A stretch of DNA of 64,000 nucleotides from Nicotiana tabacum (taxonomy: Eukaryota > Streptophyta > Magnoliopsida > Solanales > Solanaceae): positions 112,628,289 through 112,692,288 of the forward strand of contig NC_134081.1 of the NCBI RefSeq assembly GCF_000715075.1. The letters are read 5' to 3'. Numbering within the stretch: the stretch's first letter is position 1; each line of letters begins with the position of its first letter. Of this stretch, positions 1-64,000 are shown piece after piece. The notes beneath the pieces are model-generated. The model saw only the letters and a program-made list of their open reading frames with translations, ran no database searches and was not told where the DNA came from. A program made the position numbers and the translations under genes.

Positions 1-883
1 TTATGTTTTGATGATCTAACAAACTTACTGTCAAGAACCAGATAAGCAACCTGTTACACATTCTTAAGACCTTAAAATCAAAAGGTTCTAGCTTGAGATA
101 AGGTTCAACTTTTCAGAGTCAAAAGAACAACAGAGAGAACAGATAGCTACCATTTCCCGAGGAAACTGCACAAGTCAACTGCCTCAGCTGTAAAGTTGCT
201 GCCTGTACATGCTACAGTGCAGAAACAGTACAACAGTCAACTTTATGGGGAGTGCCTTTTACCTACCTTGCTTACATCATACTAGTGATGTCACAAATGC
301 ATTATTAACATCAAGGAAGGTAAAACAAATTACTTGTTCACTTAGAGAATTCATTCAAGCTCTCACACGGTCATTGGTCATCAAGCAATCAATTCTCAAG
401 TGCATCAAGAACAAAGAACAACACTACTACGGACCAGTTCCCCATAGCAAGTCATTGAATATCCTTAGTTGAGTTGTAACTTTATAATAGTTCTTCAATT
501 GTAATTCTTACTTAGCTTGTTTAGAAATATTCTGTAGAAAACCCTTTGTAAACCTTAAACTTTTGTATTTGAGTCTTGGCTAGAGTTAGTCGAGTTGTAA
601 AGTCTTTGTAATAGAGGTATTACAAAGTGGCTTGTAATAGAGTATTACAAGTTAGTGAGGGATTAAGAGGTTAATTCCTAGGTTGCAGATGTTGTAGTCT
701 AAAAGTTGCTCAGTAGTGAAGTTGAAATCCTACAAGGGTAGGTCATGATTTTTAATCCCGTTGAGCTGGAAATTTTCCACATAAAAATTCTCTTATCATT
801 TACTTACTGCAGTGTGCGTGTGTTCTAGTGGAACTGATAGAGAACCTGGTTCTTTATAGAGTTTGGTGGACCCTTATATTGTA
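1..883 (+). repeat. 5' LTR of element A (first ~24 bp outside window)
   Basis: Base 1 aligns with base 9488 of the 3' copy and the match runs to about 883/10370, with scattered substitutions and a few indels. The right edge is fixed by the primer-binding site starting a few bases later. It contains a GAACCTGGTTC palindrome at 842-852 near its end. Confidence 0.92.
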
Positions 884-887
884 TCAA

Positions 888-900
888 TTGGTATCAGAGC
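888..900 (+). other. Primer-binding site of element A (initiator Met tRNA)
   Basis: The sequence TTGGTATCAGAGC lies directly after the 5' LTR and is the usual plant copia site complementary to the 3' end of initiator methionine tRNA. It primes minus-strand DNA synthesis. Confidence 0.93.
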
Positions 901-939
901 GGATTCTTTCTATCAGGTTAACACCTAGAAAGGATCCTC

Positions 940-3054
940 ATGGCTACTCCTCCAAACTTCGAAGAAGGCCAGTCAACTTACAGACCGCCTAGGTTCAATG
1001 GACAGTATTATGGATGGTGGAAAACTAGGATGCACGACTTCATCATGGCTGAAGATTCTGAGTTATGGGATGTCATATGTGACGGACCCTTTGTTCCCAC
1101 CAAGAATCTTGGCGACCCAGCTGTAGCCATTCCCAAGACGAGGAAGGAATTCAATGACTCTGATCAAAAGGCTATAGAAAAGAACTTTCGTGCAAAGAAA
1201 ATTCTTATTTGTGGCATTGGTCCTGATGAATATAACAGGATATCGGCATGCCAATCAGCAAAAGAAATCTGGGAGGCTCTTCAGACAGCTCACGAAGGAA
1301 CAACACAGGTTAAGCAATCCAAGATCGACATGCTCACAACTGAATACGAGCTCTTCAAGATGAAAGATGATGAATCCATCCAAGATATGCATACTCGCTT
1401 CACCTCCATCATTAACGAGCTTCACTCTCTTAGTGAAACCATTCCAAGAAATAAGTTTGTTAGGAAAATCCTTAGTGTACTGCCCAGTTCTTGGGAAAGC
1501 AAAGTGAACGCCATTACAGAGGCGAAGGACTTGCAGACACTGACCATAGATGAACTTGTTGGCAATCTAAAAACATATGAAATGATGAAGAAGAAGAAGA
1601 AGAAGGACAATGAAAGAAGAGAACCCAAAAGAGAGAAGAACCTGGTCCTCTAGACAGACAACAATGATTCAAGTGGTGAGGATGGTGATATGGCTTACTT
1701 GACAAGAAGATTCTAGAAGATGGTTCGCAGAAATGGAGGCATTCCAAAAAGGAGAAGTTCTAGCAAGCCAAAAAATTAGGACCTATGTCATAAATGTGGC
1801 AAGCCAGGACACTTCATCAAGGAGTGCCCTCTCCTAAAGCAAGATCAGTACAAAAATAACTTTGACAAAGCAGCCAAGAGGAACTCGGTTCCTGACAAAC
1901 GCTTCAAGAAAAAGAATGACACTGACAATGTTGTAAAGCAAGCTCTTACTGCATGGGGAGACTCCTCCAGCGAATCTGAAGAAGAAAATGATCATGGTGA
2001 TATTCAATGATGGAAGTGGAAAGTCAAGCAACTAAATATGACTCAATCTTTGCCTTGATGGCTCAGTCTGATGATGATGAAGATGACAACGATGATGAGG
2101 TAAATTTTCTGGATGTTCAGAGAAATCTGAAATCTTATTCTCCTAAAACACTTATGTCTTTGGCAAATGTGTTCATTGATGCTTATCACAGTCTTATAAA
2201 TGATAAAGATGCTTTAACTGTGGAGGTAGGAGAAGTAGAACAAACCAGAGATGACTTAGTAATCGTTGTTATTGATTTAAAGGAGACAATTGAGAACCTG
2301 AAGAAAGAGAAGGATGCCTTAGATGAAAAAATTACACATGTAGAACATGAAAGAGATGATCTAATGGTCACTGTGGTAGATCTAAAAGAGACCCTTGAGT
2401 GTGTAAGAAAGGAAAAAGAAGTCTTAGTTGAGAGAGTTGCTTACATTGAGCATGAGAGAGATGACCTATTAGTAGTGGTAGTGGACTTGAAAGAAATAAT
2501 TGGGGCACCTAAAATAGAAAGTAAGCCTAAAAATTCTCAAAAGGGAAATGAAGTTGCAAGTGGGGCACACATTAAGCTTGAAAGTGAGTTAAATTCAGTG
2601 AAGTCTAGTCTGTATGCTGAGCTTGAGAAAAACAAACAACTTCATGAAGAACTAGGAAGAGTGAAGAGTGACCTTGAAAAATCACTCAAGTGGAACCTGG
2701 TCCTCTGATGCTATCATTGCCATGTACACCAACAATGGGGGAAACATGCAGGGGATTGGGTTCCAAAGGGAAAAGATTCCCTACAACCCTCATAGCAAGT
2801 ACGTTACTGTACCTGATAAAGTTGGCTTTGTATTCACCGTGGTAACACTGGGTACTTTAAAGAAAACTGTAAGGCCAGATTTCAGTCACAGCAGAAAAAC
2901 AAAGTTTTCGCTGAAAAAGTAACTACTGGTAGAGAACCTGGTCCCTCATATAAGAAATGCATGATGCCTGCTTGGACAAAAAAATCCCTCATTCACCACC
3001 TTTCCTTATTACAAGGGACCCAAACTCGTTTGGGTTCCTAAGTCTAACTCTTGA
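940..3054 (+). pseudogene. Element A gag with long C-terminal extension, broken
   Basis: The start at 940 opens a 237-residue frame resembling the UBN2 copia Gag family, with the LWDVICDGP and W-x2-L/A-x-T-A-H-E-G blocks seen also in element B. The frame is lost at 1653. A zinc knuckle (CHKCGKPGHFIKEC) follows at about 1782-1824 in another frame. The frame 2007-2708 encodes an acidic stretch and then about three ~35-residue heptad-like repeats containing ERDDL and DLKE, predicting a coiled coil. A second, damaged knuckle is near 2830. The region ends with a KGPKLVWVPKSN block and stop at 3054, the same ending as element B's gag. Gag would form the virus-like particle; this copy needs several frame changes and is not functional. 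The extension overlaps the candidate intron 2100-3067. Confidence 0.85.
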
Positions 3055-3067
3055 TTTTCTTGTGCAG
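2100..3067 (+). other. Candidate intron spanning the gag C-terminal extension and gag stop (element A)
   Basis: The donor GATGAG|GTAAAT lies at codon phase 0 and at the position homologous to element B's donor. The acceptor side has CTAAC (branch-point-like, 3045-3049), a T-rich tract and GTGCAG ending at 3067, directly after the gag stop. In A the distance from acceptor to the protease WYMDSG codons is 28 nt, against 27 in B, so one indel in A would have to be secondary. This is inference from sequence only; compare the entry at 14432. Confidence 0.5.
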
Positions 3068-6000
3068 GGAACAGTGAAAATAAGCAGCCTACAAATGGTA
3101 CATGGATAGTGGCTACTCAAAGCACATGACTGGAACTACAAATAATTTCCTTTCACTTAAAGCCCTGCAAGGAGGGAGTGCATCCTTTGGAAATGGAAAA
3201 AAGGATACATTCTGAGAGTTGGAAGGATTGGGAAGTCTCTCTCACACTCAATCGAAAATGGGTACTATGTGAACGGGTTGAAGTACAGCTTGCTAAGTAT
3301 TTTCCAGATCTTTGATAAGGGAAACAAGGTAGAATTTGTGTCAAAAATATGTACAGTCACAAACCTAGTGACTGGTGAGGTGGTGCTAGTAGCAAAAAGA
3401 TACAAAAATATCTATGTTGCTGATTTTGAGTCTCTGCAGAATGGTGATCTCAACTGTCTAACTGCTATTGATGATGATGCTGAATTATGGCATAGGAGGC
3501 TGGGTCATGCAAGCTTCACATTGCTGAACAAATTGGTCAGGAAGGACCTGGTTCGTAGTCTGCCCAAATTAAGTTTCAAGGATCACAAAGTGTGTGATGC
3601 ATGTGTAAAAGGCAAGCAAGTCAAATCCTCATTCAAGCCCAAGAAGGAAGTCAGTACCTCAAGGCCACTTGATCTCCTTCACATGGATCTATGTGGATCC
3701 ATGAGGGTGGCAAGCAGGGGAGGAAAGAAATATATCTTCGTTATAGTTGATGATTACTCCAGATTCACCTGGACTCTGTTTCTCAGAACCAAGGATGAAA
3801 CCTTTGAAGTATTTGTTGCCTTCGTTAAAAGGATTCAAGTAAAGATGGGTAATAATGTAGCTTGCAGCAGGTCTAATCACTGGACATAGTTCGACAATGC
3901 CAAATTTGATGAGTTCTGTACTGAAAATGGTATCACTCACAATTTTTCAGCTCCAAGAACACCTCAACAAAATGGTGTTATGGAGAGGAAGAATAGAACT
4001 CTTGAAGACATGGCAAGGACACTGCTTGCTACTTGGTGAACAGGTGCATGATCAGGTCTCTTCTGAACAAGACTCCATGTGAACTGCTGAATGGAAGGAA
4101 GCCCAAACTGACACATCTAAGGACTTTTGGGTGTAAATGTTTTGTCCTCAACAATGGAAAGGAAGCTCTTGGAAACTTCGATGCCAAAAGTGATGAAGGA
4201 ATCTTTCTATGATACTCATCCCAAAGCAAAGCTTACAAAGTATATAACAAAAGGACTCAATGTGTTGAAGAGAGTATACATGTGATTTTTGATGAATCTC
4301 ACCTCTCGTGTGAGAAGGACAGATGTGTTGACCAAGATGGAGAACATTTATCTGTTCTAGGTGAAGTTATTGACATAGAAAATGGAAAGGCAGACATGAT
4401 GAGACATGTAAAGGAATCCAGTGAAGATGATGTGAGTACACCTCCATCTATTGGAGAGGAACCTGGTCCTTTGATCACACCAACTGAAGCTGAATAGTTG
4501 TTGATGCAGTCCAAGGTACTCTACTTGCTGAAGTAAGAAGCGCCCAAGAACCTCAGTCAGACATACTTGGGTCCTCTGCCAATGAGATTCAGGCACCAAA
4601 TTGGAAGCACAAAAGCTCACATCCTCTTGGCAACATAATCACCCCTCTTGACTCAGGAATTCAAACCAAATCAAAAGCAAGAAACTCACTTTCCTTTTCA
4701 GCCTTTCTTTCCCAAATAGAGCCCAAAAATATCAAAGAAGCGTTGAAAGATGCAGACTGGATCATAGCCATACAAGAGGAGTTGCATCAATTTAAAAGAA
4801 ACAAGGTATGGCACCTGGTTCCTCAACCTGCAAATCGAACTATCATAGGGACCGGGTGGGTATTCAGGAACAAACTTGATGAGTTTGGAAATACAACAAG
4901 GAGTAAGGCAAGGCTTGTAGTTCAAGGCTACAATCAGGAAGAAGGGATTGATTATGATGAAACATTTGCTCCAGTTGCTCGAATGGAAGCTATTAGAATT
5001 CTTATTGCCTTTGCATCTCATATGGAGTTGACATTGTTCCAAATGGATGTCAAAAGTGTATTTCTAAATGGCTACCTGAAAGAAGAAGTTTACGTCAAGA
5101 AGCCTCCTAGATTTGAGTGTCACGAGCATCCTCAGCATGTATTCAAGCTGGACAAGGCATTGTATGGGCTAAAGCAGGCTCCCCGGGCTTGGTATGAAAG
5201 GTTATCAAAGTTTCTTCTAGAAAATGGCTTTACAAGAGGGAAAATTGACAACACTCTTTTTCTGAAGAAAACGAGGGAGGAACCTGCTCAGTGTTCAGGT
5301 ATATGTTGATGATATCATTTTTGGAGCCACAGCTGACTCTCTTTGTGAAGAGTTTGCAAAACTCATGGGGGGGGGAGGGTGAGTTTGAGATGAGTATGAT
5401 GGGAGAATTAAATTTCTTCTTGGGACTTCAAATGAAGCAATCTCAAAAGGGAACAATGATAAGTGAGTAGAAGTACATCAAGGAGCTGCTAAAAAGGTTT
5501 GACATGGAAACATTAAAGGTTATTGACACTCCTATTGCCACAACTACTCGTCTAGACATGGATGAACCCGGTTCTCTTGTAAATCAAACCATGTATAGAG
5601 GGATCATAAGATCACTCTTGTATCTCACTGCAAGCAGACCAAATATTGTGTTCAGCGTGGGCCTTTGTGCAAGGTTTCAATCCAATCCAAAGGAATCTCA
5701 TCTGAAGGCTGCCAAGAGAATATTGAGATATTTCAAAGGAACGCAGGACCTGGTTCTCTACTATCCCTCAGGTGATAGCTTTGATCTTATTGGGTATGCT
5801 GACGTTGATTATACAGGATATCTGGTGGACAGGAAAAGCACGTATGGAATGGAACATTTCCTGGGTTCTTGCGGAATCTCATGGGGTACAAGGAAGCAAA
5901 ACTTGGTGGCACTCACAACTATAGAAGCAGAATATGTAGTAGCTGCCTCTTGTTATGCTCAATTGCTGTGGATCAAACAGCAGTTGGAAGACTTTAGAGT

Positions 6001-6253
6001 ATTCTATGATTGTGTGCCTCTCTTGTGCGACAATACAAGTGCACTCAATATGGCCAAAAATACAGTCCAACATAAGAGGACCAAGCACATTGATGTACGT
6101 TATCACTTCCTCAGAGACAATGTTGAAAAAGGGCTCATCTGTATGAAGTTTTGCAGCACTGAAGATCAGATTGCAGACATCTTCACCAAAGCTCTGAGCA
6201 GAGAACATTTTGAAAGAAATCGTCTAGCACTGGGGTTGATAAAACCCAACTGA
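3068..6253 (+). pseudogene. Element A pol (protease, integrase, RT, RNase H), broken
   Basis: In order: a protease motif WYMDSG with a Y where C is usual next to it (about 3096); an integrase zinc region with LWHRRLGHAS (about 3485) and CDACVKGKQ (about 3598); an integrase core from about 3675 with the first catalytic region LLHMDLCG. The second catalytic block reads RSNHWT followed by a stop at 3887, where RSDHGTEF is expected, so the aspartate is N and the glutamate-side codon is TAG. RT runs 4743-5309 with FAPVAR, QMDVKSVFLNG and [15 protein letters not shown]; the YVDDIIFGA active site follows in another frame after a frameshift near 5300. A G-run insertion near 5370 and a TAG at about 5467 break the frame again. 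RNase H (5504-6253) holds VDYTGYLVDRKST, a degenerate ADADYAG block, and ends IADIFTKAL. Confidence 0.92.
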
Positions 6254-6734
6254 GAACCTGGTCCCTCGATGATTGGTTATGAAAGAAATGTAGAGGTAAA
6301 ATTAGCTAAAAGTGTTTTCTGGCAAAGTCTAACTCATTTTTATACTGTTACAAGTAAACACGCATGATGATTACAGAGCAGCTGATGTAGTGCATGTCGG
6401 TAAAAGGGGTTAAGCTTACATTTGCAAGACCTGTCAGGGAACCTGGTTCTCTTGACACAGGTTAGTAGCTTCTTTGTTCTCTCATGCACAATTTTAAACG
6501 GGTAAAACAAGTGCCACATCATCAGTATGTCAACTACATTTTCTTTGCGTCCTTTGAACCCAAACATCTCACCCATTGAGAATCGACCCAACTCCCAAAA
6601 CTGCCGCCCTTTCTTAACCGGTCCCTTATCCATCATAAATACATCTATCACTTTCACAACTCCTCCCATCAAATTTCAAAACCCCATTCTTCTGCCTCTC
6701 TTAAAACTGCCAAATCCCTTCTCTTCTTCTCACC

Positions 6735-9049
6735 ATGGTTGAAAATCAAACAACCTCGAGTGTTCCAAGTGACATCCCCATTGAATCCTCACCTGTTGAA
6801 ACATCGATATTAGACTCCTCACCCCACACCACTACTAACCAAAATCCTAGGACAGAGTCACCCCCATATTCCATCTCCTCTCCAACCCACTCGAGTTCTG
6901 GTTCTCATAGGAGTCGCAAAATCTTGACTCCCAAAAGATTTTTAGCCCAGAGCCCTTCTCCTACTTCGCCGGAAAAAAGGGGATGAATAGAGTACAAAGA
7001 AGAAAATCAGGAAATTTCAAGTTCGCCTATGAAAAAGGAGTCAAAGGTAGATCAGACCGATAGTTTTGAGAAGTTTGACTCAACAAAGACTGCTCCTGAT
7101 CTTGTGTCCATAGGTAACACTCCTTCCTCTACTGAGTTTTTCATGGATATACAAGAGAAAGAAGCAATAGAGAATATGCTATCTATAGCTAATGAAGGGG
7201 TTGTTATAGAAAGAAGTGCGGATGGGTCTGAGGCTCAGGGGGAAGAGTCTAAAACTATGGTAGAGGGTAGAGAGCTTGTGCCTGTTGAACAGTCAGCACA
7301 GGACAATACTACTGGGGTAACAACTGAGGGATCTGATCCCTCCTCAAGGGATCCAACTCAGGGATCCTCTCAAGAACCCCAGGTTAGTATTGATCCTGCT
7401 CCCTTCCCTCATTTCGATGCTGAGCCTTTGTCTGTGATTGTGTCTGAGATGAGATATGATTCTAAAGAAGTAGTTTGGGAAAGTGAAAAGGATTCTGATG
7501 ACATGCCAATTGCTAGCTTGACTAGGCATAGACCAATGGTTGCTCAAGAGTCTACTCCTAAGCGACCTAGTACAAGGTTGCAAAGGAAGGAGGCTCTTGA
7601 GTCTACGCTTAAGAACATCCAAGCTAAGTCAAGGAGAAGAAAATTAGTGAAAGATGGGAAATTTGTGAGCGAGAAGACAGTGCCAGTTGTGTATGTGGAT
7701 GATGAAATAGAAGAGGAACCTGGTTCCTTGACTATAAAGCACTCACAAAAGCATGGTCTCCCCAAGCCTAAAGGGGGATCTTCTGTGTCTGCTAAAAGTC
7801 TGAACAAGTTTGATGATGCTGTCGCTAGTGAAAATGTGATGAAAGAATCTGGTGATAAGTTGGTAGAAGAGTCTGCTGCCAGGGTGATAGAAGAATTGGG
7901 TGAAAAGTCTGTGAAGTCTGATGAAAAAGGAAAGAATGTTTGCAAGTCTACTAAGAGAAAAGTTGATACAGATGAGGAACCTGGTTCCTCAAAGAAGGCC
8001 AGAGTGGGTAATCCAAGGAGTGCTGGGAAAGAGAGGTTAAGAAGTCAAAAGATGCTGTGGGGCCGCACATTTACCCCTGAAATCTTGGAGGAGGCTGGTA
8101 TGAGACAATTGGTTGAGATCTGTGAGTTCCAACAGTGGACACATTTGTTCACAAGTGATGCTTCAAAGGTGTATGAGTAGGAAGTTCAAAGTTTCTATAC
8201 TAACCTCTTCAAAGTTGAGGATGATCACATCTGCGTGCTGGTGAATGGAGTTGACATGGTAATGGACTCTGCTTTGCTGGGATCTATTCTGGGTGTGCCT
8301 GTTGAAGGGCTGTCGAGTGTTCAGGGATCTTGTTCTCAAAGTTTCAGAAACGCCACCCTGAAGGACAGAGCAATTCACCAAGGGGAACGGGTATAGAAGA
8401 AGGCCCTCCTTCCAGTGTTCCAACTGTTATTTGAGATGGTAAACAAGGTCTTGCTCCCTCATGCTGAGAGAAGATCTATCACTTCTCGTGCAGACCTGTT
8501 CCTCATGGAAGCACTGGACAACTTCACTACCATCAACCTGCCTGGGATCATGATAGAGCACATGCAAAAAGTGGCAGATTTTAAAGATGGTAACCATGGG
8601 CTGCCTTATGGGTTCCTTCTCACCAAGGTCTTTGAGTACTTTAAGGTTCCTATGGGACAAGCTAAAGTGGGCACTAAGAAGCAAACTTTCTCCAAGTCCA
8701 CTCTGGAAGAATGTGAGTGCATTGATAGGGCTGGAGGAGTTGGAAGCACTTCTACCATTTCTCAGTTGATCAACGCTCAGAACAGTGCTACTGCTGAGAT
8801 AAGGCAGTTGAAAGCAAGGAATGCTATTCTTGAGAGTTAGTTGAGTCAGCTTCAGGAGGCACCTGGTTCCAGTATCTCTCAAACTGAAGAGGTTGCCCAT
8901 CTGACCAAGGAAATGCTAAGCTCAAGAAACAGCTGGAGGACCTGAAAGAGAAACTGTTCAATGAGCAAATATCGGTGAATGCTCGAATGGATCTCGTCCT
9001 CCAAACCCTTGCCTCTGCCTCTAAGACCTCTCCTTCCAGTGCTCCCTAA
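6735..9049 (+). pseudogene. Element A ORF3: env-position protein with plant-transposon-like domain
   Basis: One reading frame runs from the ATG at 6735 past stops at 6984, 8178, 8394 and 8838; a late frameshift is then needed to reach the final TAA at 9049. The N-terminal two thirds are low-complexity, rich in S/T/P/E/K, with basic clusters and repeated EEPGS units encoded by GAACCTGGTTC. The block from about 8080 to 8720 (RQLVEICEFQQW, FYTNLF, LLGSILGVP, LPHAERRSIT, LPGIMIEHM, LPYGFLLTKVFEYFKVP) resembles the 'putative plant transposon protein' domain found in Solanaceae repeats; I infer this from memory of the family. The C-terminus is a predicted coiled coil. There is no clear signal peptide or transmembrane segment, so an envelope role is not supported. 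The homologue in element B (18953-21370) shares the domain. Confidence 0.75.
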
Positions 9050-9463
9050 ATAATGTCCCCTCAGTGTCAAGCCTTAAGTATTAGTTTTCCAATGATTAGT
9101 TTTTTTATGATGTTTATGGTATTTGTTTTTGTTGTTCTGAATTGTGGATGGTTGTCAGTAACATTGACTCTGCTCCCTGTTTTCAAATCCAAATTGTTTA
9201 ATGGAAGCTTTTCCATTTTTGCTGTGTATGTCTTGCTCTTTATGCTCTATTTTTAGTCATGTTGTGTGTACACAAGTGGCATGAGTTAACTCAATCTAGA
9301 CTTCTTTATGCTATAAGCCTATTACTAATCTTTTTATGATGTCAAAAGGGGGAAAATAATTCAGGGGGAACAGGATGGGAAATAGATTAAGGGGGAATTC
9401 AGGAAATGCTGGTTCTTATGGGGAACTTGATTATAAATTTGTCACCATCAAAAAGGGAGAAAT
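9050..9463 (+). other. Element A 3' untranslated region with polypurine tract
   Basis: No supported gene. Purine-rich blocks occur at about 9343-9400 (AAAAGGGGGAAAA and GGGGGAA runs), and the final polypurine tract AAAAAGGGAGAAA at 9450-9462 abuts the 3' LTR, as required for plus-strand priming. Confidence 0.8.
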
Positions 9464-10370
9464 TAATAGGCTATATGTATATCCCTGTTATATTTTTATG
9501 ATCTAACAAACTTACTGTCAAGAACCAGATAAGGAACCTGTTACACATTCTTAAGACCTTAAGATCAAAAGGTTCTAGCTTGGGATATGGTTCAACTCTT
9601 CAGAGTCAAAGGAACAACAGAGGGAACAAATAGCTACCATTTCCCAAGGAAACTGCACAAGTCAACTGCCCCAGCTGTAAAACTGCTGCCTGCACACGCT
9701 ATAGTGCAAAAACAGTACAACAGTCAACTTTATGGGGAGTGTGTTTTACCTACCTTGCTTACATCATACTAGTGATGTCACAAATGCATTATTAACATCA
9801 AAGAAGGTAAAACAAATTACTTGTTCACTTAGAGAATTCATTCAAGCTCTCACACAGTCATTGATCATCAAGCAATCAATTCTCAAGTGCATCAAGAACA
9901 AAGAACAACACTACTACGGACCAGTTCCCCATAGCAAGTCATTGTATGTCCTTAGTTGAGTTGTAACTTTATAATAGTTCTTCAATTGTAATTCTCACTT
10001 AGCTTGTTTAGAAGTATTCTGTAGGAAACCCTTTGTAAACCTTAAACCTTTGCGTTTGAGTCTTGGCTAGAGTTAGTCGAGTTGTAAAGTCTTTGTAATA
10101 GAGTTATTACAAAGTGGCTTGTAATAGAGTATTACAAGTTAGTGAGGGATTAAGAGGTTAATTCCTAGGTTGCAGAGGTTGTAATCTAAAAGTTGCTCAG
10201 TAGTGAAGTTGAAATCCTATAAGGGTAGGTCGTGGTTTTTAATCCCGTTGAGCTAGGAATTTTCCACGTAAATATTCTCTTATCATTTACTTACTGTAGT
10301 GTGCGTGTGTTCTAGTGGAACTGATAGAGAACCTGGTTCTCTATAGAGTTTGGTGGACCCTTATATTCTA
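9464..10370 (+). repeat. 3' LTR of element A
   Basis: It is homologous to 1-883 plus about 24 bp that are missing at the window start. The left edge is placed after the polypurine tract by analogy with element B; the terminal TG reads TA. It ends with the same GAACCTGGTTC palindrome (10329-10339) and the CCCTTATATT block. The right flank (from 10371) is unrelated to the sequence after the 5' LTR. Confidence 0.9.
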
Positions 10371-11284
10371 TTACGAAGTAACTCAAGAATTCCATCAAAA
10401 CCTTAGCAGATAGATAAGTTGTTTCCACGTTGGACTACTGAACGACAGGTTCAAACATCGCATCCTTCATTTGCATGTAAATCTTTCTTTAGTCCGGGAT
10501 TTTCAAGAAAAGTTCAGTAACGATTATTTATAGTATGAGAAATAGATGAGAAGTCAAAGATTCTAACAAAGAATAGGCCTATCTGCACCAAATTTGCGAA
10601 AAAATTGAAAGGGGCCTAAAGTTGGAAACTATCATTGTATATGTAATAGTAACAGACCAAAAGAAAATAGAGAAGCACATTTCCATGACCTTGCCTTGAG
10701 GTATGCATTCAGATACACTTTTTATCATGCACAAAGTTAAAATGGTTAAATGGAAGGCCACCTTTGGAAACAACTAGAACAATTTACAATTGATAAAGCT
10801 AATCACTGTGATTCAGAAGCAACAGAAACTCGCTCTGGATAGATCAAACACCAGATAGCCTAAGGGCAAATGTCAGAACACTAGGTACAATTTTTTTGCT
10901 AGAAGCTATGCAAAGCATATGAGAATTTGTTTGCCAAACTGAAGAAAAAGAAAACATTTAAAAGTGACTATAAAATAGGAATTCCAAGTCTGACTTTGTT
11001 AGCTTTCCTAATGCATTTGAAGAACCACCGACTGTCCTGCAATCAAAAAACTTGGAAATTTCAGTTTGTCAGAGGAAAAACAAACAGTTATGGAAAAATG
11101 GTTTTCTAAAAGAAAAAAAGCGGAGAAGGGAGAGGATAGGAGCAAAGAAATGAACTAGAAAGCAAAATGCAACAAAAAGGTTGTCAATAACAAAATTTCA
11201 GCGGAAAAATCATCAAATGCTTTATCCTTTAGTCAAATACATATGCAACCATATAAACGACTGTAAGAAAAAGAAAGTACTTGC
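10371..11284. other. Host DNA between element A and the RAD16-like exons; no gene seen
   Basis: AT-rich single-copy-looking DNA. I searched the minus strand for the last RAD16 exon (the conserved C-terminus after the EG of the LVFEG block) and did not find it. It is probably intron, with the terminal exon beyond element A or lost. Confidence 0.5.
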
Positions 11285-11365
11285 CCTTCAAAATATAGTT
11301 TCCTATTCTCTTGTAACTCTAACATCGTTTCTTCAATTGTATCCTCAATTACAAATCTCACAATC
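11285..11365 (-). pseudogene. RAD16: RAD16-like exon: helicase C-terminal end (IVRFVIEDTIEE block)
   Basis: After an ATTTTGCAG acceptor the exon reads R-IVRFVIEDTIEE...LELQ...LYFEG, matching the segment just after motif VI in plant RAD16. The downstream boundary is either a GC donor (GG|GCAAGT) or a GT three bases further. The next, terminal exon was not found in the window. Confidence 0.88.
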
Positions 11366-11434
11366 CTGCAAAATTAGAAAACAACAATCAGCTCCATTTA
11401 ATAGCATCCAGAGTAGATGTAATGCAAAACACAC

Positions 11435-11523
11435 CTGACTGGTTTATGTTGCCCTATTCGATGGATTCTATCTTGGGCTTGCCGCTCCACTGCAGGATTC
11501 CACCAAGGATCCATCAAGAAAAC
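11435..11523 (-). pseudogene. RAD16: RAD16-like exon: helicase motif VI ([22 protein letters not shown])
   Basis: 89 nt between a GCTAG acceptor and a CAG|GTGTGT donor. It encodes the highly conserved [19 protein letters not shown] segment, including the arginine finger motif of SNF2 helicases, with no lesion. The phase joins the next exon through a split arginine codon. Confidence 0.94.
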
Positions 11524-11691
11524 CTAGCATAGATCAAGAGATGAGCCACCTAACATGACATGTATCATCTTCTTATTCAACAGATAATCTGAACAGTAAT
11601 AGGAATGCAACACTAGATATGCACAAGCCTTTTAGAATTTGGAATGGTTACGGGAGACGGCGTACACAAAGTAAGAACGTAGACCCCTTAC

Positions 11692-11844
11692 ATGTGATGC
11701 AACTGTAAGATTGATGGCAACACCTCCATCTTTCAAGCTTTTAAGAAGTATCCTGCATTCTGGATCCGCAGTAAATGTAGTAACTACAACATGTCTTTCA
11801 GCCATAGACATGGATCCAACTAGTGGAACACAATTGATGTCCGA
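11692..11844 (-). pseudogene. RAD16: RAD16-like exon: helicase motifs IV-V (GSMSMAER ... GGVAINLTVASH)
   Basis: A clean 51-codon exon with a TTGTAG acceptor and CAT|GTAAGG donor. Blocks LVGSMSMAER and LKDGGVAINLTVASH correspond to the second RecA-like lobe. Open throughout. Confidence 0.93.
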
Positions 11845-11939
11845 CTACAAATACATACAAGATAAGCTTCTTTTTGTTACAGATAGAAAAAAGGAGCTAG
11901 GGGAAAGTAGGAAGGGAGAAAAGTATCTTTATATCTTAC

Positions 11940-12043
11940 CTTCTGAAGAGAATAGTGTATCAAGTCCAAAAACGATGTGAACTGGCTAAAAACTATTCCT
12001 TTTGCAGAATCGTCTCTTTCAACCATGAACCTAATTTCTTCCC
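11940..12043 (-). pseudogene. RAD16: RAD16-like exon (REEIRFMVER ... FSQFTSFLDLI) with 1-bp deletion
   Basis: The exon has good borders (GAATGTAG acceptor, AAG|GTAAGA donor) but is 104 nt long where the family sequence predicts 105. The run after DDSA is AAAG instead of AAAAG, shifting the frame into an immediate TAG before the FSQFTSFLD block. This is a disabling frameshift unless it is a base-calling error. Confidence 0.9.
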
Positions 12044-12163
12044 TCTACATTCAATAAAAGTAGAAATGAACATCAAACTTGTATTGTGCAGACCCCCTCA
12101 GTTTTCGAAGAAGAAAAGCAAACTAAGGAGCATATGATGATAAAGTATAAGGTAATTGCATAC

Positions 12164-12252
12164 CAAAACTTCTATTTTAGTGCTTGTCTGGAATTCATCG
12201 AGCTGGATTTTGTTCAATATACTTGAGGACCTAAACCCTTTGACAGTAGGCT
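12164..12252 (-). pseudogene. RAD16: RAD16-like exon (GFRSSSILNKIQLDEFQTSTKIE)
   Basis: The donor is TTG|GTATGC at 12163. The GFRSSSILN and LDEFQTSTKIE blocks match the linker between the RING finger and the second helicase lobe in RAD16. The acceptor is uncertain (candidates near 12250-12270). Element B starts only about 130 bp upstream in the gene's sense, so the preceding RING exon should have been beyond B. Confidence 0.88.
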
Positions 12253-12381
12253 TAAAAATAAAAAAAGGCTGAAAATGTGGCACTTAGATAATGGTTCAGA
12301 TCCAAAACTTTTAGATTCACTCGCCTCTTTTATGTGTAAAACAGGTGCACGCCATGTGTCAAAAGTGGTGTGTTTCAGCTA

Positions 12382-13300
12382 TGTTGGCCCAAGTGAAGGT
12401 TAGTTTTGAATAGTGACAAAGGAAGCTCAGGCATGAACCAGGTCCATCCCTTGTATATATAGATACGGGCAGATTCGAGCATGTGGGATGCACGCGAAGG
12501 AGATAAGCTTAACTTGGTATAATTTATATCTCTTGATCGAAAAGGTTGCATAATTGATAAGGAGAAGGACTCCTTACTCAAAGAGAACACTATCCAAGAT
12601 AAGGGAGGAGTTAGAAGTTGAGATCAACTAGAACTCTTCTACCAAGGAAGAGAAGCATTAGAACTCTAGTTATTTCTTCATCTACTAACTCTATATATTG
12701 CAGGATGTTCTCATGCTACATCGATGCACAAAAGCAGAAGTTAAACATGAATTAAGAGCAAAATAGCAAGGCATTTTGCAAGCAATTCGTGTGTGATTCA
12801 AGTGTGCAAACCTGAAGCTACATGAACTAGATAGAACAACTAGTTCCAAGTGTCTGTCTTTTATTCTAGTTCAATTGTAGTAGGTGTTTTCATATTGTAC
12901 CTTTCAGCTTTATCTAGAGGCAATTGTAATAGGTACTCAGAGTATTCAAGTTAGAGTTAACTTGAAGTTGTCGCAGCAGTTAGAGGCTGGTTGCCACAAC
13001 GGGGTTAGAGTTAATCCTAGGTTTACAAAAGTGTTTTGTAAATGCAGTTTTTGGCTCAGTGATTTATTGAAGAGTTTGGAAAAATCCTAGTGACAAGTAG
13101 GTCGTGGTTTTTTTACCTTTTGAGCTAGGTGTTTTTCACGTAAAATACTTGTGTTCTTTACTTTTAGCATTTACTATTTCAGCAATAGTATGTTAAGGAA
13201 CACTTAGAAGAACCATGTCCTTCCATAATCAGTTTAAGTAAAAAATTGGACACCACACAAATTATCCTTTGTGTGGTATGGTATTGAAGTTAAAACATGA
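12382..13300 (+). repeat. 5' LTR of element B
   Basis: Starts TGTTGGCC after host sequence and ends just before ATTGGTATCA. It is homologous over its full length to 21855-22771. It includes GAACCAGGTCC at 12435-12445. Confidence 0.92.
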
Positions 13301-13301
13301 A

Positions 13302-13314
13302 TTGGTATCAAATA
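13302..13314 (+). other. Primer-binding site of element B (initiator Met tRNA), mutated
   Basis: TTGGTATCA is intact but the following GAGC reads AATA, weakening the expected pairing with initiator Met tRNA. Confidence 0.85.
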
Positions 13315-13356
13315 AGGTTATCCTTGAAGAGGCTAACACCTTTGGAAAAGATCAAG

Positions 13357-15178
13357 ATGATTGCACCACCTGGAAAATGGGAAAGGCAATCCATTGCTAG
13401 GACACCACTCTTCAATGACTAGTATTACTCTTGGTGGAAAAACAGGATGAGAGATATCATAGGAGAAGACTATAAACTATGGGACATTGTCACAGATGGC
13501 CCACTGGCTACCATGAAGATAAATGCCGAAGGAGAAGAGGTGGCAAAGACAAGAGCTGACTGCACTCCTGACGACTTGAGAAAATGGGAGAAGAATGCTA
13601 AAGACAAGAAATGGCTTGTTTGTGGACTCGGTCCAGATGAGTACAGTAGAATCCAAAGCTATACCACTGCTAAGAAAATCTAGGATACTTTGCAAATGGC
13701 TCATGAAGGAACACCTCAAGTGAAGAGGTCCAGAGGAACACTGCTGTATTCTCAGTATGTGAATTTCACCATGAAGGAAGGACAAACCATCCAAGAGATA
13801 TATACAAGGTTCACCATACTGACAAATGAACTTAAGTCTCTTGGAAGGATTATTTCTGAAGAAGACAAAGTTGAGAAAATTTTGACAAGGGTTCTGCCAG
13901 TTACTTGGGAGAGCAAAATCACTGCCATTGAGGAATCAAAGAACATTGACACTCTTAATTTGGATGAGCTAATTGGAAATCTCACTACTTATGAACTTAG
14001 AAGGCAAACCATGAAGATGGACGTACCCAAGCAGGAAAAGGAGCCTGGTACTCAAAATCACTGAAGGTTCTGATCTAGAAGATGATGAAATGGCTATGAT
14101 CACAAAAGACTTCAAGAAGTACCTAAAGAGAGGAAAGGGTCCTTCAAGAAGTGGAAGCTACAGCAAACCAAAAGCTCCTGAAAGGCAAACTAATGAGGGA
14201 TGCTACAAGTGTGGTAACACTGATCATCACATCAAGAACTGCCCTCAATGGGAAATTGAATGGAAGAAGGAAAGAGCTGAACGAAGAAACAGGAAGAAGG
14301 AACAGGTTCAACCCAAGAAGAACAAAGGATCAACAAAGGCTATGGTTGCTGCTTGGGGAGAAAGCTCAGATGATGAAGATGGAGATGAACAAGCACTTAT
14401 GGCCATTGGAGAATCTGATGAGGAATCTAAGGTAAGTGTAATTCATCTCAAAGACAAGATTAAATTTTTGTCTAAAGAAAGGCTATCTGAATTACTTCTA
14501 GATTTCATTGATGAATCTGAGGATGTAAACAATGAAAACGAACAGCTGTCTAAGGAATGTGTAATTTTGAAAGCAAAGTGTAAGAACCTGAAACTTAGGG
14601 TTAGTGAGACTATAAGTGAAAATACTGCATTAAAGAACCAGTTTCATGCATTTGAATCAAATGTCCTAGAACTTAGATCTGAAAATTTAAAACTGAAATT
14701 AGGAACAAGTAAGAAGACAACTGATTGCACACAACTCACTCTAGAAGAAAATGCAGGTAAACTAAAAGATGAGTTGTATAAGAAGTATGAGCAGGTTAGA
14801 ATTTTGAAAGAGGATCTAGGCAAAGTCAAGCATGAACTAGACAGAACTTGTAAATGGAACAGGTCCTCTGATGCACTTTCATGGCTACAGGAATATCATA
14901 GTAGCAATAGAAGAGGACTTGGCTTTGGGAATATGCCACCTAAATGGGATCCCAAAAGCAAGTACCTTACACTTTCTGAGAACAAGATTTGTACTCACTG
15001 TGGTAAAACAGGTCACTATAAAAGTGAATGCAATTCAAAAGAAAAGGAAAGCCAAAAGAACAAAGAATTTGTTCGATGGAGGAATAGGCTACCAAGTTGG
15101 GCTAAAAGGAATCTGATTCATTCTTTTGCCTACATAAAGGGACCCAAACTAGTTTGGGTTCCTAAGTCTAACCCCTGA
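13357..15178 (+). pseudogene. Element B gag, two zinc knuckles around a coiled coil, broken
   Basis: From the ATG at 13357 the UBN2-like Gag frame contains in-frame TAGs at about 13420 and 13681 (a Trp codon in element A) and a frameshift near 14050. The frame 14090-15178 is open for 362 residues: a first knuckle CYKCGNTDHHIKNC (about residues 38-51), a basic stretch, an acidic stretch SSDDEDGDE, a long predicted coiled coil rich in K/E/L/N, a second intact knuckle CTHCGKTGHYKSEC (about 302-315), then KGPKLVWVPKSNP and stop. The second half overlaps the candidate intron 14432-15191, so spliced and unspliced RNAs would make Gags with one or two knuckles. Confidence 0.88.
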
Positions 15179-15191
15179 TTTTCTTTTACAG
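14432..15191 (+). other. Candidate intron whose removal fuses gag to pol in frame (element B)
   Basis: The donor is TCTAAG|GTAAGTG, a near-perfect plant consensus, at codon phase 0 of the gag frame. The acceptor is TTTTCTTTTACAG at 15179-15191 with CTAAC (branch-point-like) at 15169-15173, immediately after the gag stop codon. Joining 14431 to 15192 keeps the frame without a stop into the protease D-S-G motif (about 15228). Removing 760 nt would delete the coiled coil, the second zinc knuckle and the gag stop. The same arrangement occurs at the homologous position of element A (2100-3067). No transcript evidence is available here. Confidence 0.6.
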
Positions 15192-18100
15192 GTCCAAGTG
15201 AAGAGGAGCAACCAAATATGGTACATCGATAGTGGTTGCTCAAAGCATATGACAGGAAGCAAGAACTAGTTCATTTCACTTGAGGACCTCAAATGAGGTA
15301 ATGTCTCCTTTGGAAATGGGAAGAAAGGTGAGATCATTGGGGTTAGAAAGGTAGGTAAGACTCATTCTCACTCTATTGAGAATGTCTACTTGATAGATGG
15401 CCTAAATACAGTCTAATCAATGTATCACAACTGTATGATAGAGGTAACTTGGTAGAATTCACCTCTACCAAATGTTTTGTGATTAATCTTACTACTGACA
15501 AGATTGTTTTGCAGGGAAAAAGAGTGAAAAATATATATATTATAGATCTGTCCACACTTTCAGAAAATGAACTCACTTGCTTAAGTGTGTTGGACAATGA
15601 TCCCCTCCTTTGGCACAAGAGACTTGGACATGCAAGTCTGAGTCAACTCAACAAATTAGTCTCTAAGGACCTGGTGATAGGGTTGCCTAACATCAAGTTC
15701 AAGGAAGACAAAGTGTGTGAGGCTTGTTCAAGGGGGAAGCAGGTAAGATCCTCTTTTAAATGCAAGAAAGTGGTAAGCACCACCAGGACGATGGAACTGG
15801 TCCATATAGATCTCTGTGGTCAAATGAGAACATTCAGAAGAGGTGGTAAAAGATATGTAATGGTGCTTGTTGATGATTACTCTAGGTTTACTTGGACATT
15901 ATTTTTAACATCTAAAGATGAAGCATTTGACATGTTCACTTCTTTTGTTAGAAAAACTGAGAAACAACTAGGTATTCAACTTGCATCAATTAGGTCTGAT
16001 CATGGCACTGAATTTGAGAATGCTAAATTTGCTGAATTTTGTGATGAGCATGGCATAGATCATAATTTCTCTGCTCCTAGGACTACACAACAAAATGGAG
16101 TAGTTGAAAGAAATAATAGGGCACTTGAAGATATGGCTAGGACTATGCTTCTTTCTGGTAAACCGCCTCATAGCTTCTGGGTAAAAGCTGTAAATACTGC
16201 ATGCTACATCATAAATAGGTGCATGACTAGACCTCTTGTAGAGTAGACTCCCTATGAGTTACTTAAAGGTAGAAAACCAAATATATCCCATCTTAGGACA
16301 TTTGGATGCAAGTGCTTTGTGCACAACAATGGTAAAGACTCTCTAGGCAAGTTTGATACCAGAAGTGATGAGGGAGTATTCTTGGGATATTCTTCACATA
16401 GCAAAGCTTACAAGGTCTATAACAAAAGAACTATGTGTGTTGAAGAAAGTGTTCATGTGATTTTTGATGAAACTAATATTTTTCTGAGAGACAGGAACAT
16501 GATGATGAGGCAATTGGGCTGGTAAGAAATTTAAATGAAACCACAGCCCAGACTGAAGCTGCACTGGAAGAAGGAACAGGTGATGGAACAACTTCTTCCT
16601 CCTGGAGCAACATGACAAGGGGAAGAGAACTAAGAGGAAATGATCCCCAAACCTCAATGGAACCTGTCCATGAACCTGTTCCACAACAACAAAACACTAA
16701 AGGAACATCAAGGGGAAACTAGTTGGTTGTAAAATCTTACAAGTATCAGAGTTCTTATCCCATTAAGAACATAATTACTAATCCAACCTCTAAAATCAAA
16801 ACCAGATCTTCATTAAAGAATCTTTGTGCTTTTGATGCTTTTTTATCTCTTATTGAACCTAAAAACGTTACCGAGGCTTTGTAGGATGCAGACTGGGTAA
16901 ATGCAATGCAAGATGAACTCAACTAATTTGAAAGGAGTCAAGTTTGGCATCTGGTATCAAGGCCTAAGGACAGATCAGTAATTGGCACAAAATAGGTCTT
17001 CAGAAACAAACTTGATGAAGATGGAACAATTACAAGGAACAAGGCAAGATTGATGGTTCAAGGATATAGCCAAGAGGAGGGCATAGACTATGATGAAACT
17101 TTTGCTCCAGTTGCAAGGTTGGAAGCAATAAGACTCCTCTTAGCCTTTGCTGCTTACATGGAATTCACCCTTCACCAGATGGATGTCAAGAGTGCCTTCC
17201 TCAATGGCTATCTAAAGGAAGAAGTGTTTGTCAAGCAACCTCCGGGGTTTGAAAGCAAGGAGAGTCCTGATCATGTGTACAAACTTGACAAAGCACTTTA
17301 TGGGCTCAAGCAGGCTCCAAGAGCATGGTATGAAAGATTATTGAAGTTTTTGCTTGAGCATGACTACAAGAGAGGTAAAATTGACAATACTTTATTCTTG
17401 AAAGAAAAAGGTAAAGATCTCTTGGTAGTTCAGATATATGTTGATGATATAATATTTGGAGCAACTACTGATAAGTTAAGTAAAGAATTTGCTAAACTAA
17501 TGGGGAGTGAATTTGAAATGAGCATGATGGGTTAGCTTAATTTCTTTTTAGGATTAAAAATTAAATAAAATTCAAATGGAACTATGATCCATCAGCAGAA
17601 GTATGTAAAAGCGTTGCTTAAAATGTTTAAAATGGAAGATTCCAAAGAAATTGACACTCCTATTGCAACAGCTACAAAGTTGGATATAGATGAACCCGAT
17701 TCATCTGTTGATCAAAAGTTGTATAGGGAAATGATTGGCTCATTGTTGTATCTCACTGCTAGTAGACCTAACATTATTTTCAGTGTAGCCCTTTGTGTAA
17801 GATTTCAGGCAAATCCGAAGGAGTCTCACTTGACTACTGTCAAGAGAATTTTGAGATATCTAAAAGGCACCACTGATCTTTGTCTATGAAATCCAAAAGG
17901 TGGTAATTTCAATCTAGTGGGATATGCGGATGCTGATTATGCAGGTTTTCTTGTGGATAGAAAGAGCACCTCAGGTATGGCACACTTTCTTGGCTCATGT
18001 CTTGTGTCTTGGACTACCAAAAAGCAAAATTTAGTGGCCTTATCTACTGCTGAAGTTGAGTATGTTGCTGCTGCTTCATGTTGTGCTCAATTGTTGTGGA

Positions 18101-18380
18101 TCAAACAGTAATTAATGGACTTTAGAATTGATGTTGGTTGTATCCCCATTTTTGTGATAACACTAGTGCTATTAGTATGACCAAGAACATGGTTCATCAC
18201 AAGTGAACTAAGCACATAGATGTTAGGCATCACTCTTTTAGGGATAACTATGAAAAGGGTTTGATAACTGTGGAATTTTGTACTACTGACAAGCAAATAG
18301 CTGACATCTTCACAAAAGCTCTAAGTAGAGATCACTTCGAAAGGAACATGTTAGAATTAGGGATGATTACGATCACCTAA
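15192..18380 (+). pseudogene. Element B pol (protease, integrase, RT, RNase H), broken
   Basis: Protease WYIDSGCSKHMTG at about 15219 is intact. Stops follow at about 15270 and 15294 and a frameshift near 15405. Integrase 15449-16246 has LWHKRLGHASL, CEACSRGKQ, HIDLCGQM, VDDYSRFTW, RSDHGTEFEN and FSAPRTTQQNGVVERNNR; the D, D and E positions look intact until a TAG at 16244. RT (about 16870-17535) has [44 protein letters not shown] and the intact active site YVDDIIFGA, then a TAG at about 17534. RNase H continues with ADADYAGFLVDRKSTSG and ADIFTKAL, interrupted at 17889 and 18111. RT and integrase signatures are better preserved than in element A. Confidence 0.93.
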
Positions 18381-18952
18381 AAGGACCAGTTCAAAAATTC
18401 ACATTGAAAAAAAAATTGGTTAGAAAATCTGTAAATTGCTCAGTCTCATACTTTCAATAGTATACTCTTGTGCCATGTGCTAAAATGATTCATTAATCTC
18501 TAATGTTATTTTTTCTATTTTGGAAAATTTAAACTTGCACAAGACAATTCTCAGTGAAGAACCTGGTTCATCAAGATTACTCGGTATGTTTTCTACACTC
18601 TACATAATTTGAAATAATAATATTTGGATCATGAGTAGAGTCCTACTTAATTCCAAACTCTTTTAGACTTATCTGTTACAAATGAACCAGTTTCGTTCAA
18701 AAGACTCCTAACCGAATTGAAGTACCTAGATTCTAGGGATACACTCCAAAGTCTTTTCAAAGCTGAAATTTAGTTTGATTAGACTTCTAAAAGTTTGAAA
18801 AGCTACTGTTACCCCATTAATTAATCCTCTTTAAATTGATCAGCATTATTGTTTTCTTCACTCCTTCTTTTTCAAGACGTCAAATACTCTCCATCTTCTC
18901 TCATCTTCCAAACACAATCCAATTCTCTTCTCTCCCATACCCAAGCATATAA

Positions 18953-21370
18953 ATGGCTAACACTCCTGAAAATCCTTCATCCCCACCCAAGGAAATCACA
19001 CCCACACCATCTATCACACATTCAACCACACCTCTGTCTAAAAAAGGAAGAACTAAGATGCTTGCTCGCAAGACTGTAGCAGGGAGTGCATTATCTAAGA
19101 AATTAGATAAACAATAGGATAGCCAGGTCCAAGAATCTCAGAAATCTAAAGACTCATTTAAATCTGCTACTAAGGGGGAAGAAACGATTTCTTCTGAAAC
19201 TGAACATGTATCTTCTGGCCCTAAATCTACTCCTGAGACAATTTCTGAAGTTGATACAAATTTGAAAAATAGGTTTGTGCTGGTAGGGTCTATAGCAGGT
19301 GTTAAAACTACAGAGTCTAGAGAAGTTGGTAGTAAAAATAAAAAGGAAAAATAAAAAAAGAGCAAGGGAGTTAGGAGTGTTGTGAGGGGAAAGGGTAAAA
19401 GAGTGGTTGATTCTTACTTCCTACTGTATTTCATTTATTGGACCACTAGGAGGTGTCGATGTAGACCCCTCGTCACTACTTCTCCGGGGTTAGGCTAGAT
19501 ACTTACTTGGTACGCATTGATTTACGTACTCATGCTGCACTTGCTGCACTTATTGTGCAGATACATATATCTCTGGTGGTCTTATGGGTGTGAAGGCGCA
19601 GCTATTACGGGGAGTTTATAGTGAGTTGCAATCTATTATGATTCGCAGCATACAGAGTCTCCATCAGCATTATTTATATTCTCCTGTCTAACTTGTATTC
19701 CGGACAAATGCCACCCACTCCTATTAGTTTAACCAAAGATACATGTGCAATGGTTGTTTGGGGAGAAATATTTGCTGGAGTAGAGAAGAGTGTAAAAACA
19801 ACAGGAGGAAGTGGGTCTGGCAAAGCTGCTGAAGGGCTGGTTCAACTTGGGAAAAATAGAGATGAACCTATTTCATCTGAATAGGAAACCCCCGCAGACC
19901 TACTGAGAAGAGTGACTGAGAGTTATAATCCAAAGAAGAAAGGAAGTTCAAAGGCTAAAACCCCTAGCACTGCTAGCGCTAACAAGAAAAGGAATGCTGC
20001 TCCTTCTGTTACTATTAAAATTCCTCCCACAAGAGGAAGAGCCACAAGAAGTCAGCTAAAGCAGAATGAGGCAGAACTACAGAAATCCTTAGAAGAAAGT
20101 AGAAGAAAAGCAGTTGCTAAGGGAAAGAAAAAGGTGGATGAGCCTGTTGAGGCTATTGACATTGATGAGATGGACCTGGTCCTTCGAGATGAAGATGAGA
20201 CTGAAGAAGTGGAGGTTCTGACTCCCAAAGCCAAGAAAGCCAAGACGTCCACTAAGAAGTCTGTTTTAGAGTCAAAGTCTGCTGAACCATCCACATTGGC
20301 AAAAAGAACAAGGTCTGCTGTGAAGTCAAAACAAGTGAACAATGTTGAAGAAAAGGAATGGATTGGAGAGGAAGAAGATGATTCTAACACTGAGAAAGAC
20401 AAGATGACCAAGTTTGGCAAGAGGACAATTTTGAAAGGCAGACTCCTCAGGACTTAGAGGAGCAAGGAATGGTGTTGCTTTTGGAGAAGTTAGAGTTGCA
20501 AGGCTGGAAGGACATGGTCCTTCAGATGGATGGCAAGTTGGCCAGGAATGAAATTGTTGAGTTTATGGCAAATGGCGAGGTGAATGATGGAAGGGTTACC
20601 AGTATAGTGAAACAAGTGCAAGTCTCCTTCGATGTGAAAGAGTTGGGAGAAATTATGGGTGTACCTGCTGAGGGGTACAATGACTATACAAAGCTTAAGT
20701 GGCCAAGCCTAGAAAATCTTCCTACTGCCCTTACCATTACCAGGAAATTCAGTGACAATGAGGAGGAAGTTGAGCTCAAGGCTGTGTACAAGAGTGAGAT
20801 GAAGCCACCCTACAAGGTGTTGTTCGAATTTGTCAACACATGTGTTCTGCCAAGGCAGGAAAGGAGGCACATTGCAAACTTCATGGACTTGGTCCTTATG
20901 GAGTGTTTAGATAGTGGGAGGCATATTAATTGGCCTGGATTTATAATCCAACTTCTTGATAGGGTTCTAAATGGCACCAAGACTCATCCCATTCCCTATG
21001 GCTTCATTCTCACAGTTATGCTTGCACATTTCAAGGTACCTATGAAGAAGTGGGAGGTTGGTACAAGTAAGGATCATTGTGGGGAAAATACTCTGATTGT
21101 TTGTGACTATGAAGTCCATGCCACTCCTAAAAAACCTAGTTCATCCAATAAGGTACTAGTGAATAGCAAGGTGCGAGCCTTGGTGCATGAAAGTGGGGCG
21201 AAGGATGCTGAATTGAGAGGCTGAAGAATAGGTTGGCAACAGTGGAGACTGAGAGAGATGCTCTCAGAACTGAGCTGGCAAGAGAAAAGGAGAAGAATGA
21301 TGGCATTCTTCAAGATGTGCTGAAACTCCTCCAAACCAAAAACCAAGCACCTAGTTCTTCCCACCCTTAA
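18953..21370 (+). pseudogene. Element B ORF3: env-position protein with plant-transposon-like domain
   Basis: The ATG at 18953 opens a basic S/T/P-rich frame, interrupted by TAG at about 19114, TAA near 19353 and an apparent insertion at about 19415-19700. A Lys/Glu-rich region with SKAKTPSTAS and RGRATRSQLKQNEAELQ (19912-20457) follows. In the next frame (20469-21224) is the domain shared with element A: IVEFMANG, VKELGEIMGVPAEGY, LPRQERRHIANFMDLVLMEC, NWPGFIIQLLDRV and IPYGFILTVMLAHFKVP. It ends with a coiled-coil tail. It resembles, from memory, the Solanaceae 'putative plant transposon protein' domain. No membrane segment or signal peptide is seen. Confidence 0.75.
19415..19700 (+). other. 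Probable insertion inside element B ORF3
   Basis: This ~285-bp stretch has a different composition (C/G-rich, no long frame) from the K/E/S-rich coding DNA on both sides and has no counterpart in element A's ORF3. I recall similar sequence as a common Solanaceae dispersed repeat but cannot name its class. Exact ends and target duplication could not be fixed. Confidence 0.45.
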
Positions 21371-21854
21371 GCCTCCTAGCCTAGTGTAGATCAACCAGTG
21401 ACCCAGTTCGGGATTTTTTTGTTTCTTTTGCTCATGTTTCCAGTATTTTTATTTCTTTCTTATGCTTTGTGGTAGAATCTTATCAATCATCAATGAAATT
21501 CACTATCTTTTGCTCTAACTGTTTGTTTATATTTCTTTGATGGTTAAAATTCATAGCTTGATCTATGATGATTAACCTATGATTGCATTTGAAGTAGCCC
21601 CAGTGGCCATGAGTAAGTTTTAAAATCTAGGTATTGTACATTTTTTATGCAACTTTTTGATGATGCCAAAAGGGGAAAAAAGGTTGTGCTTTACACTTTG
21701 AACAATGATGTTTATAACCTAATGAACCTGGTCCTTGATGATAAGTGATAAAAAGGAAAAATATTTCTAACATTGTGTTGATGTTGAGCTAAGTTGAAAC
21801 CGTGTCTAAGCTTATGAAAAATACAGAGTTTGTCATCATCAAAAAGGAAGAATT
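21371..21854 (+). other. Element B 3' untranslated region with polypurine tract
   Basis: No gene supported. A first purine block (AAAAGGGGAAAAAAGG) lies near 21668. The final tract AAAAAGGAAGAA at 21841-21852 abuts the 3' LTR. A GAACCTGGTCC motif is at 21724. Confidence 0.75.
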
Positions 21855-22771
21855 TGATGGCCTAAGTGAAGGATAGTTTTGAATATTGACAAAGGAGGCT
21901 TAGGCATGAACCAGGTCGATCCCTTGTGTGCATAGACGGGCAGATTCGAGCATGTGGGATACACATGATGAAGATAAGCTTAACTTGGTATAATTGATAT
22001 CTCCTAATCGAAAAGGTTGCATAATTGATAATGAGAATGACTCCTTACTCAAAGAGAACACTATCCAAGATAAGGGAGGAGTTAGAAGTTGAGATCAACA
22101 AGAACTCTTCCACCAAGGAAGAGTAGCATTAGAACTCTAGTTATTTCTTCATCTACTAACTCTATATATTGCAGGACATTCTCATTCTACAGCGATGCAC
22201 AAAAGCAGAAGTTAAATGTGAATTGAAAGAAAAATAGCAAGGCATTTTACAAGTAATTCGTGTGTGATTCAAGTATGCAAACCTGAAGCTACATGAACCA
22301 TATAGAAGAATCAGTTCCAAGTGTCTGTCTTTTATTCTAGTTCAATTGTAGTAGGTGTTTTCATATTGTACCTTTCAGCTTTATCTAGAGTCAATTGTAA
22401 TAGGTACTCAGAGTATTCAAGTTAGAGTTAACTTGAAGTTGTCGCAGCAGTTAGAGATTGGTTACCACAACGGGGTTAGAGTTAATCCTAGGTTTACAAA
22501 AATATTTTGTAAATACAGTTTTTGGCTCAGTGATTTAGTGGAGAGTTTGGGAAAATCCTAGTGAGAAGTAGGTCTTGGTTTTTTTTACCTTTTGAGCCAG
22601 GTGTTTTCCACATAAAATACTTGTATTCTTTACTTTCCGCATTTACTATTTCAGCAATAGTAGGTTAAGGAACACTTAGAAAAACCAGGTCCTTCCATAA
22701 TCAGTTTAAGCGAAAAATTGGACACCACACAAATAACCCCCCTCTTGTGTGGTATTGAAGTTAAAATATCA
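21855..22771 (+). repeat. 3' LTR of element B
   Basis: Begins TGATGGCC after the polypurine tract and ends ATATCA. It is homologous throughout to 12382-13300. Confidence 0.92.
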
Positions 22772-22772
22772 A

Positions 22773-22785
22773 TTGGTATCAGAGT
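22773..22785 (+). other. Primer-binding site directly after the right LTR of element B
   Basis: TTGGTATCAGAGT follows the LTR exactly as a primer site follows a 5' LTR, and is closer to consensus than the site at 13302. A 3' LTR should be followed by target DNA. This LTR therefore once headed a further internal region (tandem element), now largely deleted or replaced. Confidence 0.8.
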
Positions 22786-23189
22786 AGGTCATCAAGCTAC
22801 ACTTTAAAAAGGTTGAGTGTGTAAGGTAATTTTCGTTAGCAAAAAATGTGTAACAGGGATTTGGTCCATAGTTTAGGGGTAACTTATGTATTTAAATTAG
22901 ATACTACCATCATTTGACCTTGAAAGTCAATTAAGTTGTGACAAAGGTGATGAACTAATAGTGACGGTTCCTCTTTTTCATTAGAACCAGCTGCTAAACT
23001 ACTACAACTACTGAAATAAGAAAAACATGTATACTTTAATCGTGAATATCTCTTGGAGATACGTGTAAGAGTACTATCTACGAGATATACATGGCCTCAA
23101 GAAATCAAGAAATCAATTTTAATAATTAAAGAATGAAAATTTTCACAAGAGATAAGCTGGAATTGATCTTGAGTAGTCTTCTTCTTTTG

Positions 23190-23276
23190 ATATATATATA
23201 TCTAGTGATGGTCGTAGTTGATTTTAGATATATATATATATATATATATCTAGTGATGGTCGTAGTTGATTTTAGT
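23190..23276. repeat. AT microsatellite with duplicated ~25-bp flank
   Basis: (AT)n tracts near 23190 and 23229-23250 are each followed by the same CTAGTGATGGTCGTAGTTGA block, a short tandem duplication. Confidence 0.85.
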
Positions 23277-23644
23277 TTCCTCCAGTGGGAGTGACAATAG
23301 TTGAACGTCTCTTGAAATGGGTAGGTGCAGGCCTTAACCAACTTCGCCCTCCGATCATATTCTTGGTCAGAAATGGTGCAGCTTCCTCGCTCGATAAGCT
23401 ACGTGACCAACCCACCCTCTTTGATCTATTAGCCCCTGCTCCTTAACACTTGTATTCACCATAGTATGTAGTGCTGCCACAAAGCAAAATAGACCATAGA
23501 AATTTGATTAGGATATGAATACTTCTAAAGTATAAAGGATGGTAAAATTAAGAGCGATAAATTTGAACCTTTTATTCAATGTGACTAAGTTTCTATGAAT
23601 GTTACCTTTGCTTGCTAGAATCTCCCGTCATTCCATCCCTCAGG
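23273..23644 (-). pseudogene. Possible two-exon fragment of an unrecognised gene
   Basis: On the minus strand, 23606-23644 has an ATACAG acceptor and an AAAG|GTAAC donor. 23273-23473 has a TGGCAG acceptor. Splicing the two (132-bp intron) keeps one frame: LRDGMTGDSSKQ, then after one in-frame TAA a stretch of about 55 codons including SLSSEEAAPFLTKNMIGGR and THFKRRSTIVTP before a TAA. I do not recognise the protein. It could be the C-terminal end of a captured gene fragment or a chance open frame. Confidence 0.3.
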
Positions 23645-24436
23645 CTGTATGATAGAGGACAGAAATGTGTAAGAAGGACATTGGTCAAACACATGTATAT
23701 CGTAACAAGTCAAATTGCATATTTCAATTGTTTAAACTGTTACTTTCTCCTAAGCATATCATTTCGAGAGGCAAGATGACATGAAGTAAAAGAAAAGTCA
23801 ATGTTTGTATTTGAGCTCATGTAATAGAGGACCAAATATTGCATAATACTTTGGTCAAGCATTAGAAGGACACGAAAACTGAAAGCAGTCACTTCAAAAA
23901 AGACTAACACAAAAGATTTAGCTTTGACATGAGAACAATTTAAGCAAACAACCATGTTTAATAAACTTTAGCAGTTGTTTGATAAGCTGGACTGCACATC
24001 AAATAAGTCTTCCATAGTCCAATATTTCCACCGATTTTACATATTTTCTCCATACCATATTAATTGATGTGGTCTCATTATTCCCTTGGCCAAACTCTTG
24101 ATAAATCCCTTGATCAAACTGTGGTAACTATCCGTTATTATCTTCCAAATACCTAACCATCCAAGTTATGAATCCAAGACTTTAATAAAACTAAAACAAT
24201 GTCATACTATAGTGATGAAATTATAAGAGGAAAATATTTGTATAAAAACTACAGCAGAAAATGGGATGTGAAATAGAAGATGAAAATATAAGAAGCTGTT
24301 GAACATTATATTTCTATGCACACATAAGAAATGTATTGACGTTCAACCAAAGGACTATGGCGAAGAGGCAGATAATGAATCTCTAATGCTCATTCATATA
24401 ATGACTCTTATCCGGCCCCGTTTGAAAGTTTAATTC

Positions 24437-25354
24437 TGTTATTCACTCTGTATTACTGTAATAAACAATAAAAACCATTAAACTTTCTGAAATAGAAATA
24501 GAAACAGAAAGTTAGTAGAACCAGTTGCACGAAATAAATTCTGGAAAAACAATATTGGAATAAATCGAGCATACTGAATGCACAGTGTGTCCTTAAGGAA
24601 ATTATTCCTCTCAAGTACCTGAGGTGTCTGAATATTATCCTCCCAGGATAAAACGATTTAACTCACTAGCGTATTGGTACCAAAAAATCTGGTGAACTTC
24701 GAACCACTCAATGGTCGCAAAACACATTGAAAAATGGTGTGAAGAAGAAGAAGAAGATAATCAGAAAATTTAGTTAGTAAAGATCCTGGGATTCAAGGCA
24801 TATTTATAGACCATTTGGCACTATTTCTAAAAAGTTTTGCAACCTTTCAGAAACAGCCATAGCTGTTGGAACAGGAACATGTGAGAATATTTCTGTTGAA
24901 ATATTGAGGGAAAAACAGAAAAACGGATTTAAAATAATCCGGGAAAGAAAACGGGCCGGATCAGACCGGGTCGCGGGTCATGGGTTATTCCGGATTGAAT
25001 TTTCGTTAATTAATTTAATTATTTAATTAATTAATTGAAAGGAATTTTGTCCAAAAAGATTAATCAATCAATCGATCTTAGACCAAATCCAAATCCAAAT
25101 CCGAAACCGAAACCGAGCCGAACGAGCGACGACAACGACAATGTGAGGCTTGCCTTCTTCTTAACTCTTTAAGAGCTAGAAGAAGAGCAATTGTATATAT
25201 ACCCATCAAAAGCCTTTTCTTCCTCCAATATAGGACTATGTCCCTTTGCCAATGAGGGAAACTCAAATATTTCATTTTTCCTCTATTTTTCATTCACCCT
25301 CTTTAAGCTACATCAAGCTTAAAATTAAGCTAAACCAAACTTAAAATCCCAACA
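24437..25354 (-). repeat. 3' LTR of element C
   Basis: On the plus strand it starts TGTTATTCAC and ends CCCAACA, and matches 30137-31050 along its length. It contains a short GAA run and TATATATA near 25193-25200. Confidence 0.92.
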
Positions 25355-25936
25355 ACTCCCCACATGAATGGGGAATGGCTACAAAATAAAGGAATGCACG
25401 GGCGCGTGTGTGTTTTATATGCAAGAATTAATTGCATCTCGATAAGTAGGTTTCCCTTTGAACTTTCCGTAGTGAACTTATATCAGATATACTCGGTCAA
25501 TCAGTAGATTTGATATCGTTGAACCGTCGAGCTTTATTGTATACCTAGACAACGTAAGTCACATAATTAACCCTTAACCATCTATGGTTCTCACGGTTGG
25601 GTTCGTTTCAGCCATGAACACCGCCTAGTTTCATGAGTGCTTAGAGAATGGGCCTATACTTTCATTCCCCTTGAAGTGGCTTACACTTCACACTCACATA
25701 GGTGATTTCTAAACGTGTAATCCTATAGACACACTATCTGGTCATATCCTGCCAGACTTAGCAAATCATTAAAAAGCTTTAAGCTTTATTGACTCATCAA
25801 AAAATCTTAATATTGTACCTCGATTTCTGAACATTGTCTTCATCGCGAGAATATGTTGAGTTATTTGACAATGTTGTACCGTCATTCATAACTTTGTTTG
25901 ATCTCTTTGAACCTAGCTATAGGGATCTCCAGTCTG

Positions 25937-28900
25937 CTAGGTAGAGTTACCACCATGATGACTTGTCCTAGGCCTTAACCCCATTCCCTTTGATGATCTT
26001 TCAACTGCCTCTCTAGATAGGACTTTTGTAAGTGGATCTGACACGTTATCTCTTGACTTTATGTAGTCAATCATGATAACACCACTAGAGAGTAGTTGTT
26101 TAACGGTATTGTGTCTCCGTCGTATATGACGCGATTTTCCGTTATACATAACGCACCCTTCCATGCCTATTGCCGTTTGACTATCACAATGTATACATTT
26201 TGGTGCCAAAGGTTTGGGCCAAAATGGAATATCTTCCACGAAATTTCGGAGCCATTCAGCTTCTTCACCGGTCTTATCTAAAGCTATGAAGTCAGATTCC
26301 ATTGTAGAACGGGCGATGCACGTTTGTTTGGAAGATTTCCAAGACACTGCTTCACCTCCAATTGTGAAAACATATCCACTCGTGGATTTAACTTCAGATG
26401 ATCCGGTGATCCAATTTGCATCACTATATCCCTCGATCACGGAGGGATATTTGTTGTAATGCAAAGCATAATTTGGATATGTTTCAGATACCCCAAAACT
26501 TGTTTCATTGCCATCCAATGTATTTGATTGGGATTACTTGTAAATCGACTCAGTTTTCTAATAGCACATGTTATATCTGGTCGCGTACAATTCATGATAT
26601 ACATCAAACTTCCCAATATTCTTGCATAGTCCAGTTGTGAGTCACTTTCACCTTCATTCTTTTGAAGTGCATAACTCACGTCAATTGGAGTCTTTGCAAT
26701 TTTGAAATCCAAATATTTGAACTTGTCAAGTACCTTTTCAATGTAGTGAGACTGTGATAATGCTAGACCTTGTGGAGTCTTATGAATTCTGATTCCTAAG
26801 ATCACATCAGCAACTCCTAAGTCTTTCATGTCGAATTTGCTAGCCAACATGCACTTAGTAGCATTTATATCTGCCATATTTTTGCTCATTATCAACATGT
26901 CATCAATATATAAACAAACAATGACTTCATGACTTGGAGTATTTTTAATGTAAATACATTTGTCACACTCGTTAATTTTAAACCCACTTGCCAATATTGT
27001 TTGGTCAAATTTGGCATGCCATTGTTTGGGTGCTTGTTTACGTCCATAAAGCGACTTAACAAGTTTTCATACTTTCTTTTCTCTACCAGGAATCACAAAA
27101 CCTTCAGGTTATTCCATGTAAATCTCTTCCTCCAATTCTCCATTTAAGAAAGTTGTTTTAACATCCATTTGATGGATTTTAAGACCATACACGGCCGCTA
27201 GTGCCACTAAGTGTCAAAGTAGTCAAGGCCTTCTTTTTGTCTATAACCTTTGACAACAAGTCTTGCCTTATATTTTTCAATAGTGCCATCAGCTTTCATT
27301 TTCCATTTAAATTTCTATTTCGAACCTAAAGGCTTATTTCCCGGAGGAAGATCAACCAATTTCCATGTATGGTTATCCAAAATTGATTGAATCTCATTAT
27401 TGACTGCCTCTTTCCAAAATGCTGAATCAGAAGATGACATAGCTGCTTTAAAAGTTTGAAGCTCATTTTCAAGCAAGAATGTCACAAAATCTGGTCCAAA
27501 GGAAGTAGATGTTCTTTGACGTTTGCTACGCCTTGGATCTTCTACACTTGGAGTATTTTCCTTTGGTTCTTCCCCATGTCGTTTAGGTCTTTTACTTAAC
27601 GACTGACATTCAGTTTTATACGGATAGATGCTTTCAAAGAATTCAGCATTATCTGATTCCATTACCGTATTAACATGAATTTCGGGATTATCGGATTTAT
27701 GCACTAAAAACCGACATGCTTTACTGTTTGTAGCATATCCAATGAAAACGCAATCTATAGTTTTTGGTCCGATTTTAACCCTTTTAGGTTAAGGAACTTG
27801 TACCTTTGCTAGACACCCCCACACTTTGAAATATTTCAAGTTGGGTTTTCTTCCTTTCCATTTTTCATTTGGAATAGATTACGTTTTGCTGTGTGGTACT
27901 CTATTGAGTATTCGGTTAGCTGTAAGGATAGCTTCCCCCCACAAACTCTGCGGTAACCCGGAACTTATTAATAAAAAATTCATCATTTCCTTTAATGTTC
28001 GATTTTTTCTTTCCGTAATTCCATTGGATTGAGGTGTGTAAGGTGCAGTAGTTTGATAGATAATTCCATATTCCGAACATATTTCTGCAAACGGAGATTC
28101 ATATTCTCCACCCCTATCACTTCTAATCATTTTGATCTTTTTATTCAATTGATTCTCCATTTCATTCTTGTATTGCTTAAATACTTCAATTGCTTCATCC
28201 TTACTATTAAGTAAATAAACATAACAATATCGAGTGTAATCGTCAATAAAAGTAATAAAATATTTTTCCCACCTCGAGATGGTGTCGACCTCATATCACA
28301 AATATCAGTATGAATTAAGTCTAAAGGATTTGAATTTCTTTCAATAGACTTATAAGGATGTTTTACAAACTTAGATTTAACACATATTTGACATTTTGAT
28401 TTATTACATTCGAATTTAGGCAATACTTCTAAATTAATTAACTTCTGCAAGGTTTTGTAATTGACATGTCCTAAACGAATATGCCACAAATCATTTGACT
28501 CCAATAAATAAGAAGAAGCTGAAATTTTATTCATACTGTCAACAACCATTACATTTAGTTTGAAAAGGCCCTCTGTGAGGTTGCCCTTTCCAACATACAT
28601 TTCATTCTTGCTTACAACAACCTTATCAGAAATAAATACATATTTGAATCCATTATTAACAAGTAAAGAAGTGGAAACTAAATTCTTCCTAATAGTAGGT
28701 ACATGAAGAACGTTGTTGAGCGTTAACACCTTGCCGGAAGTCATCTTCAGGAATATCTTCCCATAACCTTCAATTTTGGCCGTTGTAGTATTTTCCATAG
28801 AAAGCTCTTCTTCGGGACTAGCAGTAGAGTAAGTCGCAAATGCTTCTTTGACAGCACAAATATGTCGAGTGGCTCCAGAGTCAATCCACCACTCCTTCGG

Positions 28901-29842
28901 ATTTCCAACTAGGTTGCATTCCGAAAGCATTGCACACAGATCATCAATATCATCATTCTTTTCCACTATGTTGGCCTGTCCCTTCTTCTTATCCTTTTTC
29001 AGGAGACGACAATCAGGGGCTTTGTGAGCAGCTTTTCCACAACTGTAGCAGCTGCCCTTGAATTTCTATTTGTTCTGTCCTTACTCCTTAGTCTGTCCAG
29101 AAGATCTCTTTCTCTACTTACTTTTTGGAGCAGTCTCCTCAACGATATTAGCTCTCATGATTGTTGAATTTCCACGAGACTTCTTCTCGGCTATTTTGTT
29201 GTCTTCCTCAATCTTCAGACGAATCACAAGATCTTCCAACTTCATTTCTTTGCGCTTGTGCTTAAGATAGTTCTAGAAATCTCTCCATGAAGGAGGCAAT
29301 TTTTCGATCATTGCAGCCACTTAAAATGCTTCATTCACAGCCATACCTTCAGCAATAAGGTCATGAAAAATAAGTTGAAGCTCTTGAACTTGGGTTCCAA
29401 TAGTTTTGTTGTCTATCATTTTATAGTCTAGAAACTTGGCAACTACGAACTTCTTCAAGCATGCATCTTCAGTCTTGTACATCTTTTCAAGTGCGTCCCA
29501 TAATTCTTTCGAAGTATTCATCGCACTGTACACATTGTACAAGTCATCCTCTAAAGCGCTTAAGATATAGCCTTTGCAAAGAAAATCTGCCTATTTCTAC
29601 GCCTCAACAATCATGAATTTTTCGTTGTCCGGCATGTCCGAAGCAGGCGCTGGAGGTTCTTCACTAGTGAATTTTTGAATACCAAGTGTGGTAAGCCAAA
29701 AGAACACCCTTTGGTGCCATCCTTTGAAGTTGGCTCGAGAAACTTTCCCTGATTTCTCGGCCGGTGGAACAGCAGTTCGGCTTGACGAGGCTATCGTCGT
29801 TGCTGCAATAGTCGCAGAAGGATTTCCGTTATTAATTGCCAT
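25937..29842 (-). pseudogene. Element C gag-pol, broken
   Basis: Gag starts at 29842 (MAINNGNPSATIAATT) with FKGWHQRVFFWLTTLG, then the KELWDALEKMYKTEDA block after a stop near 29595. A zinc-knuckle region lies about 29000-29060 in a shifted frame. Protease WWIDSGATRHIC is at about 28880, and integrase LWHIRLGHVNYKTL and YTPQSNGITERKNR follow. A frameshift near 28250 interrupts the integrase core. RT pieces are 27315-27704 and 26437-26994 (VCLYIDDMLIMSKNM). About 36 bp present in element E at about 52430-52470 are deleted here near 27208. RNase H (25937-26518) has [19 protein letters not shown] and ends with [12 protein letters not shown]. Confidence 0.9.
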
Positions 29843-30136
29843 TTCTCACTATCAATAACAGAAGAGTTCAATTAATGGCAGAAAATATAATGGTAAACAA
29901 TACTATAACTAACAATAACCAGTACGTTTAATAAATAAAAAACCAAAGTTTTTTATATTTGTTTCACAGAAAACGATGAAGTTTTTATGTTCGTCAAATC
30001 GTTTCTGAATTTCAATACTCTGATGAAGTTTTTATATCTTCAAGTCAGAATAGTAAAATTGAGAAGGAGTATAAACCACACTGGTTTTATCTCCTCAAAC
30101 AGAATACAGAATACAATAAAATAATTTTCTTAAGAT

Positions 30137-31050
30137 TGTTATTCACTCTGTATTACTGTAATAAATAATAAAAACCATTAAACTTTCTGAAATAGAAACA
30201 GAAACAGAAAGTTAGTAGAACCAATTGCACGAAATAAATTCTGAAAAAATAATATTGAAATAAATCGAGTCCACTGAATGCACAATGTGTCCTTAAGGAA
30301 ATTATTTCCCTCAAGTACCCGAGATGTTGGAATATTATCCTCCCAGGATAGAACGATTTAACTCACCAGCGTATTGGTATCAAAAAATTCAGTGAACTTC
30401 GAACCACCCAATGGTTGCAAAACACACTGAAAAATATTGTGCAGAAGAAGAAGAAGATAATCAGAAATTTTAGTTAGTAAAGATCTTGGGATTCAAGGCA
30501 TATTTATAGACCATTTGGCACTGTTTCTGAAAAGGTTTACAACCTTTCAGAAACAGCCATAGCTGTTAGAATGGGTGGGAATATTTCTGTTGAAATATTG
30601 TGGAAAAAATAGAAAAATGGATTTAAATTAATCCGGGAAAGAAAACGGGTCGGGCCGGACCAGGTCGCGGGTCATGGGTTATTTCGGATTAAATTTTCAT
30701 TAATTAATTTAATTAATTAATTAATTAAGTAAATGAAAAAAAATTTATTCAAAAAGATTAATCAATCAATCTTTGACTGAATCTGAATCCGAAGCCGAAG
30801 CCGAAGCCAAAGTCGAGCGAGCGACGACGACGATAGCGCGAGGTTTGCCTTCTTCTTAACACTTTAAGAGCTAGAAGAAGAGCAATTATATATATACCCA
30901 TCAAAAGCCTTTTCTTACTCCAATATTGGACAATGTTCCTTTGCTAAGGAAGGAAAACTCAAATATTTTATTTTTCTTCCGTTTCCCATTCACCCTCTTT
31001 AAGCTACACCAAGCTTAAAATTAAGCTAAACCAAGCTTAAAAGCCCAACA
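30137..31050 (-). repeat. 5' LTR of element C (also the 3' LTR of the truncated tandem copy)
   Basis: It is homologous to 24437-25354. On its right it joins the polypurine tract and 3' coding end of a second copy, so one LTR is shared by two internal regions. Confidence 0.9.
30887..30896 (-). promoter_or_regulatory. TATA box in the element C/E family LTR
   Basis: TATATATATA in the 5' LTR, conserved in the family's other LTRs (near 25195, 50416 and 56147), is followed on the minus strand by the conserved CTCTTCTTCTAGC block. It is the likely promoter of the element. Confidence 0.5.
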
Positions 31051-31864
31051 ATCCCCCACATGAATGAGGAATGGCTATAAAATAAAGGAATGCACGGACA
31101 CGTGTGTGTTTTGCATACAAGAATTAATTGCATCTGGATAAGTAGGTTTCTCTTTGAACTTTCCGTACTGAACTTATATCGGATATACTCGGTCAATCGG
31201 TAGATTTGATATCGTCGAACCATCGAGATTTTTTGTATACCTAGACAACATAAGTCACACAATTAACCCTCAACCATCTATGGTTCTCACGGTTGTCTTC
31301 GTTTCAGCCAAGAACACCGCCTGGTTCTATGAGTGCTTAGAGAATGGGCCTTTACTTTCATTCTCCTTGAAGCGGCTTACACTTCACACTCACATAGGTG
31401 ATTTCTAAACGTGTAATCCTGTAGACACACTATCTGGTCATATCCTGGCAGACTTAGCAAATCATTAAAAAGCTTTAAGCTTTATTGACTCATCAAAATG
31501 CCTTAATGCTTTTACCTCGATTTTTGAACATTGTCTTCATCGCGATAATGGGTTGAGTTATTTGACAATGTTAAACCGTCATTCATAACTTTGTTTGATC
31601 TCTTTGAACCTAACTCTTGGGATCTCCAGTCTGCTAAGTAGAGTTACCGCCATGATGACTTGTCCTAGGTCTTAACCCCATTCCCTCTGATGATCTTTCA
31701 ACTGCCTCTCTAAATAAGCCTTTTGTAAGTGGATCCGATACGTTATCTCTTGACTTTACGTAGTCAATCGTGATAACACTACTAGAGAGTAATTGTATAA
31801 CGATATTGTGTCTCCGTCGTATATGACGAGATTTTCCGTTATACATAACGCTCCGTCGTATATG
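31051..31864 (-). pseudogene. Truncated tandem copy of element C: RNase H end and 3' UTR
   Basis: This segment aligns with 25355-26150 of element C and 50578-51370 of element E: leader-side polypurine tract, 3' UTR and the C-terminal end of RNase H ([24 protein letters not shown]). Homology stops at about 31855. The next bases repeat CTCCGTCGTATATG, found 39 bp earlier, before host intron sequence resumes next to a RAD16 exon. This looks like a truncation sealed by templated end joining. Confidence 0.85.
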
Positions 31865-31911
31865 TCTATAGAATTGAATTGCATACAACACTAGTGCAAG
31901 ACAGAACTTAC

Positions 31912-32058
31912 AATCTTCATGGGAAGTGCTAAATCAGCAGCTCTTTCCTTTTTGGTACGTCTTAGCAATAGCCTTTTCAGAATTTTGTGCTTCAATAAAA
32001 GCATCGCATCTTTACCAACCCCTTTGTTTGGATTTGCTTGTAAAGGTTTTTTCATATA
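31912..32058 (-). pseudogene. RAD16: RAD16-like exon (GKDAMLLLKHKILKRLLLRRTKKERAADLALP)
   Basis: 49 codons, open, with a TTTATAG acceptor and an ATT|GTAAGT donor. The LLKHKIL and LLRRTKK blocks are diagnostic of the RAD16/SNF2 linker after motif III. The next expected exon is absent: 46 bp downstream the truncated copy of element C begins. Confidence 0.93.
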
Positions 32059-32149
32059 CTATAAAGAGGAGATGTTTCAACTTTACCATGCCAGCGATAA
32101 GATGAAGCCTCAAAAGTGTGTATATTGAAGTAATTACCCATTAACTTAC

Positions 32150-32210
32150 TCTATTCCACCAGAGAAAGTGGCGTGCACAGTTGTGGTGGCACTGTGGGCA
32201 CTCTGTGAAG
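32150..32210 (-). pseudogene. RAD16: RAD16-like exon (TECPQCHHNCARHFLWWNR)
   Basis: 61 nt with a CTACAG acceptor and AGA|GTAAGT donor. It encodes the CPQC half of the cysteine cluster that pairs with CKDCDC in the exon at 37631. The first base completes a serine codon split by the intron that now holds element F. Confidence 0.92.
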
Positions 32211-32390
32211 CTGTAGTACATTGAATTTACCAATAAGAGATTTCAGACAGTCATTAAACCACATATTAGTAACATTGGTTCAGAAGCAAAATAACACTTA
32301 ACAGATACTACAAAATTAAACAGATTTGAGCCAATGCATCTTTCATCCTCACAGGTAGGAACAAAGACAAACAAGGATATTTATGTCTAC

Positions 32391-32942
32391 TGTTAGGATC
32401 GAGAACCCGGTAGTGCGGAATTTAGCCAGACAACGGTATAATGACAATAACAAAGACAATGCAAGTTGATAATAACGACAATTAAAGAAGATAAAGAACA
32501 CACAAATTTAACGTGGTTCGGTCAAGGTGACCTACGTCCACAAGCGGAGAGGGGCAATTTTACTATACCAACAAGAGTACAAAAGAGAGTACAAAATTAG
32601 AGTAAATACTCTAATTCCTAAATACCCCAAGAGAATAACCTCACAAGATCACTCTAAAGAAATGGTTTACACAAGTGTTTCCCAACACTCACTCGCTTAC
32701 AAAATACTCTATAATAAAGGAGGAGAAAGAAAGACAAGAGTGAAAAGTTTTTGAATTGGTGTATTTACAAATGAGAAGAAGCTCCTCTATTTATAGCAAG
32801 AAATTTTTGGCCTAATAGTGGATATTATATTATGGCAAATGTCATGATCCACAAATTTTGTTAGAGTGGATATTATGTCATGGCAAATGTCATGTAAATT
32901 TGGCCCCTACTTGAGAAGAAGCCAAATTAATGGTCATATTAT
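32391..32942 (-). repeat. 3' LTR of element F
   Basis: Plus-strand start TGTTAGGATC and end near TATTATA; homologous to 37063-37625. A minus-strand TATA box CTATAAATAG lies at 32787-32796. Bases 32943-33242 are the element's 3' UTR. Confidence 0.9.
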
Positions 32943-33242
32943 AAATCTCTACCTTGGCCTAATTTTCGCTTATATATAGTAAATTTACTTCACCTTCTCC
33001 ACAAAAACCCCAATGCGCAAAATCATTCTTCATAAATGCCAATCAAGTTCAGGCAAAACTTGAACTTGGACACTGGAAGAGGTTTTGTGAACATGTCAGC
33101 AGGATTGTCTCTAGTGCTGATCTTCTGAACAGAGACTTTTCATTCAGCAATGGTTTCTCGGATGAAATGATATTTTATATCAATGTGCTTCGTCCTCTCA
33201 TGATACATTTGATCTTTAATCAAGTGAATGACACTTTGACTA

Positions 33243-36139
33243 TCACAGAAAATGGTAATACCACCTTGGTGTAAATTGAGTTTCGCAAATGGACCCTTCA
33301 ACCATAAAGCTTCTTTGATCGCCTAGGTCACTGCCATATATTTTGCTTCGGTAGTAGATAAAGGTACTACATGTTGTAATGTAGCTTTCCAAACTAATAA
33401 CGCAACCACCGATGAAAAATACATAGCTTGTCAATGATCTTCTTTTATTAAGATCACTTGCATAATCTGAGTCTACAAAACCAACCAAAGTATTAGTATT
33501 TCTCTCAAACTCCAAACATGTGTTTGAAATACCTCGCAAGTATCTGAGAATCCATTTCACATCATGCCAATGTGCTTTACCAGGACAAGCCATATACCGG
33601 CTTACCACGCTCACTGCTTGTGAAATGTCTGGATGTGTACAAACCATTGCATACATAATACTGCCGACTGCACTGGAATAAGAAACATGTGCCATGTACC
33701 TCTCTTCTTCCTCTGACTGCGGGGACTCAGCAGCTGATAACTTAAAATGAGCAGCAAGAGGGGTACTAACTGGTTTAGCATCTTTCATGCTAAACCTCTC
33801 CAAGACTTTCTCCAAGTACTTCTTCTAGGTCAGAAATAGCCTGTTGGCTTTTCAATCTCTTTTGATCTCCGTGCCAAGGATTTTCTTAGTTGCTCCAAAA
33901 TCTTTCATCTCAAATTCACTTTTCAGCTGACTTTTTAAATTGTGAATTTCTGTTAAATCCTTAACAGCAATGAGCATGTCATCAACATATAATAATAGGT
34001 ACACAAATGAACCATCATTTAACTTCCGGAAGTAAACACAACTATCATACATGCTCCTCGAATAACCATGACCCAACATAAAGGAATCAAACCTTTTATA
34101 CCATTGTCTTGGAGACTGCTTTAATCCGTACAAGGATTTATTCAACAAGCAAACATGATCTTATTCTCCTTTAATTTCAAATCCTTCGGGTTGATGCATG
34201 TATATTTGTTTCTCAAGTTCTCCATGTAAGAAATCTGTCTTAATATCAAGTTGTTCTAATTCCAAATCATACATGGCGACGAAGGCAAGCAAGACACGAA
34301 TAGAGCTATGTTTAATAACAGGTGAGAAAATATCATTAAAATCAACTCCTTGTACCTGACTATAACCCTTTGCAACTAATCGTGCCTTATACCTTGCATC
34401 TTCAACCCCTAGAATGTCATCCTTTTTCTTGAAGACCCATTTGTAACCAACAATTCTTTTTCCTGATGGTGGCTTCACAAGAGACCAAGTACCATTCTTG
34501 TGGAGAGACTCAATTTCTTGATTCATTGCAATCAGCCACTTGGCTAAGTCAGCACTAGAAACTGCTTCTGAATATTTTGATGGTTCTCCAATTTCTTCAG
34601 TTTCGTATGCAACTGAAAAAGCAAATGCAACATAATCTCCAAACCTTAATAGTTGTTTACCTTCTCTTCTTGATCTATGTTTGGTTATAGAATACTCCTC
34701 TTCTTCTGGTTCAACTTTAGGAGTCTCAACTTCAGGAATTTCAGCTTTTGGCTCAACTTCAAGAGTTTTAACTGTATTTTGCTCCAAAGTTGATGAGCTT
34801 GGCTCAGAAAGAATGTCAATCTCAACCTCTACCTGCTTCTGTGTACTCTTTCCTTTGTCTGTATTACAAGAACTAGAAGACTCTTTTCTAGAGTGTAACA
34901 TAGAGGATTCATCAAAGTTTATATCTCTACTAATTATAAATTTTGGTGTCGTGGGATCAGAATACCATAATCAGTATCCTTTCACCCCAGAAGCATACCC
35001 AAGGAAAATGCACTTTTTAGCCATTGGCTCTAATTTTTCATCATTTACATGCATGTATGCAGGGCAACCAAATATTTTTAAATCAGAATAATTAGTAAGA
35101 GTGTCTGGCCACATTTCCTTTGGAATCTTAAAGTTCAAAGGTGCAGAAGGAGCTCGATTGACAATATAACAAGCTGTAGAGATAGCTTCTGCCCAAAAGG
35201 CGATTGTCAACTCAGCATTTGAAATCATGCAACGAGCCCTTTCCAAAAGAGTTTTATTCATCCTTTATGCCACACCATTTTGCTGAGGTGTCATTCTCAC
35301 AGTACGATGTCGAGCAATTCCTTCATTCTTGCAAAATTCGTTGAATTCGTCATTACAAAATTCCAAGCCATTATCTGTTCTAAGTCGCTTAACCTACAAT
35401 CAAAACTTTCCATTATTTGAAATTTAAGAAAACATCACTTTTATTTTTTAAGAAATAAACCCAACCTTTCCTTGAATAATCATCAATGAAAGTTAACATA
35501 TACCTAGTACCACCTTTTGATAGGGTACGTAAAAGACCCCAAAGATCTGAATGAATGTAATCCAAAGTACCTTTTGTTCTATGAATCACTGGAGATTTGA
35601 AGCTGACTCTTTTCTTCTTTCTGAACACACAATGTTCACAGAACTTCATATTTCCGGTACTTTGGTCACATAAGAGACCTCTTTTGCTGAGGATGGAAAG
35701 ACCTTTTTCACTCATATGCCCCAATCACATATGCCACAATTTGGTGATGTCAGAATCTGATTTATCTGATATTGAAACTGCAGTAGCACCTATAATAGTA
35801 GATCCCAAAAGAGTATATAACGTACTAGATTTGCGTGCTTTCATGATCACAAGAGCACCATGAGAAACTTTCAGAACTCCACCTTCACTTGTGTACTTGC
35901 ACCCAAGAGATTCTAGAGTGCCCAAAGAGATTAAATTTTTTCTTCAAGTCAGGAATATATCTAACATCGGTGAAAGTTCTCACCATACCATCATGCATTT
36001 TGATTCGGACTGTACCTTTTCCAATAACTTTGCAGGCAGCATTGTTGTCCATCAAGACAACTCCACCTCCAATAGATTCATATGTGGTAAATAAATCCCG
36101 ATTTGGACACATATGATAAGAACAACCCGGATCTAAAAT
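33243..36139 (-). pseudogene. Element F pol (protease, integrase, RT, RNase H), broken
   Basis: The protease block near 36125 reads [15 protein letters not shown], where DSG is expected, just after a stop that replaces a Trp codon. Integrase pieces: a degenerate [12 protein letters not shown] with [14 protein letters not shown] and SDLWGLL (35413-35724), and 34971-35261 (ERARCMISNA, FWAEAISTACYIVNRAPS). RT: 34161-34901 (SRREGKQLLRFGDYV, WVFKKKD, FSPVIKHSSIRVLLAFVA) and 33852-34148 (LYVDDMLIAVKDL). RNase H: 33243-33815 (GFVDSDYASDLNKRRSLTSY). Internal stops and frameshifts separate the pieces. Confidence 0.92.
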
Positions 36140-37015
36140 TCACTCATTGTTAGATTTGAAACTATTATTAGTTGCTAAAAAAATAGTTCCCTCAGTCTCA
36201 TCAGCAGCTACACTTACTTCGGCAGTATTAGTATTTTTGTGCTCATTTTTCTTTTCTGTATGCTTTTCTTTGTTTTTCAATTTAAAGCATTCAAAAATAA
36301 TGTGACCTTTCTTATGACAATATTTGCACATGACATTTCTGTATCTGGATTTTGACCTTGATTTATGTTTCTCACTACTTGAATCTTTCTTATTGGATCT
36401 ACATCTTATGAATAAGCCTTCCCCTTGGTTCCCACTAATTTTTCCAGTAATATCTCTATCTATTTGTTCTTTTGATTTCAAAATAGATTTGATATTTTTA
36501 TATGAGATATTATCATTTCCATAAAGCATAGTGTCTATTATATGTTTAAATGACTGGGGTAAGGAAACAAGCAATAACACAGCTTGATCCTCATCTTTGA
36601 TTTCAGCATCTATGTTACTTAAATCCATAAGAAGAGAATCAAAAGTATCAAGATGTGTAAGTATAGAGGTACCTTCAGCCATACGAAAAGTGTAGAGTTT
36701 TTGCTTTAGGTAAAGCCTGTTTTCTACTGTTCTTTTCATAAATAGAGTTTTCAGCTTTTCTCATATGTCTTTGGCTGAGCTTTCTACTGCAACTTCACGC
36801 AAAACCTCATTTGAAAGATTTAAAATAATACATGTTTTTGCCTTTTTGTCTATGACGATAAATTCCTCGTCTGTCACTTTATCTGGCATCTTCTCCTTTC
36901 CTTGCAGTGCGAAATCTAAGTCATCCTGAATTAGGATTGATTCCATCTTTAATTGCCACATTTCGAAGTTTGCACTTCGATCAAATTTCTCAACATAAGA
37001 CTTTGTTAGAGTCAT
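36140..37015 (-). pseudogene. Element F gag, broken in the middle
   Basis: Starts at 37015 (MTLTKSYVEKFDRSANFEMWQLKM), with a frame break near 36760, then a frame with [19 protein letters not shown], a Lys/Ser-rich stretch and the zinc knuckle [14 protein letters not shown] at about 36300-36340. Typical Tnt1-type Gag. Confidence 0.9.
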
Positions 37016-37046
37016 TTTGGCTATTTAAACTTACCCGGTTAGATCT

Positions 37047-37060
37047 GGCTCTGATACCAA
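37047..37060 (-). other. Primer-binding site of element F
   Basis: On the minus strand TTGGTATCAGAGCC follows the 5' LTR by one or two bases; a canonical initiator-Met tRNA site. Confidence 0.93.
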
Positions 37061-37062
37061 TT

Positions 37063-37625
37063 TGTTAGGATCAGGTTATTGGGTAGTGCGGAATTTAGCC
37101 AAACAACGTTATAATGACAATAACAAAGACAATGCAAGTTGATAATAACGGCAATTAAAGAAGATAAAGAAGACACAAATTTAACGTAGTTCGGTCAAGG
37201 TGACCTACGTCCACAAGCGGAGAGGAACAATTTTACTATACCAACAAGAGTACAAAAGAGAATACAAAATTAGAGTAAATACTCTAATTAATCCCAAATA
37301 CCCCCAAGAGAATAACCTCACAAGATCACTTCAAAGAAAGGGTTCACACAAGTATTTCCCAACACTCACTCTCTTACAAAATACTCTACAGTGAAATAAA
37401 GGAGGAGAAAGAAAGACAAGAGTGAAAAGCTCTTGAATTGGTGTGTGTACAAATGAGGAGAAACTCCTCTATTTATAGCAAGAAATCCTTGGCCTAATAG
37501 TGGATATTATGTCATGGCAAATGTTATGATCCACAAATTTGTTATAATGGATATTATGTCATGGCAAATGTCATGAAAATTTAGCCCACACTTGAGAAGA
37601 AGCCAAATTTAATGGCCATATTACA
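37063..37625 (-). repeat. 5' LTR of element F
   Basis: Homologous to 32391-32942, TG...CA on the minus strand, with a TATA box CTATAAATAG at 37469-37478 (minus). Confidence 0.92.
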
Positions 37626-37630
37626 TCTAC

Positions 37631-37704
37631 CTATAATCAAGTCGTCTGCAATCACAATCTTTGCAAAAGTAATAAGCGTAAGGAAGAACTTGTAGGAAAC
37701 GGAC
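37631..37704 (-). pseudogene. RAD16: RAD16-like exon (VRFLQVLPYAYYFCKDCDCRRLDY)
   Basis: 74 nt with a GCACAG acceptor and a donor ATAG|GTAGA. It encodes the CKDCDC half of the cysteine cluster. The donor's first five intron bases are exactly the target-site duplication of element F, so the rest of the donor context is now element F LTR. Confidence 0.93.
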
Positions 37705-37789
37705 CTGTGCAAAGGTACATAATTTAGTTAGTTAACCTCACAACAAAAAGAAGTTCTAGAAAACGTAAAGCCTGCAGAAGTTAACTTAC

Positions 37790-37912
37790 AAATGAGTACA
37801 ATTCTCCCATACGGTTTTGCAGGGGTGTACCAGTTAATGCCCACTTATAAGAAGATTCTTACGCAAAAACAGCTCTTGCGGTGTTGCAGCGTGAATGTTT
37901 CACATTATGAGC
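37790..37912 (-). pseudogene. RAD16: RAD16-like exon: motif III (GTPLQNRMGELYSF) with in-frame stop
   Basis: 41 codons from a GTATAG acceptor to a TTT|GTAAGT donor. It supplies the A-H of DEAH (reading ..A-H-N), then CNTARAVFA, an in-frame TAA where the family has Leu, then ESSYKWALTGTPLQNRMGELYSF. Apart from the stop the helicase block is well kept, implying fairly recent inactivation. Confidence 0.93.
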
Positions 37913-38237
37913 CTATACCACAGAAGTTCAATCAGTTAAAAACATTGAAGATAAAGATCTTGTAACACGTGCAATTAGGAATTCTACTCTCAGCGACTAG
38001 TTCATGCGTTACTACCAAACTGATGACTAAAACAGGCACAAACTACAAATCACATGCAGTGTAATTTAATAGGAACTGAGAGCACAGATGTCCATAATCC
38101 ACTATGATGATAGAAGATGGTGATCAAACTAGAATTGGAGATAAAATTGCACACGAGGAGCAGTTAAGCAAACAATAACTCTAGGACAGATAAAATTTTC
38201 ATATTCCTACATTCGGCTAAAGCTTAATAGCTGAAAC

Positions 38238-38323
38238 TGTTTTACTATATGTATTTCTGTAAATAATGAAACAGTAAACTTTCTGAAACAGGAAAAACAT
38301 AAACAGAAAGTTAGCAAGAAAAG
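38238..38323 (-). repeat. Element E 3' LTR, left fragment
   Basis: Starts TGTTTTACTA and aligns with the first ~85 bp of the C-family LTR (AAACTTTCTGAAA and ACAGAAAGTTAG blocks). It is interrupted at 38324 by the LTR of element D. Confidence 0.85.
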
Positions 38324-38962
38324 TGTTTACCCGAAAAATCGGATAACGTTAAATTTAGATATGGTTCTAAGGGTATACAAATTCTTTTGATACAAAATGA
38401 CAATACAAGTATTTTGCTATAAAATAGGAATGATGGATAGGAAGACTGAATGAGTAAAAAAAAACAAGCACAATGAAATCTTAATGTATCTTGGGAGGAC
38501 CTCCGTCTATTGCAGTCTATCTTCCTTTTTATAGTAGAGGGTCACTGTTTTATCTATAACAACATAATAAAATAATACATATAGTGGAGGACCCATGATG
38601 GTTTGTCTCTTCCTTGATTCTCACCAAGATTCTCTCCCTCGGTGCAGTTATAACGACTCTTGTCTGCGAGCTTGGCACTGGCTCGAGCTCGGTGTTAGAT
38701 CAAACCCCCAGTCTTGGTTCGAGCTCGATTCTGCTTTGGGGCATCGATATTCGGGGCCTATGTCGATCGGTGTTGCCCCATAGTCCGATTCGGACACGGG
38801 CTTGATAATGATATCGAGTTTTGCCGTTGATTGGTCTTATAGCTCGAAGCTCGACGCCCCTACTTCAGAATTCGTCCGAGCTTGTCATGTTGATACCCTT
38901 CGATTGAAACGTCATTGTCTCGACCGGTCTTTATGACTGAGAATCGGTTTTGACCGTACACA
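38324..38962 (-). repeat. 3' LTR of element D
   Basis: Starts TGTTTACCCG (plus strand), homologous to 48957-49595. The adjoining minus-strand polypurine tract AACGAGGGGACTATCTG lies just right of it. A minus-strand TATA box CTATAAAAAGG is at about 38525-38535. Confidence 0.93.
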
Positions 38963-39165
38963 GATAGTCCCCTCGTTTCTCGAAAAATATGTGGTGAGGA
39001 ACGATATGATTTCCCTGCGGCTCGATCAAATTTATGCTGACGTTTCTATCGAACCCGATCATGACATATGTGATAGCTGTCCCATCGGCTCTGTTTTACC
39101 AAAGCATTTAATGTGTGTCAGACGGTGGTCGGTCACCCCTGATACCGAACCGTCATGCCTTAGTC

Positions 39166-39173
39166 TATAAATA
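39166..39173 (+). promoter_or_regulatory. TATA box for the antisense ORF of element D
   Basis: TATAAATA on the plus strand, about 155 bp upstream of the antisense ORF's ATG and outside the LTR; the position fits an independent promoter. Inference only. Confidence 0.5.
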
Positions 39174-39326
39174 GTCTTTCCATACAACCTTTTCCACTTT
39201 TGCGCCTTCTCTTCTTCCAAATTTTCTTATTTATCCTCTCTATTTCGCTGCTACAGGGCCGCCCATACCAGAATTTTGGTGCTGTCTATTTCTTCACCTT
39301 CCTTTGCACTCTTTCCTTTCATATTA

Positions 39327-41617
39327 ATGGCGAAAACTTCCAAAACCGTACCTCAGAAGGAGAAAGCTTCTTCCTCACGGCCGTTTGATGATAAGGCACC
39401 GGTAGAGCCGTCAGTTCATGACTATGTTCCTGGCCCGTTCACTTTGAAGACCCCGATTTTAAGGTGGAGAATCCTTCCTTCGTTCCGGGTCGATGTGAAC
39501 ACGTATCGATGTATACATTCTCTATAACAGAAGATAACCTCGAGGCCGTCAGAAAAGACTGCAACTAGGGTTCCGAGGTCGTGTTGCAAATTCCATCTTC
39601 TGATGAGAGTATCACCACTTATGTGGAGGGGTTTTTAAGTGTTTATACTTATCCCTTCATACTGGGACCCGTCGATCCGGTGATTATTGATTTCTGCAAA
39701 AGGTATCAAGTCACCATTGGCCAAATTTATCCCTCTTTATGGCGTATAGTGATCTTATTGCGCTTCTTCTCTATCAAAGTCGGGGGGTTGGATTTTTCTA
39801 TGAACCACCTTATATGACTGTATCGGCCTCAGATCTTTCAAGGTCTAATCGGACTTCATCATCGGGCATCGAAGGCTTTGATTTCGAGCATCGATGAAGA
39901 CAAGGATCAGGGTTGGATGGGTCATTATATTCGAGTGAGGACCCGTGATCTTATTCCGGAGGAGAAGATGTCATTCCCTGAAGAATGGAATTTTGACAGT
40001 AAGTGATTTTTGTTCACTTTTCATGTCCTTTTTTGATTTTTTCTGATGTCCTTCCTTGATGTTTAGCTGCCCCTTGGATGCCACAAGCGGTGCCTGTCCT
40101 CGAGGACTGGGTTCGGAAGTTAGCCTCGACCTCCTCTTATGCCGAGCGCGCTTGGCGTGATTTGGCAAAAGGCAGATGGGAGGCCAAGAACCATGGTGAG
40201 GTTTGCTTCTTGTTTCCTTCGAAGTATTCTTTGCATTCTATTTGTTACCGATTTCCTTTTGTGTAGGCATAACCAGGGATGCCACTTTGAGGCCTTCGAG
40301 CGATGAAGAAGGAAACAAGTCCCTAGTCCCTAAACAGGGGAAAGATAAGAAGCGAAGAGCTTCCTCTCGGTCAGAGGACCCCAAGCCCAAAACTCGAAGG
40401 GTGAGGAGAAAAGCAATTTCCCTTTCGATTGACTCGGTCCAACGACTGAGAAAAGAAGAAGATAGCTCCTCGGCTTTGGTAATCTGATCTACGGAGGCTA
40501 TCGAGGTTGCTAGAGCTGCCGAGCCGATGGCGGATGTGCCTATCGGGGTTGTTTCCGAAGACCTGAGTCTCAACCAGAGTACTCCGAGTGATTTGCTCGG
40601 GGCTATGACAATGGGTCATTCGCCTTTTCTTCCATCTTTTTCTGAGGAGGCGTTGAAGGAAGCTCGAGAGTTGAAGACTCCCGATATCGGCGCAGGCTCT
40701 GGTGCAGGGGATCCTTTTAGGGATTATTTTACTGGAGTCGACGATGGTTTCGATATCGGTGACGTTTCTCTTTTATTAGAGGAGGCTCAGCGTTTCATTA
40801 CTCGGGTAATGATTCTTCCATACTTGGTTTCTTTGTTCTTTTCCATACTTGACTCGTGTTTCTTACTGTGCAGGCCATTAGTAGGTTTCGAGTCGATCTT
40901 AGCCAGTGTGAGGCCGAGCTCCAGAAGGTCTCAGGTGAGAGAGATGCCCTGCGACTTCTTTGCAACCAAAAGGACGAGGATATAAAGATCTCCAAGAGGA
41001 TTTGGCTAAGGTCCGTGAAGAAGGGGTCGAGCTCGATAAGCAAGTGAGCCTCGTTCTGTTAAAGTATGGGTCTGACTCAACTGTGGAAGTTAACCCTTCA
41101 TTTTCTCAGTTGCAGCAAAAGATCAAAAATATCGGTTTACTTCGAGAAGAAGTCGATCAAATCTGAGCTGAATGCAATCGGTGAAAGGAGAGCCTCGACC
41201 GCCTAGGAGCGAAAAAAGAAACCATCTTAACAAAATTATTATCGGCCGACATTAAGAAGATCGAGGAGCTTGAAACACGACTTGCTGAGGTTAAGGTGGA
41301 GGTTGAGTCATCGAAAGTCTTGGTGGATAAGTCCATTGCTGTATATCGGGCTAATGCTGAGGCTGCTCAGATGGAGGCCTGGGAAACGGCAAAGACCGCT
41401 GATGCCCGAGCTCATTGGGTTGCTGAACTTGCTAAATGTAGGTCTCGGATGGAGACCCTCGAAGAGATACACGCTCGAGGTTTAGACCTTACCGAAGAGG
41501 TAAAAAAAGGCAAAAGAGCTCGAAGCAGAAGCGGAAGCCTTGGCTTCTGATGATGATGATGATGATGGTAGCAAAAGCGGATCCAAGAACGGGGAAGAGC
41601 TCAACCAGGAAGCTTAG
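39327..41617 (+). pseudogene. Antisense ORF (aORF) of element D, four exons, gypsy-type transposon domain
   Basis: The ATG at 39327 opens MAKTSKTVPQKEKASSS. A frameshift near 39460, TAG at about 39567 and TGA at about 39817 break exon 1 (to 39998). Exon 1 contains SDESITTYVEGFLSVYTYPF and DFCKRYQVTIGQIYPSLWR, resembling the 'putative gypsy type transposon' domain. Consensus introns follow at 39999-40076, 40196-40266 and 40806-40873, and the splice phases fit. Exon 2 has APWMPQAVPVLEDWV; exon 3 is basic then acidic; exon 4 is a long coiled coil ending in an acidic D-run (near 41555) and TAG at 41617. It is opposite to gag-pol, so it must be transcribed from its own promoter. Function unknown. 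Confidence 0.8.
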
Positions 41618-41799
41618 TGTCTAATTCTTCATGTTTGTAAATTAATCACGTAGGCAATTTTGTGTGTATATATATATAAGTCGACTTGTTTTTGTTTTGG
41701 GAAGACTTTTAATCGAATGTTGACCTTGTAGTCTCTCTGATCAATCAGATTTGTAGCCCCTAGGTTTGCTTGTTGAGTCGATGATTCAAACTTTGAAGG

Positions 41800-42775
41800 A
41801 ACATAATCCGTAGGTGTAATGTAATAGTTGAGTTAATGTAAACTCAGAGTAAAAGTAGCTTATTAGCCGTCGAGTGAATGTTTTGAACTCGAGATAATGT
41901 AGTCCGTAGGCGTAGTGGTCGAGTGAGTGTTTGCTCGAACTCGAAATAAACTTAGCCCGTAGGCTTTATAGTCGAATGTTTCAAACTTGAAATATTGTAG
42001 CCAGTAGGCGTAATGGTCGAGTGAGTGCTTGCTCGAACTCGGAATAACAGTAGCCCGTAGGCTTAATAGTCGAGTGAATGTTTCGAACTCGAGATAATGT
42101 GGCTCGTAGGCTTAATAGTCGAGTGAATGTTTCAAACTCGAGATAATGAGGCCCGTAGGCGTAATGGTCGAGTGAGTGTTTCTAACTCGAGATAAAGGTA
42201 GCCCGTAGGCATAATAGTCGAATGATTGTTCCAAACTTGAAATATTGTCGCCCGTAGGCGTAATGGTCGAGTGAGTGCTTTCTCGAACTCGGAATAACAG
42301 TAGCCGGTAGGCTTAATAGTCGAGTGAATGTTTCGAACTCGAGATAATGTGGCATGTAGGCTTAATAGTCGAGTGAATGTTTTGAACTCGAGATAATGTG
42401 GCCCGTAGGCTTAATAGTCGAGTGAATGTTTCGAACTCGAGATAATGTGGCCCGTAGGCGCAATGGTCGAGTGAGTGTTTCAAACTCGAGATAATGTGGC
42501 CCGTAGGCGCAATGGTCAAGTGAGTGCTTCGAACTCGAGATAATGTGGCCCGTAGGTGCAATGGTCGAGTGAGTGCTTGCTCGAACTTGGAATAACAGTA
42601 GCCCGTAGGCTTAATAGTCGAGTGATTATTTCGAACTCGGAATGAAAGTAGCCCGTAGACTTAATGGTCGAGTGAGTGCTTGCTCGAACTCGGAATAACA
42701 GTAGCCCGTAGGCTTAATATTCGAGTGATTATTTCGAACGCGGAATGAAAGTAGCCCATACGCTTGATAGTTGAG
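41800..42775. repeat. ~50-bp tandem repeat in element D, about 19 units
   Basis: Units share GCCCGTAGGC, then a variable TTAATAGTCGAGTGA or GTAATGGTCGAGTGA segment, then CGAACTCGAGATAATGT or CGAACTCGGAATAACAG. Two unit types alternate irregularly. The repeat lies between the antisense ORF and the integrase end. Tandem repeats in the 3' untranslated part are common in Tat elements. Confidence 0.92.
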
Positions 42776-43191
42776 TGAATCTTAATTCTGGTTGCACAAT
42801 AAATCTCAAGTCATTGCACATGTGTTTATGTTTGGGCCAATCTATATGAGCTTGGTTCATTTTGACCATTTGGCTCTTATAGTTTTTTCCTGTTGGAACC
42901 CTATTGTTGTGAGATGACTTTCTTGCGTCTGAACTCAATGTATTTGAGGGCCTGATGCCCCCCTCCCCCCCCCCCGATATTCGAGGTCGGTTGGAAAGAG
43001 GCCTCGGATACTGTTAAAAGTGCAGCACGATCGATGGTTTCCTCATTAAAAACCTTGCCGAAAAACCCATTTGGGAGAAAACCGGTCTAAGGGAAAAAGA
43101 GTGCAACGTGTGCTTTTAAGCGAAAGATCTACTTCAGCTCTTGTTCAGACATCTGCATGGGTCAGTTGGATCAATATGGAAAGGTCGTACC

Positions 43192-46100
43192 TTAGCAGTA
43201 GTACCGTTTTAGATGTGATACATTCCAACTGCTTGATAGTTGTTTGCCGTTTATGATGCCGAGCCTGTATGATCCTTTTCTAATGTTCTCGAGCACCTGG
43301 TATGGTCCTTCCCAATTTGGTCCTAATTTTCCTTCGTTTGGATTCCGAGTATTGATGGTGACTTTTCTTAACACTAAGTCCTCGGGCTTTAAATGGCAAA
43401 GTTTAGTTCTTCGATTATAATACCTCTCGATTCGTTGCTTTTGGGCGGCCAATCGGATGAGGGCAGCTTCTCGTCCTTCGTCCGATAATTAAAGGCTAGT
43501 GTTCATAGCCTCATTATTTGATTCTTCCATCATGAATAGAAATCTGGGACTAGGTTCACTGACTTCGACTGGTATCAATGCTTCGGAACCATATACTAAG
43601 GAGAATGGGGTCGCCCCCGTACTGGATTTTGACTTTGTTCGGTATGCCCAAAGGACTTCGGGCAGGATTTCTCTCCATTTTCCCTTCGCGTCGTTCAATC
43701 TCTTCTTCAGGTTTTGAAGAATAGTCTTGTTTGTTGATTCGGCCTAACCGTTCCCACTGGGGTGGTATGGCGTTGATAATATCCTTCTTATTTTGTGATC
43801 TTTAAAGAATTTTGTGATTTTGCTGCCAACGAATTGCTTCCCATTGTCGCATACTATTTCGGTGGGTATCCCGAATCGGCATGTGATATGATCCCAAATA
43901 AAGTCTATAACTTCTTTCTCTCTTATTTTCTCGAACGCCTGCGCTTCAACCCATTTAGAAAAATAGACAGTCATAAATAAAATAAATTTGGCTTTACCTG
44001 GGGTCGATGGCAGAGGGCAGACGATGTCCATTCCCCATTTCATGGCCATGGGGATAGGACCGAGTGAAGTTGCTCTCTGGGTTGATGGATCATTGGCGTA
44101 AACTTTTGACATTTATCACATTTACGAATAAATTCTTTCGCATCTTTGCCCATATCGATCCAATAATACCCCGCTCTGATCACTTTTCAAACTAATGTGT
44201 CGGCATCGGGGTAATCGCCATAGGTGCCCTCGTGTACTTCCCGGAGGATGTAATTGGTATCTCCTGGACCCACACATACCGCCATCGGTCCATCGAATGT
44301 TCTTCGATATAGTGTTCCGTCCGCAGCCAACGTAAATCGAGCAGCTTTAGTCCGTAAGGTCCTGGAATCTTTAGGGTCTGAAGGGAGCTTTCCGTTTTTT
44401 AAGTAATCAATATACTTGTTTCACCAATCCCAGGTTAAGCTAGTAGAATTTATTTCGGCGTGCCCATCTTCGATTACCGATCTTGAAAGTTGAACGACAG
44501 TCCCTGAGCTCAAATCATCTACCTCGACCGACGATTCCAAATTCGCAATAGCATCGGCTTCATTATTCCATTCTCGTGGAACATGTCGTAGGGTCCATTG
44601 TTTGAAATAGTGTAAAGTGATAAGCAGTTTCTCCAAATACCTTTGCATCCTACCTTCTCGGACTTCGAAGGTTTTGTTTACTTGACTCACCACTAGCAAA
44701 GAGTCACAATGCGCCTCAATGACTTCTGCTCCCAAGTTTCTAGCTAGTTCGAGACCTGCAATCATGGCTTCATACTCGGCCTCGTTGTTAGTTAACCTGA
44801 TAGTTTTAATAGCTTGCCTAATAATATTACCCGTGGGGGGTTTCAAAACTATGCCTAACCCGGACCCCTTTATATTCGAAGCCCTGTCCGTAAAAAGGAT
44901 CCATACCCCAGACGATATACCTGATTTCAAAAGGAGTTCCTTTTCGACTTCGGGTATGAGGGTTGGCGTGAAGTCGGCCACGAAGTCTGCTAAAATTTGA
45001 CACTTGATGGCCGTACGGGGTTGATATTCGATATCGTACCCACTGAGTTCGATGGCCCATTTGGCCAATCGGCCTGATAGTTCGGGCCTATGTAAAATAT
45101 TACGTAGTGGGCAGGTGGTTAATACGCTTATGGGGTGACATTGAAAGTACGGCCTTAACTTTCTAGATGTGCTTACCAGCGCAAGTGCCAATTTTTCTAA
45201 GTGAGGATACCTAGTTTCCACTTCTCCTAAGGTCCGACTTACGTAATAAACGGGAAATTGTGTACCTTGCTCTTCTCGAACTAGGACACTGCTTACGGTG
45301 ACTTCTGATACCGCCAAGTACAAGTATAGTTTTTTGTCAGTTTTTGGAGTGTGAAACAGTGGTGGGCTCGATAGATATTGTTTCAATTCCTGTAACGCTT
45401 GTTGGCATTTTGGTGTCCAGGCGAAGTCTTTCTTCTTTTTGAGTAGGGAGAAAAATTTGTGACTTCGATCTAATAATCTTGAAATGAACCGGCCTAAGGC
45501 TGCAATTCTTCCCGTTAACCTTTGTACAACTTTCATGCTGTCCATGATGGTGATATATTCGATGGCCATGATTTTGTCGGGGTTGACCTCAATTCCCGAT
45601 TTAACACCATGAAGCCGAGGAACTTGCCCGAACCGACCTCGAAAGCACATTTTTCGGGGTTGAGCTTCATGTTGTATTTCTTCAGAATCTCGAACGTTTC
45701 CTGCAAATGGGCCAAATGGTCCTCTGCGCGCAGGGACTTGACTAGCATGTCATCAATATAGACTTCCATTGATTTACCTATTTATTCTTCGAATATTCTG
45801 TTTACTACGCGTTGATAAGTAGCTCATGCATTTTTCAGCCCGAAGGGCATTACGTTATAACAATATGTTCCATATCGGGTCACAAATGAAGTCTTTTCCC
45901 AGTCGTCCGGGTTCATCTGAATTTGATTATACCCGGAATAAGCGTCGAGAAAGGCGAGGATCTCGTGGCCGGCCATGGCATCGATCATGCGATTAATGTT
46001 GGGCAGTGGAAGGGAATCTTTGGGGCATGCTTTGTTCAAATCCTTATAGTCCACACACATTCTAAGTTTGTTCCCTTTTTTAGGCGCTACAACCACATTG

Positions 46101-46402
46101 GCTAACCATTCGGGGTATTTTACCTCCCGAATGGACCCTATCTTGAGAAGTTTGGTTACCTTGTCCTTTATGAATGCATGCTTTTCCTCGGACTGGGGCC
46201 TTTTTTTTTGCTTCACCGGTCTGAACCTAGGGTTCAAGCTTAGCTGGTGCGCCGTTATATCCGGCGGGATCCCTGTTATATCTAGATGGGACCAGGCAAA
46301 ATAGTCGATGTTATTGATAAGAAATTGAATGAGTTTCTTCCTGAGTTCGGGGCTTAAACCCGTTCCCAGGTATACCTTTCGTTCGGGCCAGTGTTCGATC
46401 AA
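43192..46402 (-). pseudogene. Element D RT, RNase H and integrase, broken
   Basis: RT begins at 46402 (LINNIDYFAWSHLDITGIPP) with CVDYKDLNKACPKDSLPLPNI and YSGYNQIQMNP. After a stop near 45826, the active site YIDDMLVKS lies in 45533-45769. The thumb and RNase H follow in 44421-45650, with FAWTPKCQQALQELK, a first catalytic block FTDRASNIKGSGLG (G to R beside the Asp), NEAEYEAMIAGL and AHCDSLLVV. Integrase 43744-44112 has WGMDIVCPLP, SKWVEAQAF and VCDNGKQF, then a stop at 43743 within the GNGQAE region. It continues through WAYRTKSKSSTGATPFSLVYG and ends with a chromodomain-free tail (WNVSHLKRYYC). Bases 44113-44420 hold the degraded integrase zinc region. Confidence 0.93.
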
Positions 46403-46458
46403 TATGATTTGCTCCAGTTCCTCAATTGTTGATTTGGTGGAATAGAAATCATCGGGGG

Positions 46459-47193
46459 TTAAGAAGGATCGAGGGATCCATCGATCATCATCTTCTTCTT
46501 CAATGTTCTGCTTACCTGGCTGGGTCGAAGCCGATATCTGTGATTGTTATTTGGCGCTCTGCTCTCCGATTGTGTCTCCTTCTGAACCTGATCCTTTAAT
46601 CGGCAAAGACGAGGATATTGATTTTGTTCTTTAACGGAGAACATTTCCTTTGCGGCCGGTTGTTCTCCATACACTATTTTGACACCTCTCGATGTTGGGA
46701 ATTTGAGGACCTGGTATAGGGTCAAGGGTACGGCTCTCATGCTGTGGATCCACGGCCTTCCGAAAAGGGCATTATATCTCATATCACCTTTGATCACGTG
46801 AAACTTTGTTTCCTGGATGGTTCCGGCCACGTTTATCGGTAGGGTAATCTCACCTTTGGTGGTTTCAAATGCCATATTGAATCTGTTTAGAACCAGAGTT
46901 GTAGGTACGACCTGATCTTGCAGGCCGAGTTGTTCTACGACCCTCGATCTGATAATATTGGCCGAGCTACCTGGATCAATTAACACACGCTTAATCTTAG
47001 TTTTATTCACGAGTACGGATATTACCAGTGCATCGTTATGGGGTTGGATGATTCCCTCTGTATCTTTATCATTGAAGGACAAAGTCCCTATAGGTGTATA
47101 ATCTTGAGTTCGAGATCGCTTTTCCCTCACAATCGATGTTTTAGTGTGTTTAAACATCAGTCCCTGAGGGGCATCGACGCCGCCGATGATCAT
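46459..47193 (-). pseudogene. Element D protease region
   Basis: Open for 244 residues: IGTLSFNDKDTEGIIQPHND, the aspartic protease motif VLIDPGSSANII (D-P-G variant of D-T-G/D-S-G, usual for this lineage as far as I recall), EITLPINVAG and the FGRPWIHSM block. It lies between gag and RT; the polyprotein frame is interrupted on both sides. Confidence 0.9.
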
Positions 47194-47214
47194 ATAAATG
47201 ACATATTGCTGTTA

Positions 47215-48920
47215 TTATGGCTCGTTTTGCTTACCGAATTCCTTTTTCCTAAAATGGTTCTTCACCCTATCACTCAAACATTCCCGAAGGTGTCCTTTGT
47301 TAAATAAGCGGGCTACTTCCTCTCTTAGTTGCCTGCAATCTTCCGTTCTGTGGCCATGAGTGCCATGGTATTCGCACATTTGATTGGGATTCCTTTGGGT
47401 AGGATCGGTCTGCATGGGTCGAGGCCATCTGGTATCTTTGATGCGTCCGATGGCCAATACGATGGCGGATGTATCAATGTTGAAGTTATACTCTGATAAT
47501 CGAGGGACTTCTATAGGATCGGCATATTTATCAAAGCCACTCTTTCTCATAAATCCCCTAAAATTTTGCCCCGATCAGTCCTTCGGTTGTTCCGAACCAT
47601 ATCACGTGCTGAACCGTTGTTCATCCGATCTGTGACGTACGGTTGGTATCGGTCTCTGTTTGACCTTTGTTCTCTGTTGATTTCCCTATGATTTTTAGTG
47701 GTTATGTGGTTCTGATGTACGGGCCTATACGGAGCTCCCAATTGATTATCTTCGACCCTGATTTTTGATTGGTACCGGTTGTGTACATCTGCCCAAGTTA
47801 TTGCTGGGTACTCGATCAAATTTTGTTTCAGCCGACGTGATGTTGTCGAACTTAGCCTGTTCAGTCCTTGGGTGAAAGCTTGTACGGCCCTATCGTCTGT
47901 GACCGGTGGCAAGTCCATACGTTCCATTTGAAATCAGGATACGAATTCCCTCAACATTACGCTACCCCTTTGTTTTACTTTGAAGAGGTCCGATTTCCTT
48001 GTTGCAACCTTTATGGCACTAGCATGTGCTTTCATGAACGAATCTGCTAACATGGCAAAAGAATCAATGGAATTTGGTGGTAAGTTGTGATACCAGATCA
48101 TTGCTCCCTTTGCGAGGGTCTCTTCGAACTTTTTTAACAACATGGATTCGATCTCATCATCCTCCAAATCGTTGCCTTTGATGGCACATGTGTAGGAGGT
48201 GACGTGTTCGTTAGGATCGGTCGTACCCTTATATTTGGAAATTTCTGGCATACGGATATTTTTGGGGATTGGTTTTGGGGCCGCGGTCGAGGGAAAAGGC
48301 TTTTGTATGAATTTTTTTGAATCGAGCCCTTTTATCATTGGCGGAGCCCCCGAGATTTGATCAACCCTAGTGTTATACGTTTCCACTTTTTTGTCGTTGT
48401 CTTCGACTAGTTTTGTGAGTTCCTTGAGCACTTTAGCAATTTCAGGAGCGGTCCCCGATTCCTGCTCGTTTGATTTCACTACGGCGGGTTCCGTTCTGGG
48501 GGTGACTTCTCAAAGAAGCGGATTGGAGTTCGGCCCGCTTTGCATATGAGTTCGGCTCTGCAACTGAGCTATCGCTGCTTGTTGGGCTTGTAACATTCCA
48601 AAAATCATACACAAGCTGACCCCGATTTCCTCCGTGCAGTGGGTGTCTCAGGCTATGGGTTGAGCACCGCCCTGAACGCTTCTTTCCGGTTCAGAACGCT
48701 GATTCGCTTCTAGAGCAATTTGTGAATTGATATCTAATGGTACTTCGGCTCGAATTTTGGGTTCTTTGATTCGAGCCTCATTGCCGTCGTCAGGTAGCAT
48801 TCCGGCCCCGGGCGCCAAGTTGTTGGTTTCATCTTGAAGGCCGACTTCGAGGTCGATAGGTAGAGCTATTGCTGATTTAAAGTTGTAAGCTGGAGTGTAT
48901 TGTAGATTTATATCAAACAA
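47215..48920 (-). pseudogene. Element D gag, broken
   Basis: An N-terminal piece at 48648-48920 and the main gag at 47934-48479, with ISKYKGTTDPNEHVTSYTCA and MIWYHNLPPNSIDSFAMLAD, show the retrotransposon gag fold family. The frame is broken near 47930 and resumes in 47547-47927 (ITWADVHNRYQSKIR). It ends in 47215-47550 with CEYHGTHGHRTEDC, the modified knuckle seen in Tat elements. Confidence 0.9.
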
Positions 48921-48936
48921 TCACTGTTACATTTAG

Positions 48937-48956
48937 CCCCACGGTGGGCGCCAAAC
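48937..48956 (-). other. Primer-binding site of element D
   Basis: On the minus strand the 5' LTR is followed directly by GTTTGGCGCCCACCGTGGGG, a plausible gypsy primer site unlike the initiator-Met site of the copia elements. I do not assign the tRNA. Confidence 0.8.
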
Positions 48957-49595
48957 TGTTTACCCAAAAAATCGGATAACGTTAAATTTAGATATGGTTC
49001 TAAGGGTATGCAAATTCCTTTGATACAAAATGACAATACAGGTATTTTTGCTATAAAATGAGAATGATGGATGGGAAGACTGAATGAGTAAAAAAAAACA
49101 AGCACAATGAAATCTTAATGTATCTTGGGAGGACCTCCGTCTATTGCAGTCTATCTCCTTTTTTATAGTAGAGGGTCACTGCTTTATCTATAACAACATA
49201 ATAAAATAATACATATAGTGGAGTACCCATGATGGTTTGTCTCTTCCTTGATTCTCGCCAAGATTCTCTCCCTCGGTGCGGTTGTAACGGCTCTTGTCTG
49301 CGAGCTTGGCACTGGCTCGAGCTCGGTGTTAGATCGAACCTTCAGTCTTGGTTCGAGCTCGATTCTGCCTTGGGGCATCGATATTCGGGGCCTGTGTTGA
49401 TCGTTGTTGCCCTGTAGTCTGATTTAGACACGGGCTTGATAATGATATCGAGTTTTGCCGTTGATTGGTCTTATAGCTCGAAGCTCGACGCCCCTACTTT
49501 GGAATTCGTCCGAGCTTGTCATGTGGATACCCTTCGATTGAAATGTCATTGTCTCGACTGGGCTTTATGACTGAGAATCGTTTTTGACTGTACAC
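48957..49595 (-). repeat. 5' LTR of element D
   Basis: Homologous to 38324-38962 with few differences by eye, so D is comparatively young. Minus-strand TATA box TATAAAAAAGG at about 49157-49168. Confidence 0.93.
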
Positions 49596-50577
49596 TAAAG
49601 GAATGTCGAAATAAATTCTGAAAAAATAATACTGGAATAAATTGAGCCCACCGAATGCACAATGTGTCCTTAAGGAAATTATTCCCCTCAAGTGCCCGTG
49701 GTGCTGGAATATTATCCTCCCAGGATAGAACGATTTAACTCACCAGAGTGTTGGTACCAAAAACGCCGATGTAACAGCGAACTACTCGAAGGTTGTAAAA
49801 CACACTGAAGATTCTGTGCAGTAGAAGAAGAAGAAGAAGAGCAGAAAATTTCGTAAGGAAAGATTGTGGGATTCAAAGCATATTTATAGACTTTCCGACA
49901 CTGTTTCTGAAAAGGTTTGCAATCTTTCAGAAACAACCATGGCTTTTGGAACAGACTGTTTGAAATATTACGGGAAATCGGATTTAAAATAATCAGAGAA
50001 AGAAAACAATCAGAAATTTTAGTTAGTAAAGATCCTGGGATTCAAGGCATATTTATAGACCATTTGGCACTGTTTCTGATAAGGTTTACAACCTTTCAGA
50101 AACAGCCATAACTGTTGGAACGGGTGGGAATATTTCTGTTTAAATATTGTGGGAAAAATAGAAAAACGGACTTAAATTAATCCGAGAAAGAAAACAGGTC
50201 GGGCCGGACCAGGTCGCGGGTCATGGGTTATTTCGGATTGAATTTTCGTTAATTAATTTAATTAATTAATTAAGTAATTGAAAAAGATTTTGTTCAAAAA
50301 GATTAATCAATCAATCTTTGACTGAATCCGAATCCGAAGTCGAGCGAGCGACGACAACGACAGCGCGAGGCTTGCCTTCTTCTTAACACTTTAAGAGCTA
50401 GAAGAAGAGCAATTATATATTTACCTATCAAAAGCCTTTTCTTCCTCCAATATGGGACAATGTCCCTTTGCTAAGGAGGGAAACTCAAATATTTCATTTT
50501 TCTTCCATTTCCCATTCACCCTCTCTAAGCTACACCAAGCTTAAAATTAAGCTAAACCAAGCTTAAAAGCCCAACAA
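49596..50577 (-). repeat. Element E 3' LTR, right fragment: mosaic of two LTR subtypes
   Basis: Up to about 50007 it follows the E-type 5' LTR (GCCGATGTAACAG, CGTAAGGAAAG, GGAACAGACTGTTTGAAATA blocks). From about 50008 it switches to the C-type LTR (AATCAGAAATTTTAGTTAGT, GGAACGGGTGGGAATATT). The switch goes backwards, so the ATTCAAGGCATATTTATAGA segment occurs twice (about 49871 and 50040). With the left fragment the LTR is about 1070 bp instead of 917. Confidence 0.85.
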
Positions 50578-51317
50578 TCCCCCACATGAATGGGGAATGG
50601 CTATAAAATAAAGGAATGCACGGACGCGTGTGTGTTTTACATGCAAGAATTAATTGCCTATGGATAAGTAGGTTTCCCTTTGAACTTTCCGTAGTGAACT
50701 TATATCAGATATACTCGGTCAATCGGTAGATTTAATATCTTTGAACCATCGAGCTTTGATGTATACCTAGACAACATAAGTCACACCATTAACACTTAAC
50801 CATCTATGGTTCTTACGATTATGTTCGTTTCAGCCATGAACAACTCCTGATTTCATGAGTGCTTAGAGAATATGCCTTTACTTTTATTCTCCTTGAAGTG
50901 GCTTACACTTCACACTCACATAGGTGATTTCTAAACGTGCAATCCTATAGACACACTATCTAGTCATATCCTGCCAGACTTAGCAAATCATTAAAAATCT
51001 TTATGCTTTATTGACTTATAAAAAAACTTTAATGCTTTACCTCGATTTCTGAACATTGTCTTTATTGCGAGAATGGGTTGAGTTATTTGACAATGTTGAA
51101 CTATCATTCATAACTTTATTTGATCTCTTTGAACCTAGTTTTTGAGATCTCCAGTCTGTTAGGTAGAGTTACCGCCATGATGACTTGTCCTAGGCCTTAA
51201 CCCCATTCCCTTTGATGATCTTTCAACTGCCTCTCTAGATAGGCCTTTTGTAAGTGGATCTGACACGTTATCTCTTGACTTTACGTAGTCAATCGTGATA
51301 ACACCACTAGAGAGTAG

Positions 51318-54300
51318 TTATCTAACGGTATTGTGTCTCCGTCGTATATGACGAGATTTTTCGTTATACATAACGCTCCTTGTCCTGCCTATTGCCGCTT
51401 GACTATCACAACATATACAAATAGGTGCCAAAGGTTTGGGCCAAAATGGAATATCTTCCAAGAAATTTCGAAGACATTCATCTTCTTCACCGGCCTTATC
51501 TAAAGCTATGAATTCAGATTCCATTGTAGAACGGGTGATGCACATTTGTTTGGATGATTTCCAAGACACTGCTCCACCTCCAATTGTGAAAATATATCCA
51601 CTCGTGGATTTAACTTCAAATGATCCGGTGATCCAATTTGCATCAATATTTCCCTCGATCACGGAGGGATATTTGTTATGATGCAAAGCGTAATTTTGGG
51701 TAAGTTTGAGATACCCCAAAACTCTTTTCATTGCCATCCAAGTATGTGATTGGGATTACTTGCAAACCGACTCAGTTTACTAATAGCACATGCTATATGT
51801 GGTTGCGTATAATTCACGATATACATCAAACTTCCCAATACTCTTGCATAGTCCAGTTGTGAGTCACTTTCACCTTCATTCTTTTGAAGTGCATAACTCA
51901 CGTCAATTGGAGTCTTGGCAATTTTGAAATCCAAATACTTGAACTTGTCAAATACCTTTTCAATGTAGTGAGACTGTGATAATGCTAGACTTTGTGGAGT
52001 CTTGTGAATTCTGATTCCTAAGATCATATCAGCAACTCTTAAGTCTTTCATGTTAAATTTGCTAGCCAACATGCGCTTAGTAGCATTTATATCTTCCATA
52101 TTTTTGCTCATTATCAACAAGTCATCAACATATAAACAAACAATGACTTCATGACTTGGAGTGTTTTTAATGTAAACACATTTGTCACACTCGTTGATTT
52201 TGAATCCACTTGCCAACATTGTTTGGTCAAATTTGGCATGCCATTGTTTGGGTGCTTGTTTAAGTCCATAAAGCGACTTAACAAGTTTGCACACTTTCTT
52301 TTCTTTAACAGGAACCACAAAACCCTCAGGTTGTTCCATGTAAATCTCTTCCTCCAATTCTCCATTTAAGAAAGCTGTTTTAACATCCATTTGATGGATT
52401 TCAAGACCATACACTGCCGCTAGTGCCACTAACACCCTAATAGATGTTATCCTCGTTGCTGGCGAGTAAGTGTCAAAGTAATCAAGGCCTTCCTTTTGTC
52501 TATAACCTTTGACAAAAAGTCTTGCCTTATATTTGTCAATAGTGCCATCAGCTTTCATTTTCCGTTTAAAGATCCATTTCGAACCAACAGGCTTATTTCC
52601 CGGAGGAAGATCAACCAATTCCCATGTATGATTATCCAAAATTGATTGAATCTCATTATTGACTGCCTTTTTCCAAAATGCTGAATCAGAAGATGACATA
52701 GTTGCTTTAAAAGTTTGAGGCTCATTTTCAAGCAAGAATGTCACAAAATCTGGTCCAAAGGAAGTAGATGTTCTTTGACGTTTGCTACGCCTTGGATCTT
52801 CTATACTTGGAGTATTTTCCTTTAGTTCTTCCCAAGGTCATTTAGGTCTTTCACTTAACGGCTTGCATTCAGTTTTATACGGATAGATGCTTTCAAAGAA
52901 TTCAGCATTATCTGATTCCATTCCCGTATTAACATGAATTTCGGGATTATCGAATTTATGAACCAAAAACCGACATGCTTTATTGTTTGTAGAATATCCA
53001 TTGAAAGCGCAATCTATAGTTTTTGGTCCGATTTTAACCCTTTTAGGTAAAGGAACTTGTACCTTTGCTAGACACCCCCACACTTTGAAATATTTCAAGT
53101 TGGGTTTTCTTCCTTTCTTTTTTTATATGGAATAGATTGTGTTTTGTTGTGGGGTACTCTGTTGAGTATTCGGTTAGCTGTAAGGATAGCTTCCCCCCAC
53201 AAACTATGCGGTAATCCGAAACTTATTAATAAAGAATTCATCATTTCCTTTAATATCCGATTTTTCCTTTCCGCAATTCCATTGGATTGTGGTGTGTAAG
53301 CTGCAGTAGTTTGATGGATAATTCCATATTCCGAACATATTTCTGCAAACGTAGATTCATATTCTCCACCCCTATCACTTCTAATCATTTTGATCTTTTT
53401 ATTCAATTGATTCTCCACTTCATTCTTGTATTGCTTAAATGCTTCAACTGCTTCATCCTTACTATTAAGCAAATAAACATAATAATATCGAGTGCAGTCG
53501 TCAATAAAAGTAATAAAATACTTTTTCCCACCTCGAGATGGTGTCGACTTCATATCACAAATGTCAGTATGAATTAAGTCTAAAGGATTTGAATTCCTTT
53601 CAATAGACTTATAAGGATGTTTTACAAACTTAGATTCAATACATATTTGCCATTTTAATTTATTACACTCAAATTTAGGTAATACTTCTAAATTAATTAA
53701 CTTCCGTAAGGTTTTGTAATTGACATGTCCTAAACGAATATGCCATAAATTATTTGACTCCAATAAATAAGAAGAAGCTGAAATTTTATTCATATTGTTA
53801 ACAACCATTACATTTAATTTGAAAAGGCCCTCTGTGAGGTAGCCCTTTCCAACATACATTTCATTCTTGCTTATAACAAATTTATCAAAAACAAATACAC
53901 ATTTCAATCCATTCTTAACAAGTAAAGAAGTAGAAACTAAATTCTTCCTAATAGTAGGTACATGAAGAACGTTGTTGAGCGTTAACACCTTGACGGAAGT
54001 CATCTTCAGGAATATCTTCCCATAACCTTCAATCTTGGTCGTTGCAGTATTTTCTATGGAAAGCTCTTCTTCGGGACCAGCAGTAGAGTAAGTCACAAAT
54101 GCTTTTTTGACAGCACAAACATGTCGAGTGGCTCCAGAGTCAATCCATCACTCCTTCAGATTTCCAACTAGGTTGCATTCCGAAAGCATTGCATACAGAT
54201 CATCAATGTCATCATTCTTCTCCACTATGTTGGCTTGTACCTTTTTCTTATCCCTTTTCGGGAGATGACAATCAGGGGCTTTGTGACCAGCTTTTCCACA

Positions 54301-55096
54301 ATTGTAGCAGCTGCCCTTGAATTTCTTTTTTGTTCTGCTCCTTAGTCTCTCCAGAAGACCTCTTTCTCTTCTTACTTTTTGGAGTTGTCACCTCAACGAT
54401 ATTAGCTCCCATGATCGTTGAATTTTCACGAGACTTCTTCTTGGCTGTTTTGTTGTCTTCCTCAATCTCGAGATGAATCACAAGATTTTCCAACTTCATT
54501 TCTTTGCGCTTGTGCTTAAGATAGTTCTTGAAATCTCTCCACAAAGAATGCAATTTTTCAATCATTGCAGCCACTTGAAATGCTTCATTCACGACCATAC
54601 CTTCAGCAATAAGGTCGTGAAAAATAAGTTGAAGCTCCTGAACTTAGGTTCCAACAGTTTTGCTGTCTATCATTTTATAGTCTGGAAACTTGGCAACCAC
54701 GGACTTCTTCAAGCATGCATCTTCAGTCTTGTACTTCTTCTCAAGTACGTCCCATAATTCTTTCGAAGTATTCATCGCACTGTACACATTGTACAAGTCA
54801 TCCTCTAAAGCGCTTAAGATATAGCCTTTGCAAAGAAATTATGCCTGTTACCACGCCTCAATAATCATGAATTTCTCGTTGTCCGGCATGTCCGCCGCAA
54901 GTACTGGAGGTTCTTCACTAGTGAATTTCTGCATACCAAGTGTGGTAAGCCAAAAGAACACCCTTTGCTGCCATCCTTTGAAGTTGGCTCGAGAAACTTT
55001 CCCCGGTTTCTCGGCCGGTGGAACAGCAGTTCGGCTTGACAAGGCTATCATCGTTGCCGCTACAGTCGCAGAAGGATTTTCGTTATCAATTGCCAT
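51318..55096 (-). pseudogene. Element E gag-pol, broken
   Basis: Gag starts at 55096 (MAIDNENPSATVAATM) with FKGWQQRVFFWLTTLGMQKF, stops near 54848 and 54645, and resumes in 54272-54598. Protease WIDSGATRHVC is near 54140 next to a stop. Integrase 53095-54096 has LWHIRLGHVNYKTL, HTDICDMKSTPSRGGKKYF, RSDRGGEYES and AAYTPQSNGIAERKNR, with all core acidic blocks present. RT 51728-52744 has [55 protein letters not shown] and the active site LYVDDLLIMSK, open for 338 residues. RNase H 51318-51737 ([19 protein letters not shown]). Better preserved than element C. Confidence 0.92.
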
Positions 55097-55391
55097 TTCT
55101 CACTATCAATAACAGAAGAGTTCAATTAATGGCAGAAAATATAATGGTAAACAATACTGTAATTAACAATAACCAGTACGTTTAATAAATAAAAAACCAA
55201 AGTTTTTTATATTTGTTTCACAGAAAACGATGAAGTTTTTATGTTCTTCAAATCGTTTCTAAATTTCAATACTCTGATGATGTTTTAATATCTTCAAGTC
55301 AGAATAGTAAAATTCAGAAGGAGTAGAAATCACACAGGTTTTAATCTCCACAAACAAAATATAAAATACAATAAAATAATTTCCTTAAGAT

Positions 55392-56308
55392 TGTTATTCA
55401 CTCTGTATTACTGTAATAAACAATAAAAACCATTAAGCTTTTTGAAATAAAAACAGAAACAGAAAGTTAGTAGAAACAGTTGCACGAAATAAACTCTGAA
55501 AAAATAATATTGAAATAAATCGAGCCCACTGAATGCATAGTGTGTCCTTAAGGAAATTATTTCCCTCAAGTACCCGAGGTATTGGAATATTATCCTCCCA
55601 AGATAGAACGATTTAACTCACCAGCGTATTGGTACCAAAAATGCCGATGTAACAGTGAACCACTCGAAGGCTGTAAAACACACTGAAGATTCTGTGCAGA
55701 AGAAGAAGAAGAAGAAGAAGAAGAAGAAGAAGAAGAAGAAGAAGAAGAAGAAGAAGAAGAAGAAGAAGAAGAAGAAGAAGAGCGAAAAATTTCGTAAGGA
55801 AAGATTCTGGGATTTTGGAAAAATTTCTGCAACCTTTCAGAAACAGTCATGGCTGTTGGAACAGACTGTTTGAAATATTGTGGGAAAGCGGATTTAAAAT
55901 AATCTGGAAAAGAAAATGGGCCTGACCGGACCGGGTCGCGGGTCGCGGGTTATTCCGGATTGAATTTTTGTTAATTAATTAAATTAATTAATTAATTAAA
56001 TAAATGAAAGGAATTTTATCCAAAAAGATTAATCAATCAATCGTTGACCGAAGCCAAAGCCGAAGTCGAGCCGAGTGAGCGAGTGACGACGACGGCGCGA
56101 GGTTTGCCTTCTTCTTAACTCTTTAAGAGCTAGAAGAAGAGTAATTATATATATACCCATCAAAAGTCTTTTCTTCTTCCAACATGGGACAATGTCCCTT
56201 TGCCAAGGAGGGAAACTCAAATATTTCATTTTCCCTCCATTTCCCATTCACCCTCTTTAAGCTACACCAAGCTTAAAATTAAGCTAAACCAAGCTTAAAA
56301 GCCCAACA
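55392..56308 (-). repeat. 5' LTR of element E
   Basis: TG...CA on the minus strand, about 917 bp; homologous to the other C-family LTRs but carrying the E-type central segment and a long GAA run. A TATA-like TATATATA lies near 56147-56155 (minus). Confidence 0.92.
55698..55781. repeat. (GAA)n microsatellite, about 27 units, inside element E 5' LTR
   Basis: An uninterrupted AGA/GAA run; the same position in the other family LTRs (about 24748, 30443, 49828) has only about 4-5 units. Confidence 0.95.
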
Positions 56309-56313
56309 GAAAC

Positions 56314-57012
56314 ATCATAGAGGTACGTAGGGAGTTTCACCTATATTACTCGGCAGTTAACTACAAAGGTTTCTTCATAACCACCATAAGACTCTTCACC
56401 ATTCTAATAACCACCAGAACAATATAGCTTTATAAGAATTCACATACCAATCTTCACATTTCCAACTCTAATAATTGATTGACTTGAAGAATTGGTATTT
56501 ATACAAAAAGATTGCAGCAAAAGAAAATGAATACCATGTACAAGAAACCAACAATGATCTCAAACCTCAGCTACTGATAAATAAGAGCTACGAGAGACTG
56601 TCGATTGAAGGAAACAACAACATATGTATGGATGTATGATCCAGTATGTGAATGTATGACTTACAACAATAACAACATAACCAGTGTAATCCCACATAGT
56701 GGGGTCTGGGGAGGGTAGTGTGGATGCAGACCTTACCCCTATTCTTGTGAGCATCGAGAGGTTGTTTCCAATAGACCCTCGGCTCAAGGAAAACATAAAC
56801 ACAATAATAACTAAAAAGAGATATGGTAATGTAGAAGCGATGAAAGGAAACAGTAATAACAACAAAATAATAAAGTGACTTGAAGAGGAAAAAAACAACA
56901 CACAGCACTCGAAATCTACAAATAAGATAACATGAGACTACGTACTAATACTACTGGTATGAAAAGAGGAATTCTAGACTACCTACTGCTGGTATGTAAA
57001 TGTATGACTTGC
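56314..57012 (-). other. RAD16-like intron DNA upstream of element E
   Basis: Intronic DNA between the target duplication of E and the GC-type donor of the exon at 57013. It holds the SINE at 56655; otherwise no feature is seen. Confidence 0.6.
56655..56785 (+). mobile_element. SINE (Au-like / Solanaceae type)
   Basis: AACAATAACAACATAACCAG, then GTGTAATCCCACATAGTGGG, TCTGGGGAGGGTAGTGTGGA, CAGACCTTACCCCTA and GAGGTTGTTTCCAATAGACC follow the consensus of a very common plant SINE that I recall as Au SINE. The tail is A/AAC-rich. It inserted in the RAD16 intron antisense to the gene. Naming is from memory. Confidence 0.8.
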
Positions 57013-57639
57013 CTTATCCAAAATGATGCGGTCCCACTTCAGTGAATGCAAAGCTAACTTCCTCCTGGACACAACTGAATTATCAATAGAACCACTGTTG
57101 CTCATTTTTTCTGTAGAATCTGTTTTCTGGTCCAATATTTCTCCCAGAGGTTTTAAGTTCTTACTCTGCTGTTTTGACGGCGTCATATACTTCTTATAAT
57201 CAACCTCAATGGTGGAGTAGGTAGTAATAACAAAATCATATTCCGCCAATTTGTGCATATGTTTCTCCCTGTCAGTGCCATAATAAACAAGAATTTTGTT
57301 GCTACCATTAGTCGTGCAACTATCAATCTCACTAAACCATTGCATTACTCCAACCAAAGGACATACAACAAGAGTTCCTTTGACTGTCTGGGAAGTACTT
57401 GGTGAAGATGACAATATACTGGAATTACTACTATTTGTTCTCTGTAATTCGCGTTTAGCTAGCACAAGTGCTATGGCTTGATCAGTCTTCCCCATTCCCA
57501 TTTCATCAGCAAGAATACCTCCTCTTGCTGCAGATTCTTCTTGCTTTAATGACCAAGCCGACCACTCCTTTTGGTACCTCAGCAATGGCAATATAAAATC
57601 GGATGGTGGCTCGGTTGTTTCAGCTAAAACCAACACGTT
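57013..57639 (-). pseudogene. RAD16: RAD16-like exon: SNF2 motifs I-II with DKA(H) in place of DEAH
   Basis: The largest exon visible. PPSDFILPLLRYQKEW is followed by GGILADEMGMGKT (Walker A intact), TLVVCPLVGVMQWFSEID (motif Ia), EYDFVITTYSTIE and LKWDRIILDKA at the end. The family residue after LD is Glu; here it is Lys (GAG or GAA to AAG), which should abolish ATP hydrolysis. The zinc-binding segment many RAD16 proteins have after the TTYSTIE region is missing. The donor is AAG|GCAAGT, a GC-AG type. The acceptor is probably at 57640 (CTCAG). Element G starts about 50 bp upstream in the gene's sense. Confidence 0.93.
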
Positions 57640-57691
57640 CTGAGTGCTAACTTTCACTGATTTACACTGATTATGAAGTGTAATCCGCAAC

Positions 57692-57933
57692 TGAATGAAT
57701 TGAGGAAGACGAAATTGAGAGCAGAAAAAAGGTAGAGAATAAAGAGAACAATCTGATTACTTCTCTGCTTAGCAATGTCGGTTACAACTAATAAAATGAA
57801 TGTATGCGTATACTTATACTAATATCTATTGACTCCTAACAGATGATAGCTATAAATAAGAAAAATAACATAATTACCCCTGTAGCTAACTAATGATCAG
57901 GGAACTATAGTACAATTAACTGACTCCTTTGTA
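57692..57933 (-). repeat. 3' LTR of element G
   Basis: Shares ACAATCTGATTACTTCTCTG, ATGAATGTATGCGTATACTT and GTAGCTAACTAATGATCA with 62316-62556. Confidence 0.9.
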
Positions 57934-58032
57934 ACCCCCACAACCTAAGAGAGATGAAGATGTTCTTCATCCCTAGCTTGGAAATCAGACAACTATGCTG
58001 AACCACAGTGAGCCCTTTGGTAAGAAGGTCGG

Positions 58033-61000
58033 CTAATTGTTCAGAAGAGGCAAGGTGAAGAAGATGAACCAACCCAAGTTGCACTTTCTCCCGAATAAAA
58101 TGGCAATCGATGTCGATGTGTTTGGTACGTTCATGGAACCAGGATTCGCAGCTATCTGAATAGCAGATTTGCTGTCACAATGCATAGAAACATGCAGCTG
58201 AATCTCCACACCCAACTCCTTGAACAAACCTACAACCCAGACTACCTCTGCCATAGTCAAAGCTAGACTTCGATACTCAGCCTCATCGGAGCTCCGTGAA
58301 ACAATGGCCTATTTCTTCGACTTTCAAGAGATGAGGGAATTACCAAACATCACAAGGTAACCAGTAACTGAATGCCTAGTGTTGGGACACGAGGCCCAAT
58401 CAGCATCATACTAAGTAGTAAGCTGAGAAGATATCTCAGAATGCATGAGAATGCCAAGACTAGGGAAACCATTAATGTACCTCACAAGCCTGAGAGCAGC
58501 CGTTATGTGTGAACATTTGGGAGAGTGCATGAACTGACTCAGACATTGCACAGTAAAAGTAATGTTTGGTCGAGTGATTGTCAGATATAAGAGTTGACCA
58601 ACCAACCTCTGATAGGCAGTAGGATCAGCAAAAGCAGAATCAGCAGAGGAACCAACATGCATATCAAACTCTGTGGTGGTGAGATTTTGGTTAAGTTCCA
58701 TAGGAGCACCAACTGTCTTCGCACCAAGCAACCCCATGTCAGAGACAAGCTTAAGTGCATACTTTCTTTGATGCATCAAAATTCCTTCTTTACTGCGCGC
58801 AAACTCTATGCCAAGGAAGTACTTCAATTCACCAAGATCCTTGATCTTAAAAGCCTTCTGCAAATAATCCTTAGTCTTTTGAATCAAGAAAATATCATCT
58901 CCCGTGATCAAAAGATCATCAACATAGGTTAAGACTACCACCAGCTTGCCACGTAACCTCTTGGTGAACAAGGAATAGTCAAGAGGACTTTACGTAAAAC
59001 CAGAAGAGATCAAGGCTGAGGTAAGTTTAAGGTTCCATTGCCTAGAAGCCTGCTTAAGACCATATAAGGACTTAAGCAGTTTGCACACATGTTGAGAACT
59101 GGCACCACTCCTGAATCCTTGTGGAAGACACATGTACACTTCTTCAGTCAAATCTCCCTGCAAAAAGGCATTATAGACATCCATTTAATGGATCTCCCAA
59201 TTCCTCATGGCAGCCAAAGAAATAACATCTCTAACATTGATCATTTTGACCACAGAGGAGAAAATTTTCTAATAATCAATTCCTTCTTATTGACTATACC
59301 CCTTTGGCAACCAACCTAGCTTTGAACATCTCCACCTCACCAGTGGCCTTATATTTGATTTTGAAAACTCATTTGCAACCAATGGCTCGCTTGCCATGTG
59401 GCAAAGGGACAACCAACCAAGTCTTATTGTCTTCCAAAGCTTGGATTTCAGCTTGCATAGCCTCCACCCACCTTGGATCCTTGACTGCATCAGAATAATT
59501 CCTAGGCTCAACCTCAGAAGAAAACTTTATCAGAAAACATTAATACTTAGCAGACAAATGACCGTAAGATAAGACATCTGAAAGAGGATAGGAACAAGAG
59601 TGTGCTCCAGGTTTCCTGTCAGTCCTGACATAATCTTTAATCCAAATTGGAGGCTTAAGAGTTCTAGTAGGTCGATGTAGAATACTAACAATGGGAGAAG
59701 ACTGATCAGTATACAGCTGTGGAGCAACGGGATTATCAGCAGGAACAAACTCAACCTCCTGAACAGACTCAACCTCCTGGGGATCCCTATGATCAACCAT
59801 GTGTGCCGGTGATGATCCATCAGTATGTTGGACATGAGCAGATGAAAACATAGGAGCATTGGAGTGACTATCTACTGCAATAAGAAACTCATCTGCTTCA
59901 TGATCAGATGGCAAAATATTCACACCAGGAATGATTGAGGTTGAATTCTTATTAGCCAGCAAAAAAGGAAAATTTTCGTCATGAAACACCATATCTCTGC
60001 TAATGAAACAAACATTATTTTCCATATCATAAAGCTTGTAGCCTTTCTGATAAACTCCATATCCTAGAAGGATAGACTTAATGGCCCTTGGGCCAAATTT
60101 ATCTTATCTTGGTAGGACAGTGGCAAAGCATAAACAACCAATCACCCGCATGTGTGCCAAGGAAGGGGATCTACCATACAACATCTCAAAAGGAGATTTG
60201 TGTCCTAGAACTGTTGAAGGCATTCTATTCACAATGTATGTAGCAGCTTCTACACAACACCCCCAAAACTTGACTGGAATACCACCCTGGAACTTAATGG
60301 CTCTAAGCAGTCTCTAATAGGTGCCTATGTTTCCTTTCCACAACCCCATTCTGTTGGGGTGTGTAAGGACAGGAACTCTGGTGTAAGATTTCATGCAGTT
60401 TGAACAAGTCACCATAACTACTATTAAAAAATTCAGACCCATTGTCAAATCTGAAATATTTAATCTTTTTACCAAATTGATTAAGAATCATAGAAATAAA
60501 AGTCTTGAGCAATTCAGAAACATCAGATTTGACTATTAATAAGAAGGTCCATGTCCATCTTGAATGGTCATCAGCCAGTATCTCAATCCATTATAAGTAG
60601 TAGCTTTATAATGTCCCCACACATCTATGTGTACCAAATGAAAAGATTCATCTACTCTACTATCACTGATTGGAAATGAAACTCTGGTTTGCCTAGCCAA
60701 TAGGCATACATCACAATGATGTAAAAGAAAATCAGCCATATTTGTAAAAACAGAAATCTTCCTAAGTACTGCCATTGGAACATGGCCTAATTTTCTATGC
60801 CAAACTTCTGGACTTCCTTCCTTAATAGCCATACACCTCCTGTTTTCCAAAATGTTGCTTTTAGTCGGACAATCCAATAGATAGAGTCCATCTAGCTCTC
60901 TACCAGTCACCTTCACTTTCTCAGTGCAAAGGTCCTGAAAAATATAGAATCCAGGAAAGAACAAACCACAGCAGTTCAATTCTCTTGTTACTTTGGAGAC

Positions 61001-61438
61001 AGATAAGAGATTAAATTTAAAAGATGGCACACACAACACATCTTTGATCACATCACCTCCAGTCAACTGACAATCACCAACATGTGTTATTTGATCAGAA
61101 TCACCTGTTGGCAATTGTATATTTTCTTTAACACCATTAAGTAACAATTTGTCATTACTAATCATGTGATTAGTGGCCCCGGTATCAACTATCCATTGAA
61201 TACTATTAACCTGTGGAAAAATAGGATTACCTGCCAAATGAGCACTAGCATTTGAAGTTGAAACCTTGCATAGCATATTCAGAAGCATAGAGTATTGCTC
61301 CTGAGTGAATGCTGGAGGAGCAGTATTCTCATGCACCACATTTGCCTTCTTCTTAGATTTAAAATCAACAGGGTAACCAATGAGCTTATAACAGTTCTCT
61401 TTCAAATGCTCTTTCGTGCCACAGTAATCACACTTCAT
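58033..61438 (-). pseudogene. Element G pol (with gag zinc finger), broken
   Basis: The frame from 61438 begins with a knuckle-like CDYCGTKEHLKENC. Protease IQWIVDTGATNHMIS is at about 61200, and integrase VWHRKLGHVPMAVL and CDVCLLARQTRVSF follow, breaking near 60536. A piece at 60303-60512 has FRFDNGSEFFNSS and CPYTPQQNGVVERKHRH. A linker follows (59540-60025), then RT pieces to 58411: a stop precedes [19 protein letters not shown], then [16 protein letters not shown] and VLTYVDDLLITGDD. RNase H remains at 58033-58410, with SKSAIQIAANP. Stops separate most pieces. Confidence 0.9.
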
Positions 61439-61514
61439 TAGTTTATAGTATTTATCCTAAGAATGACCTCTTAGATGACAAAACTCACATTCAACATTAT
61501 AATTCTTCTTAGAT

Positions 61515-62306
61515 TTAGAAGTAGCTCCTCCTTGTGATGTAAAAAAAAGCAGTTGGCCCAATGCCAGTGTTAGCATACTGATTTCCCGCGACTATCTTCG
61601 GACTTTCATCTTGACCAATCATAGCATACGCCTGGCTTACAGTAGGCAAACGTGTCTTTAATAGAATCTGACTACGACCTTTGTTGTAGCCCTCATTGAG
61701 GCCCATAAGAAAATAATAGAGCCTCTGATGTTGTAAATGCTTAAGAAATTCTTTAGATTTAGGACAACCGCAAGGAGGAGGCATAAGAGAGTCATACTCG
61801 TCCCATAGATCTTTCAATCGAATAAAATATACTGATATAGAGGATGTGCCCAGAGTAAGAGTAAATATTTTCCTATGCAATTGATATTCACGAGATCCAT
61901 TTACCTTGTCAAAACGCTCCTCCAAGGCTGACCAAATGTCATGAGCATTTGAAGAAAGCAGGACTCCAGTCACCAATTCCTTGCTAACATTACACATTAT
62001 CCATGAAATTACGATTGCATTGCACCGATCTCATAACTTCCATAGTTCTGGCTCAAAATCCTCTTTTGAGATAGTGCCGTCCACAAAACCGAGTTTATTT
62101 TTCCCAAGCAGTGACAATTTTATAGCTCGACTCCAAATTATGTAATTATCCATGCCGGTCAACAAAAAACCTATGAACAGGGATCCTGGGCCATCAGACG
62201 GGTAGAGATAGTATGGGTGATTATGGTTAATCACCATCGGTCCTCCACCGTAAATACCTCCAGTAACTCTGTTTTCCTTATCGGCAACATCATCTTCAAT
62301 CGCCAT
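61515..62306 (-). pseudogene. Element G gag, one nonsense codon in the N-terminal half
   Basis: The ATG at 62306 (MAIEDDVADKENRVTGG) is only a few bases past the LTR. YYLYPSDGPGSLFI, NYIIWSRAIKLSLLGKNKLGF and FVDGTI match the copia gag N-terminal (Gag_pre/UBN2_3-type) family. A TGA replaces a Trp codon at about 62031. The same frame set continues in 61515-61997 with DIWSALEERFDKVNGSREYQ and LWDEYDSLMPPPC. The frame shifts near 61515 before the zinc finger. Confidence 0.9.
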
Positions 62307-62315
62307 GAAAACAAC

Positions 62316-62556
62316 TAAATGAATTGAGAAGACAAAATTGAGAGAAGAAGAAAGGTAGAGAACAGAGAGAACAATCTGATTACTTCTCTGCTTAGCAATG
62401 TCAATTGCAACTAACAAAATGAATGTATGCGTATACTTATACTAATATCAATTGACTCCTAACAGATGACAGTTGTAAATAAGAAAAATAACATACTTAC
62501 CCTTGTAGCTAACTAATGATCAAGAAACTGTAGTACAATTAACTAACTCCTTTACA
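62316..62556 (-). repeat. 5' LTR of element G
   Basis: Homologous to 57692-57933; starts TGTAAAGGAG on the minus strand. The gag ATG follows within about 10 bp, leaving no room for a normal primer site and leader. Confidence 0.9.
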
Positions 62557-62960
62557 GTGAGTATTACCTAAATCTACATGTTTTGAATAAATTTTTGTAA
62601 GCCAATTATACATTTCTTCTTCCCATATATCCCACATCAAAACTGATAGTCTTTTCTTTGTGTTCCTTTCACATTCTTCTTTTCTACCTTCTATCCTTTT
62701 TCATCAATAAAGCCATCTCCGCCATCAGATCAAGATATCCACCATCTGAATCAAGAACCCCATTCCCTTGGTCTTCTGTCAACCAGTTGAATGGATTTTC
62801 AGATATATGTACTAATTATCAAATTAATTACAGAATTATCAAAAGGGTCACATTAAGTATTCAAAGCATGCGCATTTATGGGTGTAAGAATTTCTGGACA
62901 GAGTCAGATTCAAGTTTATGGGTTCGAGTTCGAAATTCTACCATAAATCATTTGATTTAT
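62557..62960. other. DNA between element G and the TRIM-like array; no gene supported
   Basis: A minus-strand open stretch near 62680-62815 (FNWLTEDQGNGVLDSDGGY) has no family I recognise and no clear splice sites. RAD16 N-terminal exons were not found here. Confidence 0.4.
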
Positions 62961-63901
62961 TGATACAACCTAGGGAGAACCACACCCCAAAAGCTAGCTA
63001 TTAGGGTGGGAGAGCCCAAGGCTATATAAACCCCACATCAGCACATTGCAATACCGATGTGGGACTCAAGTTCCATACCTTGCAATGAACTATAACAAAC
63101 CTCCACGCTCCACATCCGTCGTCCCGATGGCTGTGCGCTAGACTTTTCTAGCCCCGGGCAAACACTGCAATGCCGGCGTCACCATCCATGGCACGGTGGG
63201 CAAGGAAGGCGGTGGTGGCTCTGATACCATTGATACAACCTAGGGAGAACCACACCCCAAAAGCTAGCTATTAAGGTGGGAGAGCCCAAGGCTATATAAA
63301 TCCCACATCAGCACATTGCAATACCGATGTGGGACTCAAGTCCTATACCTTACAATGGATCATAACAAACCACCACGCTCTGCATCCGTCACCCCGACGG
63401 TTGTGCGCTAGATTTTTCTAGCCACGGGCGAACACTGCGATACCAGCGTCATCATCCATGGAACGGTGGGCACGAAGGGCGGTGGGTGGCTCTGATACCA
63501 TTGATACAACCTAAGGAGAACCACACCCCAAAAGCTAACTATTAAGGTGGGAGAGCCCAAGGCTATATAAACCCCACATCAGCACATTGCAATACCGATG
63601 TGGGAATCAAGTCCCATACCTTGCAATGGATCATAACAAACCACCACGCTCTGCATCCGTCGTCCCGACGGCTGTGCGCTAGACTTTTCTAGCCCCGGGT
63701 GAACACTGCAATATCGGCGTCACCATCCATGGTACGGTGGGCACGAAAGACGGTGGGTGGCTCTGATACCATTGATACAACCTAGGGAGAACCACACCCC
63801 AAAATCTAGCTATTAAGGTGGGAGAACCCAAAGCTATATAAACCTCACATCAGCACATTATAATACCGATGTAGGACTCAAGTCCCATACCTTGCAATGG
63901 A
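62961..63901 (-). mobile_element. TRIM-like miniature LTR element, head-to-tail array of ~270-bp units
   Basis: Units start at 62961, 63231, 63502 and 63773 (the last truncated). On the minus strand each unit has an LTR-like part with CCCACATCGG, a TATATA box (TTTATATAGCC) and an end GGTTGTATCA. This is followed by ATGGTATCAGAGCCACC, a canonical initiator-Met primer site, and a ~110-bp non-coding internal segment. LTR plus primer site plus no coding capacity defines TRIM elements. The alternation LTR-internal-LTR-internal indicates a tandem multimer. Confidence 0.82.
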
Positions 63902-63981
63902 ACGATGTGGGTTTATATAGCCTTGGGCTCTCCCACCTTAATAGCTAGCTTTTGGGGTGTGGTTCTCCCTAGGTTGTATCA
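63902..63981 (+). repeat. Inverted partial copy of the TRIM LTR end
   Basis: This ~80-bp segment is the reverse complement of the first ~80 bp of each unit (GATGTGGGTTTATATAGCC ... GGTTGTATCA). The whole array is thus bounded by inverted ends TGATACAACC / GGTTGTATCA, with flanks TTTAT (62956-62960) and TTTAC (63982-63986) that differ by one base. Confidence 0.85.
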
Positions 63982-64000
63982 TTTACTGAGTTCAAAAGCT

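What the first reader, a model, noticed from the sequence alone, without database searches (positions are those of the whole stretch)
14432..15191. Putative regulated intron that converts Gag to Gag-Pol in a SIRE-like element
Seen directly: donor AAG|GTAAGTG at phase 0 in gag; a CTAAC box, T-rich tract and TTTTACAG immediately after the gag stop; and joining 14431 to 15192 leaves an uninterrupted frame into the protease D-S-G motif. The intron removes the gag stop, a coiled coil and the second zinc knuckle. Inference: unspliced RNA makes long Gag and spliced RNA makes Gag-Pol, so the Gag:Pol ratio is set by splicing rather than frameshift or readthrough. I know of splicing in BARE1 and Ogre elements but not of this arrangement in SIRE-like elements.
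Basis: partly seen in the sequence, partly recalled or inferred. Interest (0 to 1): 0.85.

Follow-up and report, generated by a model that had tools for sequence, protein, structure and literature searches.

The report
Spliced gag intron in tobacco retrotransposons
A common plant jumping gene seems to make its enzymes by splicing out the tail of its capsid gene, and the tobacco genome carries many integrated copies in which exactly that piece is already missing, which would explain how these elements express their enzymes.

Summary
The donor, branch box, pyrimidine tract, acceptor and frame are present as described. The main evidence is that genome's DNA. Of 46 stretches fetched because their match ran from gag into pol, 41 have gag exon 1 joined to pol exactly at the proposed junction, the intron being absent. 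One such copy is flanked by two LTRs and an exact 5-bp target duplication, so the intron was most likely gone before reverse transcription; a second copy tested gave no matching 3' LTR. A tree puts intronless copies in several places and rejects one clade. A diverged second family has the same layout. Gene models from five further eudicot families show the same junction. An unexplained conserved UAG, reported 10 nt after the Sirevirus gag stop, falls exactly on the 3' splice site here. No RNA was examined, so efficiency and Gag:Pol ratio are untested; the searches favoured exact-junction copies; some relatives have one continuous gag-pol frame. Verdict: very probably a real intron; a new variant of splicing-based Gag/Gag-Pol control.

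The parts
12382..13300 (+). 5' LTR of the element (starts TGTTGG; last dinucleotide decayed)
   Evidence: 91.7% over 931 nt to the 3' copy; ends set by eye from alignment to an LTR with intact ends in L109
13302..13313 (+). primer binding site, TTGGTATCA type
   Evidence: seen directly; compare TTGGTATCAGAGC after the LTR in L109. tRNA-Met identity recalled
14090..15178 (+). open part of gag, ending TGA 15176-15178; two CCHC knuckles
   Evidence: zf-CCHC E 1.7e-07, two stretches
14201..14242 (+). first zinc knuckle, in exon 1
14429..14437 (+). 5' splice site AAG|GTAAGT (cut after 14431)
   Evidence: GTAAGT in 37 of 40 aligned family copies, window included
14432..15191 (+). proposed intron, 760 nt; codes the C-terminal part of long Gag when retained
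   Evidence: precisely absent from 41 of 46 stretches fetched from gag-to-pol matches
14990..15031 (+). second zinc knuckle, inside the intron
15138..15163 (+). inverted repeat: 11-bp stem, 4-nt loop
   Evidence: same stem in the other window element at about 3014-3039
15168..15172 (+). CTAAC, candidate branch site
   Evidence: seen directly; TAAC kept in 38 of 40 copies
15179..15191 (+). pyrimidine tract and 3' splice site TTTTCTTTTACAG; CAG follows the gag stop after 10 nt
   Evidence: CAG in 27 and TAG in 8 of 40 copies
15192..15275 (+). start of exon 2 / pol: VQVKRSNQIWYIDSG protease motif, then a stop in this copy
15449..16243 (+). GAG-pre-integrase and integrase core
   Evidence: Pfam PF13976 E 8.5e-19, PF00665 E 4.1e-16
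17050..17535 (+). reverse transcriptase piece
   Evidence: PF07727 E 4.7e-56
19912..21224 (+). two ORFs between pol and the 3' LTR (env-like / eORF-3'F position)
   Evidence: 20469-21221 matches PF20167 E 1.8e-13
21855..22771 (+). 3' LTR, followed by a second primer-binding-like site
   Evidence: end set by eye
2100..3067 (+). same intron layout in a diverged Sirevirus-like element: GAG|GTAAAT ... CTAAC..TGATTTTCTTGTGCAG|G
   Evidence: GTAAAT in 27 of 30 copies, window included

Best explanation
14432-15191 is a retained-or-removed intron of a Sirevirus (Ty1/copia). Unspliced RNA codes a long Gag whose C-terminal part (coiled-coil-like region, second knuckle) lies in the intron and ends at a stop just inside the 3' splice site. 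Spliced RNA joins Gag after the first knuckle to protease-integrase-RT in frame, giving Gag-Pol with the compact layout of single-ORF copia elements. Shown: the sites, the frame, and genomic copies lacking exactly this segment, one of them flanked by LTRs and a target duplication. Inferred: removal was by the spliceosome, spliced RNA is the main source of Pol, and splicing efficiency sets Gag:Pol. The hairpin may modulate 3' splice-site use (speculative).
For: (1) Sites and phase present. (2) A search with a Manihot gene model of the spliced type found many places where gag runs into pol in one stretch; of 26 fetched, 21 are joined exactly at the predicted junction. Union of the two sets: 52 places on 22 contigs, 41 of them read. 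(3) One such copy (L081) lies between two LTRs 94.75% alike, with TG..CA ends and the 5-bp duplication CAAGA exactly at both outer ends (the interior was not read throughout). (4) Tree of exon pieces, 21 intronless and 38 intron rows: 7 changes, at least 2 forced by well-supported branches; one clade rejected, p-AU 1.3e-21. (5) Window element 1 and 29 other copies of its family keep the layout: GTAAAT in 27 of 30, intron 964 nt in 18 of 29, again 1 mod 3. From hairpin to acceptor (15139-15192) the two families share 49 of 54 letters (counted by eye), against 0.3-0.7 identity in most 30-column windows of gag. (6) Among 120 listed relatives of a legume model, 15 read E|V[CY]L, from Cicer, Lathyrus, Cuscuta, Rubroshorea, Manihot, Escallonia, one environmental contig and one unnamed source (counted by eye). 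(7) Knuckle-to-protease distance falls from 1018 to 258 nt after removal, against 159 and 237 nt in two other copia elements of the window. [quoted passage not shown] here the YAG of the acceptor sits exactly there.
Against: No RNA reads could be examined. Both queries that found intronless copies already span the exact junction, so other deletions would largely be missed. Donor and acceptor both read AG|GT, so deletion between short repeats could give the same product at any one place. Neighbouring places (for example pairs on C10, C12, C16, C23) may be duplicated segments, so 52 places are not 52 events. Of two intronless copies whose flanks were fetched, one (L085) gave no matching 3' LTR in the stretch taken. 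Among 50 gene models with the protease motif (49 from the Nicotiana searches, one from Gastrolobium) only 9 show this donor-acceptor pair, though 40 use the acceptor; other donors may exist. Within a family the donor is not clearly protected: its hexamer ranks 105 of 1194 for fewest departures (mean 0.0125 against 0.035 overall), and copies decay almost neutrally. Non-YAG acceptors occur in 5 of 40 and 8 of 30 copies. The intron is not more U-rich than exon 2 (26.3% against 27.8%). Chenopodium models have V-F at the donor place (P0147, P0157). Some relatives have one continuous gag-pol frame with the extension kept, for example P0249.
Confidence: 0.86

Rival explanations
1. The intronless copies arose by deletion (template switching or illegitimate recombination) between short direct repeats (AGGT at both ends), not by splicing.
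For: A 4-nt repeat does lie at both ends (GAGGT / CAGGT).
Against: One search counts 234 repeat pairs of at least 4 nt in the zone it scanned, 86 of which would keep the frame; yet the 41 read copies share one pair, and that pair is a canonical splice-site pair with a branch box and pyrimidine tract. One other internal deletion was met (L102). The tree needs several origins. The search bias towards the exact junction weakens this argument but does not remove it.
Confidence: 0.07
2. One intronless lineage arose once and spread; its existence says little about regular splicing in the family.
For: Intronless rows cluster more than shuffled labels (0 of 500 shuffles as low); some intronless rows are near relatives (L094/L096, L089/L099).
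Against: One clade rejected (p-AU 1.3e-21); exon-1 ends differ (DDEQE, DEESE, DEETE, GESHEESE) and the same variants occur in models that keep the intron. The tree rests on 372 columns and rough bootstraps, and gene conversion could mislead it.
Confidence: 0.1
3. Pol is expressed by +1 frameshift, ribosomal bypass or internal entry at the gag end, as proposed in the literature; the splice-like sites are coincidental or minor.
For: Pol is in the +1 frame and the conserved hairpin sits at the boundary; the bypass and internal-entry proposals are cited in PMC2829016.
Against: The pol frame overlaps gag by only 26 nt in the window copy. In 8 of 40 and 4 of 30 copies the pol frame is closed by TAG at the acceptor, which blocks a frameshift upstream but not splicing; these could also be decay. 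It does not explain the intronless copies.
Confidence: 0.12
4. Splicing is real but uses several donors with one acceptor, giving a family of Gag-Pol forms.
For: Gene models join other gag positions to the same acceptor (9 of 50 show the proposed pair, 40 of 50 the acceptor).
Against: Gene models may be forced joins in decayed copies; no genomic copy joined from another donor was seen, but the searches would hardly have found one.
Confidence: 0.25

Closest known systems
Ogre (Ty3/gypsy Tat) partly spliced intron (PMC6317226, passages seen)
   Same: Part of the transcripts is spliced so that an upstream ORF is joined to the rest of the polyprotein.
   Different: Other superfamily; [quoted passage not shown] here it overlaps gag coding sequence and the protease is downstream of it.
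BARE1 (Ty1/copia) facultative 104-nt intron (PMC3735527, passages seen)
   Same: Copia element using alternative splicing to balance Gag and Pol.
   Different: Opposite logic: unspliced RNA codes the single Gag-Pol ORF and spliced RNA makes Gag only.
EVADE/ATCOPIA93 shGAG (PMC12786077, passages seen)
   Same: Splicing-based Gag control in a plant copia element.
   Different: Splicing removes the protease region and makes a short Gag RNA; here splicing makes Gag-Pol.
Sirevirus +1 gag/pol boundary with conserved stem and UAG (Gao 2003, not held; described in PMC5009743 and PMC2829016, passages seen)
   Same: Same genus as far as tested, a matching stem (11 bp, 4-nt loop) and the same 10-nt spacing from gag stop to YAG.
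   Different: Read there as a puzzle or a recoding, bypass or internal-entry signal, not as a 3' splice site.

Membership tests
Sirevirus (SIRE, Ty1/copia) | Copia gene order: protease, integrase before RT | tested here: met
   Protease motif 15219, integrase 15449-16243, RT 17050-17532
Sirevirus (SIRE, Ty1/copia) | Large gag with central CCHC knuckle and downstream coiled coil | tested here: inconclusive
   Knuckles met; coiled coil only by composition and a leucine-zipper hit below its cut-off
Sirevirus (SIRE, Ty1/copia) | Conserved inverted repeat at the gag/pol boundary, 11-bp stem and 4-nt loop | tested here: met
Sirevirus (SIRE, Ty1/copia) | pol in +1 frame to gag (part of the genus) | tested here: met
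Sirevirus (SIRE, Ty1/copia) | Extra ORF between pol and 3' LTR (in 74% of SIRE elements per PMC6317226) | tested here: met
   19912-21224
Sirevirus (SIRE, Ty1/copia) | RT or integrase places it in the SIRE clade of a tree | not tested
   No reference set of plant copia lineages was on hand
Ogre-type spliced retrotransposon | Ty3/gypsy gene order | tested here: not met
   Integrase precedes RT
Ogre-type spliced retrotransposon | Both spliced and unspliced transcripts observed | not testable with these tools
   No RNA reads; intronless genomic copies are indirect evidence
BARE1/EVADE-type splicing | Spliced RNA codes Gag only | tested here: not met
   Junction is in frame into pol

The most novel reading that the evidence does not exclude
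Across eudicots, and perhaps all angiosperms, Sireviruses with a split gag-pol express Pol by splicing out a gag-coding intron. The unexplained conserved UAG and stem at their gag/pol boundary are the 3' splice site and its controller. The Sirevirus-specific Gag extension exists only in unspliced product, so Gag-Pol lacks it. Spliced RNA is itself packaged and reverse transcribed, repeatedly giving birth to intronless elements that can no longer make the long Gag and must live on the Gag of others.
Probability: 0.55. Interest if true: 0.92.

Novelty: new variant of a known kind. Interest (0 to 1): 0.86.

Why it matters
Sireviruses are abundant plant elements (about 21% of the maize genome according to the abstract of PMC3599292, seen in the listing). 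How they express Pol from a +1 frame, with a stop conserved in that frame in one subset, was listed in 2016 among puzzles awaiting resolution (PMC5009743, passages). A splice site at that exact place makes the question directly testable with existing RNA data. It also predicts that the LC8-binding Gag extension (recalled; a light-chain interaction is mentioned in a passage) is kept out of Gag-Pol, and offers natural intronless copies as a record of past splicing.

Tried and rejected
Plant DNA in viral contigs, genome contigs and plasmids: no relatives found. Gene models as proof of splicing: rejected as sole evidence, because predictors must join frames and some models may be intronless copies (P0130 lies on a contig of the length of C6). 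Donor protection within the family: not discriminating. U-richness of the intron: not met. Hairpin fold z-scores are modest, -1.47 and -2.42. L082, L083 and L093 turned out to be another copia lineage by eye, L102 a different deletion, L106 an intron-holding copy. The ten pol-only matches fetched for comparison (L071-L080) hold the intron in nine; L072 is rearranged. LTR search around a second intronless copy (L085): no matching 3' LTR in the stretch taken. Intronless copies of the second family were not searched for (no natural sequence to use as query). Literature: no report of Sirevirus gag-pol splicing in searches (open-licence papers only; listings and, for some papers, passages; no whole text read).

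Full report
What was claimed. A donor inside gag (14431^14432) and an acceptor just after the gag stop (15191^15192) of a Sirevirus-like element, whose use would turn long Gag into Gag-Pol.

Observation. All parts are there. AAG|GTAAGT is the only 9/9 donor among 416 GTs of the internal region 13310-21800, by a simple score against a consensus that I recalled. TTTTCTTTTACAG is the best of 98 AGs in 14450-15600, though 5 of 697 in the internal region, itself included, score as high or higher. The gag frame ends phase 0 at 14431; the pol frame from 15192 reads VQVKRSNQIWYIDSG; the intron is 760 nt, 1 mod 3. CTAAC lies just before the stop, not after it. Such a donor is expected about once per window by chance, so the motif alone was not proof. 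The copy is old (LTRs 91.7% alike) and broken.

A second family in the same window. Element 1 (1 to about 6.3 kb) is diverged: most 30-column windows of gag are 0.3-0.7 identical, yet the windows starting at 15140 and 15155 are 0.97 and 0.93, and from 15139 to 15192 the two share 49 of 54 letters (my count from that alignment). It has GAG|GTAAAT and TGATTTTCTTGTGCAG|G, again 10 nt between gag stop and CAG. In 30 copies of that family, window included, GTAAAT is kept in 27 and the acceptor is CAG in 18, TAG in 4 and something else in 8. In 40 copies of the finding's family, window included, GTAAGT is kept in 37 and the acceptor is CAG in 27, TAG in 8 and something else in 5. Intron lengths are 964 nt in 18 of 29 copies and 760 nt in 27 of 34 measured, both 1 mod 3. 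Within a family the donor is not clearly better kept than its surroundings, because the copies decay almost neutrally (departures 0.034 at codon positions 1 and 2, 0.037 at the third).

Intronless copies. I searched the window's own genome with P0185, a Manihot gene model of the spliced type. Many places matched from gag into pol in one stretch. I fetched 26 short stretches. In 21 the DNA reads, for example, GAT GAT GAA CAA GAG|GTC CAA GTG AAG, that is exon 1 joined exactly to exon 2. The five others: three of another copia lineage, one different deletion, one with the intron. Ten further matches that covered pol only were fetched for comparison; nine hold the intron and one is rearranged. I read 20 of these and all 20 are joined at the same place; six of them were missed by the script's pattern because of point changes and were read from the printed sequence. 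Together 52 places on 22 contigs, 41 of them read. The first-look candidates for the finding's family number 3524, so intronless copies are probably a small minority; the true ratio was not measured.

They look like retrotransposition products. The copy at L081 lies between two LTRs of about 915 nt, 94.75% alike, with TG..CA ends, a primer site after the 5' LTR and the direct repeat CAAGA at both outer ends; I read only the ends and the junction region, not the whole interior. So the element inserted between its own LTRs, and the simplest reading is that the intron was gone from its RNA. Later deletion in place would have to hit the same spot again and again. The other copy tested (L085) gave 5' LTR sequence but no matching 3' LTR in the stretch taken.

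Origins. On a tree from 372 columns of exon pieces (21 intronless, 38 intron-holding; 12 of 50 intron-holding copies were dropped because the script did not find both sites) the state changes 7 times, 2 forced by well-supported branches; a single clade is rejected at p-AU 1.3e-21. The labels are also clustered (0 of 500 shuffles as low), so some intronless copies probably multiplied after they arose. The data are short and the bootstrap had not settled.

Beyond tobacco. Protein searches gave gene models. Of 50 models with the protease motif in the first two searches (49 from the Nicotiana searches, one from Gastrolobium), 40 start exon 2 at this acceptor, but only 9 show the proposed pair. With the Gastrolobium model as query (it bears a junction itself, so this is not an unbiased sample), a pattern placed 37 of 120 listed proteins as joining the acidic block after knuckle 1 to the protease; 14 start near the protease, 52 are other and 17 lack the motif; a few of the 37 may be other lineages. 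Of the 37, 15 read E|V[CY]L. Named sources are Cicer, Lathyrus, Cuscuta, Rubroshorea, Manihot and Escallonia, plus one environmental contig (P0200) and one unnamed source (P0178). Models with the region retained show V-S, V-T or V-N at the donor in several genera, as GTAAGT, GTAACT or GTAAAT would give; Chenopodium has V-F. Each model may be a predicted intron or an intronless copy; either fits. Against universality, some relatives keep the extension in one continuous gag-pol frame.

Why it fits an old puzzle. [quoted passage not shown] Here the YAG of the acceptor begins exactly after 10 nt, and CAG and TAG both occur. A stop conserved in the pol frame makes little sense for frameshifting but is natural for a 3' splice site. 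CAG to TAG is also a common cytosine decay (recalled), so in these old copies I cannot tell selection from decay.

Mechanism and limits. Unspliced RNA gives long Gag; spliced RNA gives Gag-Pol in which the first knuckle lies 258 nt from the protease motif, near the 159 and 237 nt of two other copia elements in the window, instead of 1018 nt. That spliced RNA is the main source of Pol, that the ratio is tuned, and that the stem regulates it are inferences. No RNA was examined.

Identity of the genome. The name Nicotiana tabacum rests on contig lengths: C19, C8 and C6 have the lengths listed for contigs of N. tabacum proteins P0003, P0071 and P0130.

Noticed in passing
window 22771-22790: The 3' LTR of the element is followed directly by a second primer-binding-like site (ATTGGTATCAGAGTAGG), as if another internal region or a tandem copy began there.
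   Followed up: no
window 1-6300: A second, diverged Sirevirus-like element with the same intron layout and hairpin; its gag is frame-broken.
   Followed up: yes
window 20469-21221: The env-like ORF matches PF20167 (putative plant transposon protein) at E 1.8e-13, a possible clue to where Sirevirus extra ORFs come from.
   Followed up: no
P0223-P0263, part of them: Environmental contigs code a large group of single-ORF gag-pol proteins with one to three knuckles just before WYIDSGCSKHMTGD: Sirevirus-like proteins without the split.
   Followed up: no
P0176 (contig 1269 bp), P0200 (contig 4427 bp): Environmental ORFs with gag directly joined to protease; they could be spliced transcripts or intronless genomic copies in other plants.
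   Followed up: partly
window 56983-57690 (-): An SNF2-helicase-like coding piece on the minus strand amid several nested copia elements (by eye).
   Followed up: no
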